From Sedimentisphaerales bacterium (GTDB lineage: Bacteria > Planctomycetota > Phycisphaerae > Sedimentisphaerales > Anaerohalosphaeraceae): 64,000 nucleotides of DNA. The position numbers and the translations under genes are program-made. The notes under the pieces were generated by a model. It did not search any database. It saw only the letters and a program-made list of their open reading frames with translations, and was not told the origin of the DNA. This document shows positions 1 through 64,000 of the stretch, piece by piece; position 1 is the stretch's first letter, and each line of letters begins with the position of its first letter. The stretch is from the NCBI GenBank assembly GCA_016926155.1, contig JAFGPC010000051.1, positions 1 to 64,000 of the forward strand, given 5' to 3'.

Positions 1-200
1 CGGCTGGAGAGTAAAAAAGCGAAAAAGGCCACCCAGAAGGCTACTGTCGTGATCAATTTACTGATCGCGGTAAGCTGCTCGTTGTCCATAGAGTTGCCAA
101 GCACGCTTGTGAGAATCGCGGCAACGGCCAGCAAAGCGATTAAAACATGCCAGCCGAACCGCCAGAGCTGAAACCGCTTCAATGTATCCAGTATCTTCAT
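1..200 (-). CDS. Truncated membrane protein (N-terminal 66 residues)
   Basis: The gene runs off the left edge of the window, so only its first 66 codons are present. The ATG at 200-198 has AGGAG about 6 nt upstream on the minus strand. The product starts with a basic amphipathic stretch (MKILDTLKRFQLWRFGWH), followed by a first hydrophobic helix (about residues 19-35, VLIALLAVAAILTSVL), a short polar loop (GNSMDNEQ), and a second hydrophobic segment (about residues 47-66). This suggests an inner-membrane protein with at least two helices. No family can be assigned from this fragment. The upstream neighbour is divergent. Confidence 0.55.
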   Translation of the reverse strand, partial: MKILDTLKRFQLWRFGWHVLIALLAVAAILTSVLGNSMDNEQLTAISKLITTVAFWVAFFAFLLSS

Positions 201-708
201 CCTTGTATCTCCTAACCGGCACCCGTCACGTAATTGATTATACCACTGAATTCTTCGGCGATAAATCGAAAAATCCGACCTGATTTTCAAAAATCGTGTT
301 TCTCTTCATTGGCATTGCAGGAGAGTAAGAAGTCGTTTCTAAAGATTTCAGAACCCGTTGGTTGTCATTTGTCTCTTGTTGTACTTGGGAAACATGCGTG
401 CTATATACGGCTTTTAAGGTTATAGGCTTATAAGTCTTGCAATAAGGCTATTTTCCATTGTTTCACTTCCGCAACGTCTCCCTCCAATCCCTACAAACAA
501 TATTATCCAATCAAGCTTTCCCACTGTCCGGAACAACTGCGTTTTTCGAACAAAATCGCTGCCGGCACGGGCCGATAATAGCACCGTTAAGGCTTTGGTA
601 CGCGTGTTGCAACAATAACGGGAGGCGGATCAGCCGCTTTCTATACGGATGCTGGATAAACGAAAACGAGGCATAGGGTCAGCGAACCCAATAATCGGAG
701 AGGGTGTG
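201..708. other. Gene-free stretch between divergent genes
   Basis: About 500 bp lie between the truncated membrane protein and the small coiled-coil gene. Short ORFs at 234-425 and 458-676 lack ribosome binding sites and have no protein-like composition. A weak hairpin (GCGG...CCGC) lies near 630-645, just upstream of the next gene. I see no tRNA, known riboswitch or repeat here. It presumably holds the divergent promoters. Confidence 0.4.
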
Positions 709-966
709 ATGGAAACATCGGATTTTGAAAAGCAGCTCAATGACCTGGTCAATGAGTTCGGCTCGATCCCCGAGCCCAACCGCAGCAAAATCATCCTGCT
801 GGCGCGACGGAAAAGGGAATCCGAGAAAAAACTCAAAAAAAGCATGGAAGACCTGCAAAGCGCGCTGGACTACCTGCGGGTTTGTGTAAAATACATGATG
901 TTTGATCTGGAAGCGACCCGACGAGAGAACCAGTACCTTCGAAAACTCCTGGAGGATAAAAAATAG
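709..966 (+). CDS. Small conserved-looking coiled-coil protein, 85 aa
   Basis: The start is placed at ATG 709 because GGAGAGGG lies just upstream; the reading frame is open back to 649. The product is short, very charged and almost entirely helical. It has an N-terminal segment with a Gly/Pro break (FGSIPEPNRSK) and a C-terminal heptad-like coiled coil running from about residue 30 to the end (ESEKKLKKSMEDLQSALDYL, then ATRRENQYLRKLLEDKK). There is no signal peptide, so it is probably cytoplasmic. I do not recognise the family. It lies upstream of clpC in the same orientation but is separated from it by a terminator, so it is probably its own transcription unit. Confidence 0.7.
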   Translation: METSDFEKQLNDLVNEFGSIPEPNRSKIILLARRKRESEKKLKKSMEDLQSALDYLRVCVKYMMFDLEATRRENQYLRKLLEDKK

Positions 967-1002
967 TTTGCTTTTTGGCTCGTTGCCAACAAAATCGCCA
1001 AC

Positions 1003-1040
1003 GGGGGCGGTCTGTATTACAACGGCGCCCCCTATTTTTT
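1003..1040 (+). terminator. Rho-independent terminator after the coiled-coil gene
   Basis: A perfect 7-bp G+C stem (GGGGGCG at 1003-1009 pairing with CGCCCCC at 1026-1032) has a 16-nt loop and is followed by TATTTTTT. It lies 37 nt after the stop codon. Confidence 0.6.
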
Positions 1041-1270
1041 CTCTTCATATTCTGCTAAAATCCGCATTTTACGCCCTGCGGACCCATTTTTTCTGTGGTT
1101 CTGGCAAAGGTCAGACGCCATTTTGTCGATAGTCTGTGTGTGCAATAAGCGTCTGATTGACAGACCTTTACGCCCTTGAAACGAGGCCTCGCCGGCGGCG
1201 ATCCGGACCGAAAACGAACAAAAACACACCCTGGGAACGTAGAATTCTTGGGTAGGGGTGGTCCGACGGT

Positions 1271-1298
1271 TTGACAGGCCTCCAAACGCTGCTAGAAT
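1271..1298 (+). promoter_or_regulatory. Sigma-70-type promoter for clpC
   Basis: A perfect -35 TTGACA (1271-1276), a 16-nt spacer and a -10 TAGAAT (1293-1298) lie about 50 nt upstream of the clpC ATG, predicting a 5' UTR of roughly 45 nt. No CIRCE inverted repeat or CtsR-like tandem heptamer is seen nearby. Confidence 0.6.
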
Positions 1299-1350
1299 AT
1301 TGCTTTTACTAACGTATCCAACAACCAACAAGACGAATGGGTGAAAAGAC

Positions 1351-3852
1351 ATGTTTGAACGCTTCACGGATCGAGCACGCAAAGTAATGGCTCTGGCCAA
1401 CCAGGAAGCCCAGCGCTTCAACCACGAATATATCGGTACCGAGCATATCCTGCTGGGGCTGGTTAAGGAAGGTAGTGGTGTCGGGGCCAATGTGCTGAAA
1501 AATCTCGATGTGGATATTAAAAAACTCCGGCTCGAGATCGAAAAGCTCGTCAAGAGCGGACCGGATATGGTCACGATGGGCAAACTGCCCCAGACCCCCC
1601 GGGCCAAAAAGGTGATCGAGTACGCCATCGAAGAGGCCCGATCACTGAACCATAACTATGTCGGCACCGAGCATATCCTGCTGGGCCTGCTGCGGGAAAC
1701 CGAGGGCATTGCGGCTCAGGTGCTGATGAATCTCGGGCTCAAGCTCGAAGACGTCCGCCAGGAAGTCCTGAATCTTCTGGGGGCCGGTGTGGACAACAGC
1801 TATCAGAATATGGGCATGAAGGCAGCCGGACCGGCAGGCCAGAAACAAAAGAGCAAGACGCCCGCCCTGGACAGCTTCGGACGGGACCTGACCGAACTGG
1901 CCGCCCGGAATGAGCTGGACCCGGTCATTGGTCGGATCAACGAGATTGAGCGTCTGGTCCAGATCCTTTGCCGCCGCACCAAGAACAATCCGGTGCTGCT
2001 GGGTGAAGCCGGTGTCGGAAAGACAGCCATCGTGGAAGGTATGGCTCAGCGGATCATCAATCATGAAGTGCCCGAGATTCTCAAGGACAAACGATTGGTG
2101 GTTCTGGACCTGGCCCTGATGGTTGCCGGTACCAAGTACCGCGGTCAGTTTGAAGAACGGATCAAGGCCGTGATCAACGAAGTCCGTCGTGCAGGCAACG
2201 TGATCCTGTTTGTCGATGAGTTGCATACCCTAGTCGGTGCCGGCGGTGCCGAAGGTGCTATCGATGCTTCCAATGTCCTCAAACCTGCTCTGGCCCGTGG
2301 CGAAGTGCAGTGCATCGGTGCCACGACGTATGACGAATACCGCAAGTACATTGAGAAGGATGCAGCCCTGGAGCGGCGATTCCAGACCATTCCGGTGGAA
2401 CCACCCAGCAAGGATGAAACCATTGCGATTCTCAAGGGCTTGCGGGATCGTTACGAAGCCCACCATAAAGTCCGCTTCAGCGACGAGGCATTGTATGCCG
2501 CGGTTGAGCTTTCCGTACGATATATTTCCGGCAGGTGTCTTCCCGACAAAGCTATCGATGTGATCGACGAATCCGGTGCCCGCGTGCGTCTCAAGAACAT
2601 GACTCCGCCGCCAAACCTGTCCGAGATTGAGGCCAAGATCGAGAAGCTTCAGACCGAGAAGGATGAAGCCGTCCGGAATGCCGACTACGAACGAGCGGCT
2701 TCTCTGCGTGACGAAGCCCAGAAACTGCTCGATGAAAAGGCCGACCTGCAGCGGCAATGGCACCAGGAAACCGGAGAAAGCATTGGCGAGGTGGATGCTG
2801 AGGTCATCGCCGAAGTCGTCAGCAAGATGACGGGTGTGCCGTTAACGCGGCTGGAAAAACAGGAAGCCCAACGGCTGCTGGAACTGGAAGAGGAGCTGCA
2901 CAAGACGGTCGTTTCCCAGCATGAAGCGATCACGGCGGTTTCCAAGGCTGTTCGTCGAAGCCGTAGTGGTCTCAAAGACCCGCATCGGCCGATGGGCAGC
3001 TTTATCTTCATCGGTCCCAGCGGCGTCGGAAAGACTCTGCTGGCCAGGGCGCTGGCCGAGTTTATGTTCGGCGATGCCGATGCCCTGATCCAGATCGACA
3101 TGAGCGAGTATATGGAAAAGCACAACGTCAGTCGGCTTGTGGGGGCTCCTCCCGGATACGTTGGCTACGAGGAGGGCGGCCAGCTCACCGAGCGGATTCG
3201 ACGTCGACCGTATGCGGTGTTGCTGCTCGATGAAATCGAGAAGGCCCACCCGGATGTTTACAACATGCTTCTACAAATTATGGAAGAAGGCCGACTGACC
3301 GACTCCTTCGGTCGACATGTCGATTTCCGCAATGTGATCCTGATTATGACCAGCAATATCGGGGCCGACCTGATCAAAAACCAGTCCGGCTTCGGTTTTG
3401 GCAAGCGCACCGAACAGGCCAATTATGAGAAGATGAAGGAGCTTCTGGATAAGGAGATCGAGCGGCACTTCCGGCCCGAGTTTATCAATCGGCTCGATGC
3501 CAAAATCGTCTTTCGTGCCTTATCGCGGGAAGATCTGACAACGATCGTCGATTACGAGCTGAACAAGGTCTTCAAGCGGCTTGTCGAGCACGGTTTGCAT
3601 CTGGACCTGGATAATTCCGCTAAGGAATTCCTCATCGACAAGGGATACAATCCCGAATTTGGCGCCCGTCCTCTGCGTCGAGCCATCGAGCATTACATTG
3701 AGGATCCGCTCAGTGAGAAAATGCTCCGTGGCGAATTTAAGGATAAGAATGTAATCAAGATCACTGTGCAGGATGAAGATTCCCTGCGATTTGAGGGTAT
3801 ACGGGACGACTCGGCTGTCGAAAAGAGCGAAGCCGTGCTGCATACCGAATAG
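1351..3852 (+). CDS. clpC: ATP-dependent Clp protease ATP-binding subunit ClpC
   Basis: This is an AAA+ unfoldase of the ClpC branch. It threads misfolded or tagged proteins into the ClpP peptidase in the cytoplasm. The 833-aa product has the full ClpC layout: two N-terminal ClpN repeats (about residues 1-145, each with GTEHILLGL), a first AAA+ domain with Walker A GEAGVGKT near residue 220 and Walker [10 protein letters not shown], a UVR domain (about 425-460, [16 protein letters not shown]), a second AAA+ domain with GPSGVGKT near 555, and a ClpB D2-small domain at the end. The length is near the usual 810-850 aa. No mcsA/mcsB or ctsR genes are adjacent, so regulation probably differs from Firmicutes. 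It has its own promoter and a strong downstream terminator. Confidence 0.97.
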
Positions 3853-3876
3853 CCGGAACTGTATATTACAAATCCT

Positions 3877-3916
3877 AACGGGGCGAAGGTCTTGTGGTCT
3901 TTGCCCCGTTTTTTTT
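3877..3916 (+). terminator. Rho-independent terminator after clpC
   Basis: The arms AACGGGGC (3877-3884) and GCCCCGTT, extended inward by AAG/CTT, form a strong hairpin running straight into eight T residues. It begins 24 nt after the clpC stop. Confidence 0.85.
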
Positions 3917-3991
3917 GACACAAATCGTTGCCCGTCTCCATCGAACAAGTCAAATCGAAATTTCACACGATTCGGTTGGTCTATTTTGAGG

Positions 3992-4020
3992 TTGGATTTG
4001 GCCAGACAATTTGATATGAT
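3992..4020 (+). promoter_or_regulatory. Candidate promoter for the secreted BSP-DUF1080 gene
   Basis: TTGGAT (3992-3997), a 17-nt spacer and TATGAT (4015-4020) lie about 50 nt upstream of ATG 4073. Both hexamers differ from consensus, and no other candidate in this interval is better. Confidence 0.4.
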
Positions 4021-4072
4021 GGTGTCCAAAATATTTGGTAATGAGATCGGGTGTTTTTGAAAAGGGAAGAAA

Positions 4073-6121
4073 ATGAAATATCGCAACAAGTTGTTTCTTG
4101 CATTGTCAATCGTTCTGGTTTGTGGCTTGTCCGTTCATGCGGAGGTGAAAGTCGTTGTGGACCATCATGACACCGGAGCGGCCAATGTCGATTTCAAGTT
4201 TGATAAGGTACCTCAACCATCCAGGAGCGATGCTGCTGCGAAAGCCGCCTTTAGCCTCATTGACAGCAGAAGAGACCGCAACGGAGGAGATCTCGACAAA
4301 CTGCACGACGGCAAGATTCCCACCGAGCAAGACCAGCCTGCTGAGAATTTCTTCTTCGCTTCCGGCGCGGATGGGGGCCGTATTCGTATCGACCTGGGTA
4401 AGGTAGTGGAAATCAAGCAGATCAACACCTACTCATGGCATCCCAATACCCGTGGTCCGCAGGTATATACTGTATATTTCGCGGACGACAATGCCGAAGG
4501 TTTCAAGTCCGAACCGGCCAAACCAACCGATCCGAAAACATGCGGCTGGAAATTGGTTGCACAAGTCGATACACGCCCGAAAGAAGGGCAGGGCGGCGGA
4601 CAGTATGCTGTCAGCATCGGGGACTCGGATGGTGTGCTTGGCAAGAGCCGTTACCTGTTGTTTGACATTTCCCGTACCGAAGGCGACGATCCTTTCGGAA
4701 ACACGTTCTACAGTGAAATTGACGTTGTCGAGCCCGGCGATGCCGTGCTTGCTGCCAGTCCGGCCGTCGAATCGACCGGTCCCGTGCAGCGGGATATCGT
4801 CGAAGCCGAAGGAGGTAAGTATCAGATCACTATCGATACGACCGAGACGCCGGATCTGACCGAATGGGCGAACAAGGAACTGGCTCCTGTTGTGAAGGAT
4901 TGGTACCCGAAACTGGTCAAAATGCTGCCCAGCGAGGGGTATGAAGCTCCCACCAGAGTCACCATTGTGTTCAGCGCCAATATGCAGGGCGTAGCGGCAA
5001 CCGGCGGCACCCGCGTGTCATGCGCCGCCCGCTGGTTCCGTACGCAATTGAAAGGCGAGGCGAAAGGCGCTGTAGTACACGAACTGGTCCACGTTGTGCA
5101 GCAGTACGGTCGGGCCCGGCGCGGCAATCGCAATGCCACGCGGACACCCGGATGGGTTGTCGAGGGTATTGCCGATTACATTCGGTGGTTCCTTTATGAA
5201 CCGCACACCCGCGGGGCCGAGATCAGAACTTCCTCTGCCCTGTCCCGGGCGCGGTATGACGCCAGCTATCGCGTGACGGGTAATTTCTTCAACTGGGTTA
5301 CGAACAACTGTGACAAGGATATCATCCGCAAGCTTAATGCCGCCGCTCGTGAAGGAAGGTATACTGAGGAAATATGGAAGGAATGCACCGGCCACACCGT
5401 CCAGGAACTCAATGATCTGTGGAAAAAGGATCTGGAGAAGCAAATTGCTGTCGAAGCCGCGGAAGCTGCCACGAGAAATAAACTCACCGAAGCGGAAACC
5501 GCCGCCGGGTGGAAGCTTCTCTTTAACGGCAATGACCTTACAGGCTGGCATAACTTCAAACGTAAGGAGATCCGGCCCGGCTGGCAGATTGAAGAAGGTG
5601 CACTTGTTTGCGCTGACCCTCACAATGCCGGCGATCTGTGCACCGATAATCAATACGACTGGTTTGAACTGCGACTGGAATACAATATCTCGCCCGGCGG
5701 AAACAGCGGGATCATGTTCCATGTGACCGATGAGGGAGACGCAGCATGGGCGACGGGCCCGGAATTTCAACTGGAAGACAACAAGGCCGCCGCCGATCCG
5801 GTTCGATGCGGATGGCTGTATGCACTTTATCAACCCCCGATCGATCCTGCTACGGGAAAAATCCTCGATGCGACAAAGCCTGCCGGGCAATGGAATCGAG
5901 TACGCTTGCTCATCGCTCCGGAAAAATGCGAACATGAAATCAACGGTGTGAAATACTTCGAATATATTCTGGGCAGCGAAGATTTCAAGGACCGTGTGGC
6001 CAAGAGCAAATTTGGCCGGATGCCGTTGTTTGCCAAGTCGGATACCGGTTACATTGCGCTGCAGGGCGATCACGGACAGGTATCGTTTCGAAATATTAAA
6101 ATCCGCCCGATCGAGAAATGA
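4073..6121 (+). CDS. Secreted BSP-family metallopeptidase fused to DUF1080
   Basis: This is a probable extracytoplasmic protein of 682 aa. Residues 1-23 form a clear Sec signal peptide ending VHA. The next part (about 50-215) resembles a discoidin/F5-8C-like beta-sandwich. Residues about 245-465 match the basic secretory protein (plant BSP-like) peptidase family, with zinc motif HELVH at 336-340 followed by VVQQYG and the downstream GIADYIRW segment typical of the family. The last 200 residues (from about 475, LLFNGNDLTGW) form a DUF1080 jelly roll, a module linked to sugar binding or 3-keto-glycoside hydrolysis. GGGAAG lies 6 nt before the ATG. The gene sits alone between clpC and a convergent operon. 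The substrate is unknown; a role in glycoprotein or cell-wall turnover is inference. Confidence 0.85.
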   Translation: MKYRNKLFLALSIVLVCGLSVHAEVKVVVDHHDTGAANVDFKFDKVPQPSRSDAAAKAAFSLIDSRRDRNGGDLDKLHDGKIPTEQDQPAENFFFASGADGGRIRIDLGKVVEIKQINTYSWHPNTRGPQVYTVYFADDNAEGFKSEPAKPTDPKTCGWKLVAQVDTRPKEGQGGGQYAVSIGDSDGVLGKSRYLLFDISRTEGDDPFGNTFYSEIDVVEPGDAVLAASPAVESTGPVQRDIVEAEGGKYQITIDTTETPDLTEWANKELAPVVKDWYPKLVKMLPSEGYEAPTRVTIVFSANMQGVAATGGTRVSCAARWFRTQLKGEAKGAVVHELVHVVQQYGRARRGNRNATRTPGWVVEGIADYIRWFLYEPHTRGAEIRTSSALSRARYDASYRVTGNFFNWVTNNCDKDIIRKLNAAAREGRYTEEIWKECTGHTVQELNDLWKKDLEKQIAVEAAEAATRNKLTEAETAAGWKLLFNGNDLTGWHNFKRKEIRPGWQIEEGALVCADPHNAGDLCTDNQYDWFELRLEYNISPGGNSGIMFHVTDEGDAAWATGPEFQLEDNKAAADPVRCGWLYALYQPPIDPATGKILDATKPAGQWNRVRLLIAPEKCEHEINGVKYFEYILGSEDFKDRVAKSKFGRMPLFAKSDTGYIALQGDHGQVSFRNIKIRPIEK

Positions 6122-6148
6122 GGATTAATTTGCCCTTGTGTGTCGGCG

Positions 6149-7216
6149 CTATAAGGTTGTGATCCTGACGACATTGTCGGCGACGGTCAGGCGGTCCTGG
6201 GCGAATAAACGAATGGCTTCGGGGTAGGCGATGCATTCCTGCTCGAAGACACGGGCGGCCAGCGTGTCAGCATCATCCGTTTCCATTACGGGGCAGGTTC
6301 GCTGCACGATGATCGGGCCGGAATCGTATTCGTTATTGGCAAAATGCACGGTACAGCCGCTGACCTTGCAGCCGGCTTTTAAAACCGCCTCGTGTACATG
6401 ATGGCCCCACATGCCCCGTCCACCGAAGCCGGGCAGCAGGGCCGGATGAATGTTCATGACGCGGTTTTCGTACTTGGCCGGGATCGTCCACAAACACAGC
6501 CAGCCCGCCTGTATGGCCAGATCGACCCTGGCGGTATCCAGAGCGGCAACAATCCGGGCGCTGAAACTGTCGATGTCCGGAAAATCCTTCTTGCGGATGA
6601 TCACCGGTTCAAGACCGAGGTTATGGGTCCGCTCAACTCCTTTAACCTTCAAACGGGAGCTGATTACAACGGCGATCTCGGCATTCAAACGACCCGCCTT
6701 GATCTCCTTATCCAGGTTGACCATCGTCGTGCCGCCCCCGCTGAGGAGTACACCCAGCCGGAGATGCCGTCCTGTGTTGTCAGAAACGGTCGTAGCACTC
6801 ATTTCCACATCCGCTCCTGCATCCATTGCCTGATTTGCCAGCCGGTCCGCATCGGGATTCTGTTCTCGGCGGACATGATTGACCTGCCAGCCAAAAAAGC
6901 CTGCCATCTCATTCATGCACTCGGAAAACAAATCCTTGAGATTGTCGCTTTTGACCTTGTATTGTCCGTTGATCTGGCGAACCAGAAGTTCGCTGTCGCT
7001 GAAAACCGTTATGGAAGTTACCCCCAATCGCCTCGCTGCCCGTAAACCCTCCAGCAGGCCGGTATATTCGGCGACATTATTTGTAGTCTTTCCCAGGAAG
7101 CACCCGCGACCCTCGATGAGCTTACCGTTTTCGTCGGTCAGGACATACGCTCCGGCTGCCGGACCGGGATTGCCTCGACTGCCCCCGTCGGTATATAATG
7201 TCAGGCGACCTGCCAC
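6149..7216 (-). CDS. RNase HI-phosphoribosylglycinamide formyltransferase fusion
   Basis: One uninterrupted 355-aa frame carries two enzymes. Residues 1-135 are a short RNase HI of the RnhA/YpdQ type, with the DEDD set visible as D10 (YTDGGSRGNPG), E50 (NNVAEYTGLLEG), D74 (FSDSELL) and D124 (NPDADRLANQ). It would cleave RNA in RNA-DNA hybrids. Residues about 150-345 are PurN (GAR transformylase, third step of purine synthesis), with LLSGGGTT, the catalytic N255 and H257 in MNIHPALLP, and D298 in NNEYDSGP. The PurN substrate loop reads GFGGRGMWGHHVH, which differs from the E. coli form. The start is GTG at 7216 with AGGGAG 7 nt upstream. It lies 55 nt after a C4 zinc-ribbon gene, probably as an operon. 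No purN partner such as purM is adjacent. Confidence 0.9.
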   Translation of the reverse strand: MAGRLTLYTDGGSRGNPGPAAGAYVLTDENGKLIEGRGCFLGKTTNNVAEYTGLLEGLRAARRLGVTSITVFSDSELLVRQINGQYKVKSDNLKDLFSECMNEMAGFFGWQVNHVRREQNPDADRLANQAMDAGADVEMSATTVSDNTGRHLRLGVLLSGGGTTMVNLDKEIKAGRLNAEIAVVISSRLKVKGVERTHNLGLEPVIIRKKDFPDIDSFSARIVAALDTARVDLAIQAGWLCLWTIPAKYENRVMNIHPALLPGFGGRGMWGHHVHEAVLKAGCKVSGCTVHFANNEYDSGPIIVQRTCPVMETDDADTLAARVFEQECIAYPEAIRLFAQDRLTVADNVVRITTL

Positions 7217-7271
7217 AAAAAATCTCCCTGAAACGGATACTCTAACCGGACCGGATGCTTATCGAAGACTG

Positions 7272-8009
7272 TTAAACGTCCTGGGTCTCCTTCAGCACCA
7301 GGATCCGTGTGCAGCTTCCGCAGCGGATGATGTCATCATGGGTCATCAATTGATTGAGTGTTTCGGCAGTCAGGCCCATATAGCAACCGCCGCAACTGTA
7401 AAGTTCCGCACTTTCATTGACCTGTTCAACTGTGGCCAGCGCCTCACCGTCGTAGTTATCCGCAACCCGCTTAAAAACCTCCAAGGCATCCGGCGGAACA
7501 TCTTTGGCGGCCTTGTCCCACTCCACCTGGATCTCCGCAATTTCCTTTTCGTGCTGGGCGGCCTGGGTTTCAGATTCCTTACGAACTTCTTCCAGGCGGT
7601 TTTTCTGTTCGTTGATTTTGGTCTGAATCTCCTTGCATTCGGCCTCGTCGGTCTCGACGTTTTTCATCAGATCGAGAATCTGGCTTTCGACCTTGGAATT
7701 GTCGGCTTTAGCGGTATTCAACTCGGTCAGGATTGCTGAGTATTCCTTGTTGCTCTTGGCCATGTTCAGGGCGGCACGGAGACGGGCCACTTTTTCATCG
7801 CGACTTTTCAATTCCAGCTCCAGCCGGTCAGATTGCATACGGGTGAGTTTGATCTCCTCCTGTTTTGCTTCCAGCTCATTTTGAAGCGTTCGTAACTGGT
7901 TTTCCTGGAAGAGGATTCGTCTGCGACATCGCGCCAGTTTGGCTTTGACCGCTCGCAGCCGGTTTTCCACACGCTGCAGCCGGATCAACCCGTGCAGTAC
8001 AGGTCCCAT
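7272..8009 (-). CDS. C4-type zinc-ribbon coiled-coil protein (DUF164 family)
   Basis: The 245-aa product consists of a long coiled coil (about residues 10-185, rich in Glu, Lys and Leu heptads) followed by a C-terminal zinc ribbon with CGGC near residue 203 and CGSC about 25 residues later. This layout is that of the zf-RING_7/DUF164 family, whose Helicobacter member HP0958 binds RNA and flagellar factors. ATG 8009 is preferred over GTG 8015 because GGGAG lies 5 nt before the ATG but abuts the GTG. In actinobacteria the same family sits beside a bifunctional RNase HI gene (Rv2229c-Rv2228c), and here too an RNase HI fusion follows 55 nt downstream. The association is therefore old, and a nucleic-acid role is plausible but inferred. 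Confidence 0.85.
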   Translation of the reverse strand: MGPVLHGLIRLQRVENRLRAVKAKLARCRRRILFQENQLRTLQNELEAKQEEIKLTRMQSDRLELELKSRDEKVARLRAALNMAKSNKEYSAILTELNTAKADNSKVESQILDLMKNVETDEAECKEIQTKINEQKNRLEEVRKESETQAAQHEKEIAEIQVEWDKAAKDVPPDALEVFKRVADNYDGEALATVEQVNESAELYSCGGCYMGLTAETLNQLMTHDDIIRCGSCTRILVLKETQDV

Positions 8010-8234
8010 AGTCACTCCCTATATTCTCTTTTCAATGCCCCGAAAGGCTTGGCCAATCTCAGAATCCTGTATTATTAACGATTTGCCCTGATTCGCAATA
8101 GAAAATTGCCTATTTTTGCCATAGCTCGATAAATGCCTGCCATCAAGAGGAAATTCAGACTACCCCGCCGCTTGGAAAAGTGTATAATAGCGTACATAGT
8201 AAAAATGGCAATCTTGTTCAAAGGAGAACGAACG

Positions 8235-9485
8235 ATGAAAAGCAAGCTTCTGGTCGTAAGTTTGACAATTCTTATTTTGTCGGCACAATCGCCCCTCTTG
8301 GCACAGCATTCGGCGGTTTCGCCGGATCATCGACACAGTTGGTGGACCCTCCGTAATAATGCCGTCAATGAACGGGTAAAGCAGGGCAATGTGGATCTGC
8401 TCATGATCGGCGATTCGATCACCCACGGCTGGGAAGGGGGCGGCAGGAAATACTGGGATCTGTATTATGCTCACCGAAATGCCGTGAACATGGGATTCAG
8501 CGGCGACCGTACCCAGCATGTCCTTTGGCGGCTGGACCAGGGTCATCTGGAGGGTATTTCTCCTAAGCTGGCTGTCCTGATGATCGGCACCAATAATTCC
8601 AACGGAAATGACAATACCGCTGAAGAGATCGCCGATGGTATTATCGCTATCTGCAAGCGGATTCAGGCCAAATGCCCGAAGACCAAGATCCTTATTTTAG
8701 CGATCTTCCCACGTGGTCCCGAACCTTCAGCGCAGCGTGAAAAAAATGCCAAGGCATCTTTACTGGCATCCCAAATTGCTGATGGGAAAATGATTTTTTA
8801 CCTGGATATCAACGACAAGTTCCTGGAACCCGACGGCACACTGTCCAAAGAGATCATGCCCGATTATCTGCATCCCAATGAGAAGGGGTATCAGATCTGG
8901 GCCCGAGCGATCGAGCCTATGGTGGCTAAGCTCCTTGGCGAGCGTCCTTTCGAACCGTTATTCAATGGTAAAGACCTGACCGGCTGGGAAGCGACCGGTA
9001 ATGCAAAATGGACCGTTGAGGACGAGCAGCTTGTCGGAACACAGGGACAGGATAATGCGCCGGGGGATCTGTTTACCACTGCCTCGTTCGACGATTTTGA
9101 TCTGGTCGTCTGCTATCGAGCCGAGTGGCCCTGCAACAGCGGTATCTGGTTTCGTTACCAGTCTCCCAATAAAGCCTACCAAGCCGACATTTTGGAATGG
9201 AAGAATCCGGTCTGCTGGTCGGGCACTTTTTACTGTCCCGGCAAGATGTTCCTGGCAATGAACACAAACGAGAAATTGGTCGATCGCGACGGCTGGAATA
9301 CGATGGCGATTCGAGCAAAGGGAAAGAATGTCAAGATATGGCTCAACGGTACGCATGTGGCCGATGTGAGTGATGACACGACCGATTCCGGAAAGGTCGG
9401 CTTTCAGGTCCATCCCGGTGCAGAGTTTGGCCCGATGAAAATCATCGTCAAGGAATTCATTCTGCGTCCCCTGGGAGAGAAGTAA
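8235..9485 (+). CDS. Secreted GDSL/SGNH esterase fused to DUF1080
   Basis: This is a 416-aa exported protein. AAGGAG lies 8 nt before ATG 8235, and the frame then encodes a signal peptide ending near LLAQ (residue 24). The SGNH hydrolase domain (about 30-230) shows block I GDSITHGW with nucleophile S61, block II NMGFSGDRT, block III IGTNN and block V DYLHPNEKGY, giving the catalytic Asp-His. Such enzymes often remove acetyl groups from plant polysaccharides. The C-terminal part (about 238-416) is DUF1080, starting LFNGKDLTGW. The enzyme-DUF1080 arrangement repeats that of the gene at 4073. A TATAAT lies at 8183-8188, but I see no good -35. The gene is divergent from the zinc-ribbon operon. 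Confidence 0.88.
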   Translation: MKSKLLVVSLTILILSAQSPLLAQHSAVSPDHRHSWWTLRNNAVNERVKQGNVDLLMIGDSITHGWEGGGRKYWDLYYAHRNAVNMGFSGDRTQHVLWRLDQGHLEGISPKLAVLMIGTNNSNGNDNTAEEIADGIIAICKRIQAKCPKTKILILAIFPRGPEPSAQREKNAKASLLASQIADGKMIFYLDINDKFLEPDGTLSKEIMPDYLHPNEKGYQIWARAIEPMVAKLLGERPFEPLFNGKDLTGWEATGNAKWTVEDEQLVGTQGQDNAPGDLFTTASFDDFDLVVCYRAEWPCNSGIWFRYQSPNKAYQADILEWKNPVCWSGTFYCPGKMFLAMNTNEKLVDRDGWNTMAIRAKGKNVKIWLNGTHVADVSDDTTDSGKVGFQVHPGAEFGPMKIIVKEFILRPLGEK

Positions 9486-9713
9486 AAAAGAGGGCCTTGG
9501 CAGGATCATTACAATCGGTTAAAGGCATGGATCTGGGGAATCGATCGGGACTTTGATCCAACTTGCTTGACTAATGAAGTGCTGGACAGAGTGTGGCCGG
9601 CTCTTTACAGGAGTTCCCGTCTTTAAAATAAAAGCAATGTCAACCGGGCATCCGAAGTCATGCATTAAAACAAATCAAAAAGCTGCTGGGCAGACTGCGA
9701 AGATAAATGTTTT

Positions 9714-9959
9714 TTAAAGCGATGCGGAAGAGTCGTCATGAACAATGGGCGGATCGGAAACCATGGGAATGACAGTGAACGTATCGCACTTTTTGCACCG
9801 AACAGTCCTCCCACCCAGTTGAGCCGGTACATGGTAGCGACACTCACATCCTTTGCAGTTAAAGGAGATTATTTTTCGTTTTGCACCCGGGTTGGATGAA
9901 GATTGCTGCTGATTTTGACCGGTGTTCCGGGCAGAAGACGGTTCGGGTGAGGGGGTCAT
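9714..9959 (-). CDS. Small zinc-ribbon protein, 81 aa
   Basis: The product has a low-complexity N-terminus rich in Ser, Gln and Pro (about residues 1-27), followed by a compact zinc-ribbon-like module (FNCKGCECRYHVP, then RTVRCKKCDTFTVIP) with two CxxC pairs. This is the layout seen in many planctomycete proteins with a short MJ0042-like ribbon. ATG 9959 is chosen because GTGGAG lies 8 nt upstream. The ATG overlaps the stop codon of the upstream small ORF (ATGA), implying translational coupling. The function is unknown. Confidence 0.6.
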   Translation of the reverse strand: MTPSPEPSSARNTGQNQQQSSSNPGAKRKIISFNCKGCECRYHVPAQLGGRTVRCKKCDTFTVIPMVSDPPIVHDDSSASL

Positions 9960-10156
9960 TTCTCTTGCTCCACTAGAAATTCCGCAATCGGCAGGCTCAC
10001 GATTTTTTCTGTATTGAGCCTGTACCAAAGCCGTTCAATAAAGGGGAAGATGAGGACAAACTCTCTATCCTCGCAGAACCATCGCCAACCTCTCCAAATA
10101 AGACGATGTCCTCCGGTACGTTCCGGACGAACACAATTTAGGTTCGCTCCATTCAC
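9956..10156 (-). CDS. Hypothetical small protein, 66 aa, coupled to the zinc-ribbon gene
   Basis: GTG 10156 is the likely start because GGAGG lies 7 nt upstream. The product is rich in Trp and Arg near its N-terminus (HRLIWRGWRWFCEDREF), with a hydrophobic middle (VLIFPFIERLW), and ends with an acidic tail. It has no predicted signal peptide or clear membrane helix. Its stop overlaps the ATG of the zinc-ribbon ORF by ATGA. I do not recognise the family. The good ribosome binding site and the overlap are the main evidence that it is real. Confidence 0.45.
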   Translation of the reverse strand: MNGANLNCVRPERTGGHRLIWRGWRWFCEDREFVLIFPFIERLWYRLNTEKIVSLPIAEFLVEQEK

Positions 10157-10290
10157 GTCCTTTCCTCCATGGTATCGAGAAAAACAAATACCAGTCACTT
10201 CTATCATACGATGGAGTAAGGAAATTGTCAAATAATAAATTGTAGATAGGCAGATACATCGAGTGGTGCTAATTTGGGCAAGAAGGGGGA

Positions 10291-11223
10291 TTATCGTTTA
10301 GAATGAGCCTTTCCCAGGTGCTGCTGAGCCCAGATCGAAACTCCAGCCCCGAAGAGGAGGATAAGCCCGAAAAGGCCTTGTTGGAGACTTAGCCTCTCTC
10401 CTAGGAAAAGGTTGGATAGGGTATAAACAAAAACGGGTGTCGCCAGAAGCGACAGGGAAGGAATCGTGGCCCCGATCCTTTTGATAGCCGAGTAATACAG
10501 CACATGACTGAGGGCGATTCCTGTGATGGCCGATACGATGGTCCAGATCCAGGCCTTAACTGACAAAGTCAGTGTAGTGCTCATATCACCAAACATCCAG
10601 GCCAGACCAGCCAGTCCCAGGGTGGTGTAAAGACTAATCACGGAAAAACCCACTCTTGAATCAATGTTTTTAAATGTGATTTTGACAGTGATGGCGTAAA
10701 TCGCCCATCCGAATGCTGCCGATAAAGCCATCCATGTCCCTATCATTGTATCGGGGGTCTTGAACTCGGGATGATAAAAGATCACTCCTGTTACACCAAC
10801 GCCGGACAGCAGCATTCCTGACCAGAAACGTTTGCTGCGGATGAGTGTGCGTTCCTGTTCAAAAAAGAACAAGGAAAACGCAGCAATCCAGATCACTGAG
10901 GATTTAACCATCAGGTCCATGAATGCTGGGTCAACATGGTAAAAAGCCGCTGCCCAAAAAGCCTGCAAAATAATATTGGGTACCGATGGCAATAGGGCCA
11001 GCCACCATATTCGTCTCTGGAATCGCCCTGTCCACATGGAGTAAAATAAAAAGGGCAACCAGAATAGACAGGCTGTGCCGTATCGAAGTACATTTTGAGT
11101 CCAACTGTCTACTTCAGTAGTCAGGAGTTTGATGAAAATCGGCGCGCCGGCCCAGCAGGCCATGGCGACAAGAATGGCAGTCGTGGCGGCCGGATCAATT
11201 TTACGCTGGGGCGGGGTGTCCAT
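10291..11223 (-). CDS. DMT-superfamily (EamA) transporter
   Basis: The 310-aa product has about ten hydrophobic segments arranged as two EamA repeats (about residues 12-150 and 160-300), the hallmark of the drug/metabolite exporter superfamily. Members export amino acids, sugars or drugs across the inner membrane, and the substrate cannot be read from sequence. The repeat features include a GGxP-less first loop, a short positive loop (FFFEQERTLIRSKR), and a closing helix with TPVFVYTLSNLFLGERLS, the usual family signature near the end of the second repeat. It starts 13 nt after the stop of the transglutaminase-like gene, so the two are probably co-transcribed. Confidence 0.88.
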   Translation of the reverse strand: MDTPPQRKIDPAATTAILVAMACWAGAPIFIKLLTTEVDSWTQNVLRYGTACLFWLPFLFYSMWTGRFQRRIWWLALLPSVPNIILQAFWAAAFYHVDPAFMDLMVKSSVIWIAAFSLFFFEQERTLIRSKRFWSGMLLSGVGVTGVIFYHPEFKTPDTMIGTWMALSAAFGWAIYAITVKITFKNIDSRVGFSVISLYTTLGLAGLAWMFGDMSTTLTLSVKAWIWTIVSAITGIALSHVLYYSAIKRIGATIPSLSLLATPVFVYTLSNLFLGERLSLQQGLFGLILLFGAGVSIWAQQHLGKAHSKR

Positions 11224-11236
11224 TCTGGATGGGATC

Positions 11237-12937
11237 CTACGGATTTATAGAGAAGATATTTTGCAGACCTTTGGTCGAGGGGAAGGAATAGTCCCGATCG
11301 GCCCGAACAATAGCCTGATTTGTTTCTATTTCCACGGATATGGCTTGAGTAGGATCACTTGCTTGCAGGACATTCGCCAGAGTAATTGCTTTTTCCACGC
11401 CGTCACCTGTCCCGTAGTTGGCCACTTCGTCGGGCTGAGCCAAGCGCTTGCCGTCATAGATTGAAGCCTGTGGCATGGCAGCGAGCCAACCATAGATCTG
11501 AGAGGTGTCCTTTTCCTTACACATCTCAATCGAAACGGGATTACGTTCGACCGCAGCCTTAATGAACGGTTGCCAGTCGCAGCGCTCCATATCGCGATAC
11601 GCATAAAAGGCCAGATCAGCGGTTTCACTCTTGTCCCGAATGCTTTGCAGATAATCGATAATCTCCTGCCGATCCATTTCGGGACGCAGAACAATCGGTT
11701 CAGAGGAGATGTACTGTTTTTTTGAAGATGGCAATCGCGGTTCGAGATGGATGAACTCGTATAATTCCTGTACAAAATTTGTGCTGTCCGGCATCACAGC
11801 CGCCAGGTATGCTGCCAGCTTTTCCCGATCTTTTTCCTGCCGCATATGGATATTTTCATATCGGAGAAAAGCCATAAGCTGCTCACAGCAGATGCGGTCG
11901 GCGTATTTGTAAATCGAAAAATCTTCACTGGAAACATCTTCAAGAAGCTTGTCAAAGGTATGATCGGCAATGCGGTAATCGCTCCCGTGTTCGTATGCGA
12001 ATAACACTTCGGCCCGGACGAACATGGCCTCTCCACGACGATGTCGACAGAACTGGAAATGCCGATGGTACTGACGATATGTTCGAAGGAAATTAGCAAA
12101 CATCATCGCATCCAGTTTGGCTGTCAGGTACTCACCAAGTTGATTTTGAAAGTGTTCATAGGCCTTTGGATCGATTGTGGCTTGATCGTACAGGCAATGA
12201 ATATAGCCGGTATTATGGGCGACGATAGTAACCTGTTCATTGCGTAGCGCCCGCTGGGCCTTATTGCTGATCTCGGTGCCGTTAAACCACATACTTTTCG
12301 TTACCAGCCGACGGTTGTTGGTGATCACACCATCCCGAATATCGATGAAGTTTTGTGAGTGCAAAGGTGTCAGCACCATGAAAATATCTTCAAGCGGAAT
12401 TCCGCATACAATAAACGCTGCCGCCGCATAGAGTGTAGAGAGCGATACGCATTCACCCGCTCCGGTCTGATAACCGTCTTTGAATCGAAAAGCAGTCATG
12501 GCCTCGACCGTTTCGGTTTTCCAAAAGGGAATAATATCTCCAGCATACTGATCCAGGCCAAAATGGCGACGGATATCGACATCGAAATAGTATTGATCGC
12601 CGGTATAACCGAACAATGCGTTGGAGCGGGCAATCTCTTCCGGCGGGATAAAGTCCTTGAAACGATTCAGTTCCATATTTTTGTCTGTCAAGCCCCATGT
12701 ATTCAGGTCAAGGTTGAACTCATACTCGTCCATGATGTACTGTTTGAGACGCATAAGCCTTTTGTAAGGACTCTTATTCTGCAGCTTCCGGAAGGTGTCT
12801 TCCTGACGCCATTGCCAGATAATCGGACTCATGATATTGGCCAGAACCAGGCTATACTGCAGTTCCGGGAAGACAAAAACTTCCATATCAGACAAGGTGA
12901 TTGCCGAGCTGTATTTTTCCAGTTTCTTTGGATCCAT
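11237..12937 (-). CDS. Large uncharacterised protein with transglutaminase-like Cys/His region
   Basis: The start is ATG 12937 (MDPKKLEKY), with AAAGGAA upstream; the frame stays open further upstream but without a ribosome binding site. The 566-aa product has no signal peptide or membrane helix and is probably cytoplasmic. Around residues 160-215 is a stretch (YQTGAGECVSLSTLYAAAAF, then a hydrophobic turn and LTPLHSQNFIDI) that resembles the Cys-helix and His-Asn core of transglutaminase-like or papain-like folds. The rest is helical and rich in Tyr, Phe and Arg, and I do not recognise it. It is followed 13 nt downstream by an EamA transporter and preceded by a flavin split-barrel gene. Proteolysis, amide hydrolysis or a non-catalytic role are all possible. 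Confidence 0.75.
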   Translation of the reverse strand: MDPKKLEKYSSAITLSDMEVFVFPELQYSLVLANIMSPIIWQWRQEDTFRKLQNKSPYKRLMRLKQYIMDEYEFNLDLNTWGLTDKNMELNRFKDFIPPEEIARSNALFGYTGDQYYFDVDIRRHFGLDQYAGDIIPFWKTETVEAMTAFRFKDGYQTGAGECVSLSTLYAAAAFIVCGIPLEDIFMVLTPLHSQNFIDIRDGVITNNRRLVTKSMWFNGTEISNKAQRALRNEQVTIVAHNTGYIHCLYDQATIDPKAYEHFQNQLGEYLTAKLDAMMFANFLRTYRQYHRHFQFCRHRRGEAMFVRAEVLFAYEHGSDYRIADHTFDKLLEDVSSEDFSIYKYADRICCEQLMAFLRYENIHMRQEKDREKLAAYLAAVMPDSTNFVQELYEFIHLEPRLPSSKKQYISSEPIVLRPEMDRQEIIDYLQSIRDKSETADLAFYAYRDMERCDWQPFIKAAVERNPVSIEMCKEKDTSQIYGWLAAMPQASIYDGKRLAQPDEVANYGTGDGVEKAITLANVLQASDPTQAISVEIETNQAIVRADRDYSFPSTKGLQNIFSINP

Positions 12938-13080
12938 GAATGGTTCCTTTACCTTAAAACGAAAAGCAGGGGCATGACGATTGTAAGATACAAAGAAGAT
13001 GAATGCAACCCAGATCGATGCCACGAGTCAAATTTCGACACCCCTTCTTTGTGCGGACGCCGAAAAACGATTTGTCGAAT

Positions 13081-13464
13081 CTATCCACCCACTAGGGGAC
13101 GGATGTGATCGATGCGAAAATAAACCACACTTTTGGCTTCTTCGTCACAAGCATGCGGTTTTTCGCGACGGCGCATTTGCTCGACCAGGGCCGGTTCACT
13201 GTCTTCCGCAACCTTGGTCAGGTATAACCGTTTTCCTGTATATCCAGGTCCGTCCTCGATGAAGAGATAGCAGGCCTGCGAATTGGTCTGAAGGTTGTCG
13301 TAGGTGAGCCTTTCCCGCATGATAAAGGCGGCCGTTCCATCGTCCTGGAGATGAGGACGGGCATAGATGGCGCTGTCTACCTGTCCCTGCTCATTGGCTG
13401 TAGATAACACACCCGTACCCTGTGTTTTTTCGAAATACTGCTTTAATTCTTGTGAATCAGTCAT
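13081..13464 (-). CDS. Pyridoxamine 5'-phosphate oxidase-like flavin split-barrel protein
   Basis: ATG 13464 is chosen because GGGAG lies 7 nt upstream; the open frame upstream has no ribosome binding site. The 127-aa product has the short PNPOx-like split barrel: TGVLSTANEQGQVDSAIYAR near the N-terminus, then AAFIMRERLTYDNLQTN and ACYLFIED, the usual FMN-binding strands. These small proteins bind FMN or F420 and often act as general reductases. It lies 143 nt upstream of the transglutaminase-like gene on the same strand, and divergent from a redoxin gene. Confidence 0.8.
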   Translation of the reverse strand: MTDSQELKQYFEKTQGTGVLSTANEQGQVDSAIYARPHLQDDGTAAFIMRERLTYDNLQTNSQACYLFIEDGPGYTGKRLYLTKVAEDSEPALVEQMRRREKPHACDEEAKSVVYFRIDHIRPLVGG

Positions 13465-13673
13465 ATTGGATCTCCCAAATTCTGGTTTGCCGAATATACG
13501 CATTTTATGGCACTTTGCTCGCTGGAAAACGTAAAAACATATTTTTTTAGAATATGGAAGAGCGTTTTTTCCTGTTGCGAACGAACCGGGAATCCGTAAA
13601 ATGGGTAAGATACGATGGAACGGCTTTCTTGCATGGGGTAGATTGAACAAGGCAGCTATGTGGAGGTACTAGA

Positions 13674-14255
13674 ATGGCTTTTACACTGCAAATTGGCGAT
13701 AAAGCTCCGGATTTCTCCTTACCTGCGACCGATGGAAATACCTATTCACTGGACAGTTTTTCCGATGCCAAAGTGCTGGTTGTTTTTTTCACATGCAACC
13801 ATTGTCCTTATGTGCTTGGATCGGATGAGACCACCCGCGCGACAGCCCTGAAATACGCTCCGAAGGATGTGGCTTTTGTCGGAATCAACAGTAACAGCCC
13901 AAATACTTATAAGGAAGATTCGTTTGAAAATATGATCGTTCGAATGGACGAACAGCGGTTTCCCTGGGCCTATCTGTATGATGCGACGCAGGATGTGGCC
14001 AGGACGTACGGAGCCTTGCGGACGCCTCATTTCTTTGTATTCGATGAGAACCGTCGGTTGGTGTATACGGGTCGGGCCCTGGACAATCCGCGCGATCCGA
14101 AAAAGGCGACCGTGAATGATCTGGAAAAGGCGATGGATCAACTGCTGGACGGCCGGGAGATCGATGTGAAGATAACCAATCCCATCGGATGCAATGTAAA
14201 ATGGGACGGCAAGGATGCACATTGGATGCCGCCGGAAGCATGCGATTTGGTATAG
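13674..14255 (+). CDS. Thioredoxin-fold redoxin (AhpC/TSA-like)
   Basis: This is a 193-aa redoxin. It opens with the family start [14 protein letters not shown] and carries the active-site motif TCNHCPYV (CxxC followed by Pro) near residue 43, then [19 protein letters not shown] with the cis-Pro loop. Length and motif match the soluble thioredoxin-like family seen in planctomycetes and Bacteroidetes that reduces peroxides or disulfides. There is no signal peptide, so it is cytoplasmic. GGAGG lies 8 nt before the ATG. The C-terminus adds a Cys-containing tail ([17 protein letters not shown]) which could supply a resolving cysteine. The next gene starts 66 nt downstream on the same strand. Confidence 0.9.
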
Positions 14256-14321
14256 TGTGCTCTGGCCTGTACAGCAATTGTGTGAACGAGAAAGAAGCGA
14301 TTTGTTTGTAAGGAGGCGGCT

Positions 14322-15932
14322 GTGAAGCGTAAAATATGGGCAATTTTCTTCATTTCGTTGTGTAATACTGCACTGTTATCGGCGGGGGAATATCCCCTGT
14401 GGGACCTGGGTAATCAGGAGAAGGACCTATTACGCGTTTCAACTCTGTTCACAGCGCAGAATGTCCGTGACTATCTTTCCAGCGAAGAAGGTATCGATCA
14501 GGCAATCGACTGGTGTAAGAAAACCGGCGTAACGCGGGTATTCATCGAAACCTTCCGTGATGGATACTGGGCTTCGCGGCAAACCCTGAAACATGCCAGG
14601 GATCGATTTCGACAGGCCGGTTTCGATGTAGCCGGTTGCGTCACGACAACCAAATTAGGCAAACTGGGTACAGGCTGGAGCCTCATCTCCTGTTATACTG
14701 ATGTGCCCACACAGGAGTTGTTGCAAAAGATCTTTGAATATACGGCTTCCATGTTCGATTTGATTATGATCGATGACTTTCTTTTCGTCGATTGTAAATG
14801 TGAAGCATGTAAAAATGCCAAAGGCCAGAAGAGTTGGGTTGATTATCGATGTGATCTGATGGTTCAGTGCAGCCGTCAGCGGATACTTGCCGCCTCCCGG
14901 AAGGTGAATCCGAACGTCAAAATCATTATCAAGTACCCTCAATGGTACGATGATTTCCACAATCGGGGCTATGAGGTCCTCCGGCAGAGCCGGGATTTTG
15001 ACTTTACATGGGTAGGCACCGAAACCCGTGACTATGACGATCCCCGATGGGGGGGCAAGGTACAGTATGAGGCATATTTCATCATGCGCTGGCTGGGCGA
15101 AATAGGCGGGGACAAATGTGGCGGAGGCTGGTTCGATTGGCTTGGCACCACCGAAAAGACATACCTGGAACAGGCCAACCAGACGATCCTCGCCGATGCG
15201 AAGGAGATGATGCTGTTTTGTTATGGAGGTCTGCAAAACTCTACCGGACCGGCCAATGTCGCCCTGCTGCGAAAAGAAATGCCCAACCTGTTTCGACTGG
15301 CCCGTCTGGTGCGGGGAAAACCCATCCGCGGTGTCCAGGCCCCCAAGCCGCCCAGCAGTGATGCAGGCAAGGAAATGTATGTGTACGATTTTGTCGGAAT
15401 GATGGGAATTCCGTTGGTCCCTACCGCGACTATTAATGCCGATGTCGCTGCCGCTTTTTATCCGGTACATGTGCTGAAGGATACGCAGTTCCGCCAGAAG
15501 TTTATGCAAATGCTGTCGGAGGAAAAACCAGTATTGATCACGGATGGACTGGCCGGCAGCATTCCCATGGATCGCAGGCTAAGACCGAATCTGAAGATTC
15601 TGAAGGTGGATGGCTCCCCTAAAAATCTTTTGAAACTTGGACGATTGGAACTGAATGAAATCCGCAATCCTCTGCTCAAGCCGTTTGGCTTGCAGCTCGA
15701 TGCCCCCAATAAGGTTGGGCTCTATCTATTTGACGAAGACCTGATCGTTCTTGAAAACTTTAATGACGAAGCGGTTGAAGTGACGCTCCGATTTGATAAG
15801 CCTGTTGGCAAGAAATTAGTTCTCACTATCCCCGGGGACACCCAACCGGGCTTTGCCGGAACCGATTCGGAATTGAGTATCGAATCATTTCCTCCAAGAA
15901 CACTAGTGGCCTTTCAGTTAATACAGAATTAG
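14322..15932 (+). CDS. Secreted TIM-barrel-like protein, probable glycoside hydrolase relative
   Basis: The start is GTG 14322, preceded by AAGGAGG. The 536-aa product has a signal peptide (residues 1-21). The middle (about 40-350) reads like a beta/alpha barrel: VTRVFIETFRDGYW, DVAGCVTTTKLG, a strand ending FDLIMIDDFLF with an acidic pair, and VKIIIKYPQWYDD. A Cys pair (CKCEAC) follows the acidic strand. The last 80 residues look like a small beta-sandwich (VGLYLFDEDLIVLENF). I know relatives as hypothetical secreted glycosyl-hydrolase-like proteins of planctomycetes, with no assay known to me. The gene is convergent with a pectate lyase, and its 3' end is only 22 bp from the lyase stop. Confidence 0.7.
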   Translation: MKRKIWAIFFISLCNTALLSAGEYPLWDLGNQEKDLLRVSTLFTAQNVRDYLSSEEGIDQAIDWCKKTGVTRVFIETFRDGYWASRQTLKHARDRFRQAGFDVAGCVTTTKLGKLGTGWSLISCYTDVPTQELLQKIFEYTASMFDLIMIDDFLFVDCKCEACKNAKGQKSWVDYRCDLMVQCSRQRILAASRKVNPNVKIIIKYPQWYDDFHNRGYEVLRQSRDFDFTWVGTETRDYDDPRWGGKVQYEAYFIMRWLGEIGGDKCGGGWFDWLGTTEKTYLEQANQTILADAKEMMLFCYGGLQNSTGPANVALLRKEMPNLFRLARLVRGKPIRGVQAPKPPSSDAGKEMYVYDFVGMMGIPLVPTATINADVAAAFYPVHVLKDTQFRQKFMQMLSEEKPVLITDGLAGSIPMDRRLRPNLKILKVDGSPKNLLKLGRLELNEIRNPLLKPFGLQLDAPNKVGLYLFDEDLIVLENFNDEAVEVTLRFDKPVGKKLVLTIPGDTQPGFAGTDSELSIESFPPRTLVAFQLIQN

Positions 15933-15954
15933 CCTGACGAAACGAACAGAAGAA

Positions 15955-17028
15955 TTATTGGTTTGCAAGCTGCTTTTTCCAGGCAGGATAATCCCTTTCC
16001 AGCAATTGCATAGGTCCGGAAGTGTACCAGCTGTAACTGTTGCGCCGTTCGTAGGAAATCTCGTCCATATTATAACGGATAATCCCATCCCGGCTGCAGA
16101 AGATAGGTCGATTGGTCCCAATCTCATAAAACCGTGCCCAGAGAGGCTCGGCGTCCGGATTGGGAACGATTGTCTTGTCATAGCCTCGTGGTGAGTCCGG
16201 GGCCGGTTTTCTGATTTGACGAATTCCTGTAATCTTTACTTCTTCGAACCAGGCGACAGCCGATTTGATGGCTTCTGCAATCTCCGGGGTGGGATTTTCA
16301 ATCTGCATCAGAAAGTGGACAATGCCCACGCTTTCTGAGCCGCTTAAAGAAGGCTTTTCATAGCTGCGGGCTTCGGCAGGCTTCAGAGTCTTTTCATCGT
16401 GCTGGGCGCACCATGCCAGCCGCTTGCCATTTACGATAATCTGACATCGCAGGATACAGTCAACCCCTCTGGTAACGGCTGCTCCGGCCTTGTCCATTTG
16501 TTCGCGATCCACAAAGCGATAAAGCTCTTTTCCAGTTGAGATATCCCTTAAAAGTGTCAAGACGTTGACCATCGCGTTGTCGTTGAAGGTGATATGCCCA
16601 TAGTAGCCGCGGGTATTGGGATAAAATTGCGGCCAGCCCCCATTAGAATACTGCGCTCGCAGAAGATAATCGAATCCTGTATTAAAAGCATCTTTGAATC
16701 GTTTCTGATTGGTGGCATTTACCATCCGAGCCAGATACTGCATTTGGACGGATGTGCCGCCGTTATCGATGGTCGAATCATTACGGCTTTTGTCCTGTAT
16801 AAGTTTCGCTTTGGCTTTACTGTCAAGGGGCTGGGCCATATCGATGTTCTTGTGCCAGCCGCCATCATTTCGTTGATAGAGCAGAACATTGTCGGCAATC
16901 CGAATGGCTTCCTTGCTGCTATACCAGGCATTCGGCTGACGGAGGCATTGCCTCCACGAAATCGCTGCACATGGAGTAGAAAGAACCATTCCAATGAGTG
17001 TAACCGATAAAACCTGAAATAATTTCAT
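15955..17028 (-). CDS. pelA: Pectate lyase, polysaccharide lyase family 10 (PelA type)
   Basis: This secreted enzyme cleaves polygalacturonate by beta-elimination. ATG 17028 is chosen because a signal peptide (residues 1-20, ending AAI) starts there; the frame is open upstream but does not look coding. The mature protein has the PL10 alpha/alpha toroid layout: ADNVLLYQRNDGGWHKNID near the N-terminus, STIDNGGTSVQM, the repeat RAQYSNGGWPQFYPNTRGYY followed by ITFNDNAM, and AWCAQHDEKTLKPAEARSYE before the C-terminal conserved segment. The length (357 aa) is typical. The gene is divergent from the leucine operon and convergent with the TIM-barrel-like gene, and fits the plant-polysaccharide theme of the window. 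Confidence 0.93.
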   Translation of the reverse strand: MKLFQVLSVTLIGMVLSTPCAAISWRQCLRQPNAWYSSKEAIRIADNVLLYQRNDGGWHKNIDMAQPLDSKAKAKLIQDKSRNDSTIDNGGTSVQMQYLARMVNATNQKRFKDAFNTGFDYLLRAQYSNGGWPQFYPNTRGYYGHITFNDNAMVNVLTLLRDISTGKELYRFVDREQMDKAGAAVTRGVDCILRCQIIVNGKRLAWCAQHDEKTLKPAEARSYEKPSLSGSESVGIVHFLMQIENPTPEIAEAIKSAVAWFEEVKITGIRQIRKPAPDSPRGYDKTIVPNPDAEPLWARFYEIGTNRPIFCSRDGIIRYNMDEISYERRNSYSWYTSGPMQLLERDYPAWKKQLANQ

Positions 17029-17187
17029 AAGCCACTCGACTTCATTTTCGACGACCAGATATTGTGATTGATGTATTATTATACAGAAAAGTATCTCGGA
17101 AAGCACGCAGGGGCTGATTTTAGAATTTGATTTTTTTCGAAAACACCTATTGCAATTTTCTGGTATGACGATATAGTTAGAGGAACT

Positions 17188-17259
17188 ATGAAACGTAGCC
17201 AAGTGACAATGCGAATGATTTCAGCCGAATTGATCGGGCTGCTTCTGCTGCGCCTCTAG
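17188..17259 (+). CDS. leuL: Leucine-rich leader peptide upstream of leuA
   Basis: A 23-codon ORF starts at ATG 17188 with AGAGGA 3 nt upstream and ends TAG 17257-17259. The peptide reads MKRSQVTMRMISA followed by ELIGLLLLRL, so six of its last nine residues are Leu (codons TTG, CTG, CTT, CTG, CTG, CTC). It lies 116 nt before the 2-isopropylmalate synthase gene. Short Leu-rich ORFs at this position are the known hallmark of leucine-sensing transcription attenuation. A perfect 6-bp hairpin overlaps its stop codon. The ORF is too short to be an ordinary gene and matches the operon product exactly, so a regulatory role is the best reading. I give it the traditional leuL name by position only. 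Confidence 0.75.
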   Translation: MKRSQVTMRMISAELIGLLLLRL

Positions 17260-17264
17260 GCGCA
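17249..17264 (+). promoter_or_regulatory. Hairpin across the leader-peptide stop codon
   Basis: TGCGCC (17249-17254) and GGCGCA (17259-17264) pair perfectly around a TCTA loop containing part of the TAG stop. A ribosome stalled at the Leu codons or at the stop would change this pairing. No U-rich tract follows it, and no classical terminator is visible between 17265 and the leuA ATG. Control may therefore work by translation or by Rho rather than by an intrinsic terminator. Confidence 0.5.
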
Positions 17265-17375
17265 ATGAATAAACTCTTACATATCTCAAATCCTCAATTT
17301 CCTGATTTTCAATGGAATTTCCGCGTTTTGTAGGCCATAATCGCCTGCTGCGTTTGGATCGACAGGAGAAAAACC

Positions 17376-18926
17376 ATGATTTCTGATACAGTAGTTATTT
17401 TTGATACGACATTACGGGACGGTGAGCAGTCGCCAGGTGCGGCAATGTCGATCAGCGAAAAGATCGAGATTGCCCATCAATTGGCTAAGCTCAAAGTAGA
17501 TATTATTGAGGCGGGTTTTCCGGTTTCCTCCCCGGCCCAGTTCGAGGCCACCCGGTTGTGCGCTGAGCAGGTGGAAGGTCCGGTGATCTGTGGATTGGCT
17601 CGTGCTCAGGCCGGAGATATCGAAGCGGCGGGAAAAGCCCTGCAGGCGGCCAAAAAACGGAGAATCCACACCTTTATTGCGACCAGTCCGATCCATATGG
17701 AATACAAGCTCCGCAAGAAGCCGGATGAGGTCGTAAAAATGGCCGTCGAAGCCGTCAAATTGGCAAAAACTTTTACCGATGATGTGGAATTTTCACCGGA
17801 AGATGCCTGCCGCAGTGAAATTCCGTTCCTGATTGAGGTTTTGACGGCGGTTGTGGAAGCCGGTGCGACCACACTCAATATTCCGGATACTGTCGGATAC
17901 GTGCTTCCGTATGAATATGGACAGATCATCAAACGGCTCAGAGAAGGGGTTAAAAATATTGACAAAGCTGTAATCAGCACCCATTGTCACAATGATCTGG
18001 GTATGGCCGTCGGCAACAGCCTGGCCGGTGTTCGTAACGGAGCCCGTCAGGTGGAATGCACCGTTAACGGCCTCGGAGAGCGTGCGGGCAATGCCGCCAT
18101 GGAAGAGATTGTTATGGCGATTCATACCCGTCCGGACTTTTTCGAGAATGTTAAAACCAACATTAAAACGACGGAAATCTATCGTGCCAGTCAGTTGGTA
18201 TCACAGATTACGGGTTTTGTGATCCAGCCGAATAAAGCAATTGTCGGAGCGAATGCCTTTGCTCATGAATCGGGCATTCATGTAGATGGCATCCTCAAAC
18301 AAAGACAGACATATGAGATTATGACTCCTGAAACTATCGGTCTGTCCGGTTCACGAATGGTGTTGGGGCGCCATTCCGGAAGAGCTGGTTTTTCCGATCG
18401 GTGCGTGTCAATGGGTTATAAGCTGTCCAAAGAAGAACTGCAGGCTGCTTATGAAAAATTCCTACAGATCGCCGACAAGAAAAAAGAGGTCTTCGACGAG
18501 GATATCGCGGCCATTATTAATGACGAAATTCGTGCGATCGAGCATGTATACGGCCTGGAGTATCTCCATGTAGCTTGTGGTACGGGAACCCTGCCTACGG
18601 CCAGTGTCAAGATTCGCAAAGGCGAAGACATCAAGCTGGCTGCCGCGTTTGGCGATGGCCCGGTCGATGCCGCATACGAAGCAATCCGCGAAGCGACCGG
18701 ACTTTCCCCCGCAATCGAAAATTATTCGATCCGGGCGATTACCGGCGGGAAGGAGGCTATGGGCGAAGCGACTGTGAGGATTAAAAACGGCACTCGGACG
18801 TACATGGGCCGGGGCGTATCCACGGACATCATCGAAGCCAGTGCCAAGGCATACGTCGACGCCATCAATCGTATGGTCTCGCTGGAAAGCAAGGATCGAC
18901 TGAGCGAGGCAAAGGCCGAGGTTTGA
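17376..18926 (+). CDS. leuA: 2-isopropylmalate synthase
   Basis: This enzyme condenses acetyl-CoA with 2-oxoisovalerate in the first committed step of leucine synthesis. The 516-aa product shows the DRE-TIM signature FDTTLRDGEQSPGAAMS near residue 9, metal-binding STHCHNDLGMAVGNS and the second signature NGLGERAGNAAMEE. A C-terminal LeuA dimer/allosteric domain (about 390-510) is where leucine feedback acts. The length is standard. AGGAG lies 8 nt before the ATG. It is the first structural gene of an operon with leuC, leuD and leuB and follows a Leu-rich leader peptide. Confidence 0.97.
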   Translation: MISDTVVIFDTTLRDGEQSPGAAMSISEKIEIAHQLAKLKVDIIEAGFPVSSPAQFEATRLCAEQVEGPVICGLARAQAGDIEAAGKALQAAKKRRIHTFIATSPIHMEYKLRKKPDEVVKMAVEAVKLAKTFTDDVEFSPEDACRSEIPFLIEVLTAVVEAGATTLNIPDTVGYVLPYEYGQIIKRLREGVKNIDKAVISTHCHNDLGMAVGNSLAGVRNGARQVECTVNGLGERAGNAAMEEIVMAIHTRPDFFENVKTNIKTTEIYRASQLVSQITGFVIQPNKAIVGANAFAHESGIHVDGILKQRQTYEIMTPETIGLSGSRMVLGRHSGRAGFSDRCVSMGYKLSKEELQAAYEKFLQIADKKKEVFDEDIAAIINDEIRAIEHVYGLEYLHVACGTGTLPTASVKIRKGEDIKLAAAFGDGPVDAAYEAIREATGLSPAIENYSIRAITGGKEAMGEATVRIKNGTRTYMGRGVSTDIIEASAKAYVDAINRMVSLESKDRLSEAKAEV

Positions 18927-18988
18927 TCATGCGATAGGATTCGTAAAGAGGAAAAAGAAAACGAGGTAACATCTTGGGAGAAAGCAAG

Positions 18989-20251
18989 ATGCCAATGACA
19001 ATAACGGAACAAATTTTCGCCCGGGCCGCCGGAAAACAGGCGGTCGAACCGGGTGATCTGGTCAATGCAAAGATCGATATGATAATGTGCCACGATGTAA
19101 CCACCCCGCCGGCGATCTCGATGCTCAAACAACACGGCATCGACAGGGTGTTCGACCTGGAAAAGCTTGCGGTTACCCCGGACCATTTTCAGCCGGCAAA
19201 GGATATCAAAAGCGCCGAGCTGCATAAGCGTCTGGACACGTGGGCGAAGGAAAAAGGCATCAGACATTATTACCCGATTGGCAAGGCAGGAGTCTGCCAC
19301 GCCCTTTTACCCGAGCAGGGACACATCCGCCCGGGAGAAGTGATCGTCGGCGGCGACAGCCATACCTGCACGTATGGGGCGTTTGCCGCGTTTAGCACAG
19401 GGATCGGATCGACCGACCTGGCCGCGGCAATCGCCACCGGGCAGTTATGGTTTCGGGTGCCTGAGTCCATGAAATTCACCCTTAGCGGTCATCTGCCGCA
19501 TGGGGTATACAGCAAGGATGTCGTACTGGAGGTGATTCGTCGCATCGGCACGGATGGAGCCCTGTATAAGGCCATCGAATATGTCGGTCCGGCCTTGAAG
19601 GAGATGAGCATGGAGGCCCGTATGACCATCACGAACATGGCCATCGAAGCGGGCGGCAAGAACGCAATCATCGGTTTCGATGAAACAACAAAGCAGTATC
19701 TGGAAGGACGACTCAAGGGCAAACAGGATTATACTGTCTTTGAGTCGGATCCGGAAGCGAAGTATTGTTTCGAGGACACGATCGATTGCGACAAACTCGA
19801 ACCTCTCGTGGCGTATCCACACCTGCCCAGCAATGGCAAGCCGATCTCGGAATGTGCAGGTGAAGTGATGGATCAGTGCTATATCGGAAGCTGTACCAAT
19901 GGGCGTATTGAGGATTTCCGAATCGCCGCTTCGGTAATGAAGGGCAAACAGGTCAAGATTCGCACGCTGATTGTTCCAACCACGCCGACGGTGTGGCGAC
20001 AGGCCAACGATGAGGGCTTGCTGAATATTTTCTATGATGCCGGCTGCGTGATCAGTGCTCCCACCTGCGGGGCGTGCCTGGGCGGCTTTATGGGTGTGCT
20101 TGGCGCCGAAGAGAAATGTGTCAGCACGACCAACCGTAATTTTGTCGGTCGAATGGGACACCCCACCAGCGAAGTATATCTGTGTAACCCGGCTACCGCA
20201 GCGGCCAGCGCTGTGGAAGGAAAATTAGCGGACCCGAGAAAATATATGTGA
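18989..20251 (+). CDS. leuC: 3-isopropylmalate dehydratase large subunit (HacA type)
   Basis: The 420-aa aconitase-family protein isomerises 2- to 3-isopropylmalate with LeuD and a [4Fe-4S] cluster. It starts [15 protein letters not shown] at ATG 18989 with GGGAG upstream; TTG 18974 is an in-frame alternative. Cluster ligands are in GSCTNGR (near residue 301) and CGACLGG (near 361 and 364). The length of 420 is that of the archaeal/HacA-like LeuC2 group rather than the 460-470 aa enterobacterial LeuC. It lies 62 nt after leuA. Confidence 0.95.
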
Positions 20252-20276
20252 TGTTGGAATCAAAAGGGGCATAGTT

Positions 20277-20504
20277 ATGAATATGAAACACAAGCCGAGT
20301 TTTTTGATTCCCGTGGCCAATTTAATTGTGATGTTTTTTGTAATTATTGGTCTGGCTTTATCGATCTCATGTGCCTCTGTAACGTTAAGAATAATTATGA
20401 TAATTTGCCAATCATTAGTAATTGTCCTTACTGTTTTTCAATGTATTCTCTACTTAAAGAATTATATTGATTATCGATCGAATGAGGCTGAGTTGGGAAA
20501 ATGA
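20277..20504 (+). CDS. Small two-helix membrane protein inside the leucine operon
   Basis: The 75-aa product has two hydrophobic helices (about residues 9-31 and 37-60) and a charged C-terminal tail. An AGGGG ribosome binding site lies about 8 nt before ATG 20277, with a second ATG two codons later. The ORF looks A+T-richer than its neighbours. It fills the gap between leuC (25 nt upstream) and leuD (50 nt downstream). I do not recognise the family. It could be a membrane-anchored small protein or a recent insertion into the operon; no transport motif is visible. Confidence 0.55.
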   Translation: MNMKHKPSFLIPVANLIVMFFVIIGLALSISCASVTLRIIMIICQSLVIVLTVFQCILYLKNYIDYRSNEAELGK

Positions 20505-20554
20505 AAAATCTGTGAAGTCTGTGTAATGTGTGGTTTCACAGAGAGGAGATAAAT

Positions 20555-21034
20555 ATGGCAAAAACGTATGTATATAAACGTGATCATGTTAATACGGATG
20601 AAATTATTCCAGCCCGGTATTTGAATACGGACGATGCGGCGGAACTGGCGACACACTGTCTGGAGGACCTGGATCCGGAGTTTGTCAACAAAGTGCAGCC
20701 CGGAGATGTTATCGTAGCTGGGGATGACTTTGGTTGTGGGTCCAGTCGGGAACATGCCGTTTGGGCGATTCAGGGTGCCAAGGTCGGGGCCGTAGTCGCT
20801 CATTCATTTGCTCGTATCTTTTACCGCAATTGCATTAACAATGGATTTTACCCAATCGAGCTGCCCGGCGCTGTGGACAAAATCCATGACGGCGATGAAG
20901 TGGAAGTGGATTACAAACTGGGAGTAATCCATAATAAAACGCAGAATAAAGATATCCCCTTCAAAGCGCTGCCGGACTTTGCATTGGAAATCATTAACCA
21001 TGGCGGATTGCTGGAACATATTAAAAAACAGTAA
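20555..21034 (+). CDS. leuD: 3-isopropylmalate dehydratase small subunit
   Basis: This is the swivelling domain partner of LeuC. The start is ATG 20555, preceded by GAGGAG; an in-frame upstream GTG is less likely. The 159-aa product starts KTYVYKRDHVNTDEIIPARYLN, the classical LeuD N-terminus, and has the substrate loop DDFGCGSSREHA and GVAHSFARIFYRN-like segment (AVVAHSFARIFYRNCINNGF). The size is that of the short LeuD2 group, consistent with the HacA-like LeuC. It lies between the small membrane ORF and leuB. Confidence 0.96.
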   Translation: MAKTYVYKRDHVNTDEIIPARYLNTDDAAELATHCLEDLDPEFVNKVQPGDVIVAGDDFGCGSSREHAVWAIQGAKVGAVVAHSFARIFYRNCINNGFYPIELPGAVDKIHDGDEVEVDYKLGVIHNKTQNKDIPFKALPDFALEIINHGGLLEHIKKQ

Positions 21035-21160
21035 CTGTGGGATTATCTACGCAGCCTGTGGTTTAATCTTGTTCGGAAAATGGTGACAAGTAGACGCAAA
21101 ATGGCGTAGGTTTACAACGTTGAACACGTAGAATCGAGAATGGGAAAGGATAAGGTATCA

Positions 21161-22246
21161 ATGGCGACGTACAAAATAGCGGTCATAGGCGGCGACGGGA
21201 CCGGGCCGGAAGTAACGGTCGAAGCAATCAAGGTGATGGATGCCGCCGCAGACAAATTCGGTTTCAAGGTGGATAAGACTGAGTTTGATTTCGGAGGCGA
21301 GCGGTACAAGCGGACCGGAGAGACCCTGCCGGACAGTGGTGTGGAGGAATTAAGGAAATTTGACGCGATTTTACTCGGTGCCATCGGACACCCGGACGTT
21401 AAGCCGGGCATCCTGGAAAAAGGGATTCTCCTTAGTGCCCGCTTCGAACTGGACCAGTACATCAATCTTCGACCGGTTCGCCTGTATCCCGGTGTAGAGA
21501 CGCCGTTGAAGGATAAAGGACCGGAAGAGATCGACTACGTTGTGGTTCGCGAGAACACCGGTGATTTATACACCGGAGCCGGGGGATTTACCCTGAAAGG
21601 TACACCGCACGAAACTGCTATCCAGACGGCGATGTATACCCGTTTTCAGGTGGACCGTTGCCTCAAGTATGCCTTCGAGTATGCTCGTAAATATGGCAAA
21701 AAGGCCCGGGGCAAAGGAAAGGAAAATACACTGGGGCTGGTCGGAAAGACCAACGTTCTGACGTTTGTCTACGACCTGTGGGAACGAGCCTTCCATGAGA
21801 TGGGCCAGAATGAATACCCGGAGATTCGACGGGATTACTATCATGTAGATGCTACATGCATGTGGATGATTAAAAATCCCGAGTGGTTTGATGTACTCGT
21901 AACCGGCAATATGTTCGGCGACATCATCACGGATCTGGGCGCCATTACCCAGGGCGGGATGGGCATCGCCGCCGGCGGCAATATCAATCCGGAAGGTGTG
22001 AGCATGTTCGAGCCCATCGGCGGGAGCGCTCCTAAATATACCGGCCAGGGCGTGATCAATCCTCTGGCTGCGATCTGTGCCATGCAGATGATGTTACAAA
22101 CCCTGGGCGAAGAAACCGCTGCCGAGAAAATAGAAGAAGCGGTGAAGACCGTTACAGCGACCAAGCTCAAATCGTTGGCGGCCGGCCGAATGGGTTATTC
22201 GACCAGCCAGGTGGGTGATCTGGTGGCCGACCTGGTGGCTCAATAA
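21161..22246 (+). CDS. leuB: 3-isopropylmalate dehydrogenase
   Basis: This NAD-dependent oxidative decarboxylase performs the third step of leucine synthesis. The product begins YKIAVIGGDGTGPEVTVEA. It carries the isocitrate/isopropylmalate family residues in FELDQYINLRPVRLYPG and VVRENTGDLYTGAGG, and the metal site NMFGDIITDLGA. The NAD-binding segment is EPIGGSAPKYTGQG. ATG 21161 is preferred (361 aa) because AAGG lies 6 nt upstream; ATG 21140 is an alternative seven codons earlier. Operon position next to leuD argues for LeuB over isocitrate dehydrogenase. A strong terminator follows. Confidence 0.9.
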   Translation: MATYKIAVIGGDGTGPEVTVEAIKVMDAAADKFGFKVDKTEFDFGGERYKRTGETLPDSGVEELRKFDAILLGAIGHPDVKPGILEKGILLSARFELDQYINLRPVRLYPGVETPLKDKGPEEIDYVVVRENTGDLYTGAGGFTLKGTPHETAIQTAMYTRFQVDRCLKYAFEYARKYGKKARGKGKENTLGLVGKTNVLTFVYDLWERAFHEMGQNEYPEIRRDYYHVDATCMWMIKNPEWFDVLVTGNMFGDIITDLGAITQGGMGIAAGGNINPEGVSMFEPIGGSAPKYTGQGVINPLAAICAMQMMLQTLGEETAAEKIEEAVKTVTATKLKSLAAGRMGYSTSQVGDLVADLVAQ

Positions 22247-22261
22247 AAAGAATCCAGTAAG

Positions 22262-22286
22262 GGCGGGATCGGTTCCCGCCTTTTTT
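22262..22286 (+). terminator. Rho-independent terminator of the leucine operon
   Basis: GGCGGGA (22262-22268) and TCCCGCC (22274-22280) pair perfectly around a 5-nt loop and run into TTTTTT. It starts 15 nt after the leuB stop. Confidence 0.9.
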
Positions 22287-22311
22287 ATGTCCATATTTTG
22301 TGGAGGCGGTT

Positions 22312-25300
22312 ATGAAAATTAGTCGAATTTCATTAGTGATAGTTCTTATCGGACTGTGTGGATCGATAGTCCTGGCTCAGACCACGGATGGCCTGATCCG
22401 GAACAACTCATTTGAACGAGCCCGAGAAGATCGACCGGCCGGATGGAATACACAGGTATGGGGTGGCGCCGGCGAATTTGAATATGCGTCCGTTGGACGT
22501 ACCGGTTCTCGGAGCGTCAAGATCAGTTCCACAAGCGGAGCTGACATCAGTTGGTCTCAAAATGTGCGGGTTAAACCCGAAACCGAATACCGCCTCATGG
22601 GATGGATCAAGACCGAAAACACTCGTGGAGCCCGCGGTGCCTTATTGAATCTGCACAACATCCAGTCAGCCCGGACGCCTGCGGTTACCGGGACTAAAGA
22701 TTGGACAAAGGTTGAGTGTCGATTCAATACCGGTTCGAATGATCAGATCCAGATCAATTGCCTCTTCGGAGGTTGGGGACTCTCCACGGGGACGGCCTGG
22801 TACGATGATATCGAACTGATCGAGATTCCCGACAAGCCGCTGATGTATTACACGGATGCATCGTCCGGCCGGGCTTTTGCCAAGGATCCGGATGTAGCCC
22901 GGTTTAAAGACAAATACTGGATATATTATACAGTGGACCGGCCGGGTAAAGGAATCGCCGTCGGGATTGCCCAGAGTGATGATTTGACCGGCTGGAAAAA
23001 AGTCGGCGAGATGCTTCCCGATGCCGAGTATGAGAAAAACGGACTTGGAGCTCCCGCAGCTATCGTACACGAAGGAAAACTCCATTTGTTCTATCAGACT
23101 TATGGCAATGGCCCCAAGGATGCGATCTGTCATGCCTGGAGTGAAGATGGGATTCATTTCACACGGAATGAAACAAATCCAATCTTTCGACCGATAGGCT
23201 CATGGAACTGTGGCCGGGCAATTGACGCGGATGTAATCGCCTATGGCGATCAAATGCTGCTGTATTGGGCCACCCGAGACCGGGACTTTAAGCTACAGAT
23301 GGTCGGAGTTGCCGCAGCGCCGCTGGATAGCGATTTCACACGGGACAAATGGACTCAGCTTGGCGATGGACCAGTGCTCCAACCGCAGATGCCATGGGAA
23401 AAGCAGTGCATTGAAGCGCCTTCTGTGGTCAAACACAGAGACAAGCTATTTATGTTCTATGCCGGCGCATACAATAACCAGCCCCAGCAGATCGGATGTG
23501 CTATAAGTGACGATGGAGTAAAATGGCAGCGGCTCAGTGATTATCCGCTGTTGCCTAATGGGAAACAGGGTAAATGGAATAGCAGCGAGTCGGGACACCC
23601 CGGTATCTTTGTCGATGATGATGGCAAACAATACCTGTTCTTCCAGGGCAACAATGACAACGGCAAGACATGGTATCTGTCCAAAATGCTGGTTCGATGG
23701 GATAATGACGAACCATATTTGATACAGCCGAGGGACGAAAAGGAGTATCGTCTACGAAAGACACAAAAAGCCGTTGTCAAAATCGATGCCAAAAACACCC
23801 AGGCTCCGGTCAGTGAATATATCTATGGCCAGTTCATAGAACATCTGGGCCGGTGTATTTATGGGGGCATCTGGGCCGAAATGCTCGAAGATCGGAAGTT
23901 CTTCTATACCGTACCGGCTAAGAGGGATATCTGGGGCCGAACTGGGGAACAGGCCCGTGTCCTTCGTGATTCGCCGTGGAAAGTGATTGGTCCGGAGGGA
24001 TCGGTTACGATGGTCGAATACGATTCCTATGTGGGTAAACATACACCCCAGATTACCGTAGGTGACACACCGGCAGGTATTTATCAGGAAGAATTGGGAA
24101 TCGTACAGGGGAAAACCTATGTCGGTCGTGTAGTACTGGCCGGTGATCCTAAAACAACTCCAATTCAGGTCAGTCTGGTCTGGGGTCAAAATAAGGAAGA
24201 ACGTGATACAGTAGTCATCGAGAAGATCAATTCTGACTACAGTAAATACAGTTTTACATTCAAGGCCGGTAAACGGACGGACGAGGCCTGGCTGGAAATC
24301 GTAGGAACGGGCAAAGGAAAGTTCCGCATCGGGGCTGTTTCCCTTATGCCGGGTGACAATGTCAAAGGATTCAGGGCCGATACCCTGGCACTGCTTAAGC
24401 AATTAAATTCACCAGTGTATCGTTGGCCAGGGGGGAATTTCGTCAGTGGATACGACTGGCGGGATGGTCTGGGCGATCCGGATAAGAGACCAATCCGCAG
24501 CAATCCCGCATGGACAGGTCTGGAATATAACGATGTGGGAATTCACGAATTCATGGACTTGTGCCGATTACTTGATACGGAGCCGTATATTGCCGTTAAT
24601 ACCGGCTTGGGTAAGGCCGAAGACGCCGGGCTCGAAGTGGAATACTGTAATGGCTCGGTTGATACACGGATGGGGAAGTGGAGGGTTGCAAATGGCCACC
24701 CGGACCCATTTGGCGTCAAGTTCTGGGCTGTCGGAAATGAGATGTATGGCGGCTGGCAGCTTGGACACATGCCTTTGGCAGACTATGTCAAAAAGCACAA
24801 CGCGGTTGCCGAAGCCATGTGGAAGGTCGACCCAAGTGTCCAGTTGGTGGCGGTCGGCGCTGTCGGGCAATGGAGTGAAGAGACACTCAAAAACTGTGCC
24901 GATAACATGACATATATCAGTGAGCATTTTTATTGTCAGAGTCGCCCTGATGTGCCCCAGCATGTCGCCCAGATTACTAATAGCATCCGGCGGATTGCCG
25001 AAGCCCATCGGCGGTATCGTCAGGAAATCCCCGCCATTCAGGGCCGTAACATCCGTATTGCTCTGGACGAATGGAACTACTGGTACGGTCCGCATGTCTT
25101 TGGCGAGTTGGGAACGCGATATTTTCATAAGGATGGACTGGGCATTGCCGCCGGCCTGCACGAATATATCCGCAACAGCGATATCTACTTTATGGCCAAT
25201 TATGCACAGACGGTCAATGTGATCGGGTGTATCAAAACGACCAAGACCGAAGCGGCTTTGGAGACGACTGCCCTGCCGCTGATGCTGTATCGCAAGGAAT

Positions 25301-25617
25301 TTGGAGTTTCACCGATTCCCGTAGCGCATGACATTGTGCCTGTGGATGTGGTTGCCGCTTGGACTGTCGATCAGAAAGCGATCACGGTGGGTATTGTCAA
25401 TCCGACCGACAACAAATATGAATTGTCCCTGGATCTGAATGGTGTCGATCTCAGCGGAAAAGCCAAGCTTTGGCTGATCGAACATTCCGATCCGATGGCC
25501 TACAATGATCCGGCTAAAAAGCCGGAAGTAAGGATTGAAGAAAAACAACTTTCGGATGTGAAAAGTCTGATAAGTGCGCCCTTGAGCATCAGTCTATATC
25601 GGCTTCAAGTGCATTAA
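22312..25617 (+). CDS. Secreted beta-propeller and GH51 alpha-L-arabinofuranosidase, bifunctional layout
   Basis: The 1101-aa exported enzyme probably removes arabinose from arabinan or arabinoxylan. ATG 22312 is chosen because TGGAGG lies 5 nt upstream and it begins a signal peptide ending VLAQ (residue 23). Next comes a CBM4_9-like beta-sandwich (about 25-180, LIRNNSFERA to YDDIELIE). A five-bladed propeller of the GH43/GH32/GH130 type follows (about 190-475: KDPDVARFKDKYWIYYT, APAAIVHEGKLHLFY, EAPSVVKHRDKLFMFYA). The C-terminal part (about 490-1101) is GH51, with acid/base E810 in GNEMYGG and nucleophile E920 in DEWNYWYG. The gene lies between two terminators and is probably monocistronic. 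Confidence 0.92.
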   Translation: MKISRISLVIVLIGLCGSIVLAQTTDGLIRNNSFERAREDRPAGWNTQVWGGAGEFEYASVGRTGSRSVKISSTSGADISWSQNVRVKPETEYRLMGWIKTENTRGARGALLNLHNIQSARTPAVTGTKDWTKVECRFNTGSNDQIQINCLFGGWGLSTGTAWYDDIELIEIPDKPLMYYTDASSGRAFAKDPDVARFKDKYWIYYTVDRPGKGIAVGIAQSDDLTGWKKVGEMLPDAEYEKNGLGAPAAIVHEGKLHLFYQTYGNGPKDAICHAWSEDGIHFTRNETNPIFRPIGSWNCGRAIDADVIAYGDQMLLYWATRDRDFKLQMVGVAAAPLDSDFTRDKWTQLGDGPVLQPQMPWEKQCIEAPSVVKHRDKLFMFYAGAYNNQPQQIGCAISDDGVKWQRLSDYPLLPNGKQGKWNSSESGHPGIFVDDDGKQYLFFQGNNDNGKTWYLSKMLVRWDNDEPYLIQPRDEKEYRLRKTQKAVVKIDAKNTQAPVSEYIYGQFIEHLGRCIYGGIWAEMLEDRKFFYTVPAKRDIWGRTGEQARVLRDSPWKVIGPEGSVTMVEYDSYVGKHTPQITVGDTPAGIYQEELGIVQGKTYVGRVVLAGDPKTTPIQVSLVWGQNKEERDTVVIEKINSDYSKYSFTFKAGKRTDEAWLEIVGTGKGKFRIGAVSLMPGDNVKGFRADTLALLKQLNSPVYRWPGGNFVSGYDWRDGLGDPDKRPIRSNPAWTGLEYNDVGIHEFMDLCRLLDTEPYIAVNTGLGKAEDAGLEVEYCNGSVDTRMGKWRVANGHPDPFGVKFWAVGNEMYGGWQLGHMPLADYVKKHNAVAEAMWKVDPSVQLVAVGAVGQWSEETLKNCADNMTYISEHFYCQSRPDVPQHVAQITNSIRRIAEAHRRYRQEIPAIQGRNIRIALDEWNYWYGPHVFGELGTRYFHKDGLGIAAGLHEYIRNSDIYFMANYAQTVNVIGCIKTTKTEAALETTALPLMLYRKEFGVSPIPVAHDIVPVDVVAAWTVDQKAITVGIVNPTDNKYELSLDLNGVDLSGKAKLWLIEHSDPMAYNDPAKKPEVRIEEKQLSDVKSLISAPLSISLYRLQVH

Positions 25618-25639
25618 CCGAACCTTTGTTGACGAATGG

Positions 25640-25676
25640 CAGCGCTGTCGGTATAACATCGGCAGCGCTGTTTTTT
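25640..25676 (+). terminator. Rho-independent terminator after the GH51 gene
   Basis: Two copies of the self-complementary CAGCGCTG (25640-25647 and 25663-25670) pair as an 8-bp stem, extended inward by a wobble pair and CG, and are followed by TTTTTT. It starts 23 nt after the stop codon. Confidence 0.85.
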
Positions 25677-25695
25677 GCGCTGTGAGGATTGGAAA

Positions 25696-26688
25696 ATGCC
25701 TGCGAATCTGACACCGGAGTACAAAAAGGCCGAGGAATGGTTCCGCAGTGCCGGCACGGACGAAGAACGTCTGCTGGCGCTGGAGGAGATGATGCGCACC
25801 ATCCCCCGCCACAAAGGCACCGAGCACATGCAGGCCGACATCAAGCGGCGGATGAGCCGTATCAAGGCATCGCTGGAAGGGTTGCAGAAAAAAGCCGGCA
25901 GCAAGCATGTGGATGTTTTTCACGTGCCCAAAACCGGGGCCGGCCAGGTCGTTCTGATTGGTATGCCCAACAGCGGTAAAAGCTCCATCCTAGCGGCCCT
26001 GTCGAACGCGCGTGTCCACGTAACTGAGTATCCCTTCGCCACCGACAAGCCCGTTCCGGGTATGATCCAACATGAGGATGTCAAAATCGAAATAGTGGAC
26101 ATGCCACCGGTCACGGCCGATTATGCCGCGCCGGGACAAGTCAATACCTATCGCACATGCGACTTGATCGCAATCGTGATCGACATATCGGGCGAGGTGC
26201 TCGAACAGATACAGGTCTGTACGGATTATCTGGACCAGCACCGCCTGATCCTCGATGAGACGGCCGATCCGACGGACGAGGGATATATCCTCTCACATCC
26301 GACGTTTGTGATCTGCACCAAGGCCGACATCGCTCCTGCAGGGACCACCGAGACGCTGAAAGAATTATGTGACCGGAATTTTGAATTTATCGAGGTTTCC
26401 TCGACGGTTGGGCAGGGGCTGGATTTTTTGAAGAAACGCATCTTTGAGATGCTGGACATCGTTCGCGTCTATGCCAAAAAACCAGGCGAGCCGGTAGACA
26501 AAAGTGATCCATTCACGTTGCCTCGTGGCTCCACGGTTATCGACCTGGCGCAACAGGTACACCGCGAACTGGCCCAGAAGCTTAAAAGTGCCCGCGTCTG
26601 GGACAGCCCCGTCGCGCACGATGGGCAGAATATCCCTCGCGACCATGTCATCAACGACAAAGAGATCATCGAGTTGCATTTTGGATGA
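25696..26688 (+). CDS. DRG/Obg-family GTPase with TGS domain
   Basis: The 330-aa cytoplasmic GTPase resembles the DRG/Rbg group that works on ribosomes. An N-terminal helical part (1-85, with EYKKAEEWFRSAGTDEERLL) precedes the G domain: G1 IGMPNSGKSS near residue 98, Gly-rich G2 segment with TDKPVPGMI, G3 DMPP in place of the usual DxPG, G4 CTKAD in place of NKxD, and G5-like EVSSTVGQG. The last 70 residues form a TGS domain (FTLPRGSTVIDLAQQVH, ending INDKEIIELHFG). ATG 25696 is preceded by AGGATTGG. The altered G3 and G4 are worth noting but do not exclude GTP binding. Confidence 0.88.
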   Translation: MPANLTPEYKKAEEWFRSAGTDEERLLALEEMMRTIPRHKGTEHMQADIKRRMSRIKASLEGLQKKAGSKHVDVFHVPKTGAGQVVLIGMPNSGKSSILAALSNARVHVTEYPFATDKPVPGMIQHEDVKIEIVDMPPVTADYAAPGQVNTYRTCDLIAIVIDISGEVLEQIQVCTDYLDQHRLILDETADPTDEGYILSHPTFVICTKADIAPAGTTETLKELCDRNFEFIEVSSTVGQGLDFLKKRIFEMLDIVRVYAKKPGEPVDKSDPFTLPRGSTVIDLAQQVHRELAQKLKSARVWDSPVAHDGQNIPRDHVINDKEIIELHFG

Positions 26689-26792
26689 GAAAACCGTAAC
26701 CTACACAATGAATGGATTCCCAATAATGTCAGGTGACCAAGGAATCGCCTTTGGTTTCATTGGAAAGTACTGGAAAACAGGAGAGTCGATAG

Positions 26793-26987
26793 ATGGAATG
26801 TAAGAAAGACAGGAATCTGAGTTACTGCAGTTGCACATATTCTTCCTGCGGTAATCGCGGTGTCTGCTGCGATTGCCTGCAGTACCACCTCAAGAGCCGA
26901 CAACTTCCGGGCTGCTGTTTCCCGCCCGAGGTAGAAAAGACTTATGACCGCAGTTTCGAAATGTTTGCCAAAGCCTGGAAGCTTTAG
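26793..26987 (+). CDS. DUF6485 small Cys-rich protein
   Basis: The 64-aa product begins MECKKDRNLSYCSCTYSSC and contains eleven Cys, among them a CCDC run and a GCCFPPEVEKTYDRS segment typical of the DUF6485 family. The pattern suggests a small metal-binding protein. No biochemical function is known to me. AGGAG lies 9 nt before the ATG. It follows the GTPase gene by 104 nt and its stop overlaps the convergent PHP gene stop by 4 nt. Confidence 0.8.
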   Translation: MECKKDRNLSYCSCTYSSCGNRGVCCDCLQYHLKSRQLPGCCFPPEVEKTYDRSFEMFAKAWKL

Positions 26988-27766
26988 GAATCGTCGGATT
27001 CCAGATCATTCTTCCATTCGAGGATTTCTTCCGGTCCCGCCAGACAATCCGGGGGAAGATGCGCCAGGACCATTTCCGTAAAAACGGTTCTTCCGATAGC
27101 GGCGGGGCTATGGGCGTCTGAGCCGTACACAAGCTTGACACCCGCTTCCAGTGCGGGCTCAAAGATACGATACCATTGCCTCTGATAATAGCCGTTGAGC
27201 CGCATGCCGGTCAGTTCGTTGATCTCCCAGGCGACCCTGTGTTTTGCACTGAATTTAGCGGCTTCATTTAGAATCGCTAAAACCTGTTCAAAGTGTACAT
27301 CCAGATCGACCGAGGCGGCCACCAGTCGCCCGGGATGGGCCAACGTGTGAATCCCCGGATTGGATACGATTCCCAGCAATGCCGTTCGCCATATCTCAAG
27401 AAACTGCTCACCTGTCATGGTGCAATCGTCGGGACTGAAGGGATAATTACCGACTGTCGGCACATAGTGAAAACCGGCAACCACATAATCCAGTGCGTTA
27501 AGATTCTCGGTTACCAAACGGCCGTCACCGAAATCCCCATCGACGTCGATCTCCGCCCCGATGATCACCCGACAGTCATGCTGCACACGGGACAACTCGG
27601 CGCGAATCGCCGTCACCACAGGCAGCCCGTTATGGCTGTAGACATGATCTGTAATCGCAATGGTTTCCAGACCCAACTCGTCGGCGCGAGCGCAGATCGA
27701 GGCCACATCCATATCCACAGCATGGCCGCAGTATTCGGTATGTATATGCATATCATAATGGATCAT
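26984..27766 (-). CDS. PHP-domain phosphoesterase
   Basis: The 260-aa product has the metal-binding set of PHP phosphatases: HIHTEYCGHA near residue 7, ITDHVYSHNGLP, GAEIDV, GFHYVP, LAHPGR and the C-terminal GSDAHSPAAIG. Relatives include histidinol phosphatase (HisK) and nucleotide phosphoesterases; the substrate here is unclear. ATG 27766 starts 1 nt after the stop of the MFS gene, and a GGAG lies within the end of that gene, so the two are translationally coupled. Starts further upstream would overlap the MFS gene. Confidence 0.88.
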   Translation of the reverse strand: MIHYDMHIHTEYCGHAVDMDVASICARADELGLETIAITDHVYSHNGLPVVTAIRAELSRVQHDCRVIIGAEIDVDGDFGDGRLVTENLNALDYVVAGFHYVPTVGNYPFSPDDCTMTGEQFLEIWRTALLGIVSNPGIHTLAHPGRLVAASVDLDVHFEQVLAILNEAAKFSAKHRVAWEINELTGMRLNGYYQRQWYRIFEPALEAGVKLVYGSDAHSPAAIGRTVFTEMVLAHLPPDCLAGPEEILEWKNDLESDDS

Positions 27767-27767
27767 T

Positions 27768-28970
27768 TTAGATTGGCTCCACAACTGCCAATACAGAGGG
27801 TTCAATCGGTTTTGAGGGCCCACCTGTTCGGCGCAGCATGACGATCCCGGCCACCAGCGCCAACATATATCCGATGGGGGAAAACTTCAATACCGAATCC
27901 ACGCCGATTCTATCGGCCAACGGCGCCAAGACCATGATCGCCACGCTGGCTATTCCCCACACGCCTCCGACGATTAAACCCATTCGCGTTCCGAAAATCG
28001 GACCCCGGGCGTTTTTGGCCAGCGTCACCAGAACCGGATACGCTCCGTAACCCAACACGCCCGCCGGGAATAACAACAGGTACGTCCAGCTACTATCGAT
28101 AAAAATCAAAAAAGGAACCAACATGCCGATCGCTCCCAGCATACCCAAAGTGGCACATCGCACTTCGCCGATTTTGTGAGCCAGCCAGGCCAGAGCGAAA
28201 GAGCCTGCGCCTCCGCCGATCATAAACAGGGTAACGGCCCTGCCGCCGGCCAGAGAACCGAGCTTTTGCGGCAGAAGCCAAACGAGGATCGCCGAAGAGA
28301 TCCCGGCCAGGGTGGTCATCAGCAAGACGGGCCAGAAGGAAATCAGCCCTGGGCTGGACCGACGTTTTCCGTTTTCATCGAAAAGCGGCGTCTCAACGGC
28401 CAATCGGATTCGCATCAGTACCAGCAGAGGAATCCCAATCATCGGCGTCAACAGGAATACATATAAACCTTCCAGGCCGAAGACCTCCAGGAGTCGCGGC
28501 GAAAACCAGCCGCCAATGCAGAAACCGGCGATTCCCCCGGCCATATACACCCCCGTAGCAATCGCGGCGGGTACCTTGTTGATCGCATGGACCGCCCGCA
28601 GCGCCTCGGGATGCGGCATCGCCACACCACAGCCGGCAACAACAGCCAGAAACACGAGCATTGGAAACATGGTCGAAGTACGAGGCAGCAGGGCAAACAA
28701 ACTCAGCGCTATACACAAGACCAGACCAATGTATTGAAAACGCGGACGATCGCTTCCGGCCCGCCAGTGACCGGTCAAGACCTGCACGCCATTGCAGGTA
28801 AGATTGAAAACCCCCAGTAACACTCCCCCCATTGTGATTGACAGAGTAAACTCCCGCTGAATCTCCGGGAGCACAACATGGATGATCCCCGGCGGCACAT
28901 CCAATAAGCCATGCACCACCGTCAACGCCAGCAACTGTTTCCATTGAAACTGCTTCGATTCGACCGACAT
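27768..28970 (-). CDS. MFS transporter, fosmidomycin-resistance (Fsr)-like
   Basis: The 400-aa product has about twelve hydrophobic helices. The first helix segment reads LTVVHGLLDVPPGIIHVVLP, similar to the HxxxDxxxG start of Fsr-type exporters. The central loop (FDENGKRRSSPG) separates two six-helix halves. It is an inner-membrane exporter; the substrate is unknown. It lies 29 nt after the ABC ATPase and 1 nt before the PHP gene in a purC-ABC-MFS-PHP run, which suggests co-transcription but not a shared pathway. Confidence 0.85.
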   Translation of the reverse strand: MSVESKQFQWKQLLALTVVHGLLDVPPGIIHVVLPEIQREFTLSITMGGVLLGVFNLTCNGVQVLTGHWRAGSDRPRFQYIGLVLCIALSLFALLPRTSTMFPMLVFLAVVAGCGVAMPHPEALRAVHAINKVPAAIATGVYMAGGIAGFCIGGWFSPRLLEVFGLEGLYVFLLTPMIGIPLLVLMRIRLAVETPLFDENGKRRSSPGLISFWPVLLMTTLAGISSAILVWLLPQKLGSLAGGRAVTLFMIGGGAGSFALAWLAHKIGEVRCATLGMLGAIGMLVPFLIFIDSSWTYLLLFPAGVLGYGAYPVLVTLAKNARGPIFGTRMGLIVGGVWGIASVAIMVLAPLADRIGVDSVLKFSPIGYMLALVAGIVMLRRTGGPSKPIEPSVLAVVEPI

Positions 28971-28999
28971 ATTCTGTCAACCTTACTGGAGAAAGGGAT

Positions 29000-29812
29000 T
29001 TATACGGAATTAATCTGGTTATTATGAATCCACATTTGATATTGTCCCTGAATCCGCTCGACCTGACAAACACAGTCAAACGCTCGGCTGAGAACCTCGC
29101 CGGATAAGACCTGCTTGGCAGGTCCGCGGTTCAATATCCGACCGCCTTTCAAAACCATTACCTGATCGATCCATGGTCCGATTTCTTCGATATGATGCGT
29201 TACATAAACAATGCCCGGGCAATCCTGGTTTCCCGCCAGTTGGCTCAAATCTGCAAGAAATTGATGTCGGGCAGCCGGATCAAGCCCCACACACGGTTCA
29301 TCGAGAATCAGCAACCTGGGCCGATTGATCATGGCCCGTGCAATCAGCGCCCTCTGTTGTTCTCCTTGACTGAGAGTTTCATATTGTTGCTCGGCATAGC
29401 ACTCTGCACCGATGGCAGAAAGGGTGGTATAGGCCCGATCATATTCAGCCTTTTCAAATGATCGATATAAGCCCAGGGATGCATCCATTCCGCTGACGAC
29501 AATATCGATCGTCCGGTTCCTTCCGGGCAGTTGAGTGGTCAAGGCACTGCTGACCCAGCCGATCGTTCGACGAAGCCGGCCCAGGTGACACTCACCCAAC
29601 CGATGACCCAATACTTCCACTATACCTTGTGCAGGCCATTCATAACCGGTGAGAATCTTAAGAAGTGAGGTCTTACCCGAACCATTGGCTCCCAGCAGCG
29701 CCCAATGCTGATCAGGTTCAATGGTCCAGGAAATATTTGACAGAATCGGTCGCTTCTTGCGTTCAAAGGAAACACCCTCCAGATGTACAACAGGCATAGT
29801 CATGCGTTTCAT
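29000..29812 (-). CDS. Stand-alone ABC ATPase (ModF/YlmA-like)
   Basis: The 270-aa cytoplasmic ATP-binding protein has Walker A GANGSGKTS near residue 42, signature LSQGEQQRALIARAM near residue 146, Walker B LLILDEPCVGLD, and the H-loop VTHHIEEI. The family (ModF/YlmA-like) often occurs without a permease, as here. The C-terminal 40 residues (RAFDCVCQVERIQGQY) are an extra domain typical of that group. The start ATG overlaps the purC stop by ATGA. The transport substrate, if any, is unknown. Confidence 0.85.
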   Translation of the reverse strand: MKRMTMPVVHLEGVSFERKKRPILSNISWTIEPDQHWALLGANGSGKTSLLKILTGYEWPAQGIVEVLGHRLGECHLGRLRRTIGWVSSALTTQLPGRNRTIDIVVSGMDASLGLYRSFEKAEYDRAYTTLSAIGAECYAEQQYETLSQGEQQRALIARAMINRPRLLILDEPCVGLDPAARHQFLADLSQLAGNQDCPGIVYVTHHIEEIGPWIDQVMVLKGGRILNRGPAKQVLSGEVLSRAFDCVCQVERIQGQYQMWIHNNQINSV

Positions 29813-30708
29813 CCGGCCGGCTTGAACTTTCTGCCGGTCAGTTTTTCATAGCCTTCGATGTACTTAGCACTGGTCTTCTGGATGATATCTTCCGGGAGCT
29901 CGATACCTGGACCGGATTTGTCGAAGTGAATCTCTTCCAGATAATTACGGACAAACTGCTTGTCGAAGCTTTCCTGGTCACGACCCGGTTCGTATTTGTC
30001 AGCCGGCCACAAACGGGACGAATCCGGTGTAAGTACCTCGTCGATCAGGATCGTCTTGCCGTCGATCAGGCCCCATTCGAATTTGGTATCGGCCAGAATA
30101 AGCCCCCTACTCTCGGCATAATCTCGGGCCTTACTGAAGATTTCGATACTCTTGTCGCGGACATATCGGGCCTGTTGCTGTCCAATAATGGATGCGCATT
30201 GTTCATAGGAAATATTTTCATCGTGCAGACCCTGCTCAGCCTTGGTCGCTGGGGTGAAGATCGGTTCGGAGAGCTTGGCGCATTGGGACAGGCCTGTAGG
30301 TAGCTTGACACCGCAGACAGTTTGGTTTTTGCGATACTCTTTCCAACCCGAACCGGCCAGATACCCCCGGACCACGCATTCGATCGGAAGTACCTGCGTT
30401 TTCTTAACCAGCATTGACCGGCCTACAAGCTGATCGGCGTAGTCACAGAAGGGAGCCGGAAACTCGCTTACATTATCACTGATCAGGTGGTTCTCGACGA
30501 TATCACCCAGATAATCAAACCAAAATCGCGAAATCTGCGTTAAAACCTGTCCTTTATACGGAATTCCACTCTTCATAATAACATCAAAAGCGCTGAGACG
30601 ATCCGAGGCAACGATCAGCAGTTTGTCACCCAGATCGTAGAGATCCCGCACTTTTCCATGTTTGGCCTGTGTATTCGCGATTTCCGTCTGCAGGACAATA
30701 CCAGCCAT
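29809..30708 (-). CDS. purC: Phosphoribosylaminoimidazole-succinocarboxamide synthase (SAICAR synthetase)
   Basis: This ATP-dependent enzyme joins CAIR and aspartate in purine synthesis. The 299-aa product is the eukaryote/bacterial long type: GKVRDLYDLGDKLLIVASDR near the start, the family signature LPIECVVRGYLAGSGW, and the second signature LADTKFEWGL. The other purine gene in the window is purN, fused to RNase HI more than 22 kb away, so the purine pathway is dispersed. purC is the first gene of a four-gene minus-strand operon and overlaps the ABC gene by 4 nt. Confidence 0.96.
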   Translation of the reverse strand: MAGIVLQTEIANTQAKHGKVRDLYDLGDKLLIVASDRLSAFDVIMKSGIPYKGQVLTQISRFWFDYLGDIVENHLISDNVSEFPAPFCDYADQLVGRSMLVKKTQVLPIECVVRGYLAGSGWKEYRKNQTVCGVKLPTGLSQCAKLSEPIFTPATKAEQGLHDENISYEQCASIIGQQQARYVRDKSIEIFSKARDYAESRGLILADTKFEWGLIDGKTILIDEVLTPDSSRLWPADKYEPGRDQESFDKQFVRNYLEEIHFDKSGPGIELPEDIIQKTSAKYIEGYEKLTGRKFKPAG

Positions 30709-30866
30709 CGATCTTCCCTTTCTCTAGAATTTATTCCCTTGCAAAAACGGCATCCTATGGCTCCGTCAGAGCTCTGTCAAGTAGATAGATTAAACTCGTA
30801 TAAGAGTCGCAAAAAAGGGCAGAAAAAAGAGCCATAAGTCATTATTCTCATTCCTGTGGGAAGCGC

Positions 30867-30895
30867 TTGCGATCTTACCTGCAGCGCAGTATAAC
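30867..30895 (+). promoter_or_regulatory. Candidate promoter for the ThyX-like gene
   Basis: TTGCGA (30867-30872), a 17-nt spacer and TATAAC (30890-30895) lie 35 nt upstream of ATG 30930. The predicted start point leaves about 28 nt of 5' UTR. Confidence 0.4.
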
Positions 30896-30929
30896 AGCGC
30901 GAAATGGAATATAGCATAAAGGGATCGGA

Positions 30930-31568
30930 ATGGCTGAATTTGTGATGCGAGTGGAAAAAGTAGAGGAGGCCGGGTACGAAGCGGCCCTTAGGGGACTGGC
31001 CCACAATAAAAAGCAAATCCCAGAGCAGATGGCTCCAGTGGCTGAGCGACTGGCTGATAAGGATGGGGGGCATAATAAATTTCTCGAGAGTATCGTTGTC
31101 TGGCTGGACGTTCAGGGACCGCGGTACTGGTGGCAGGAAGCCGATACGTTTCGTCTCTCCACCAAGCAGAGCGAAAGCACGATGCACACACTCAAGAAGG
31201 AACTGTCGCAGATCGATATTGAAGATGATAACGCAATCCGGCAATTTATTAAGGAAAATTTTGAATCCGGGTCGTGCAGTGTAGAACATCTGAGATATTT
31301 ATACGAAGCCTTTCAGGTGGACGATCTGGTCGAGATTAAGAAACGTCTCCCCGAAGGTTTCCTCCAGAGACGACTCTGGTGTATGAGCTATCGTACATTA
31401 CGGAATATCATTCTTCAACGGCGTTCCCATCGCCTGCCGCACTGGCGGAGTTTTACCGAACAGGTCCTATCTCAGGTAAACCATCCCGAGTTGTTGCCTT
31501 CTCTTCCAGGTGACAAAGTTTTACAGGCATCTGAAACGACGATTCAAATAAACCATTCTATGAGCTGA
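30930..31568 (+). CDS. Phage-type ThyX-like protein
   Basis: The 212-aa cytoplasmic protein matches, from memory, a family common in phages that is often annotated as FAD-dependent thymidylate synthase. The shared landmarks are KFLESIVVWLDVQGPRYWW, the Ser-rich turn KQSESTMHTLKKE, LPEGFLQRRLWCMSYRTLRN and the basic segment QRRSHRLPHW. The classical ThyX motif (RHRxxSxNxxSxRY) is not present in that form, so thymidylate synthesis is not certain. No phage gene is nearby. The next gene, a PfkB kinase, starts 33 nt downstream. I am moderately confident of the family and unsure of the reaction. Confidence 0.5.
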   Translation: MAEFVMRVEKVEEAGYEAALRGLAHNKKQIPEQMAPVAERLADKDGGHNKFLESIVVWLDVQGPRYWWQEADTFRLSTKQSESTMHTLKKELSQIDIEDDNAIRQFIKENFESGSCSVEHLRYLYEAFQVDDLVEIKKRLPEGFLQRRLWCMSYRTLRNIILQRRSHRLPHWRSFTEQVLSQVNHPELLPSLPGDKVLQASETTIQINHSMS

Positions 31569-31601
31569 AATTGGTTGCAGCATAAAGGAAATGAATACAG
31601 G

Positions 31602-32558
31602 ATGGTCAAGAATACGCACATTATCACAGTGGGAATCAGTCCATCCTGGGATATACGGTGTTATGTTGAGAATCTGACGTGGGGAGAGCATAAGCGTCTT
31701 TCCCGACAAACCATCCTTCCGGCCGGTAAGGCATTGAATATATCGCGGGCACTGGCATGGTTGGGACGGAACAGTATGGCAATGGGACTGTGGGGCCAAA
31801 GCGACCATCAGGAACTGATGCAATCGACAATAGAGTTACAGAGTCAGGTCGCGTTTCATTTTACGCTCGTGCCCGGTCGGACAAGACATAATATTACGGT
31901 GATTGATGCATCCAACACTCAGGAGGTGCATTTAAGGGCAGAAAATTCACTGGCTACAAAAGAAAGCCTGACTCGACTTAAAAATGATTTAAGAAACGAG
32001 GTGGATGATAAGACGATCTGTATTTTTTCCGGGGCTATGCCGGAAGGCGAATTACTGGATCCCTGCCTTGAATGTTTGCACGTTTGCAAGGGGAATGGGG
32101 CGACGCTGGTTGTCGATACAAACGGCCCGGCATTGAGACACATACTGGAACAAAAGAATCACTGGCTCATGAAACCGAATCTCTATGAATTACGAGAGCT
32201 TTTACATTGTGAAGTAGAGGATGAAGCAATCGCCATCGACGGTGCTATTCAACAGATCCTCGATTTTACGGAGATGGTGGTCGTCAGCCGAGGGAAAAAG
32301 GGGGCCGTAGCGGTCACACGGCAAGAGGCCTGGTCCGCGGAATTGACCGATAAAGAGCGACCGATTCTCAGCACGGTTGGTTGTGGAGATTTTTTGCTGG
32401 CAGGCTTTCTGGATGTATTATTGTCCGGCAGGTCGATGCAAGAGGCCCTGAAACAGGGGATCAAGATAGGATCGGCCCATGCCTGGGGGCTGACAGATGC
32501 AAAGTCATGGAGCAAAATTGCCGATACTATTGGTGTGGAGTTGCGTCAGATACGTTAG
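31602..32558 (+). CDS. PfkB-family sugar kinase, 1-phosphofructokinase/LacC-like
   Basis: The 318-aa product matches the FruK/LacC branch of PfkB kinases, which phosphorylate fructose-1-phosphate or tagatose-6-phosphate. It shows the first signature PAGKALNISRALAWLG, the substrate strand ICIFSGAMPEGE, and the anion-hole/catalytic loop STVGCGDFLLAGF, where most relatives have GAGD. ATG 31602 is chosen with AAGGAA about 11 nt upstream; the frame is open from a TTG at 31575. No PTS genes are adjacent, so the substrate cannot be fixed from context. Confidence 0.85.
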   Translation: MVKNTHIITVGISPSWDIRCYVENLTWGEHKRLSRQTILPAGKALNISRALAWLGRNSMAMGLWGQSDHQELMQSTIELQSQVAFHFTLVPGRTRHNITVIDASNTQEVHLRAENSLATKESLTRLKNDLRNEVDDKTICIFSGAMPEGELLDPCLECLHVCKGNGATLVVDTNGPALRHILEQKNHWLMKPNLYELRELLHCEVEDEAIAIDGAIQQILDFTEMVVVSRGKKGAVAVTRQEAWSAELTDKERPILSTVGCGDFLLAGFLDVLLSGRSMQEALKQGIKIGSAHAWGLTDAKSWSKIADTIGVELRQIR

Positions 32559-32580
32559 CCTATTGAAAATTAGAAAAAAA

Positions 32581-33162
32581 ATGAATATGTTTGAAACTAT
32601 CGGAACATGTGCCTTTATTCAGGGTATCGGCTGGGAACAAGTTTTTTCCCTGATTGCCGCTGTTTTTCTTGGAGGAGCGATTGGTTTTGAGAGGGAATGG
32701 AACGGCAAATCCGCCGGTCTGCGGACCAACATTATTATTTGCCTGGGAGCCTGTGCGTTTACGATTATTGCAGAGAATATTTCAGAAGGTAACCCGGATG
32801 CAGCGACTCGAATCGCGGCCGGGATTGTAACGGGGGTCGGCTTTCTGGGAGCCGGCGCGCTGATTCATGGCGGTGATAGTATCCATGGCTTGACCACGGC
32901 GGCCAGTATTTGGCTGGTAACCAGCATCGGAGTGGCTTGCGGGGCGGGAGAGTATATCACGGCTATAGCGGTAACGGTTTTGGCCTTGTTTGCCTTATTC
33001 GGATTGATGCCTCTGACACGGTGGATTCGACGTAAGCATCAACGTTGGGAAGGTTTGTCGCCTAATCGAGAGAACGAAATAAATGGCCCTGCTTTGACGG
33101 GGCAAACAAGAAAGCAAACCATGGAAGGGATTAAGGATGGAGCCTCAGATACAGGCCCCTGA
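32581..33162 (+). CDS. MgtC/SapB-family membrane protein
   Basis: The 193-aa product carries the MgtC family core: VFLGGAIGFEREWNGKSAGL near residue 24, then helices TNIIICLGACAFTII and ATRIAAGIVTGVGFLGAGAL, followed by TTAASIWLVTSIGVACG. It has about five membrane helices and a charged C-terminal tail with no clear ACT domain. MgtC proteins modulate magnesium and ATP homeostasis in pathogens; in free-living bacteria the role is unknown. ATG 32581 has only a weak purine-rich ribosome binding site. Its 3' end overlaps the acyltransferase gene by 26 nt. Confidence 0.88.
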   Translation: MNMFETIGTCAFIQGIGWEQVFSLIAAVFLGGAIGFEREWNGKSAGLRTNIIICLGACAFTIIAENISEGNPDAATRIAAGIVTGVGFLGAGALIHGGDSIHGLTTAASIWLVTSIGVACGAGEYITAIAVTVLALFALFGLMPLTRWIRRKHQRWEGLSPNRENEINGPALTGQTRKQTMEGIKDGASDTGP

Positions 33163-34267
33163 AGTAATCGAAGTCGATCCGGCAGCGCGCCGGGTGCTGT
33201 CGATTGACGCCTTACGCGGCTTTGACATGTTCTGGATTGTTGGGGGTGGGGCGATCTTTACAAGCCTACATGCGATCTTTCAGCATCCGAGTACGGAGTG
33301 GATCAAGACTCAGCTTACCCACGTCCAATGGGAAGGGTTTCGATTTGAAGATTTGATCATGCCGCTGTTTTTATTCATCGTTGGTGTGGTTATGCCTTTT
33401 TCCTTTTCCCGCCGTCTCGTTCGCGGCGACAGCAAGGCCAAACTACATCTTCATGTTCTACTTCGTGTGTTGGTGCTCTGGGTGCTGGGGATGATTAAGC
33501 AAGGACATTTACTGGAGTTTGACCCGGAGACCTTGCGTATTTACAGTAACACTTTACAGGCGATTGCGGCGGGATACCTGATTGGAGCATTGCTCCTGTT
33601 GAATCTACCGCTGATCGGACAGGTTCTCGTATGGTTGTTTCTGTTGGCTGGGTACTGGGCATTATTGATGTTTGTGCCTGTGCCGGGCCATGGGGCGGGT
33701 GTGCTGACGGAACAGGGGAACCTGGCGATCTATATCGACAAATTGATACTGGGGCGATTCCAGGATGGTACGATATATACGTGGATTCTGAGCAGTATGA
33801 CGTTTGGAACCACCGTGATAATGGGTATCTTTGCGGGCAAATGGCTTCGTACCACGCGCTCGGATGGAGTCAAGGTATTCGGATTGCTCCTTGCCGGAGT
33901 GACCTGCATCGGTCTTGGACTCGGCTGGAACGAGGTCTTCCCGATTATCAAACACATCTGGACAAGTTCTTTTGTTCTGTTTTCCGGCGGGATCTGCTTG
34001 GTGGTTCTAGGGCTGTTTTATTTGGTGATCGATGTCTGGGGCCTGCAGAAGTGGTCCTATCCTTTTGTGGTGCTGGGGGCCAATGCAATTTTCGTTTATA
34101 TGTCCACCAGCCTTATCAACTACCGATGGACTGCCGACAAACTTGTAGGGGGACTGGATCGATGGATGGGATCCTGGACCGAGTTTATTCACGTCACAGT
34201 CTCCTTCGGATTGATTTGGCTACTGTTGTTCTGGATGTACCGCAAGAGAACCTTTATTAAAATCTAG
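33137..34267 (+). CDS. Membrane acyltransferase, HGSNAT/DUF5009-like
   Basis: The 376-aa product has about ten membrane helices and begins RRVLSIDALRGFDMFWIVGG, the classical motif of heparan-alpha-glucosaminide N-acetyltransferase relatives in bacteria. FRFEDLIMPLFLFIVGVVMP follows, as in the family. Such proteins may transfer acetyl groups from cytosolic acetyl-CoA to sugars at the membrane. GGGATTAAGG precedes ATG 33137, which lies inside the MgtC gene. The glycosyltransferase run that follows suggests that the acceptor is a glycan, but this is inference. Confidence 0.85.
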   Translation: MEPQIQAPEVIEVDPAARRVLSIDALRGFDMFWIVGGGAIFTSLHAIFQHPSTEWIKTQLTHVQWEGFRFEDLIMPLFLFIVGVVMPFSFSRRLVRGDSKAKLHLHVLLRVLVLWVLGMIKQGHLLEFDPETLRIYSNTLQAIAAGYLIGALLLLNLPLIGQVLVWLFLLAGYWALLMFVPVPGHGAGVLTEQGNLAIYIDKLILGRFQDGTIYTWILSSMTFGTTVIMGIFAGKWLRTTRSDGVKVFGLLLAGVTCIGLGLGWNEVFPIIKHIWTSSFVLFSGGICLVVLGLFYLVIDVWGLQKWSYPFVVLGANAIFVYMSTSLINYRWTADKLVGGLDRWMGSWTEFIHVTVSFGLIWLLLFWMYRKRTFIKI

Positions 34268-34340
34268 TTGACGGATCGAATCCATTGCATTAGTTTTAAT
34301 GTGTGGGCATAATGACTGACCTGTCAGGGACGATAGGCGA

Positions 34341-35228
34341 ATGATCTACGATACGTTTCTTTTTTATAATGAACTGGATCTCCTGGAAATCCGTCTGCAC
34401 GAACTGGCCGATGTAGTCGATTGGTTCGTACTGCTGGAGGCCTCCCGCACTTTTACGAACAAGCCAAAAGCCATGGTTTTTCGGGACCATAAAAGTCGAT
34501 TTGCCGATTTTCTTGACCGAATCATCCATATTGAGATGAATGTTTTCGAGGATGTTGATACAAGCGATGCCTGGCAGATGGAGTGCTATTTACGGCGAAG
34601 GTTGATCCTCGGCTTGGAACGATGTACGGAGACAGATGTAATTTTACTCTCGGATGTGGATGAAATTCCACGGGCTTCAACCGTTATTCAGGAGGCTGAA
34701 ACGGGGGGCATCAAAAGTCTGGTGCAGCGTGAGAGTTATTATTACGTGAACTGTATTGGTAGCTATATTGTAGGCACGACGATGTTCCCCTATCGTTTTC
34801 TGAGTCAGGTAACACGCGATCTGCAATATTACCGCGGAGCACGAAGAAAGATGGTCAGCAAGGGGGGCTGGCATTTCAGTTATCTGGGTGGGGTGGAGGC
34901 AATCCAGGACAAGATCGCCGCCTTTTCGCATACCGAGTGCGACCGGCCGCAGTTCACCAATGCCGAGCACCTGGAATCCTGTCTTGCCGGATCAAAAGAT
35001 TTATTCTATCGAATCGGCTGTGACTATAAAATCATTCCATTGGATGAGAGTTTTCCACACTATCTGGTACAAAATCAGGATCGATTTTCTCACCTGATCA
35101 AGCCGGTCGATGCCCATCAAAAGCTCTCCCATCCAAATCCTTCTGTGGACAAACCGATCACGGATATCCCAACCAATGGAATACCCAGTAGCCGTTCTTC
35201 CCATAAACTTTCGAGGCCAATTCCGTGA
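34341..35228 (+). CDS. Glycosyltransferase family 17-like protein
   Basis: The 295-aa product resembles GT17 (beta-1,4-N-acetylglucosaminyltransferase III-like), with an N-terminal IYDTFLFYNELDLLEIRLHE, the nucleotide-sugar/metal motif LLSDVDEIPRAS and a later GGWHFSYLGG. It is cytoplasmic or peripheral, with no signal peptide. It is the first of three consecutive, overlapping glycosyltransferase genes; its TGA overlaps the GTG of the next. The last 30 residues (NPSVDKPITDIPTNG onward) are low complexity. The acceptor is unknown, though the cluster suggests a surface glycan or protein glycosylation. Confidence 0.88.
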   Translation: MIYDTFLFYNELDLLEIRLHELADVVDWFVLLEASRTFTNKPKAMVFRDHKSRFADFLDRIIHIEMNVFEDVDTSDAWQMECYLRRRLILGLERCTETDVILLSDVDEIPRASTVIQEAETGGIKSLVQRESYYYVNCIGSYIVGTTMFPYRFLSQVTRDLQYYRGARRKMVSKGGWHFSYLGGVEAIQDKIAAFSHTECDRPQFTNAEHLESCLAGSKDLFYRIGCDYKIIPLDESFPHYLVQNQDRFSHLIKPVDAHQKLSHPNPSVDKPITDIPTNGIPSSRSSHKLSRPIP

Positions 35229-37015
35229 CCGTTGCATACGAGTCCATTCAGGAGGCGGTGGAATGTTACAGGAAGGGACAACTCGAAACAGCGATCCGAT
35301 TGTGCGACCGTATTCTGCAGCGAGAACCGGATTCGGCGCCCGCCCTGGTTACCAAGGGGTGCATTCTGCAAAGCCGGCGCCTTTGGGATGAGGCGGAGCA
35401 ACTGCATCGAAAGGCCCTTTCTCTCCGTCCTGATCTGGCCGAAGCCCATCAGAACCTGGGACTGATCCTTGCCGAGAGAGGCCGGCATCAGGAAGCGGCA
35501 GGTCATTATCAAAGAGCACTGGAAGTCGTATCGGAATGCGCTGAGACATGGAACGATCTTGGGATTTCGCTGCGAGCGATGGGCCGGTCTCTGGAAGCGA
35601 CCCGTGCATATCAAAAGGCCGTTTTTCTGAAACCGGATTTTGAACTGGCCTGGTTTCATCTGGGCAATGCTCTGCGAGATATACAGCAATTTGCCGAGGC
35701 GATCCATGCGTATCAGAAAGCATTAGCTCTGCGCCCCGATTATCCTTCATGCTGGAACAATCTGGGACTGGCATACAAAGCCATAGAACACATCGAGAAA
35801 GCGGTCGGGGCATTTGAAAAGGCGGCACAGCTTTCGCCCGACAATCCCGAATATTTCAATAATCTTGGCCTGTCTTTGGAAACGATGTGGTGTTCGGATG
35901 AAGCGATCATCGCATATCGCAAGGCAATCAATCTTATGCCGGATTTTGCCGAAGCATATCGCAATCTGGGGGATACACTCAAAGAGATCGGCCGATGTGA
36001 GGAGGCGATCCGTGCTTATCGAAAGGCACTCGAGATCCGTCCGGACTATGCATCCACCTGGTGGAATTTGTCACTTGCTCTTCTCTTGAGTGGTCGATTG
36101 GCAGAAGGATTTGCATTGTACCATTATCGTAGTCATCCGGAAGTCGAGATCTTCACCTATCCGCATACTTTGGATGTACCCCGTTGGGGTGGCGGGGGAT
36201 TTTCGGGGAAACGTTTGCTGGTTTATTGTGAGCAGGGTTTTGGTGACAGCATCCAGTTCCTGCGATACATCCCTATGGTCAAACAGCGGGGCGGAACCGT
36301 GATCCTGGAAGTTCCGTCAGCCCTGGCTCGGTTGGCTCGAAATTGTACAGGTTTTGATGAACTGGTTTGCGCTTCGCAAAAGCCTTCTCAGATTCCCTTC
36401 GATCTATGTGTGTCTATCATGGATCTTCCGGCGATTTTCAATACATCCCTTTCAACCATTCCAGATATCGTTCCCTATATCAGGGTATCATCGGAGATAT
36501 TGAATCCATGGCGAGATCGATTTGGACAAGGTCGATTCCATGTTGGCATCGTCTGGGCGGGAAATCCCAAACACGGCAATGATCGAAATCGTTCCTGCAG
36601 GGCTGAATGGTTTGCTTCCCTGGGCCATATCGAAGGCGTACAACTGCACAGTTTACAGAAGGGCCCGGCTTCCGAACAAATTATGGAACTCACAAAGAAC
36701 GTGCCGGTGAACGACCTGGCAAATGAATTGGGCGATTTTGCAGACACTGCCGCTGTAATCGCGCATCTGGACCTGGTCATTACCGTCGATACGGCGGTGG
36801 CGCATCTGGCCGGGGCCATGGATAAGCCGGTCTGGCTGCTGCTTCCCTTTTCGCCCGATTGGAGATGGATGCTGGATCGAAGGGATAGTCCGTGGTATCC
36901 TGCCATGCGCCTGTTTCGTCAGACGAAAAGAGGGGATTGGAAAAATGTGTTTTTCGCTATCGAGCAGGAAGTAAGACAAATAATCCGATCGAGAACCGGG
37001 GGGAAGAAAACATGA
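35225..37015 (+). CDS. TPR-repeat protein with C-terminal GT9-like glycosyltransferase domain
   Basis: The 596-aa product starts at GTG 35225, overlapping the previous stop by 4 nt. Residues 1-280 are about eight tetratricopeptide repeats (for example AEAHQNLGLILAERGRHQEA and PEYFNNLGLSLETM). The C-terminal half (about 310-580) resembles GT9/ADP-heptose transferases: GKRLLVYCEQGFGDSIQFL, VGIVWAGNPKHGNDRNRSC and LVITVDTAVAHLAGAMDKP. The architecture recalls O-GlcNAc-transferase-like and flagellin/surface glycosylation proteins with TPR-GT fusions, where the TPR binds the protein acceptor. The last bases overlap the GT2 start by ATGA. Confidence 0.87.
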   Translation: MTVAYESIQEAVECYRKGQLETAIRLCDRILQREPDSAPALVTKGCILQSRRLWDEAEQLHRKALSLRPDLAEAHQNLGLILAERGRHQEAAGHYQRALEVVSECAETWNDLGISLRAMGRSLEATRAYQKAVFLKPDFELAWFHLGNALRDIQQFAEAIHAYQKALALRPDYPSCWNNLGLAYKAIEHIEKAVGAFEKAAQLSPDNPEYFNNLGLSLETMWCSDEAIIAYRKAINLMPDFAEAYRNLGDTLKEIGRCEEAIRAYRKALEIRPDYASTWWNLSLALLLSGRLAEGFALYHYRSHPEVEIFTYPHTLDVPRWGGGGFSGKRLLVYCEQGFGDSIQFLRYIPMVKQRGGTVILEVPSALARLARNCTGFDELVCASQKPSQIPFDLCVSIMDLPAIFNTSLSTIPDIVPYIRVSSEILNPWRDRFGQGRFHVGIVWAGNPKHGNDRNRSCRAEWFASLGHIEGVQLHSLQKGPASEQIMELTKNVPVNDLANELGDFADTAAVIAHLDLVITVDTAVAHLAGAMDKPVWLLLPFSPDWRWMLDRRDSPWYPAMRLFRQTKRGDWKNVFFAIEQEVRQIIRSRTGGKKT

Positions 37016-37782
37016 TTGGAGTCGTCATTCCGTATTACAAACGTCGGGACCAGTTAGATCGATGCATCGCCTGTTTACAACAACAGACTGTACCGACCGA
37101 GATCTTTGTCCGTGACAACACTTCCAACAATATCTATTTCACCGCCGCCGTGAATGAGGGCCTCCGGCAGTTCCTGGATCGCCCGTTCGAATATTTGCTC
37201 GTGCTCAATCAGGATATGTATCTTTTGCCCGATACAGTGGAAAAGATGATGCGGTTTATGGATACCCATTCCCAATGCGGAATCGCTGCGCCCCTGCATC
37301 TATCCCCACAGGATCGGCGATATGTCATGTGTGCAGGGGGGTTGGAGGCGTTTCCCGTGGGCAAATGGCGGCACGGTCCACTCGATCAATTTACCCATGA
37401 TCAGCAGGTCCACTGGGCCGACGGCGCCTGCCTGCTGCTGCGTCGTAAAATGATCCGGGAGATCGGCCTTCTGGATGAGAATTTTGTGTTTATCGGCAGT
37501 GACAGCGACTATTGTTTTACCGCCCGCTCACGCGGCTGGCAGGTTTGGGTGGTCTCTTCAGCCCGTGGCGTACATCAAGGAGGGGCCGCCAGCGGTGGTG
37601 CTAAAACGTCGTTGGAAATCCGCAAAATCAAGGACATGATGCATTTCGCCCGTAAATGGCTGACAGGAGATATATATCGACAACTGACCTATCCACAGGA
37701 ACAGAACGATCCAGCGGCAATCGCTGAAATCCTTGCCCAGATGCAGGAAGCGATACAACAGGTGCTGACAACCGAAATGTGA
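37012..37782 (+). CDS. Glycosyltransferase family 2
   Basis: The 256-aa product is a GT-A fold GT2 protein with GVVIPYYKRRDQLDRCIACL at the start, the acidic motif LVLNQDMYLLPDT, and ADGACLLLRRKMIREIGLLD followed by FVFIGSDSDYCFTAR. The start ATG 37012 overlaps the TPR-GT stop, with GGGGGAAG upstream. No membrane helices are present. It completes the three-gene glycosyltransferase set and is the last gene of the run. The sugar donor is unknown. Confidence 0.88.
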   Translation: MIGVVIPYYKRRDQLDRCIACLQQQTVPTEIFVRDNTSNNIYFTAAVNEGLRQFLDRPFEYLLVLNQDMYLLPDTVEKMMRFMDTHSQCGIAAPLHLSPQDRRYVMCAGGLEAFPVGKWRHGPLDQFTHDQQVHWADGACLLLRRKMIREIGLLDENFVFIGSDSDYCFTARSRGWQVWVVSSARGVHQGGAASGGAKTSLEIRKIKDMMHFARKWLTGDIYRQLTYPQEQNDPAAIAEILAQMQEAIQQVLTTEM

Positions 37783-37854
37783 TATGTCGAATAAGCGTAT
37801 TGAAATCGACAGACAGGCCTGAGCCGCTCTTTCTTTACAGCCTCTTTATACAGC

Positions 37855-37925
37855 AAAAAAACCGCCCATGCAACGATTCGGGGTTCTTGCCCCACGGAAT
37901 CCAGTTCTTGTTCCGCATGAGCGGC
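37855..37925 (-). ncRNA. Candidate small RNA, about 71 nt, ending in its own terminator
   Basis: On the minus strand CCGCTCATGC (37924-37915) pairs with GCATGGGCGG (37871-37862) as a 10-bp stem with one mismatch, directly followed by seven T residues (37861-37855). Inside it, GATTC/GAATC and GGGG/CCCC with a CAAGAA loop form a second hairpin. Upstream on the same strand, TTGGGG (37960-37955), a 17-nt spacer and TATATT (37937-37932) could act as a promoter, placing the start near 37925. No ORF with a ribosome binding site overlaps. It may be a small RNA or only a terminator; a promoter at the right distance favours the former. Confidence 0.35.
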
Positions 37926-38006
37926 TGCTAAAATATACCACAAACCTGCCTTACCCCCAAATCGACGGAACAGATTTTCTGGAAGAAGCTTGATTCATTC
38001 CGGAAG

Positions 38007-38034
38007 TTGGACAATATATAGCAGGAAATATAAA
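38007..38034 (+). promoter_or_regulatory. Candidate promoter for the WD40/ankyrin gene
   Basis: TTGGAC (38007-38012), a 16-nt spacer and TATAAA (38029-38034) lie 26 nt upstream of ATG 38061. The surrounding DNA is A+T-rich, which lowers the weight of the match. Confidence 0.3.
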
Positions 38035-38060
38035 ATGGAAGAATAAAAAGGATTTCATTT

Positions 38061-38702
38061 ATGAAACCATTCTTACCTGGAATAATGGTTGCCTCTCCCA
38101 AAGGTCATTTTCTGGCGGTTTGTGAGTCGAATCGACTCGTCTCTATTTGGGATGTTCATACAGGAGAAATGCTGTCGCGGTTTATGACCGTTTATGAGCT
38201 TGGAGGAACTCGCCTCTTAATCGATAATGAAGGGCAAATCTGTGTGGCTGGGGCATGGGGAAGCCACGGGATTAAAGCATATCGTACAAAAGATGGTTCG
38301 GAATTATGGCACCGAAAAGATTTGAAACGCCTGCAACGTATGACATTATCAGCCAAGGGGGATGTGGTCTTTTGCGGTTTTGAATCAGGTCCCGGTCATG
38401 CATTGGATTTGCGAACGGGCCAGACCATCGAGAAAATTTCCGGGGCAGCCTATATAATTGACAGTCCATTTGAAGATCGTCGGTATATTGCGAAGGCCCA
38501 TTGTGAGCTTCAAACAAAGGATGGAGAACGAATTAATCTTATCAAGCCTGTAGGGGCACCTTTGGTAAAGGAATTCTGGCCGTTCCACACAGGTACAGTG
38601 GTGCTATGCTTTTTTTTGAGACAAAAACCGGAAGTTTGTTATGGAGCTATGATAAGAGTTTTGTTTCGAAAATATCCTATCGAGAAGATGATACGTTCAT
38701 AG
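38061..38702 (+). CDS. WD40-like N-terminal part of a split WD40/ankyrin gene
   Basis: The 213-aa frame begins MKPFLPGIMVASPKGHFLAV and contains propeller-like repeats (SIWDVHTGEMLSRF, KAYRTKDGSELWHRK, HALDLRTGQTIEKI). After residue 183 (VLCFF) the frame leaves the repeat pattern and continues as non-homologous sequence to a stop at 38702, whereas the -1 frame carries on the propeller theme (FETKTGSLLWSYDK). The frames join at a run of eight T (38610-38617). The original protein was probably one chain of about 478 aa. Whether this is a sequencing error, a pseudogene, or slippage is undecided. Confidence 0.6.
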   Translation: MKPFLPGIMVASPKGHFLAVCESNRLVSIWDVHTGEMLSRFMTVYELGGTRLLIDNEGQICVAGAWGSHGIKAYRTKDGSELWHRKDLKRLQRMTLSAKGDVVFCGFESGPGHALDLRTGQTIEKISGAAYIIDSPFEDRRYIAKAHCELQTKDGERINLIKPVGAPLVKEFWPFHTGTVVLCFFLRQKPEVCYGAMIRVLFRKYPIEKMIRS

Positions 38703-39493
38703 GTGTTGAGCAACCGAGAGATGCGGATCATTCGCGTACATTGGTGAAATTGGATTGTACACAATGTCGGGTTGAAGTGATTAAGGATTATTCAAGTTAT
38801 ATTGAAGATGTATTCTGTTGTGATGGCAAATTACTTGTAACCGCAAAGGGAAAAGTGATTGATACTTTTACAGGAAAAGAAAAATCCAAACTCAAATTTC
38901 CATGTCAATCCATGGAGCCCTATCGTATTGAGTTGGAGGATAAGGCTGCCCTTACCGAAGCCATGGTGCATATAAAGAAAGGTCGTCATCCGGATATCAA
39001 ACTTCCATTTGGACATGGGACAAGATTAAACAATGCTGTACAAAATGGTTATCTCAAAACAACTCAGTATCTTCTCCAAAAAGGAGCCGATCCTTTTCAA
39101 ATAGAAGAATGCACGGGTTCTACATTGATATATACGGGGGCAATGGGAGGAAGTATCGATATTTTTAAGATATTGCTGTCTTGTGGACTTGATGTAAATG
39201 CTGGTACGATGCGAAACAAGAGTACACCTCTGCATCAAGCGGCTATTTATGGACGAGAAGATATTACCAAACTCCTTTTGCAGCACAATGCTGATCCGAA
39301 TGCACTTGACTCGGCTAAAGATTCACCGCTTCATAAATCAGTAGCGTTTTCGAACATAGAGATTTCAAAATTGCTTGTCGAAGCTGGTGCTAAGACAGAC
39401 ATGAAAAATCGTGATGGAGAAACTCCGATGTCCTTGGCTCAGGAAAATGGAAGTAAGGAATTAATCGTTTTATTCGAAAAAATGCAATCATAA
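38606..39493 (+). CDS. Propeller/ankyrin C-terminal part of the split gene
   Basis: The 295-aa frame in the -1 phase continues the propeller pattern (FETKTGSLLWSYDKSFVSK) and from about residue 130 has four ankyrin repeats (RLNNAVQNGYLKTTQYLLQ, TPLHQAAIYGREDITKLLLQ, SPLHKSVAFSNIEISKLLVE). It has no ribosome binding site of its own at ATG 38606, so it is more likely the downstream half of the gene beginning at 38061 than a separate gene. The composition is A+T-rich compared with its neighbours, which may mean recent acquisition. The partner and function are unknown. Confidence 0.6.
   Translation: MLFFETKTGSLLWSYDKSFVSKISYREDDTFIGVEQPRDADHSRTLVKLDCTQCRVEVIKDYSSYIEDVFCCDGKLLVTAKGKVIDTFTGKEKSKLKFPCQSMEPYRIELEDKAALTEAMVHIKKGRHPDIKLPFGHGTRLNNAVQNGYLKTTQYLLQKGADPFQIEECTGSTLIYTGAMGGSIDIFKILLSCGLDVNAGTMRNKSTPLHQAAIYGREDITKLLLQHNADPNALDSAKDSPLHKSVAFSNIEISKLLVEAGAKTDMKNRDGETPMSLAQENGSKELIVLFEKMQS
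38610..38618 (+). other. T8 frameshift site between the WD40 and ankyrin frames
   Basis: Frame 0 reads TGC TTT TTT TTG. The heptamer T TTT TTG (38612-38618) fits the X XXY YYZ slippery pattern, and a -1 slip here joins the two frames exactly as TTT TTT TTT GAG. An inserted T would do the same. No strong downstream pseudoknot is obvious. Confidence 0.4.
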
Positions 39494-39558
39494 GACAGAG
39501 AATCTGGCTTCATTCTTTCGCGGGGATGATACTTTACATAGTCCCATCTAATGGGAAG

Positions 39559-42099
39559 TTATTCTTCTTCATCGTAAACATATTCGTATTCAGCCTCTTC
39601 GGCCTCTTTTTCTTGGTCCTCGTCAACCACTTCGACCGGCTCGTCGTATTCCTCTTCCTCTGTCTGTCCGCGGGTCAGGTCCTCGTACCCATTCACCTGT
39701 TCCTCAAGCATCTCCCGCTTCATCTGCTCATACTCTTCCAGCGTCATCGTCACCTCGCGGGCCTGGCTGCCTTTATATTCGCCCAGAAGTCCGGTGGCGG
39801 CCATCATCTCGATAATCCGCGACGCCCGCGCATAGCCGATACTCAGCCGCCGCTGCAGCAGTGAGACGCTGCCCCGTTTGGTCTCGAGCACGACCTTGAC
39901 CGCTTCATCGTACAATTCATCGGCCTTCATCATATCCATGTCGATTCGATTGAGCTGCATCAGTTCCGGATGATACTGCGGCTCGGCGACCTCCTTGAGG
40001 TGTTTGACGATCCGCCCGATCTCCTCGTCGTCCATGAAGGCTCCCTGCGCCCGCACCAGATCGCTGGTGCCCGGCTTGAGGAAGAGCATGTCGCCCTGGC
40101 CCAGCAGGGTCTCAGCGCCGTTCTGGTCCAGGATGATCCGGCTGTCCATACGGGCCGCCACACGGAACCCGATCCGACAGGGCATATTGGACTTGATCAA
40201 GCCTGTCACCACTGTTGCCTGGGGTCGCTGAGTGGCGACGATCAGGTGAATCCCGACCGCCCGGCTTTTCTGTGCGATCCGCACGATGTATGCCTCGATC
40301 TCCTTGGCTGCCGTCATCATCAGATCCGCCAGCTCGTCGATTACAATGACGATATGCGGCATTTTTCTGGGAATCTTGGCCTCTTCTTCCGGTGTTGATG
40401 GATTAAACCGGTCAATGATCTCTTCTGTCGTCAGCTTGTTGTAAGAAGCGATATTGCGAACCTTGGCCTCGGACAGCAGTTCGTACCGCTCATCCATCTT
40501 GGTCGTGGCCCATTCCAGGATCTGCTCGGCCCGCTTGGTCTCGGTCACCACAGGGCACATCAAGTGCGGCAGCGATTCGAACATGCTCATCTCGACCATC
40601 TTCGGATCGATCAGAACCATCTTGACTTCGTCCGGCCGACGCGTCATCAGCATGCTGGTGATAATACTGTTGATGCACACGCTCTTGCCCGAACCGGTTG
40701 TGCCGGCGATCAGAAGATGCGGCATGGAGGCCAGGTCGCTGATCAGCACCTCTCCTGCAGAATCCTTACCCAAAAACAGCGGGATATGCATTTTAGTACT
40801 TTTATTCCCGGCTCGCTGGATCAGCTCCTTGATCCGCACGATCTCTCGCTGGCTGTTGGGCACCTCGATTCCAATGGTATGCCGACCCGGCAGGGGAGCT
40901 ACCACGCGCACCGAGCCGGCCCCGAGCGCCCGGGCCATATCGTTGGCCAGGTTGGAAATCTGGCTGACCTTGATCCCCGGCGCCAATTCCAGTTCATACA
41001 TCGTGATCGCCGGCCCAGGCTCGGCGTTGACCACATGGGCGTTGACTCCAAACTCAGCGAGCAAGTCCTCCAGCGTGTGGGCCTTGGCCTCGACCATCTT
41101 TTCCTGAACGGCCGCAAATCCAAATTGAGGTTCTGTCAGAATATCCAGCGGAGGCAGGATATACTCGTCATATGTCTCAGGCGGATACTCTTTCTCCTTC
41201 TTCTCCTGTGTAGATCGAGCTTTGATCTTCTGTTGAATCGTCCGGACCGGTTTAGCCGCTGGTTCGGTAGGTAGAATTTCCGAAGGAGTTTCTTTCACAG
41301 GCGCCACAGGTTGTATTTCGGGATTCTCTATAACAGATTCTTCACGTGCTTCCTGGTTTATCGTGAAGCTTCTTCGTTCGCGATGGAATACCGATTCCAG
41401 GTTGATATCCGGCTCCTCTTCCATTTTTACTGTTGCCAGTCGCCTCTCTCGTTCTCGTGCCCCCAGCCGCTTCCAGATCGAGTTCATGGACGATGCGGAT
41501 TGTTTCCGTGCCGTCGCCCACGCCGGGACGGTAAAGCCGATTGCGTGACTGATCCCCCGACCGAACCACCGCAGGATCGCCAGAACCACTGAATCGGCCA
41601 ACAAAATGGCACCAACCAGCCAGGTACTTCCCAGTATGATAGCTGTGCCCAACAGGGCGAATCGAGTAGACAGATAATGTGCCACAGATATACCCAGAAC
41701 GCCGCCGTTGCCCTGGGGAAATCCCCCGGCTGTGAACGGCCAAATCGGCTTGAATTGCCAGAGCAGGTTCCACGAAGCCGAGGCGGCCGCTACCAACAAT
41801 GCCAGGCCGATGCTGCGAAGAACAGGTTGCGTGATTTTCGTACCCGAAAGATTGGTTAAAAGCGTCCAGATGGCTGCGGTCAGCACAAGAAACATCCCCG
41901 GACCGACATAATAGAACAAATAATAAGCACAAAAAGCCCCGATCGATCCGCACCAGTTGGCTGCAGGAAAATTATGGGGATATGTATAGGGACTGGGGGC
42001 GTCCCAGATGCTGAAGCTGATGCAGGCAAACAACAGCAGCACACAGGCTCCCAAAAGAAAACCTTCGATGGCTACTTTATATAAGGTACTGTTTTTCAA
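39559..42099 (-). CDS. ftsK: DNA translocase FtsK with acidic C-terminal tail
   Basis: This septal DNA pump clears chromosome termini during division. The 846-aa product starts at TTG 42099 with GAGGG 9 nt upstream. It has four N-terminal membrane helices (residues 8-175), a linker (about 200-310), the FtsK alpha/beta motor with HLLIAGTTGSGKSVCINS near residue 465 and VLIDPKMVEMSMFESLPHL, and the gamma DNA-binding winged helix (AVKVVLETKRGSVSLLQRRL then SIGYARASRIIE). A tail of about 65 residues, very rich in Glu, Asp and Tyr (TEEEEYDEPVEVV, ending VYDEEE), follows the gamma domain, which in most FtsK proteins is near the end. Upstream sequence holds no gene for 350 bp. Confidence 0.95.
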   Translation of the reverse strand: MKNSTLYKVAIEGFLLGACVLLLFACISFSIWDAPSPYTYPHNFPAANWCGSIGAFCAYYLFYYVGPGMFLVLTAAIWTLLTNLSGTKITQPVLRSIGLALLVAAASASWNLLWQFKPIWPFTAGGFPQGNGGVLGISVAHYLSTRFALLGTAIILGSTWLVGAILLADSVVLAILRWFGRGISHAIGFTVPAWATARKQSASSMNSIWKRLGARERERRLATVKMEEEPDINLESVFHRERRSFTINQEAREESVIENPEIQPVAPVKETPSEILPTEPAAKPVRTIQQKIKARSTQEKKEKEYPPETYDEYILPPLDILTEPQFGFAAVQEKMVEAKAHTLEDLLAEFGVNAHVVNAEPGPAITMYELELAPGIKVSQISNLANDMARALGAGSVRVVAPLPGRHTIGIEVPNSQREIVRIKELIQRAGNKSTKMHIPLFLGKDSAGEVLISDLASMPHLLIAGTTGSGKSVCINSIITSMLMTRRPDEVKMVLIDPKMVEMSMFESLPHLMCPVVTETKRAEQILEWATTKMDERYELLSEAKVRNIASYNKLTTEEIIDRFNPSTPEEEAKIPRKMPHIVIVIDELADLMMTAAKEIEAYIVRIAQKSRAVGIHLIVATQRPQATVVTGLIKSNMPCRIGFRVAARMDSRIILDQNGAETLLGQGDMLFLKPGTSDLVRAQGAFMDDEEIGRIVKHLKEVAEPQYHPELMQLNRIDMDMMKADELYDEAVKVVLETKRGSVSLLQRRLSIGYARASRIIEMMAATGLLGEYKGSQAREVTMTLEEYEQMKREMLEEQVNGYEDLTRGQTEEEEYDEPVEVVDEDQEKEAEEAEYEYVYDEEE

Positions 42100-42452
42100 G
42101 AGCTTAGTCCCTCGCTCACAGATTAAAAAACTCAGTTGACAGTATCAAAAAAGCCGATTAGCGCACAACGATACTCTTTTTTTATCGTCATCCACAGGGG
42201 CTTTTCTACACATTTGCTGCCAATCCGTTTTCCGCAATACGGTCCTGTTGCTTCTTATCGGACGACGGAAAACAGAGGACGCAATTTAGCCTGGAAAAAT
42301 GTGCATCCATGAGTAAAACAGGGATTACAGTTTCTTCTTCGTGGAAACCATCGTAGGAATGGCGCCGGCGAAACCGAGTTTTTGATTGCCGCGGGAGTAC
42401 ATTTAGCGTTTAATACTCAGTGGGTGTGTTGCAGATGTCATGGAGTGATGGT
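42100..42452. other. Gene-free stretch between divergent ftsK and acylphosphatase
   Basis: About 350 bp containing A-rich and T-rich patches (for example a TTTTTTTATCG run near 42177). It presumably holds the divergent promoters. I see no hairpin, repeat or RNA gene that I can support here. Confidence 0.35.
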
Positions 42453-42728
42453 ATGGGGCATATAGCTAAGAAGATCGTGTTTTCCGGCCGAGTACAGGGC
42501 GTTGGATTTCGCTATACGGCACAGCGATCCGCTCAGCAATACGAGTTAGTGGGATATGTCAAGAACCTGCCCAATGGTTGTGTGGAGATGTTTGCCCAGG
42601 GCGATGAGCGGGATGTGAATAACTGCATTGCCGATATCGAACGGAATTTTAAAGAATACATTGCTAATACAAACGTCGAAGATACAGCGCTTACCGGGGC
42701 GTATGACCGCTTTCTCATCACATTTTAG
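42453..42728 (+). CDS. acyP: Acylphosphatase
   Basis: The 91-aa product hydrolyses acyl phosphates such as 1,3-bisphosphoglycerate or carbamoyl phosphate. The active-site arginine R20 lies in SGRVQGVGFRYT, and asparagine N38 in VGYVKNLPNGCVEM, as in the family. ATG 42453 is chosen because GGAG lies 7 nt upstream and the product then has the usual length; the open frame upstream adds only weak sequence. It is followed closely (27 nt) by the NatA gene. Confidence 0.93.
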   Translation: MGHIAKKIVFSGRVQGVGFRYTAQRSAQQYELVGYVKNLPNGCVEMFAQGDERDVNNCIADIERNFKEYIANTNVEDTALTGAYDRFLITF

Positions 42729-42755
42729 ACCAAACCATTGTTTGGAGTGGACCGC

Positions 42756-43499
42756 TTGATTGCAGCAGAACACTTGACCAAGATTTTCAACGCCGATACA
42801 TCAAAACAAGTCTGTGCGGTGGAGAAGGCTTCGTTTATGGTGATGCCGGGAGAGATTTTCGGTCTTCTGGGCCCGAACGGAGCGGGCAAAACCACGTTGC
42901 TTAGGATGTTGGGTGCGATCCTGACGCCGACATCCGGGTATTGCAGTGTGGATGGGATTCGAACCGACGAAAAACCGGAACAGGCACGGCGGCGGATCGG
43001 ATTTCTGTCGGGCAATACACGGCTCTACAAGCGTCTACGGGCTCGGGAGGTGCTGCAGTATTTCGGCCGGCTTTATGGGATGGAGGAGGCCAGAATCGCC
43101 GAACGGATTGCGACATTGGCGGCCATGCTGGAAGCCGAGGCGGTGCTGGATCGGCGATGCGATGCCTTGAGCACGGGAGAAACGCAGAAGGTATCCATTG
43201 CCCGGGCGCTGCTGCATGAGCCGCAAGTCTTGATCCTGGATGAGCCGACGCTGGGACTGGATATCATGACCAGCCGGACGATTCTGGATTTTATCCGAAA
43301 TGCCAAGGAACGGGGGCATACGATTATTTTTTCGACCCATACCATGACCGAAGCCGAATTGTTATGTGATCGCATCGGGCTGATTCATAAAGGCAGGATC
43401 CTGGCCGACGGTAAAAAGCAGCAGATTTATGAGCAGACCGGGACGGGAAATCTGCAGGATGCGTTTCTGGCGATGGTGGAGGGGGACATACTGCTATGA
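42756..43499 (+). CDS. natA: ABC transporter ATP-binding protein, NatA type
   Basis: The 247-aa ATPase starts at TTG 42756, with GGAG 8 nt upstream and an initial IAAEHLTKIF that matches the family start; TTG 42738 and GTG 42747 are alternatives. It has Walker A LLGPNGAGKTT, signature LSTGETQKVSIA, Walker B VLILDEPTLGLD and the H-loop FSTHTMTEAE. The group pairs with NatB-type permeases to export sodium or other substrates. Its stop overlaps the permease start by ATGA, so the two proteins are made together. Confidence 0.9.
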   Translation: MIAAEHLTKIFNADTSKQVCAVEKASFMVMPGEIFGLLGPNGAGKTTLLRMLGAILTPTSGYCSVDGIRTDEKPEQARRRIGFLSGNTRLYKRLRAREVLQYFGRLYGMEEARIAERIATLAAMLEAEAVLDRRCDALSTGETQKVSIARALLHEPQVLILDEPTLGLDIMTSRTILDFIRNAKERGHTIIFSTHTMTEAELLCDRIGLIHKGRILADGKKQQIYEQTGTGNLQDAFLAMVEGDILL

Positions 43500-45544
43500 G
43501 ATGGCCTATCGTTTATACCATCCTCCGAAAAGAGTTGCTGGAGACCCTGCGGGATAAGCGAACGTTGTTTACCATGTTCGGCGTGCCGATTCTGCTGTAT
43601 CCGCTGCTGATCATTGTCATGGGACAGGTCACGATTCTTCAGCAGACCAAGGTGGAAAAACGGATTTCCAAGGTGGCTGTGGCGGATAATGCCGCACCGA
43701 TGTTGCGAGACTGGCTGGAGGGAATGGAAAAAGTTGAGTTGGTATCACTTACTGATCCGAACGATCAGCTTTTATCGGGACAGATCGATGCGGCGGTACT
43801 TGGCCCTCAGGAAGACCGGGAACTTCTCAATGAAACGATGTCGGTGGATATTCGCATCATATACGACCTGGCCGAGGAAGATTCGCGGGCAGCACTGGAA
43901 CGTGTGCGGGAAGGGTTGCAAAAGCAAAGAGAGAAACTGCTCAAAGAACGGCTGGACCGGTTGAAATTGCCTATAGAGTTTGTACGGCCGATTCGCATCT
44001 GGCAGATCAATGTAGCGACACCCAAAAAACTGACCGGATCGGTACTGGGGATGATTCTTCCCATGGTGATGATCATCATGCTGGGGACGGGGGCGTTTTA
44101 TCCGGCGGTGGATGTGACGGCAGGCGAAAAGGAGCGGGGAACTTTTGAAACCTTGCTTTCGGCGCCGGTCAGCAAGGCCGAGATCGTATGCGGCAAGTTC
44201 GTAACGGTGCTGACGTTGTGCCTCATCACAGGGCTGCTGAGCTTGGCGAGCATGGTACTGAGTTTGTTGTTTCAGTTTTCCCAGATGGCTAAAGCGGCGG
44301 GCGAGAATCTGAATGTGGACCTAAGCTTGGTGCAGGTTTCACCTGTGACATTGGTGATCCTGTTTTTGACGATGGTCCCGCTGGCGTTTTTTATCTGTGC
44401 GATGATGATGTCGATAGCGATTATCGCCCGGGATTTCAAAGAGGCACAAAGCTTTGTGACTCCATTTTACATTCTGATCCTCTTGCCCGGAATGATCGCG
44501 GCAGTGCCGGGCGTGAAGTTGACGGCGGCGACGATGTTTCTTCCGATTGCAAATGTGGCGTTGTTGTTCAAGGACCTACTGACGGGCACGGCAGGAGTGG
44601 AAGAGGTTTTTGCAGTGCTGTTGAGCACGGCAGTGTATGCCATGCTTTCGCTGGTGATCGCAGTGCGGCTGTTTGAAGTGGAGGATGTAATTTTATCTCA
44701 AGAGCGGGGATTGCCGTTGACACTGCGACGAAGCGCATTCTCGCCAGGGGGGAAAGTTTCACCGGGTATGGCACTGGTGCTGTTTGGTGTCGGTTTACTG
44801 CTGATGTTTTATGCGGGGACCTATGTACAGTTACGGCATCTTCTGTTTGGTTTGTTAATCAGCCAATGGTTTCTGATAGCAGTTCCTCCGGTGGCAGTTC
44901 TTTGGTATACGCGAATGGACTTGCGACAGGAATTACGGTTGCGGTGGCCTTCCCTGCGATCGGTCATAGCGGCCCTTTTGATGGCGGCTGGTCTTTGGGT
45001 GCTGATTATGCAGCTTACCTGGTGGCAGCAGCGCTGGCTGCCCGAGTCGGAGGCCTTTATCCGTGAGATGGACAAGCTCTTCCGGTGGGGCCAGACGCCG
45101 GGAGGATTAATACTACTGATCCTGGCAGTGGGCTTTTCGCCGGCGGTATGTGAGGAGTTGCTGTTTCGCGGGGCGATTTTGTCGGGGTTGCGGAACCGAT
45201 TTTCACCGTGGGTGGCGATTCTGGTCAGTGGTGTTCTGTTCGGATTCATGCATCAAAATGTGTATATGCTGCTGCATACGACGTTATTGGGATTTGCATT
45301 GGGATTTCTGGCTCTCCGGAGTCGATCGATTATCCCGGCAATGCTCTTTCATTGTTATATCAATACAACGACAGTATTGCTGGCTACGGGGAAGGCCCCA
45401 CAGATAGTACTTGCGATGATGGGGCAATGGAAAGAGGCCAATCAATTTCCCGTATGGCTTCTCATTTTAGCAACGGCAGTTTGTATCGTTGCTTTCTTGC
45501 TGTTGCGACAGGAAGACAAGAAAGCTGAGACAACTTACTTTTAG
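43496..45544 (+). CDS. NatB-type ABC permease fused to a CPBP intramembrane protease domain
   Basis: The 682-aa membrane protein starts with a NatB-like ABC-2 permease (about 1-400): a helix near residue 20, an extracytoplasmic domain (VAVADNAAPMLRDWLEGM onward), then several helices around TAGEKERGTFETLLSAPVSK, the usual ABC-2 motif. After about residue 450 comes a CPBP (Abi/CAAX-like) domain with the Glu pair in CEELLFRGAILSGL, HQN in GFMHQNVYM and a later His in MLFHCYINTT, the set of residues used by membrane metalloproteases. Fused NatB-CPBP proteins are known in several phyla. The protease substrate is unknown. It is paired with natA upstream. Confidence 0.88.
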   Translation: MRWPIVYTILRKELLETLRDKRTLFTMFGVPILLYPLLIIVMGQVTILQQTKVEKRISKVAVADNAAPMLRDWLEGMEKVELVSLTDPNDQLLSGQIDAAVLGPQEDRELLNETMSVDIRIIYDLAEEDSRAALERVREGLQKQREKLLKERLDRLKLPIEFVRPIRIWQINVATPKKLTGSVLGMILPMVMIIMLGTGAFYPAVDVTAGEKERGTFETLLSAPVSKAEIVCGKFVTVLTLCLITGLLSLASMVLSLLFQFSQMAKAAGENLNVDLSLVQVSPVTLVILFLTMVPLAFFICAMMMSIAIIARDFKEAQSFVTPFYILILLPGMIAAVPGVKLTAATMFLPIANVALLFKDLLTGTAGVEEVFAVLLSTAVYAMLSLVIAVRLFEVEDVILSQERGLPLTLRRSAFSPGGKVSPGMALVLFGVGLLLMFYAGTYVQLRHLLFGLLISQWFLIAVPPVAVLWYTRMDLRQELRLRWPSLRSVIAALLMAAGLWVLIMQLTWWQQRWLPESEAFIREMDKLFRWGQTPGGLILLILAVGFSPAVCEELLFRGAILSGLRNRFSPWVAILVSGVLFGFMHQNVYMLLHTTLLGFALGFLALRSRSIIPAMLFHCYINTTTVLLATGKAPQIVLAMMGQWKEANQFPVWLLILATAVCIVAFLLLRQEDKKAETTYF

Positions 45545-45580
45545 ATGAACAAGGTGAAAATCTCCTGCATCTTGTAAGAG

Positions 45581-46768
45581 TTATATTGCTGTAACTATGA
45601 TTGCTTTTTGCGGTTTGGTGGGACACATGGCCTCGCAGGCCCCGCAGCCATTGCATTTGTCCGGATCGATCGTTGGGATGAGCAAATATTTCTCTTCTGA
45701 AAATACGTATCGAATCGCATCGTAGGGACACCATCGTTTGCAGGAGGAACATTCCTGATCCTCTCCCAGAAGACACAGATTCATATCCACATGGGCTTTC
45801 CCAATCCTTATATTCGGCTTTTGCGCGATCGTAATGCGGGAAAGCGCGCCGGTAGGACAGGCCTGTGTGCAAAGTGTACAGTCCGCGCGGCAATAGTCAT
45901 TTTCAAATCGTAAAACCGGGGTCATAAAACCAGCCCAATTTGTACGGTCCGAATCACGGTGAATAATATTGGCCGGGCAAGATCGAATGCAGTTTCCGCA
46001 GCGACTGCAGAGCCCAATAAACTGATCCTCATTGACGGCGCCAGGCGGACGCAGGAGGCGCAGTCCTGTATTGTAAAACAGCCGAATCATCCTTGCCGCC
46101 ATCGCTCCCAGCAGCAATCCTATAAAGGTTCGCCTTGCGATATGGCTTGACGTGAATAGAGGCTTATCCTTCTCCGTTTTGGGGAATCCCAACGAGCGAA
46201 GAGAATGAGGTCGCCATATAAGCAGGTCCTGAAAAGCACCCAACGGACATATCCGTGTACACCATGTGTCAGGTCGGACGATATTCAGTACCAGAAAAAT
46301 GATAAAAAAAATCACAGAAAAGCACGCCGTTAGAGTAAGACTCTTTTGGATCGGAACCAGCAGTCCGGAAAAGAGGGCCAGCGGATCCAGCCAAAGCAGC
46401 AGGGGATATCCTAACAAAGCTCCCCCGAGAGTCAGTAAGACAATCCATTGTCCATAAGCTCCTTTTCGCATGGGGCGAAATCCCAAACGTCGCCCCAATG
46501 CGCTAGCCCCATCCATGCACAACCCTGCCGGACAGATCCAGCGGCAAAACCAACGATGGCGCAGTGCAACGATAACTCCGAGGATTACTCCAATTCCAAT
46601 CGTGATATTGAGCCCTTTTGTGACAAGCAGGGAGGCTGTTGCCGCAAATGGGCTCATGGCGGTTACAAGCGAAAGTAAAAATGAACTCGGAAAAATTGGC
46701 CAGAGAAAACAAATAATAATCGCAAAGATATTTATACGAACCATGAATCTGGCAGATTGTTTTGTCAT
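45581..46768 (-). CDS. Membrane polyferredoxin, NapH/YccM-like
   Basis: The 395-aa product has about five membrane helices in the N-terminal half with two cytoplasmic Cys clusters (CRWICPAGLC and CTRICPLGAF), as in NapH/RdxA proteins. After residue 245 come four ferredoxin-like clusters (CSRCGNCIRSCP, CRADCTLCTQACP, CSSCKRWCP, CNGCGACEAMCP). Such proteins carry electrons between the quinone pool and soluble partners. It follows the FAD dehydrogenase gene by 43 nt and is probably the membrane outlet of that enzyme and the aldo/keto reductase. It is convergent with natB. Confidence 0.88.
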   Translation of the reverse strand: MTKQSARFMVRINIFAIIICFLWPIFPSSFLLSLVTAMSPFAATASLLVTKGLNITIGIGVILGVIVALRHRWFCRWICPAGLCMDGASALGRRLGFRPMRKGAYGQWIVLLTLGGALLGYPLLLWLDPLALFSGLLVPIQKSLTLTACFSVIFFIIFLVLNIVRPDTWCTRICPLGAFQDLLIWRPHSLRSLGFPKTEKDKPLFTSSHIARRTFIGLLLGAMAARMIRLFYNTGLRLLRPPGAVNEDQFIGLCSRCGNCIRSCPANIIHRDSDRTNWAGFMTPVLRFENDYCRADCTLCTQACPTGALSRITIAQKPNIRIGKAHVDMNLCLLGEDQECSSCKRWCPYDAIRYVFSEEKYLLIPTIDPDKCNGCGACEAMCPTKPQKAIIVTAI

Positions 46769-46811
46769 TGTAATCCGATACTTTTACGGTGTCGGTACTT
46801 GGCCCGGTTCC

Positions 46812-48179
46812 TTACCCGAGGTAGGCATCCTGTTGTTTGAGGATTCTTTGAATTTTTATTACATCCGCATTTCGTGGCGGGCATTGGTCCTGGACGGCTA
46901 CCGCCGCGGCAACCCCGGCTGCGTGACCTGTCACGAAACAGTTGGGGATCAGACGCACAAGGTCAGCCATGCGGATATCCGTACTGACACATCGGCCGGT
47001 CGCAAGAACATGATCGACTTTACGAGGCACCAGCGCTCCATAGGGAATCTGCCATTCGCCATGCTCAGCGTTGGAAGCACCGCCGACTCCCACCACATCC
47101 GGGAACTTTGTGCCCGCTTTCAGATCTTCCAGTCGAATTGTGTTTAATCCATTCAGGACTCGTGTAATGCGAACTCCCAGTTGTGGAGCGGTTTCCATCA
47201 GGTATACTTTTTCATACCCCGGAATGCTTCGGGTTTTTTGCATGTTGTTCCAGATAAACTTTCGGTGATTCATTTCCATGCGAGTCAGGGTTGCCAGATC
47301 CAGTCCATCCACCTCCGGTCCTGTCAGGTTAACCCAGTTTACACCGGCGACAGGAGTGGAATTTCCCAGCCGCCTGGGTTTCTGTCCTTCCGGTGTCTTC
47401 TGCGGATTTACACGGTCCAGATTGCCGATCCGTGAAACCAAACCAATGTTGTGAGATCGATGTTCAAACTCAGCGCCTGCGGCGGCAAACACATCTCCGT
47501 CTCCCGTGGCATCGACAACTACGTCAGCCAGAATAGCCTGTCGTCCGGATTTGCTTTCAAAAACCGCACCTCGGACATTCTGGTCGTCCATAATGGCATC
47601 CACACCCCAACAATGCAGATATACCTGAATGCCCGCTTCTTCGATCATCTCCACCATGAGATATTTTACTGCCTCGGCGTCCACTGTTGGATTGATGCCT
47701 GGTTTTCGGTTGATAATTGCGCCATCCATTGTATCGAGCCGATGCATAATTTCTTCTCCGATCCCCTGGCAGACCTGCTTTCCACCTGTGACGATATGCC
47801 CGAGGATCAGGAGCACCAGACCACCGGTCCAGAGTCCTCCGAAGTGCCCGTACCGTTCGACGAGGATTACATTTGCTCCTGCGCGTTTGGCTGCGATGGC
47901 GGCGACGGTGCCTGCCGGTCCCCCGCCGACGACGAGAACATCCGTTTTGTCAAGAATCGGTAACTGACATTGGGGCTGGATGACTTGACCGTTTACCAGA
48001 ACGGCATTGGTCCGATGCGTTTCAATTTTGGAAGCGGCGATTACAGAGCTTTGAAAGCCACTGGATTCACCGATATTCTGTGCAAATAATTGATTGGAAG
48101 CGATTCCACTCAGCCCTGTCGCCAGTCCTGAGTACCCGAACATACGAAGACAATCCCGTCGGTTAATCCGGTCTTTCAT
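46812..48179 (-). CDS. FAD-dependent oxidoreductase with Tat-like signal
   Basis: The 455-aa flavoprotein has a twin-arginine-like N-terminus (NRRDCLRMFGYSGLA, residues 6-20) and the FAD Rossmann motif VVGGGPAGTVAAIAA at about 83-97, followed by VILVERYGHFGGLWTGG, typical of the FAD_oxidored family, and DVVVDATGDGDVFAAAG. ATG 48179 is chosen because GAGGAG precedes it; it overlaps the stop of the aldo/keto reductase (ATGA). Members oxidise sugars or related alcohols in planctomycetes and Bacteroidetes, but I cannot name the substrate. Transport by Tat would place it in the periplasm with cofactor loaded. Confidence 0.85.
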   Translation of the reverse strand: MKDRINRRDCLRMFGYSGLATGLSGIASNQLFAQNIGESSGFQSSVIAASKIETHRTNAVLVNGQVIQPQCQLPILDKTDVLVVGGGPAGTVAAIAAKRAGANVILVERYGHFGGLWTGGLVLLILGHIVTGGKQVCQGIGEEIMHRLDTMDGAIINRKPGINPTVDAEAVKYLMVEMIEEAGIQVYLHCWGVDAIMDDQNVRGAVFESKSGRQAILADVVVDATGDGDVFAAAGAEFEHRSHNIGLVSRIGNLDRVNPQKTPEGQKPRRLGNSTPVAGVNWVNLTGPEVDGLDLATLTRMEMNHRKFIWNNMQKTRSIPGYEKVYLMETAPQLGVRITRVLNGLNTIRLEDLKAGTKFPDVVGVGGASNAEHGEWQIPYGALVPRKVDHVLATGRCVSTDIRMADLVRLIPNCFVTGHAAGVAAAVAVQDQCPPRNADVIKIQRILKQQDAYLG

Positions 48180-49324
48180 TTGGTTTTCTCCTCGATCAGT
48201 TTCTTTTCCCAGCGGCCGATCTCTTCCAACCGCTTGATAATAGGCAAATGCTGGGTACAGGCCTGTTCGCATCGACCGCAGGCAACGCATTCGTAAGCTT
48301 CGGCGGTACGGTCGCTGAGAAGTACCCAGTCGTGATGAAAACGCGTATGTTCGATCATCTCTTTGTCGGTTTTGTTGGATAGAAGACGTTCATTGTAGAA
48401 TTGCATATAGCTGGGTACAATAATTTTTTTGGGACACACATCCGCACAATAGCCACATCCTGTGCAGAGGACATCCATATTTTTAGTCAGGTATCGTTTG
48501 ATTCGTTCTTGGTCGGCCGGTGTAAACAGACATGCTTTATCTGCCACACGGCAGGCCATATCGATATGTTCTTTGGTCGTGAAACCAACCAATGTTACAT
48601 TGATCTGGGGACAGGAAATAGAAAACCGCAGCGCAGCCTCAGTGGGAGTTTCGTCGGTTTCCGTAAGAAAGGAAAAAATTGTCTCATTTTTTGGGATCAG
48701 GCCGCCGGCCAAAGGATTCATGGCGACTGTACCCCACCCTGCTTCATGAGCGGCCAGTACACCATGCCAGCGATACTGAAAGTTCAGAATATTGACACCT
48801 AGTAGAATACCTGCGAATTCGTCGTTGTTAACGATCCGTTTTACATCCGGGCCTGATAAATGTGTGCTGATAACGACATGGCGGATCAGGCCCTCTTCCC
48901 GAAGGCGTAATAATGATTCATATTGGCCGCCTGGGCGCATGGCCATTTCATACTGATCGAACCGGCGGATGCACCATACATGATAGAAGTCAAGATAGTC
49001 CACCTGGATACGGCGGAGGGACTTTTCCACTCCGGCCCGCACCGAATCATATGTATCGTTCTCTGTGGGCATGCACTTGCTGGTTACATAGAGACGATCT
49101 CGTTGATCCGCCATTTGCTTGAAAGCGATGCCGAATATGTCCTCGCTCTGGTCCGTGCAATAACTGGGTGCCGTGTCAAAATATGTAATGCCTTTGTCAC
49201 GGGCATAGAGGAGCAGTTCGGCGTTTTCTTCGTTGCTCCTGCCGACATCAAATCGCATCCCTCCAAAACCGACAGCACTGACCTGAACGCCTGTTTTTCC
49301 ATACATTGCATAAATCATTGCCAT
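48176..49324 (-). CDS. Aldo/keto reductase with C-terminal 4Fe-4S domain
   Basis: The 382-aa product is an AKR barrel with catalytic D50, Y55, K83 and H115 (YFDTAPSY, YVTSKC, DFYHVW). The C-terminal 100 residues add a ferredoxin-like domain with two Cys clusters (CTGCGYCADVCPKKI and CVACGRCEQACTQHL). Such AKR-ferredoxin proteins occur in anaerobes. ATG 49324 has GGGAG 4 nt upstream; ATG 49318 is the other possible start. It is the first gene of a three-gene redox operon with an FAD dehydrogenase and a membrane polyferredoxin. Confidence 0.92.
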   Translation of the reverse strand: MAMIYAMYGKTGVQVSAVGFGGMRFDVGRSNEENAELLLYARDKGITYFDTAPSYCTDQSEDIFGIAFKQMADQRDRLYVTSKCMPTENDTYDSVRAGVEKSLRRIQVDYLDFYHVWCIRRFDQYEMAMRPGGQYESLLRLREEGLIRHVVISTHLSGPDVKRIVNNDEFAGILLGVNILNFQYRWHGVLAAHEAGWGTVAMNPLAGGLIPKNETIFSFLTETDETPTEAALRFSISCPQINVTLVGFTTKEHIDMACRVADKACLFTPADQERIKRYLTKNMDVLCTGCGYCADVCPKKIIVPSYMQFYNERLLSNKTDKEMIEHTRFHHDWVLLSDRTAEAYECVACGRCEQACTQHLPIIKRLEEIGRWEKKLIEEKTK

Positions 49325-49480
49325 GCACTCCCGTTCGCAACGCCGACGACCCTGAATTGTATATCCCAGTGTCGGACATTATACGGAAAGTGGATCAAAA
49401 TGCAAAGATCCCTCCCCACAGGGCAAGGGAAGTGATTGGGTTTGATCTACAAATCTGTGGCTAACTCTTATATGAGATCA

Positions 49481-50266
49481 TTATACGTTGAGAATCGAAA
49501 GGACCGATTCTTGTTCCGGAGCGACTTCCCGTGGTTGTGTGATTCCTGAGCCGGGCGGAGCGTTGCAAATCTGTTTGAAATGATACATCTGCATAGACTC
49601 AATTTGCGTAGCCACCATCAGAGTCAGGATATATTCGATAATGGTACAAACTTCCGCTGCGATGGAGACCTGAGTGCTTCTTATGAGGATAGATAGGTCA
49701 TTGCTGTTTCCTAATCCATTGGAGACTTTCCAAAGGACGATTCCCAGGATCCAACAAGCCCACCAACAGCCAATGAGAATACTGCCGGGTCGTCCCTTCC
49801 AGTTGCCGGGATTGCGGCTGGCCTTGAACGTTTCCTGCATAGCCTGATACGGCTTCCAAAGAAATAGCACCGGCACGAAAAACCAGCCGACAGACCAACC
49901 CGGAGTGAATTCCAAATCCTGAGCGCCCAACTGGATCACATTGTATTTGACGCGATAAATCCAGAACAGGAATACGATAAAAGTCGTCACACCGGCGGCC
50001 AGGTAACCCAATGCCACCTTGATTTGCGCCATATCATTATTTTCTGCTGCGATTTCGAGTTCTTCCCGTGTCTCAAAATTCTCCAGTTGGATATTTTTCA
50101 GCAAAGTCAATTCGGACCAATCGGTGGAAATGGCGAATAGACAGACAAGAATGAACAGTCCGGCGGACATCTTAAGCATCAATCCCAGCTTTCGTGGATC
50201 CTTAAATCTGTCAGGATCGCATGAAATAACTGGTTTGGTTTGCTGTACATTTTCCCGACGCAGCAT
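49481..50266 (-). CDS. DUF4328 membrane protein
   Basis: The 261-aa product has an N-terminal cytoplasmic tail, a helix near 33-48, an extracytoplasmic charged loop (about 50-80), and three to four further helices. Landmarks of DUF4328 are GWSVGWFFVPVLFLWKPYQA and the following MQETFKASRNP. The function of the family is unknown. AAAGGAGG lies 4 nt before the ATG. The short C-terminal tail is Pro- and Glu-rich. It lies between the AKR operon and ppdK, separated from each by more than 150 nt. Confidence 0.88.
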   Translation of the reverse strand: MLRRENVQQTKPVISCDPDRFKDPRKLGLMLKMSAGLFILVCLFAISTDWSELTLLKNIQLENFETREELEIAAENNDMAQIKVALGYLAAGVTTFIVFLFWIYRVKYNVIQLGAQDLEFTPGWSVGWFFVPVLFLWKPYQAMQETFKASRNPGNWKGRPGSILIGCWWACWILGIVLWKVSNGLGNSNDLSILIRSTQVSIAAEVCTIIEYILTLMVATQIESMQMYHFKQICNAPPGSGITQPREVAPEQESVLSILNV

Positions 50267-50472
50267 TAGGCCTCCTTTAGACTACTGATACAATTCCAAA
50301 GCGACAATCCTGACTGTGGCGTGTCGCATTTCTTTCTTGATTTCCGTATCGGTGAGGTCGGATAAGGACTTAAGTGAAGGAATAATGAAACAAACTGTTT
50401 GAGATAGAAATGGGGCGGATTTATTGTCTGAATCCAACTTGAGTCCGATAAGCTTATTAAACAAGCACAAGA

Positions 50473-50505
50473 AAAGGGTGTACCATACAAGACAGTACAC
50501 CCTTT
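50473..50505 (-). terminator. Hairpin terminator after ppdK
   Basis: AAAGGGTGTAC and GTACACCCTTT (50505-50495 and 50483-50473 on the minus strand) pair perfectly over 11 bp around an 11-nt loop. On the minus strand the stem is followed by TCTTG, so the U-run is short. It starts 29 nt after the ppdK stop. Confidence 0.65.
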
Positions 50506-50533
50506 GGATTTTCCAATCCGCGATTGGCCGGGA

Positions 50534-53281
50534 TTATTTTTTGCTCTTTTGCCTGGTTTTCTTCTCGGATCTGTCATTGCGAATAACGGCCTGTGCGGCA
50601 GCTAGGCGAGCGATCGGTACACGGAACGGGGAGCAGGACACATAGTTCATGCCCACGCAATGGCAGAAATCCACACTGCTTGGTTCCCCGCCATGCTCTC
50701 CGCAGATACCGACCTTAAGGTTGTTCCGCGTCGAGCGGCCCAGCCGGATACCCATCTCAACCAGCTTGCCGACACCATCCTGATCCAGGGCCTGAAACGG
50801 ATCGACTTCGTAGATGCCCTGTTTGACGTACTCACCAAGGAACTTACCGGCGTCGTCGCGGCTGAATCCCATGGTCATCTGGGTCAGGTCGTTAGTTCCG
50901 AAACTGAAGAATTCCGCTTCGGTAGCGACTTCATCAGCGGTCAGGGCAGCGCGAGGCACTTCGATCATTGTGCCGATCATATATTTGATTTTCGATTTCT
51001 TCTCGGCAAAGACAGCCTTAATTTCCTCGATCACCTGATCCTTGACAATCTTGAGTTCCTTTACGGAACCAATCAACGGGATCATGATCTCGGGAAGGAC
51101 CTTCTTACCGCTCTTGCTGATCTTGAGAGCGGCTTCAATGATGGCACGGGCCTGCATGCGATAAATCGCCGGATAGGTAATAGCCAAACGACAGCCGCGG
51201 TGACCGAGCATCGGATTGAACTCGTGCAGTTGATCCACCTTATCCTTGACGATTTTCGTTTCAACATTCAATCGGGCCGCCATCTCGGCCTGGCTTTTTT
51301 CATCATGAGGCAAGAACTCATGCAATGGCGGATCCAGCAGACGAATCGTCACCGGCAATCCGGCCATGGCCTTGAAGATACCTTCAAAGTCGTCCCGCTG
51401 ATAGGGCAGTAACTTGTTTAAAGCACCTTCAAACTGTGTCTTGACTGATGTATATTCGGATTCAATCTGCTTAATGGTATTCTGGTTCTCGGTAGCAGCT
51501 AGTTTGTCAAGCATGTCGGCATAGTCATCCGAGGCCAGAATCATCTCGCGAACCGCCCAAATGCGATCCCCTTCAAAGAACATGTGCTCCGTACGGCACA
51601 GGCCGATGCCTTCGGCGCCGAAATCGCGAGCCCGCCGGCTGTCTCCGGGCGTGTCGGCATTGGTTCGAACACCAATTTTTCGAATTTTGTCACAGATCAT
51701 CATGAACTTGCCGAAATCGCCTGCCAATTTGGGTTCGACCGTAGGTACCTGTCCTTTCATGACCTCACCGGAAGTGCCGTCTAAACTGATCCAGTCGCCT
51801 TCCGAGATAGTCAAATTCGCGACCTTCATCTGCTTGTTTTTATAGTTGATTCCCAGATCATCCACGCCGGCGACACAGCACTTGCCCATACCACGAGCGA
51901 CTACGGCCGCATGGCTTGTCATTCCGCCGCGTGCTGTCAAAATCCCCTGAGCGGCATCCATACCACCGATGTCTTCGGGGCTGGTCTCGATACGAACTAG
52001 GATCACTTTCTTCCCTTCATCCCGCCATTGTTCGGCGGTTTCCGCATCAAAGACCACCTGTCCGACGGCGGCTCCGGGCGAGGCGGGAAGGCCCTTTGCC
52101 ATCACATCCCGTTGGGCCTTGGGATCGAATGAGGGGTGCAGCAGACGATCCAGTTGGGCCGGTTCGACACGCATGACGGCCTTTTCGTTGGTGATTAATT
52201 TTTCCTTCAGCATGTCAACGGCGATCTTCACGGCCGCGGCGGCTGTTCGTTTACCCGTCCGGGTCTGCAGGATGTATAATTTGCTTTGCTGAATGGTAAA
52301 CTCCATATCCTGCATGTCCGTGTAATGTTTTTCGAGCCGGATCATCAGGCTGGTCAACTGTTTATAGCATTTGGGCATGACCTTATTAAGTTCTTTGAGC
52401 GGAATGGGGGTGCGGATACCCGCGACCACATCCTCGCCCTGGGCGTTCATCAGGAATTCACCGTAGAATTCCTTTTCTCCGGTGCTCGGATTGCGAGTAA
52501 AGCAAACCCCTGTGCCGCAGTCTTCGCCCATGTTCCCAAAGACCATCGCCTGGACATTAACAGCAGTTCCCAGCAGACCCTTGATCTCATTGAGCTGACG
52601 ATACTTAATTGCTCTGGGGCTGTTCCAGGAACCAAATACGGCGTTGATCGAATGCTTCAATTGAGTCCAGGCATCTTCCGGGAAGTTCTTTCCGACGTGC
52701 TTTTTATAAATGGCCTTATACTGTTCCACCACAGCTTTCAACTGATCGGCAGACAATTCGTTGTCATTTTTAACGCCGGCCTTTTCTTTGGCGGTATGAA
52801 TCGCCTCCTCGAAATTCTCATGATGACAACCCATCACCACGTCGCCGAACATGTCGATAAAACGACGATAAATATCATATGCAAACCGGGCATTGCCGGT
52901 TTTTTGAATGATGCCGTCGACGACGGTATCATTTAGGCCCAGGTTCAGGACCGTGTCCATCATTCCGGGCATGGAAACCGCTGCGCCGGAACGTACACTG
53001 ACCAGCAGAGGCTTGTCATGGTCGCCGAATTTGGCGCCCATCGCCTTTTCCAGCTTGGCGATGTTCTTTTTTACCTCTTCTTCCAGGCCCTTTGGCCATT
53101 TACCTTTGGCGTCATAATATTCGCCACAAACGGAAGTGGCGATGGTAAAGCCGGCGGGCACAGGAACGCCCAAATTGGTCATTTCGGCCAGGTTGGCGCC
53201 TTTGCCACCGAGCAACTCTTTCATCTTGGCGCTTCCCTCGGCTTTGCCTCCGCCGAAGAAATAGACCCGTTTCTTTGCCAT
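50534..53281 (-). CDS. ppdK: Pyruvate phosphate dikinase
   Basis: This enzyme interconverts pyruvate, ATP and Pi with PEP, AMP and PPi, serving gluconeogenesis or PPi-based glycolysis. The 915-aa product starts at ATG 53281 with GGAG 8 nt upstream. Its nucleotide domain has GGKGANLAEMTNLGVPVP near residue 26, the swivelling phosphohistidine domain has GGMTSHAAVVARGMGKCCV, and the C-terminal PEP-binding barrel has GTNDLTQMTMGFSRDD and ICGEHGGEPSS with its catalytic Cys. Length and all three domains are typical. The C-terminus has an added basic tail (RNDRSEKKTRQKSKK). Confidence 0.97.
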   Translation of the reverse strand: MAKKRVYFFGGGKAEGSAKMKELLGGKGANLAEMTNLGVPVPAGFTIATSVCGEYYDAKGKWPKGLEEEVKKNIAKLEKAMGAKFGDHDKPLLVSVRSGAAVSMPGMMDTVLNLGLNDTVVDGIIQKTGNARFAYDIYRRFIDMFGDVVMGCHHENFEEAIHTAKEKAGVKNDNELSADQLKAVVEQYKAIYKKHVGKNFPEDAWTQLKHSINAVFGSWNSPRAIKYRQLNEIKGLLGTAVNVQAMVFGNMGEDCGTGVCFTRNPSTGEKEFYGEFLMNAQGEDVVAGIRTPIPLKELNKVMPKCYKQLTSLMIRLEKHYTDMQDMEFTIQQSKLYILQTRTGKRTAAAAVKIAVDMLKEKLITNEKAVMRVEPAQLDRLLHPSFDPKAQRDVMAKGLPASPGAAVGQVVFDAETAEQWRDEGKKVILVRIETSPEDIGGMDAAQGILTARGGMTSHAAVVARGMGKCCVAGVDDLGINYKNKQMKVANLTISEGDWISLDGTSGEVMKGQVPTVEPKLAGDFGKFMMICDKIRKIGVRTNADTPGDSRRARDFGAEGIGLCRTEHMFFEGDRIWAVREMILASDDYADMLDKLAATENQNTIKQIESEYTSVKTQFEGALNKLLPYQRDDFEGIFKAMAGLPVTIRLLDPPLHEFLPHDEKSQAEMAARLNVETKIVKDKVDQLHEFNPMLGHRGCRLAITYPAIYRMQARAIIEAALKISKSGKKVLPEIMIPLIGSVKELKIVKDQVIEEIKAVFAEKKSKIKYMIGTMIEVPRAALTADEVATEAEFFSFGTNDLTQMTMGFSRDDAGKFLGEYVKQGIYEVDPFQALDQDGVGKLVEMGIRLGRSTRNNLKVGICGEHGGEPSSVDFCHCVGMNYVSCSPFRVPIARLAAAQAVIRNDRSEKKTRQKSKK

Positions 53282-53800
53282 TATACAGTCTCCTATTTCC
53301 ATGATTATAGATTCGATTCGCAATCCAACGGTGTACATAAAAGGAATGTGACTATAGTGGGTTCGAAAGCCACTGTCAATGCCAAAAACCGATTTCTCCC
53401 GGGGAAAACTATTGTTCTGTAACGGAAATAAAACCAGGGGGAATCCCCCAAAAACAAGACATCTAAAGCCTTGTATTTTGGTAAAATGGGTAGACCTTCC
53501 AGCATATCGTCCCATAAGCCTGTTTTTTTACTTTGGCTTGAATAGAATCTTATCTGTCAGGCCATCTAGATGCCCTTCAAAACATTCTCATTACAGGATT
53601 TATCGGAAGTAAAACGGCGGAGGATATCCCTCAATTCAAGTTGAGAAAGCATTCCAATTTCACAAAGGAAACAGACGATACAAATACGTTACATTTCCTG
53701 AGATTTTGGGAACGAAAATGTATAGCGTCATGAATAATGGGGGTATAAGACGACAAGGCCAAGTTTGTGGAAACAGGCCGTTCTCATCCGGAACACTCAG
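53282..53800. other. Gene-free stretch between divergent ppdK and a sensor kinase
   Basis: About 520 bp. A hairpin GGGGGAATCCCCC lies near 53438 followed by five A, and CTCAATTCAAGTTGAG near 53630 is a second weak stem. I see no RNA gene, repeat or convincing promoter hexamers. It presumably holds the two divergent promoters. Confidence 0.35.
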
Positions 53801-56668
53801 ATGAATAGAGGGCAAAACAGATACTTGTCATGTCTTTCACGGGATCCCCGTCCCAAAGGGACGGGCCGAATCTTGTTGTGGCTGTTTCCCTCCACTCTGC
53901 TCTTTGTATTCCTGATTCCGCTTACCGTGCGATCAAGCCTGATAGAACATGGCCGTATATGTCTTATGAAAGAAGTCCATACCCAGGCCGAGGAAATCGA
54001 TGGTTATCTGCACAATCATTCTGTCCTCGGGACGGTCCGTACATTAGGCATGGCCAGTGATAATATCATGGAATGTCTTCGTGGAAATCTTTCCTGTGAA
54101 GATCAATTCCTGACGGATGAATTGGAACGAATTCGTCAAAGCTGTGAAGCGGCGATTGTCTATGTCATGGATACGGATGGATTAGTGGTAGCCTCAACTA
54201 CATACGGACCGGATAATTCAGAGACATTAAGAGGCAACAATTACAGCTTTCGTCCCTATTTCACTCAGGCTCTTCAAGGACATGATGTTGTATATCCCGC
54301 TCTAGGAATCACCACGAATAAACGAGGGATCTATTATTCTTCTCCGGTATATTGTATCTGTTCGGGGGATTGTTTTAACAAAATTATTGGAGTTACTGTT
54401 GTTAAAATACCCTTGGAGAAGGTGGATTCTATCCTGGCAGCTACGGATCATCCTGCTGTGCTGGTGTCTCCTTTAGGAAATGTGTTTTCCGCCTCGGATC
54501 CGGATTGGATTTTCAAACAGGTGTTTTCCGCTTTCTCTGAGGTTTCCGGAACGTTGCCAAACAATCCCATGGATTTCAATGATCCGTTACCTCTTGGCTT
54601 TGACCTGAACCAAACCCGGCTATTCATAAAGGACCGGGAACACATGGTTGAGCGAATGGATCTGCATCTGGCCGATGAAACTGGCCCGTGGAAGTTATTT
54701 GTCCTGGCGCCAACGGCAGATTATTATTCGGCCTGGGACCTTTGCCTGCCGGGTTTGGCGGTATTGCTGCTTCATGTTTTCATTGCGTTTGTGTGGATTT
54801 ACAAAAAGAGCACCGGACAGGCTCAGTGTGCCTTACGGGAAAGGGAACAGTGGTATCGTGTGCTGTTTGAATCTTCGGACAATGCCACATTTATCATGTC
54901 GCAGAACAAATTTATCGAGTGTAATGAACGGACATTGGATATTTTCGGCGTTACACGAGAACAGATTCTAGGATATGGCCCGGGGCGGTTCAGTCCTGAA
55001 TTTCAGCCCAATGGAATCCGTTCCAGTGAGATGGCGGCTCATTATCTTTCTCGGGCGACTGATGGCGAAAGACTTCGTTTTGAATGGCGTCATACTCGTC
55101 TGGATGGAAATGAATTTGATGCGGAAGTGACTTTGAATCGTGTTGATCTATCCGGAAAGATTTTTATACAGGCTGCTGTTCGCAACATCACGGATCAAAA
55201 GAAGGCCGAACAAATTCGACTCGAACATAGCCGGCACCTGAAACAAATTATTAACGCCAGTCCGGTGCCCACTCTGGTTCTTGATAAAAATCATCGTGTT
55301 ACCCATTGGAATAAGGCCATCATGAATCTGACTGGAATTCCTGTAGGGGAGATTGTGGGTACGGATCAGCACTGGGCGGCGTTCTATCGACAATCGCGTC
55401 CCATTCTGGCGGATTTGATTCTGAACGAGACCAGTGAGAAAGATATTTCCAATATTTACGGAGAGCAACTGCGTGTTTCATCCATTGCAGAAGGCGCTTA
55501 TGAGACGGAGGCTTTTTTCCCGGATATGGGATCCAAAGGGCGATGGTTGTTTTTCACTGCTGTCCCTTTGAAGGATATGGAAGGCCAAATCATCGGCGCG
55601 ATTGAAATGCTGCAGGACATTACCGATCGCAAACATTATGAAGAAGACCTTCATCGGGCCAAAGAAGATGTAGCCGACGCATGGGCTCATACCGAGGCCG
55701 TGAATCGTAAACTGGAACTGGCGGCCGAGCAATCCAGAATCATGGCGAAAGAAGCGATCCAGGCCAGTAAATCCAAGAGCGAATTCCTGGCCAATATGAG
55801 TCATGAGATTCGTACGCCCATGAACGCTATCATCGGTTTCAGCGATGTACTTGCGGAAGAAGATCTAAACGAAGATCAGAGACAGTATGTCGAAACGATT
55901 CGTAACTCAGGCGAACACCTGCTTGGGATTATTAACGACATTCTCGACTTTTCCAAGATTGAGGCCGGCAAGCTCGAAACAGAAATCATGGAATGTTCAC
56001 TTTGGAGTCTGATCGATCAGGCAGAATCTCTTATCCGCTCGGCCGCCGAGGCCAAAGGGTTGGAATTTCATGTCCATCGTGCATCGGATCTTCCTGCGCA
56101 GATATGGACCGATCCGGCAAGGGTGCGACAATGTCTTGTCAATCTTCTTGGCAATGCGGTCAAATTTACCGAACAAGGCAGTGTGTCTCTGGATGTACAG
56201 ATGGAACGAACCGAGAAGGTGTCGTTCCTTCGATTTGACGTTAAAGATACTGGAGTCGGCATCGCAGAAGATAAGCTGTCCGGCATCTTCGAGGCATTTT
56301 CACAGGCCGATACAAGCCATTCCCGCCAGTTTGGAGGAACCGGGCTTGGATTAACAATCACCCGTCAACTGGCGCAATTGCTGGGGGGATCGGTTTCGGT
56401 GGAAAGTCATGTGGGAGAGGGGACGACATTCACCCTGCGTATTCCAACCAATGCCGGTCTTGACAAACCATCGTTTCCACAGGCCGACAGCGAATGCGGC
56501 GACGATTTATGCGCGGTCCGAATCCAGGTGGAAGAATTGACGCGGGTGTTTGACAGCGTTTCTCATGCACAAACGGACGGATCACCCGCCCAAGATCCGT
56601 GTCCCGTTTCATCCGAAGAAAATCGTTCAAAAGAAACCTCCGATGCAGGGTTAAATCAGGCTACGTAA
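53801..56668 (+). CDS. Membrane sensor histidine kinase with dCache and two PAS domains
   Basis: The 955-aa protein is a signal-transducing kinase. A first membrane helix (about 22-45) is followed by a dCache-like extracytoplasmic sensor (about 50-310, with VYVMDTDGLVVAS and GITTNKRGIYYSSPVY), a second helix (about 315-340), two PAS domains (about 355-470 and 480-600), a short coiled coil, HisKA with phosphoacceptor H668 in FLANMSHEIRTPMNAIIGF, and HATPase_c (N box CLVNLLGNAVKF, G2 GGTGLGLTITRQL). There is no receiver or HPt domain, and no response regulator is adjacent. ATG 53801 is a tentative start; TTG 53765 is in frame upstream. Its 3' end overlaps the convergent CDP-alcohol gene by 8 nt. 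Confidence 0.88.
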   Translation: MNRGQNRYLSCLSRDPRPKGTGRILLWLFPSTLLFVFLIPLTVRSSLIEHGRICLMKEVHTQAEEIDGYLHNHSVLGTVRTLGMASDNIMECLRGNLSCEDQFLTDELERIRQSCEAAIVYVMDTDGLVVASTTYGPDNSETLRGNNYSFRPYFTQALQGHDVVYPALGITTNKRGIYYSSPVYCICSGDCFNKIIGVTVVKIPLEKVDSILAATDHPAVLVSPLGNVFSASDPDWIFKQVFSAFSEVSGTLPNNPMDFNDPLPLGFDLNQTRLFIKDREHMVERMDLHLADETGPWKLFVLAPTADYYSAWDLCLPGLAVLLLHVFIAFVWIYKKSTGQAQCALREREQWYRVLFESSDNATFIMSQNKFIECNERTLDIFGVTREQILGYGPGRFSPEFQPNGIRSSEMAAHYLSRATDGERLRFEWRHTRLDGNEFDAEVTLNRVDLSGKIFIQAAVRNITDQKKAEQIRLEHSRHLKQIINASPVPTLVLDKNHRVTHWNKAIMNLTGIPVGEIVGTDQHWAAFYRQSRPILADLILNETSEKDISNIYGEQLRVSSIAEGAYETEAFFPDMGSKGRWLFFTAVPLKDMEGQIIGAIEMLQDITDRKHYEEDLHRAKEDVADAWAHTEAVNRKLELAAEQSRIMAKEAIQASKSKSEFLANMSHEIRTPMNAIIGFSDVLAEEDLNEDQRQYVETIRNSGEHLLGIINDILDFSKIEAGKLETEIMECSLWSLIDQAESLIRSAAEAKGLEFHVHRASDLPAQIWTDPARVRQCLVNLLGNAVKFTEQGSVSLDVQMERTEKVSFLRFDVKDTGVGIAEDKLSGIFEAFSQADTSHSRQFGGTGLGLTITRQLAQLLGGSVSVESHVGEGTTFTLRIPTNAGLDKPSFPQADSECGDDLCAVRIQVEELTRVFDSVSHAQTDGSPAQDPCPVSSEENRSKETSDAGLNQAT

Positions 56669-57365
56669 CCGGTTTTTCTTCGGAGTGCAGGCGAGCCTGT
56701 TTATCCGCCATGTCCTGCTTCCAGATATACTTCTGAGTGCGAAACACAACAAAGCACAGAAAGCCAACAGATACGGCGAACACATAGGGCAGCAGCGGCA
56801 GGATCCATGCGGTTCCAAAGAAGATCAATACGGCATTGAACACGATAAATCCAATCCGCATTTCGGTCGGGCCAGTGCCCAGATAGGTGATCTTAAACTG
56901 TCCCGTGGCTCCGAACGACAGGAAAGAACTGACCATGAATATGCCGAATATCGGGATCAGGAAATACACGATCTGTTTATCGCGAACCTCATTGAGCAGG
57001 AATGAATACCCTACCAAAAGAGCGCTCATGAAGACAAAATCCAGCAGATGATCCATGTAGAAGCCCCATTTGGGAATGCCAAAATCGCGATAACGGCCCA
57101 GGGAACCGTCGAAGCAGTCGGTGAACCATTGCAGGAACAGCATGGCAGACGAACCCCAGAGCCAGTGGAGGTTTTGGGTGCGCCCGGCCAGATAGCCGAA
57201 AGCTACGACGCCGATTGACCAGGGCAGTGTCAAAAGTGTCAGGTGCCAGCCCTCGATCCAGCGTGGAAATCGAGGAGTCCAATAGTCAATTAACCTTTTT
57301 TCCAAAGGCGCCAGAAGTGTGGTCATGGGAAGTTTTCTATCGCCGGTAAATTTCGCATCGGCCAT
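56661..57365 (-). CDS. CDP-alcohol phosphatidyltransferase-family protein
   Basis: The 234-aa membrane protein has about six helices and the family motif in a modified form: TDCFDGSLGRYRDFG then WGFYMDHLLD. The usual D-x2-D-G-x2-A-R-x8-G-x3-D-x3-D has Gly instead of Ala and nine instead of eight spacer residues; all Asp ligands are kept. Such enzymes join a CDP-lipid with an alcohol head group such as inositol phosphate, glycerol phosphate or serine. The head group is not evident. It follows the scramblase-like gene by 32 nt on the same strand. Confidence 0.85.
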   Translation of the reverse strand: MADAKFTGDRKLPMTTLLAPLEKRLIDYWTPRFPRWIEGWHLTLLTLPWSIGVVAFGYLAGRTQNLHWLWGSSAMLFLQWFTDCFDGSLGRYRDFGIPKWGFYMDHLLDFVFMSALLVGYSFLLNEVRDKQIVYFLIPIFGIFMVSSFLSFGATGQFKITYLGTGPTEMRIGFIVFNAVLIFFGTAWILPLLPYVFAVSVGFLCFVVFRTQKYIWKQDMADKQARLHSEEKPVT

Positions 57366-57397
57366 GGTGCGTTTACTCCTTCGAAATCAGGGACTTG

Positions 57398-58003
57398 TCA
57401 GCGATTGTCATTGACGTTTTCGAAGTACATGAAATCAATCAGGAAGACGGCTCCCAGAAACAGGGCCTTGACCCGCGCGGGCCAGTCGGAAGGCCATTCC
57501 ACGCCAAAGTTGTCGGCATCTGTGAACATCTCTTTACCCACGCCGGACCATCGTTTGGTGATTTTACCAAACAGTTCTTCACCGCGTCGGATTTCGAACG
57601 TCCAGGGATGCAGCAACGGCCCTAAAAGCTCATAGATCATCTGCCCCTGGTCATTTATCACATCATATCGCCGACGCAGGATCGAGAAACGCCGCTTGAT
57701 GGCGCCCAATGTATGTCCCTCTGCATCGCGCACCTCTACCTCGTGGAAGTAGAACCGAAACGGCCGATGAATCCGAAACACGGGCTGCTGGTTGAGTCTC
57801 ATGAGGACAATTTCAAACGGTCGAAGCGCCTTGAGGAACGACCGCACCAGAAACGATCCACCTTCTTCCATGGCCAGATACAGCTCCTGGCCGAATTCAT
57901 CGAGCACGACATATTTATTCCGTGTTTCGAAACCGGACAGGATCTCCCCCCACTCCTTGTGCTGGCTGACGATCAGACCGCGAACCTGCTCCAAGCCCTG
58001 CAT
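57398..58003 (-). CDS. Phospholipid scramblase/LURP1-like protein
   Basis: The 201-aa product matches the tubby-like LURP-one/scramblase fold: KYVVLDEFGQELYLAMEEGG, then FEIVLMRLNQQPVFRIHRPF, a central RRFSILRRRYDVIND and a C-terminal hydrophobic helix (KALFLGAVFLIDFMYFE). ATG 58003 is chosen because AAAGGA lies 8 nt upstream; the longer frame does not look coding. The bacterial proteins have no proven function. Its position before a CDP-alcohol phosphatidyltransferase gene suggests membrane-lipid work. Confidence 0.8.
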   Translation of the reverse strand: MQGLEQVRGLIVSQHKEWGEILSGFETRNKYVVLDEFGQELYLAMEEGGSFLVRSFLKALRPFEIVLMRLNQQPVFRIHRPFRFYFHEVEVRDAEGHTLGAIKRRFSILRRRYDVINDQGQMIYELLGPLLHPWTFEIRRGEELFGKITKRWSGVGKEMFTDADNFGVEWPSDWPARVKALFLGAVFLIDFMYFENVNDNR

Positions 58004-58120
58004 AGACGTATCCTTTCGAGACTTTCTGATCCCATGATACACACCACAAAATGGCATTGTATCGAGGACGGCAAAGCTGTGCACGTTTTTTTCAAGACAC
58101 ACGTTGCAAAAACAGATTGT

Positions 58121-58876
58121 CTAGAGCTCAATGACGGTGATTTCGGGTCGACAGAAAAACCGCACACGAGGTCCGAATGTACCCAGGCCGGGATTGACAT
58201 ACAACGGCCCGGCTGGTGTATGGAACAGACCTTTATCATAAGAACCGGTTCGATAGGGCACATGCAAGGCGCCGATGAACGGGAGTCGCACCTGCCCACC
58301 GTGAGAGTGACCGGCAAGTACAAGGTCAAACCGACGGCCTTGAACCTGATCGACACAATCCGGATAGTGACAAAGCAGAATCCGTTTGCCGCCGCCGATC
58401 ACAGGAGGGATCTTCTGGTTTTGTCCTGACAAACCAAGCAACGTCACCTTTCCGTCTGCAATCGTGATCTCTTCGTCGGTCAGCCAGTCTCCACCGGTGG
58501 AACGCAGAGCGGTTTCGATTTCTACAAATGAGGAGTGACTCCAGAAATCGTGATTGCCGGGCACACCGTATACAGGGACCTTGATCTGTCGTAGGTAGGA
58601 CAGTGTTTCAGACAGATACGTACTATCCTCCACTAGATCACCAGTAAAACATACAAACTCAGGTTGGAGAGTATTGATTTTACTTATGATCCCGGCAAGG
58701 TATTTCCTGTCTCCCTCGTGATGGATGTCGCTGATATGCACCAGACGCACGGACGATGGAGCATTGAGCCGGAGATGTTCAATCTTGATCCATGTCGGTT
58801 CGATCAGACAACTGTTGATGAGAACCGAAAGTCCGACGAGAACGAGCAAACCGAGAAATATCTTGAGTTTACGCAT
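58121..58876 (-). CDS. Calcineurin-like metallophosphoesterase, YkuE type
   Basis: The 251-aa product has an N-terminal signal anchor (residues 4-23), then the binuclear metal site in HISDIHHEGD, FTGDLVED, GVPGNHDFW, CHYPD and LAGHSHGGQVRLP. The layout is that of YkuE-type phosphoesterases, which act on lipid phosphates or UDP-diacylglucosamine (LpxG relatives). The ATG 58876 overlaps the upstream stop codon in TAATG, giving coupling with the split-barrel gene. The substrate is unknown. Confidence 0.9.
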   Translation of the reverse strand: MRKLKIFLGLLVLVGLSVLINSCLIEPTWIKIEHLRLNAPSSVRLVHISDIHHEGDRKYLAGIISKINTLQPEFVCFTGDLVEDSTYLSETLSYLRQIKVPVYGVPGNHDFWSHSSFVEIETALRSTGGDWLTDEEITIADGKVTLLGLSGQNQKIPPVIGGGKRILLCHYPDCVDQVQGRRFDLVLAGHSHGGQVRLPFIGALHVPYRTGSYDKGLFHTPAGPLYVNPGLGTFGPRVRFFCRPEITVIEL

Positions 58877-59292
58877 TACAGGTTGATATATTCCTTGGCC
58901 TCGTTGCTGGTCTCCATGGTCCAGACGCAGGCCCGAGCCTCCTTGAACGTAAACACCGCCATGCCCTCATAGCCTACCTGGTCGATCCAGGACTGGAGAA
59001 ATGTGAACTTCTCGACGATCGCCTTCTTCAGATCCAGGTCGTCAATCTCTTCCGCGGTCGCTTCGATGCGGACCTGGGTTTCCTTTCCGCCGTCCATGTA
59101 GCACAGTTCCAACGCCGGATTATTTATAATCTGCAGATACACTTCCTTGCTCTTGCCCGTGCAGAAGATGATCCCCCGATCGTCGGTAAAACAGGTCAGC
59201 ATATTGCGCACACGAGGCCGGGTTCCGTCCATGGTCGCCAGGGCGAATATCGGATTATCGTTAATCAATTGCATGATCTGGTCTTTGGTCAT
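58876..59292 (-). CDS. Pyridoxamine 5'-phosphate oxidase-like flavoprotein
   Basis: The 138-aa product has the FMN-binding split barrel: NPIFALATMDGTRPRVRNML, the strand GIIFCTGKSKEVYLQII and NPALELCYMDGGKETQVRI. It resembles the COG3467/PNPOx-like group that reduces small molecules or binds flavin. ATG 59292 has AAAGGAG 7 nt upstream; the longer frame has no ribosome binding site. It is coupled to the downstream phosphoesterase gene by TAATG and is unrelated in sequence to the split-barrel protein at 13 kb beyond the fold. Confidence 0.85.
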   Translation of the reverse strand: MTKDQIMQLINDNPIFALATMDGTRPRVRNMLTCFTDDRGIIFCTGKSKEVYLQIINNPALELCYMDGGKETQVRIEATAEEIDDLDLKKAIVEKFTFLQSWIDQVGYEGMAVFTFKEARACVWTMETSNEAKEYINL

Positions 59293-59519
59293 CGAATGCT
59301 CCTTTTCAGCTTGGTTTCGGTTTTCTCCCGTTCTATACATGCCCACAGATATCCTCCGTTGCTCCATCGGTCAAGGCAATTCCCGGATTGTTCTTCTTTT
59401 ATCCGGGCAGGGAAAGCCATGTTCTTTGCGGTTGCCGCAGGCTTTGGTTTGTGGTATTTTGGACGTTGGCAGAAGGCATGAAAATCGAAGAACTCAATCC
59501 ATTCATCGGAGGCAAGATC

Positions 59520-60992
59520 ATGGGCAAGGGACGATGTGCAGCGCATTGTGATTGCGGATTGAATCGCAGGACTTTCCTGGCCGGTTCCGCGGCTTCGATA
59601 GCGGGTGTGACGCTGCTGAGCGGATGTAATCAATGGGCCGGCTCGGCAAAGACCGAAAAGATCGCTCCCTGCGGACCGGCCAGCCGATATACTCCGACAA
59701 TCAAGGCGGCCTTTGTGCGTCGTCAGGAGGAATACGGCATGTGGTGGCCCGGTGCGGTCTACGATGGACAGGCCGCCCGGGACAAATACACCGCCGCGAT
59801 GCAGGAGACTGCCCGCGGGCTTGGGGCCCGGCTGGACCTGCGACAAGAGCCCATCTTCAGCCCTGCCGAGGCGGATGCCTGGATCGCCGAAGCCAAAGGC
59901 CAAAAGGTGGACGGCCTGCTCGTGGTCCTGCTGGATCGGCAGAAACATGCCTGGCCCACCGCGCAAAAAGCCGCCAACAGCGGGGTCCCCACGGTAATCT
60001 TTTCACCGCTGGGAAGTTCGTTTACCACAAACACGGTCAATCTGGCCGACCAACCAGGCTGTGTGATCTATTGCACCGTCGACGATTTCTCTCAGGCGGC
60101 ATACGGTATGAAGATGCTTTGTGTCGGGGCGAAGATGAAGCAGACACGCTGCGTTGTGATCAAGGGCAATCAAAAGGCTGAGAGCACCTTGCCCGATCTG
60201 GGGATTCAGTTGCGGACGATCCCGGCGAACACATTCCTGCAGGACTACGAGGCGATGGGCACGCCTGAGGAAGTGGTCGCCATGGCCGATGAGTATATGC
60301 GGCTGGCGCGGGACCGGCGGCTGGCGACCCGGCAGGATGTGATCAATGGCATCAAGAGCTATTGCGTGGCCCGCGATATCCTGCGCCGCGAGCAGGCCGA
60401 TGCGATCACGATGGATTGCCTGGGGGCGCTGGGAAAGAGCACGGTTTCGCTGCCCTGCATCGCATGGTCGCGGATGAACGACGACGGGATCCCTGCGGCC
60501 TGTGAAGCGGACCTGGGAGCGGTCGCCTCGCATGTCGTGGTGCAGTACCTGTTCGACCGTCCGGGCTTTCAGCAGGATCCGGTGCCCGATACGCAAATGG
60601 ATGCGGTGATCGGAGCCCATTGCAGTTGTCCGACCCGCCTGGCCGGCTTTGACAAAAAGCCCGAACCGTTTGAGTTGATTCATCACCACGGCAACCGCGA
60701 TGCCGTGCCGCGCACCCTGTGGAAAGAGGGACAGCGGATTACCTGTCTGGATGTACTGCTCGGTGACGGCAGGGAGAGAAAGACTGAACTGCTCATCAGC
60801 GAAGGGACCGTGATCGATAATATCTCCGTGCCGCCTGCGGGCGGATGTGTGGTCTCGGTTCGGGCCAAATTCGACGGCGGACAGGATGTCCTGACCTTCC
60901 CCGGCTTCCACCAGTTGTTTTTCTACGGCGAGTTTGGCAATCAACTTAAAGATTTTGCACAGCTTTTCAACCTGACCGCTACGGTCGTGTAA
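59520..60992 (+). CDS. Tat-exported lipoprotein with fucose/arabinose isomerase-like fold
   Basis: The 490-aa product has a twin-arginine signal with lipobox (LNRRTFLAGSAASIAGVTLL, then SGC) at residues 13-36, so it is probably folded, cofactor-loaded, and anchored outside the inner membrane. The rest matches the L-fucose/L-arabinose isomerase-like family: KVDGLLVVLLDRQKHAWPTA, NSGVPTVIFSPLGSSF, a central FLQDYEAMGTPEEVV and AITMDCLGALGKS. ATG 59520 (GGAGG 7 nt upstream) is preferred over ATG 59478. An exported sugar isomerase fold is unusual; binding or non-isomerase activity is possible. It precedes a GH16 gene by 23 nt, which suggests sugar handling. Confidence 0.85.
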   Translation: MGKGRCAAHCDCGLNRRTFLAGSAASIAGVTLLSGCNQWAGSAKTEKIAPCGPASRYTPTIKAAFVRRQEEYGMWWPGAVYDGQAARDKYTAAMQETARGLGARLDLRQEPIFSPAEADAWIAEAKGQKVDGLLVVLLDRQKHAWPTAQKAANSGVPTVIFSPLGSSFTTNTVNLADQPGCVIYCTVDDFSQAAYGMKMLCVGAKMKQTRCVVIKGNQKAESTLPDLGIQLRTIPANTFLQDYEAMGTPEEVVAMADEYMRLARDRRLATRQDVINGIKSYCVARDILRREQADAITMDCLGALGKSTVSLPCIAWSRMNDDGIPAACEADLGAVASHVVVQYLFDRPGFQQDPVPDTQMDAVIGAHCSCPTRLAGFDKKPEPFELIHHHGNRDAVPRTLWKEGQRITCLDVLLGDGRERKTELLISEGTVIDNISVPPAGGCVVSVRAKFDGGQDVLTFPGFHQLFFYGEFGNQLKDFAQLFNLTATVV

Positions 60993-61015
60993 TGGAGATA
61001 AAAGGGAAACGTATC

Positions 61016-61873
61016 ATGCGACGTGGTTTTGTATATCTTATTGTCTTTGTCGGTGTCTTGGTTGGCTGTAATTTTACAGGAGCGCAGACCGAGGATGGGT
61101 ATGTGCTGGTCTGGGCGGATGAATTCAACAAGCCGGGGGCGCCGGACCCGAACAACTGGGTCTATGAGCGGGGCTTCGTGCGCAACGAGGAGCTGCAGTG
61201 GTATCAGCCGGACAATGCCCGCTGTGAGAACGGCCTGCTGATCATCGAAGGACGGCGGCAGCGTGTGCCCAATCCCCGATATACGCCCGACAGCCGCGAC
61301 TGGAAACGCAGCCGCCAATATGCCGAGTACACCTCCACCTGCATGAAGACGGTGGGCAAGCATTCCTGGAAATACGGGCGGTTTGCCATGCGCGGGCGCA
61401 TCGACATTCGGCCCGGTCTGTGGCCGGCGTTCTGGACGCTGGGCTTTGCCCGGGGCTGGCCCGGCTGCGGCGAGATCGACATCATGGAATACTACCGTGG
61501 CAATCTGCTGGCCAATGCGTGTTGGGCCAGCGATCGAAGATGGCAGGCGGTATGGGACGATGTGCGGGTGCCCATGACCCGTTTTGGCGGTTCGGACTGG
61601 GCGAAGAAGTTTCACATCTGGCGGATGGATTGGGACCAGGACTGGATCAGGATCTATGTCGATGATACGCTGCTCAATACGGTCGATCTGAAGACGACGA
61701 TCAACAACGACCGGCAGAAGGCCAACCCCTTTCATGAGCCGCACTATATCCTCTTGAACCTGGCGATTGGCGGGACCAATGGAGGCGACCCGTCCCGTAC
61801 GGAGTTCCCCTCGCGGTTCGAGGTGGATTATGTCCGGGTGTATCAGAGGAAGGAGCATATCGACATTCGCTAG
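61016..61873 (+). CDS. GH16 family glycoside hydrolase (beta-glucanase-like lipoprotein)
   Basis: The 285-aa enzyme is a lipoprotein: MRRGFVYLIVFVGVLVGC gives a signal with lipobox LVGC at residue 18. The catalytic GH16 motif is in GCGEIDIMEYY (E-x-D-x-x-E), with substrate-cleft segments LVWADEFNKPGAPDPNNW and YGRFAMRGRIDIRPGLWPA. GH16 members cut beta-1,3, beta-1,4 or agar-type galactans; the exact substrate is unknown. ATG 61016 is chosen because AAAGGGAA precedes it and it starts the signal; ATG 60992 overlaps the previous stop. It probably shares an operon with the isomerase-like lipoprotein. Confidence 0.93.
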   Translation: MRRGFVYLIVFVGVLVGCNFTGAQTEDGYVLVWADEFNKPGAPDPNNWVYERGFVRNEELQWYQPDNARCENGLLIIEGRRQRVPNPRYTPDSRDWKRSRQYAEYTSTCMKTVGKHSWKYGRFAMRGRIDIRPGLWPAFWTLGFARGWPGCGEIDIMEYYRGNLLANACWASDRRWQAVWDDVRVPMTRFGGSDWAKKFHIWRMDWDQDWIRIYVDDTLLNTVDLKTTINNDRQKANPFHEPHYILLNLAIGGTNGGDPSRTEFPSRFEVDYVRVYQRKEHIDIR

Positions 61874-61881
61874 AATCAAGG

Positions 61882-61906
61882 ATGGGTTCAGCAATGCTGA
61901 ACCCAT
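61882..61906. repeat. Palindromic repeat 1, ATGGGTTC core
   Basis: ATGGGTTCAGC and GCTGAACCCAT pair perfectly over 11 bp around a 3-nt loop, 8 nt after the GH16 stop. The core ATGGGTTC/GAACCCAT recurs in the next repeat. It may also serve as a bidirectional terminator between convergent genes, though no U-run follows it. Confidence 0.6.
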
Positions 61907-61932
61907 GCGGATTTGAAAATACGGTTCACAGC

Positions 61933-61959
61933 ATGGGTTCGGGAAAACACCGAACCCAT
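61933..61959. repeat. Palindromic repeat 2, ATGGGTTCGG core
   Basis: ATGGGTTCGG and CCGAACCCAT pair perfectly over 10 bp around a 7-nt loop (GAAAACA), followed by CCTACC. It shares the ATGGGTTC/GAACCCAT arms with repeat 1, 26 nt away. The pair resembles REP/BIME-like dispersed palindromes. Confidence 0.6.
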
Positions 61960-61971
61960 CCTACCGACTCT

Positions 61972-63222
61972 CTATTCGATTTTGTGCGGCAGGCCGCGGG
62001 GACCGTGCACAACGCAGGAGGATTCGCTTCCGATCTGACGGAACTGAACAATCATCTGCTGCTCTGCCGTGACGCCATCCTGTCGCAGGAGGGTGATGGG
62101 AATGGCTGCAATCGGTCCCAGCTTCGTTTGTCCTGTCTTGGTAATCTGTCCGATTTTCAAAATCTCGACAATGCGATCTTCCTTGTCCGGCTTAAGGATG
62201 ACCTTTCGCAGAAATTCGTCACCCCAGTTCCGACACAGAGGACACATTTTCTTAAGCTGCTCCATATCCTGCTCGATGACGGCCTGGAACATTGCCTCTA
62301 AAACCTTCTCGGCGGCTTCCTGCTGCGTCAATCCTTCAGCGGAGACACCATCCTGTGGATTGCTCAGAATGCCCAGGGCTTCTTCGGGAATCATCAACGG
62401 CTTTTCGACATATTGCACGCCGTCGGGTATGTGAGCGTCGAAGATGCTGTCCGGCAGGTTTTCATAATAGACAACCTTATAAGCTTCGAAGCCTGGCGGT
62501 CCGTGCCGGTCCAGATTCGGCCATTGTTTAAAGGTGATGGGCAGCTTGCTGGCAACGTCAAATTCGATATTCCAGGCCTGTGCTCCGTTGGCATCGATCA
62601 GGCTGCACAGCAGCAGCACGCGATCCCTTCCGGTTGCCGGGTCTTTGCCGCGAATCTGTTCGGAATTCTCCGCGCTGCCGAGCATCTCCAGCAAACGCGG
62701 ACCGAGCCATTGTGAAAAACCCACTGTCATGGCCCCTTCATAATACACTGTGTTCTGGCCGGGTTCATAGTGATAGGTCGAGCCGTTCTTCGTCCATGTG
62801 ATCGCACCCTGGCTGCCCTTGACAATGATATCCGTCGACTGACTTCGGGCCTTGTCGGCCCGCATCCAGATCTCCGCGGTACCACCGGGAAAAGCCCCGA
62901 CGATATACACCGCTCCATAATCCCTGAGTGCTTTGATTGCATCTTCCAGGGCCCAGGCCGAGGAACCGAAGCGGCTGCTGTTGAAAACGAAGAGTAAGGC
63001 CACCGCGATCATAACGACGGCGGCGAGTTTGCTGGTCTTGCTTGTCATGATCATTCTCCATGATAGGGCCCCCGGAAGGGCCGCTTGTTGTCGTTTTGTA
63101 TGCATGGTTCGCAGTGCGTCGGCGAGAACCTTTTCGTCCACCGATGCCGCTTCGGGCACAGGCAGACTTTCCAGGTAGGAACGGACATAATGCTCTGTTT
63201 TCTTTGTCTCATTCGTGTTCAT
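61972..63222 (-). CDS. Anti-sigma-like single-pass membrane protein with LolA-like domain
   Basis: The 416-aa product starts with a short cytoplasmic region (about residues 1-60), has one membrane helix (about 65-83, LAAVVMIAVALLFVF), and an extracytoplasmic domain (about 90-410) resembling outer-membrane lipoprotein sorting/LolA-like or sigma-regulator domains: AEIWMRADKARSQSTDIIVK, QWLGPRLLEMLGSAENSEQI and ITFKQWPNLDRHG. Its ATG overlaps the ECF sigma-factor stop (ATGA), which supports an anti-sigma role. The N-terminal region has no zinc anti-sigma motif. It is convergent with the GH16 gene, with the palindromic repeats between. Confidence 0.75.
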   Translation of the reverse strand: MNTNETKKTEHYVRSYLESLPVPEAASVDEKVLADALRTMHTKRQQAALPGALSWRMIMTSKTSKLAAVVMIAVALLFVFNSSRFGSSAWALEDAIKALRDYGAVYIVGAFPGGTAEIWMRADKARSQSTDIIVKGSQGAITWTKNGSTYHYEPGQNTVYYEGAMTVGFSQWLGPRLLEMLGSAENSEQIRGKDPATGRDRVLLLCSLIDANGAQAWNIEFDVASKLPITFKQWPNLDRHGPPGFEAYKVVYYENLPDSIFDAHIPDGVQYVEKPLMIPEEALGILSNPQDGVSAEGLTQQEAAEKVLEAMFQAVIEQDMEQLKKMCPLCRNWGDEFLRKVILKPDKEDRIVEILKIGQITKTGQTKLGPIAAIPITLLRQDGVTAEQQMIVQFRQIGSESSCVVHGPRGLPHKIE

Positions 63223-63758
63223 AATTCACCGTCCAGTGCCGAACGCAGTTTGTTCAGGCCATACCGGTAGCGGCTCATGGCCGTGTTTACCGAGATCCCT
63301 TTATGTCTGGCGATTTCGCGAAACCGCATCCTGCTCTGCAGATGCAGGACGATCGTTTCTCGCTGTTCCTCGGGCAGTTCCAGCATGGCCTCATGCATCC
63401 GCTGCATGACTTCACTGCGTTGCGTTGCATGCTGCGGTTCTGCTTGGGGGGTGGAGTCTTGCCGGATTTTGTCAAGCGGGACCGTCGTACGTCGCTGCAG
63501 GCTGCGGTTGTGGTCTCGTGCCCGATTGGCTACACAGATAGCCAGGAATCCTTTCAGGTTGCCCCTGAGTTGCAGATGCCCCGCCTTGCCGGCAATCTCC
63601 ACAAAGACATCATGCAGAACATCCTCGATACCACTGTTGTCATAGAGCAAAGCAGCAGCCACTTTGAGCAGATCGTCGCGATACTTCTCATAGACACGAC
63701 ACAGCGCTGTCGTATCCCTGCGATTCAACCGCCAAACCAGGATCCTGTCTTCCAGCAT
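63219..63758 (-). CDS. ECF-type RNA polymerase sigma factor
   Basis: The 179-aa product has a region 2 with CRVYEKYRDDLLKVAAALL and IEDVLHDVFVEIAGK, then LKGFLAICVANRARDHNRSL, and a region 4 helix-turn-helix with LPEEQRETIVLHLQ and FREIARHKGISVNTAMSRYR. This is a planctomycete-style ECF sigma factor. ATG 63758 is preferred; an in-frame TTG at 63773 is the alternative. No clear ribosome binding site precedes either. Its stop overlaps the anti-sigma-like gene start, so the two form a sigma/anti-sigma unit that probably senses an envelope signal. I see no adjacent target gene. Confidence 0.92.
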   Translation of the reverse strand: MLEDRILVWRLNRRDTTALCRVYEKYRDDLLKVAAALLYDNSGIEDVLHDVFVEIAGKAGHLQLRGNLKGFLAICVANRARDHNRSLQRRTTVPLDKIRQDSTPQAEPQHATQRSEVMQRMHEAMLELPEEQRETIVLHLQSRMRFREIARHKGISVNTAMSRYRYGLNKLRSALDGEL

Positions 63759-64000
63759 TTGCCAAACATCCAATCCAATATAACAATCGATTGTCCTCTA
63801 TGGAGACGGCTTAGATGATATTTTAGTCTACAATAGTTACGGTTTTTTACCAGACCGACGAGAAACCTATCCGGAGCGTGTCATCTTGGCTTTCTTGGAA
63901 TTGTTTGGTTTTTGAGCTTAAAAACTGGTAGAATACCAAGATACTTTCTTGGATTATGAATAGTGCTTCGAGCTTTAAACACACATCCTATCTTCTTTTT

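Follow-up and report, generated by a model that had tools for sequence, protein, structure and literature searches.

The leu, trp, and his attenuators of Escherichia coli combine a short leader ORF that carries a run of codons for the amino acid of the pathway, a hairpin at the stop codon (the 1:2 hairpin), and a 3:4 intrinsic terminator in front of the operon. In other systems, such as E. coli tnaC and Salmonella mgtL, upstream ORFs are linked to Rho. The translation state of the short ORF in tnaC, mgtL, and topAI/toiL decides on a Rho-dependent end at a C-rich, unstructured loading region, and the signals sensed are tryptophan with nascent-peptide arrest, Mg2+/proline, and antibiotics, respectively. 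The link between upstream ORF and Rho in topAI/toiL is described in PMC12121999. The actinobacterial leucine leader or LEU element (PMC1262725; LeuL1, PMC8079986) is located before leuA, is leaderless, and is without an intrinsic terminator; it is described as a pseudoknot in which the base joins the Leu codons to the Shine–Dalgarno (SD) sequence of leuA (PMC1262725), and translational attenuation by SD pairing was proposed for part of these elements. A survey from 2010 stated that leader peptides were known only from the Proteobacteria and Actinobacteria, added the Firmicutes, and noted that its own method misses Rho-dependent cases (PMC2965389). A preliminary reading of the locus described here (the sequence-only reading) knew of no leucine leader peptide described in planctomycetes; none was found in the openly accessible literature searched, to which the claim of novelty is limited.

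The locus lies in a 64,000-nt stretch of DNA from a Sedimentisphaerales bacterium within the Planctomycetota (the whole stretch is referred to as the window). It shares the short leader ORF, the run of codons for the pathway amino acid, the hairpin at the stop codon, and the downstream operon with the E. coli attenuators but differs from them in the absence of a 3:4 intrinsic terminator and of a conserved antiterminator, in an apparently leaderless leader, and in a second promoter between leader and operon. The position before leuA, the probably leaderless start, and the absence of an intrinsic terminator are shared with the LEU element, whereas peptide and hairpin differ and SD pairing is unsupported. 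Compared with the Rho-linked ORFs, stalling on leucine codons would take the place of their signals. The attenuators of other Planctomycetota also have a Leu-rich short ORF before leuA, but they contain strong intrinsic terminators, no G-poor tract and, in several cases, complementary segments at the leader stop. It is reasonably probable that the locus represents a ribosome-mediated leucine attenuator of leuACDB, a derived form without an intrinsic terminator in which termination is probably Rho-dependent.

The Leader ORF and the leu Operon

The sequence-only reading had described a 23-codon ORF with six Leu residues among its final nine, a perfect 6-bp hairpin across its stop codon, and 116 nt between the stop codon and the ATG of leuA (17376). 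Each of these points was confirmed when the window was re-read from ATG to TAG (table 1). The ORF consists of the codons ATG AAA CGT AGC ... CTG CTT CTG CTG CGC CTC TAG with Leu codons at positions 17230, 17239, 17242, 17245, 17248, and 17254, and its TAG (17257–17259) sits in the loop of hairpin B and the first base of the 3′ arm. A divergent pectate lyase gene (15958–17202, minus strand, PF09492) has its likely ATG near 17029, which places the leader promoter P1 within a short divergent intergenic region. The leader region matched none of the 4227 Rfam models at the gathering threshold or at E ≤ 1, and the leader peptide matched no NCBIfam family.

Table 1. Features of the leader region and the leu operon in the window.
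Feature	Position	Strand	Description and evidence
P1, leader promoter	17150..17177	+	TTGCAA (17150-17155), TATAGT (17172-17177); promoter scan; ends 10 nt before leader ATG
Leucine leader peptide ORF	17188..17259	+	ATG start, 23 codons + TAG; sequence MKRSQVTMRMISAELIGLLLLRL
Hairpin A	17225..17237	+	CCGA-ATTGA-TCGG, inside ORF; overlaps start of Leu run; weak in window, clear in group
Hairpin B	17249..17264	+	TGCGCC-TCTA-GGCGCA at stop codon; arms 17249-17254 / 17259-17264, perfect 6 bp
Candidate rut	17265..17309	+	G-depleted, C/T-rich unstructured tract; composition, fold energy; no tract in relatives with intrinsic terminators
P2, second promoter	17313..17341	+	TGGAAT (17313-17318), 17-nt spacer, CATAAT (17336-17341); conserved between leader and leuA
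SD of leuA	17364..17369	+	AGGAGA; SD-like sequence conserved in relatives
leuA	17376..18926	+	2-isopropylmalate synthase, first gene of leuACDB; NF002086, E 5e-238
leuC	18974..20251	+	Aconitase-family isopropylmalate isomerase large subunit; PF00330
leuD	20528..21034	+	Isopropylmalate isomerase small subunit; PF00694
leuB	21140..22246	+	3-isopropylmalate dehydrogenase; PF00180

Conservation of the Leader within the Sedimentisphaerales

Relatives were retrieved with the LeuA of the window as query and the upstream regions with a recognized LeuA start were compared. Most of these regions contain an ATG-started ORF of ∼22–26 codons before leuA that ends in a Leu run followed by Arg and then R, L, P, or Q, together with a hairpin TGCGCC-N(3-6)-GGCGC at the leader end that has the stop codon in its loop or just past the stem. 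A covariance model built from the Leu run and the hairpin matched 114 of the 148 genomes of the order and 60 of the 66 good-quality genomes (cut-off E ≤ 0.05), and leader and hairpin are kept in about three quarters of the sampled Sedimentisphaerales genomes. All strong matches retrieved lie directly before leuA. The few retrieved matches away from leuA are all weak (E 5e-4 or worse) and lack hairpin and leader, and the presence of the module elsewhere in the genomes was rejected. Within a class-wide sample, the model matched the Sedimentisphaerales only, plus one weak match.

The eight codons before the CGC codon contain on average 4.74 Leu codons in 74 distinct relatives, compared with 0.77 and 0.26 in the two shifted frames of the same stretch and with 0.31 in the codons that immediately precede it. 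Of the 74 leaders, 61 encode Leu and 13 Ile at codon −1, with an entropy of 0 at the second and 1.95 bits at the third position; all six Leu codons are in use, and the frame is open from the ATG beside the promoter in every relative counted. Constant Leu/Ile with an invariant second and a near-random third base indicates selection on the amino acid, and the leader is, as judged from this substitution pattern, selected for leucine and not for bases. Upstream of leuA there is thus a short ORF whose Leu run is kept as amino acid, as expected for a leucine leader, and leucine sensing by the leader is well supported on comparative grounds.

Two Hairpins around the Leu Run

A 33-nt piece that includes hairpin B folds with −11.6 kcal/mol compared with −6.7 kcal/mol for shuffled sequences (z −2.4). 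The sequence of hairpin B is almost invariant across most of the order and therefore says little on pairing, which is settled by one family of relatives (f5) that carries TAGCCC-N4-GGGCTA at the same place in all ten leaders, with the stop codon at the 3′ arm. This replacement of TGCGCC/GGCGCA by TAGCCC/GGGCTA is a compensatory change, although it is essentially a single event and counts as one piece of evidence. All cells (100%) are paired in an alignment of 19 rows, 27 cells are changed on both sides, and covariation reaches 0.526 compared with 0.181 in shuffled and ≤0.029 in slid alignments. The check that the sequence-only reading had proposed, an alignment of the regions upstream of leuA in related genomes, accordingly recovered both the conserved ORF with its Leu codons and a compensatory change in the hairpin. 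A function of hairpin B as a DNA operator was considered and rejected; the loop varies from 3 to 6 nt, which is better suited to RNA.

Hairpin A was not part of the sequence-only reading. Its 3′ arm lies on the first Leu codons, usually 9–12 nt before hairpin B, and it covaries while overlapping the Leu run, with a sequence that is free to vary (e.g., CAGGGC/GCCCTG, ATCGAC/GTCGAT, AAGGCA/TGCCTT, and CTGCTGA/TCAGCAG). Among 49 non-redundant relatives (<65% identical), hairpin A surpasses codon shuffles (Wilcoxon p 3e-10, where this and the other p-values are indicative, the relatives being not independent) and occupies a fixed position in 65% compared with 23% of the codon shuffles.

Promoter P1 and a Probably Leaderless Start

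P1 is near consensus. The form TTGCAN / TATAAT, ending 7–10 nt from the leader ATG, is present in 69 out of 74 relatives (exact TATAAT in 44), and this distance places the transcription start at the ATG or a few bases upstream. An SD-like sequence was found upstream of the leader ATG in 4 of the 74 relatives but upstream of leuA in 71 of 74. The good ribosome binding site that had been assigned to the leader, an AGAGGA-like sequence, belongs to one of these four and is probably incidental; the leader is probably translated from a leaderless mRNA and not driven by an SD sequence. Leaderless leaders have precedents in LeuL1 of Streptomyces lividans (PMC8079986) and in rnTrpL of Sinorhizobium (PMC10117765).

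Intrinsic Terminators Are Found in Other Planctomycetes

A scan of the window detected no intrinsic terminator, in agreement with the sequence-only reading, and a strong hairpin with a T-run between leader and leuA was found in 0 out of 74 Sedimentisphaerales. The same test identified such a structure in 21 out of 31 leuA upstream regions of other planctomycete orders and classes, and in none of the shuffled sequences. Loose criteria yielded weak terminator-like hairpins in 6 of the 74 relatives (0.5 expected). The 3′ arm of hairpin B displayed no own-over-swapped pairing with downstream sequence and only a weak excess over shuffled sequence. Antiterminator pairing of the hairpin B arms or of hairpin A with downstream sequence was rejected for the lack of an own-over-swapped signal, and the hairpin-arm pairing test revealed no conserved pairing downstream of the leader in the relatives. 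Neither a GC-rich hairpin with a U-tract nor an exclusive antiterminator 3′ of the leader stop, the two marks of a classical attenuator, was therefore found. The earlier suggestion that the mechanism may differ from classical attenuation holds within this order (0/74 vs. 21/31) but does not extend to planctomycetes at large, in which classical-looking Leu attenuators of leuA occur.

More than half of the leuA regions of other planctomycetes contain a Leu-rich short ORF, often ending in TAGGG. Classical-looking leucine attenuators occur among the leuA upstream regions L206–L237 from other Planctomycetota, with terminators such as ACCCTGCGA...TCGCGGGGTTTTTT in 21 of 31 regions. Sequences at or near the leader end are the complement of the terminator 5′ arm in L215 (CGTAGGGC with GCCCTACG) and in L217 and L222 (AGGGT with ACCCT). 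Such complementarity, seen in several other planctomycetes, is in its pairing potential the plan of a classical antiterminator. The terminators and complementary antiterminator segments together indicate that leuA is controlled by Leu attenuation in members of the Planctomycetota. Within this single phylum, many lineages thus have intrinsic-terminator attenuators in front of leuA, whereas one order has a form that lacks the terminator, so that the swap of the output stage of the switch can be traced and tested. Surveys that rely on premature intrinsic terminators overlook elements such as the Sedimentisphaerales leader.

A C-Rich Tract as a Candidate Rho Loading Region

The 40 nt after hairpin B contain 6% G and 27% C (C/G 4.35 compared with about 1.0 in controls) with a mean fold energy of −0.5 kcal/mol. 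The tract is unstructured, C-rich, and G-poor with YC dinucleotides, as expected for a Rho-type rut, and its features agree with the rut properties listed in PMC12121999; a rho gene is present in the source genome. The corresponding tract in planctomycetes with intrinsic terminators has a C/G of 1.15 (p 5e-10), and family f5 is intermediate with 2.31. A terminator and a C-rich tract thus seldom occur together, and the case for Rho at this locus is based mainly on this mutual exclusion. Judging from composition, termination is probably Rho-dependent, and of the two alternatives that the sequence-only reading had offered, translational or Rho-based, Rho fits better. At ∼45 nt in the window the tract is short for a full rut, and C-richness is no proof of Rho action. 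A conserved pairing able to hide the tract was not found among the relatives.

A Second Promoter before leuA

P2 is weaker than P1 and follows the consensus TGGAWT-17-CATAAT (−35 broadly T(G/A)GANN), with a 17-nt spacer in 59 and CATAAT in 56 of the 74 relatives. Strong P2 scores were obtained for 69% of the relatives compared with 0.9% of the shuffled sequences, and the −10 element is TATAAT in several f5 members. With P2 located below the switch, leuA depends on the leader only in part. The segments GTGGATTTTT...GCATAAT were also considered as attenuator segments 3:4 and rejected based on the fixed 17-nt spacing, the TATAAT in f5, and their retention without a leader; TGCGC is mildly enriched in this region (11/74 vs. 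4.6). In two loci (L041 and L043 of genomes G031 and G034) the leader is lost or degenerate while P2 is intact, and these represent natural deletions of the switch. Insertions of ∼50–170 nt in single genomes (L007, L011, L012, L019, L041, L043, L022, L024, and L005) separate the leader from P2 or P2 from leuA but never the −35 from the −10 element of P2.

Proposed Mechanism and Alternative Explanations

The leader peptide, hairpins A and B, the two promoters, and the C-rich tract are all conserved, as shown by sequence comparison among the relatives. In the proposed attenuator, transcription from the strong P1 would begin at the leader ATG or no more than a few bases away, so that the first ribosome would load as the RNA emerges. 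With ample leucyl-tRNA the ribosome would pass the Leu run, terminate at the stop codon, and depart; hairpins A and B would then fold and leave the C-rich, G-poor tract naked, so that Rho could load and halt transcription from P1 ahead of leuA. Under leucine shortage, the ribosome would stall in the Leu run, between A and B, both hairpins would be kept open, and P1 transcription would continue into leuA, with the weaker P2 downstream of the switch providing a basal leuA level. We infer the stalling on leucine shortage, the Rho step, and the manner in which an upstream-stalled ribosome stops Rho, and the polarity (leucine-rich is off) follows from pathway logic. The tract would not be covered by the ribosome itself during a stall in the Leu run; our guesses are that Rho might be blocked by the open hairpins A and B or by the RNA being held engaged.

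Translational attenuation, in which the leader region would hide the leuA SD until a stalled ribosome frees it, is an unlikely alternative. Both the Leu codons and the C-rich tract are rich in pyrimidines and hence broadly anti-SD-like, and pairing of the Leu run with the SD is slightly stronger than after shuffling of the run (p 0.004). The Leu runs, however, show no preference for their own SD over swapped SDs (p 0.63), which gives no support to a counterpart of the base stem of the LEU element (Leu codons with leuA SD), and the C-rich tract pairs with the SD worse than shuffled sequence. Sequestration of the SD by either the tract or the Leu run is thus unsupported by the pairing tests, and P2 transcripts would be without the anti-SD. 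Little weight is likewise given to classical attenuation by an intrinsic terminator that the scans overlooked, perhaps one overlapping P2. Hairpins followed by T-runs are located near P2 in a few relatives (L005, L015, and L026) and other Planctomycetota have attenuators of this type; the criterion that detects most of the latter, however, found none in the order (0/74), the scan of the window found none, and the 3′ arm of hairpin B is without a conserved pairing partner.

The P1 transcript might instead act mainly in trans as a small RNA or peptide, as rnTrpL does in Sinorhizobium, with P2 driving leuA. Its compact and apparently leaderless form with two hairpins, the location of P2 between this RNA and leuA, and the precedent of the leaderless rnTrpL (PMC10117765) are consistent with such a role, which nevertheless appears improbable: the strong copies retrieved all stand directly before leuA, which a trans-acting RNA would not need, and the sequences of peptide and stem A vary freely except for the Leu codons and hairpin B. 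A riboswitch-like structured RNA that is open in one frame by chance, with translation being irrelevant, would account for the almost invariant hairpin B in most of the order but is very improbable, since third positions vary with constant Leu/Ile, Leu is enriched in one frame only, every relative counted has an open frame from a promoter-adjacent ATG, and the hairpin B sequence was replaceable in f5.

Related Modules in Other Phyla

A single pass through 84,980 species genomes located the pattern CTNCTNYTGCGCCNNTAGGCGCA at 63 places, about one third of them in the Planctomycetota, most others in the Gamma- and Betaproteobacteria, and one in a Myxococcales record. Nearly all of these places fall within a leader-like ORF that ends a short distance upstream of leuA, and both types of leuA are represented. 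None of 33 of these leaders has an SD-like sequence, the 30 nt after hairpin B have a C/G of 2.2, and the sequence downstream of the shared leader hairpin differs by lineage. In the LeuA tree, the Sedimentisphaerales and the leader-bearing Proteobacteria fall into distinct groups, each with good support and a long branch. A recent transfer of leuA together with the leader between Proteobacteria and Planctomycetota is not supported by this tree, and the shared module is not explained by recent leuA transfer. Tentatively, a terminator-less leucine attenuator (leaderless leader, paired hairpins, rut-like tract, and backup promoter) may characterize one order within a phylum of intrinsic-terminator attenuators, with a nearly identical LLLLR and TGCGCC-NNTA-GGCGCA module controlling leuA in distant Proteobacteria as a result of convergence, deep ancestry, or leader-only transfer. 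The reuse of one stop-codon hairpin across phyla raises the question of why this solution recurs.

Two proteobacterial groups carry further conserved segments. Six loci of the Steroidobacteraceae and related bacteria (L146, L151, L155, L159, L161, and L180) contain GCGCCAACGGTCGGCGC....GACCG after the hairpin and before a type-2 leuA; the segment can fold as an H-type pseudoknot whose arms repeat the arms of hairpin B and is reminiscent of the actinobacterial LEU element. Ten loci of the Acidiferrobacter/Muproteobacteria group (L140, L143, L152, L163, L165, L166, L174, L190, L192, and L193) share a conserved NTCCTGGCGAGGAN...AATACGCA in the interval between leader and leuA, the outer pairs of which covary.
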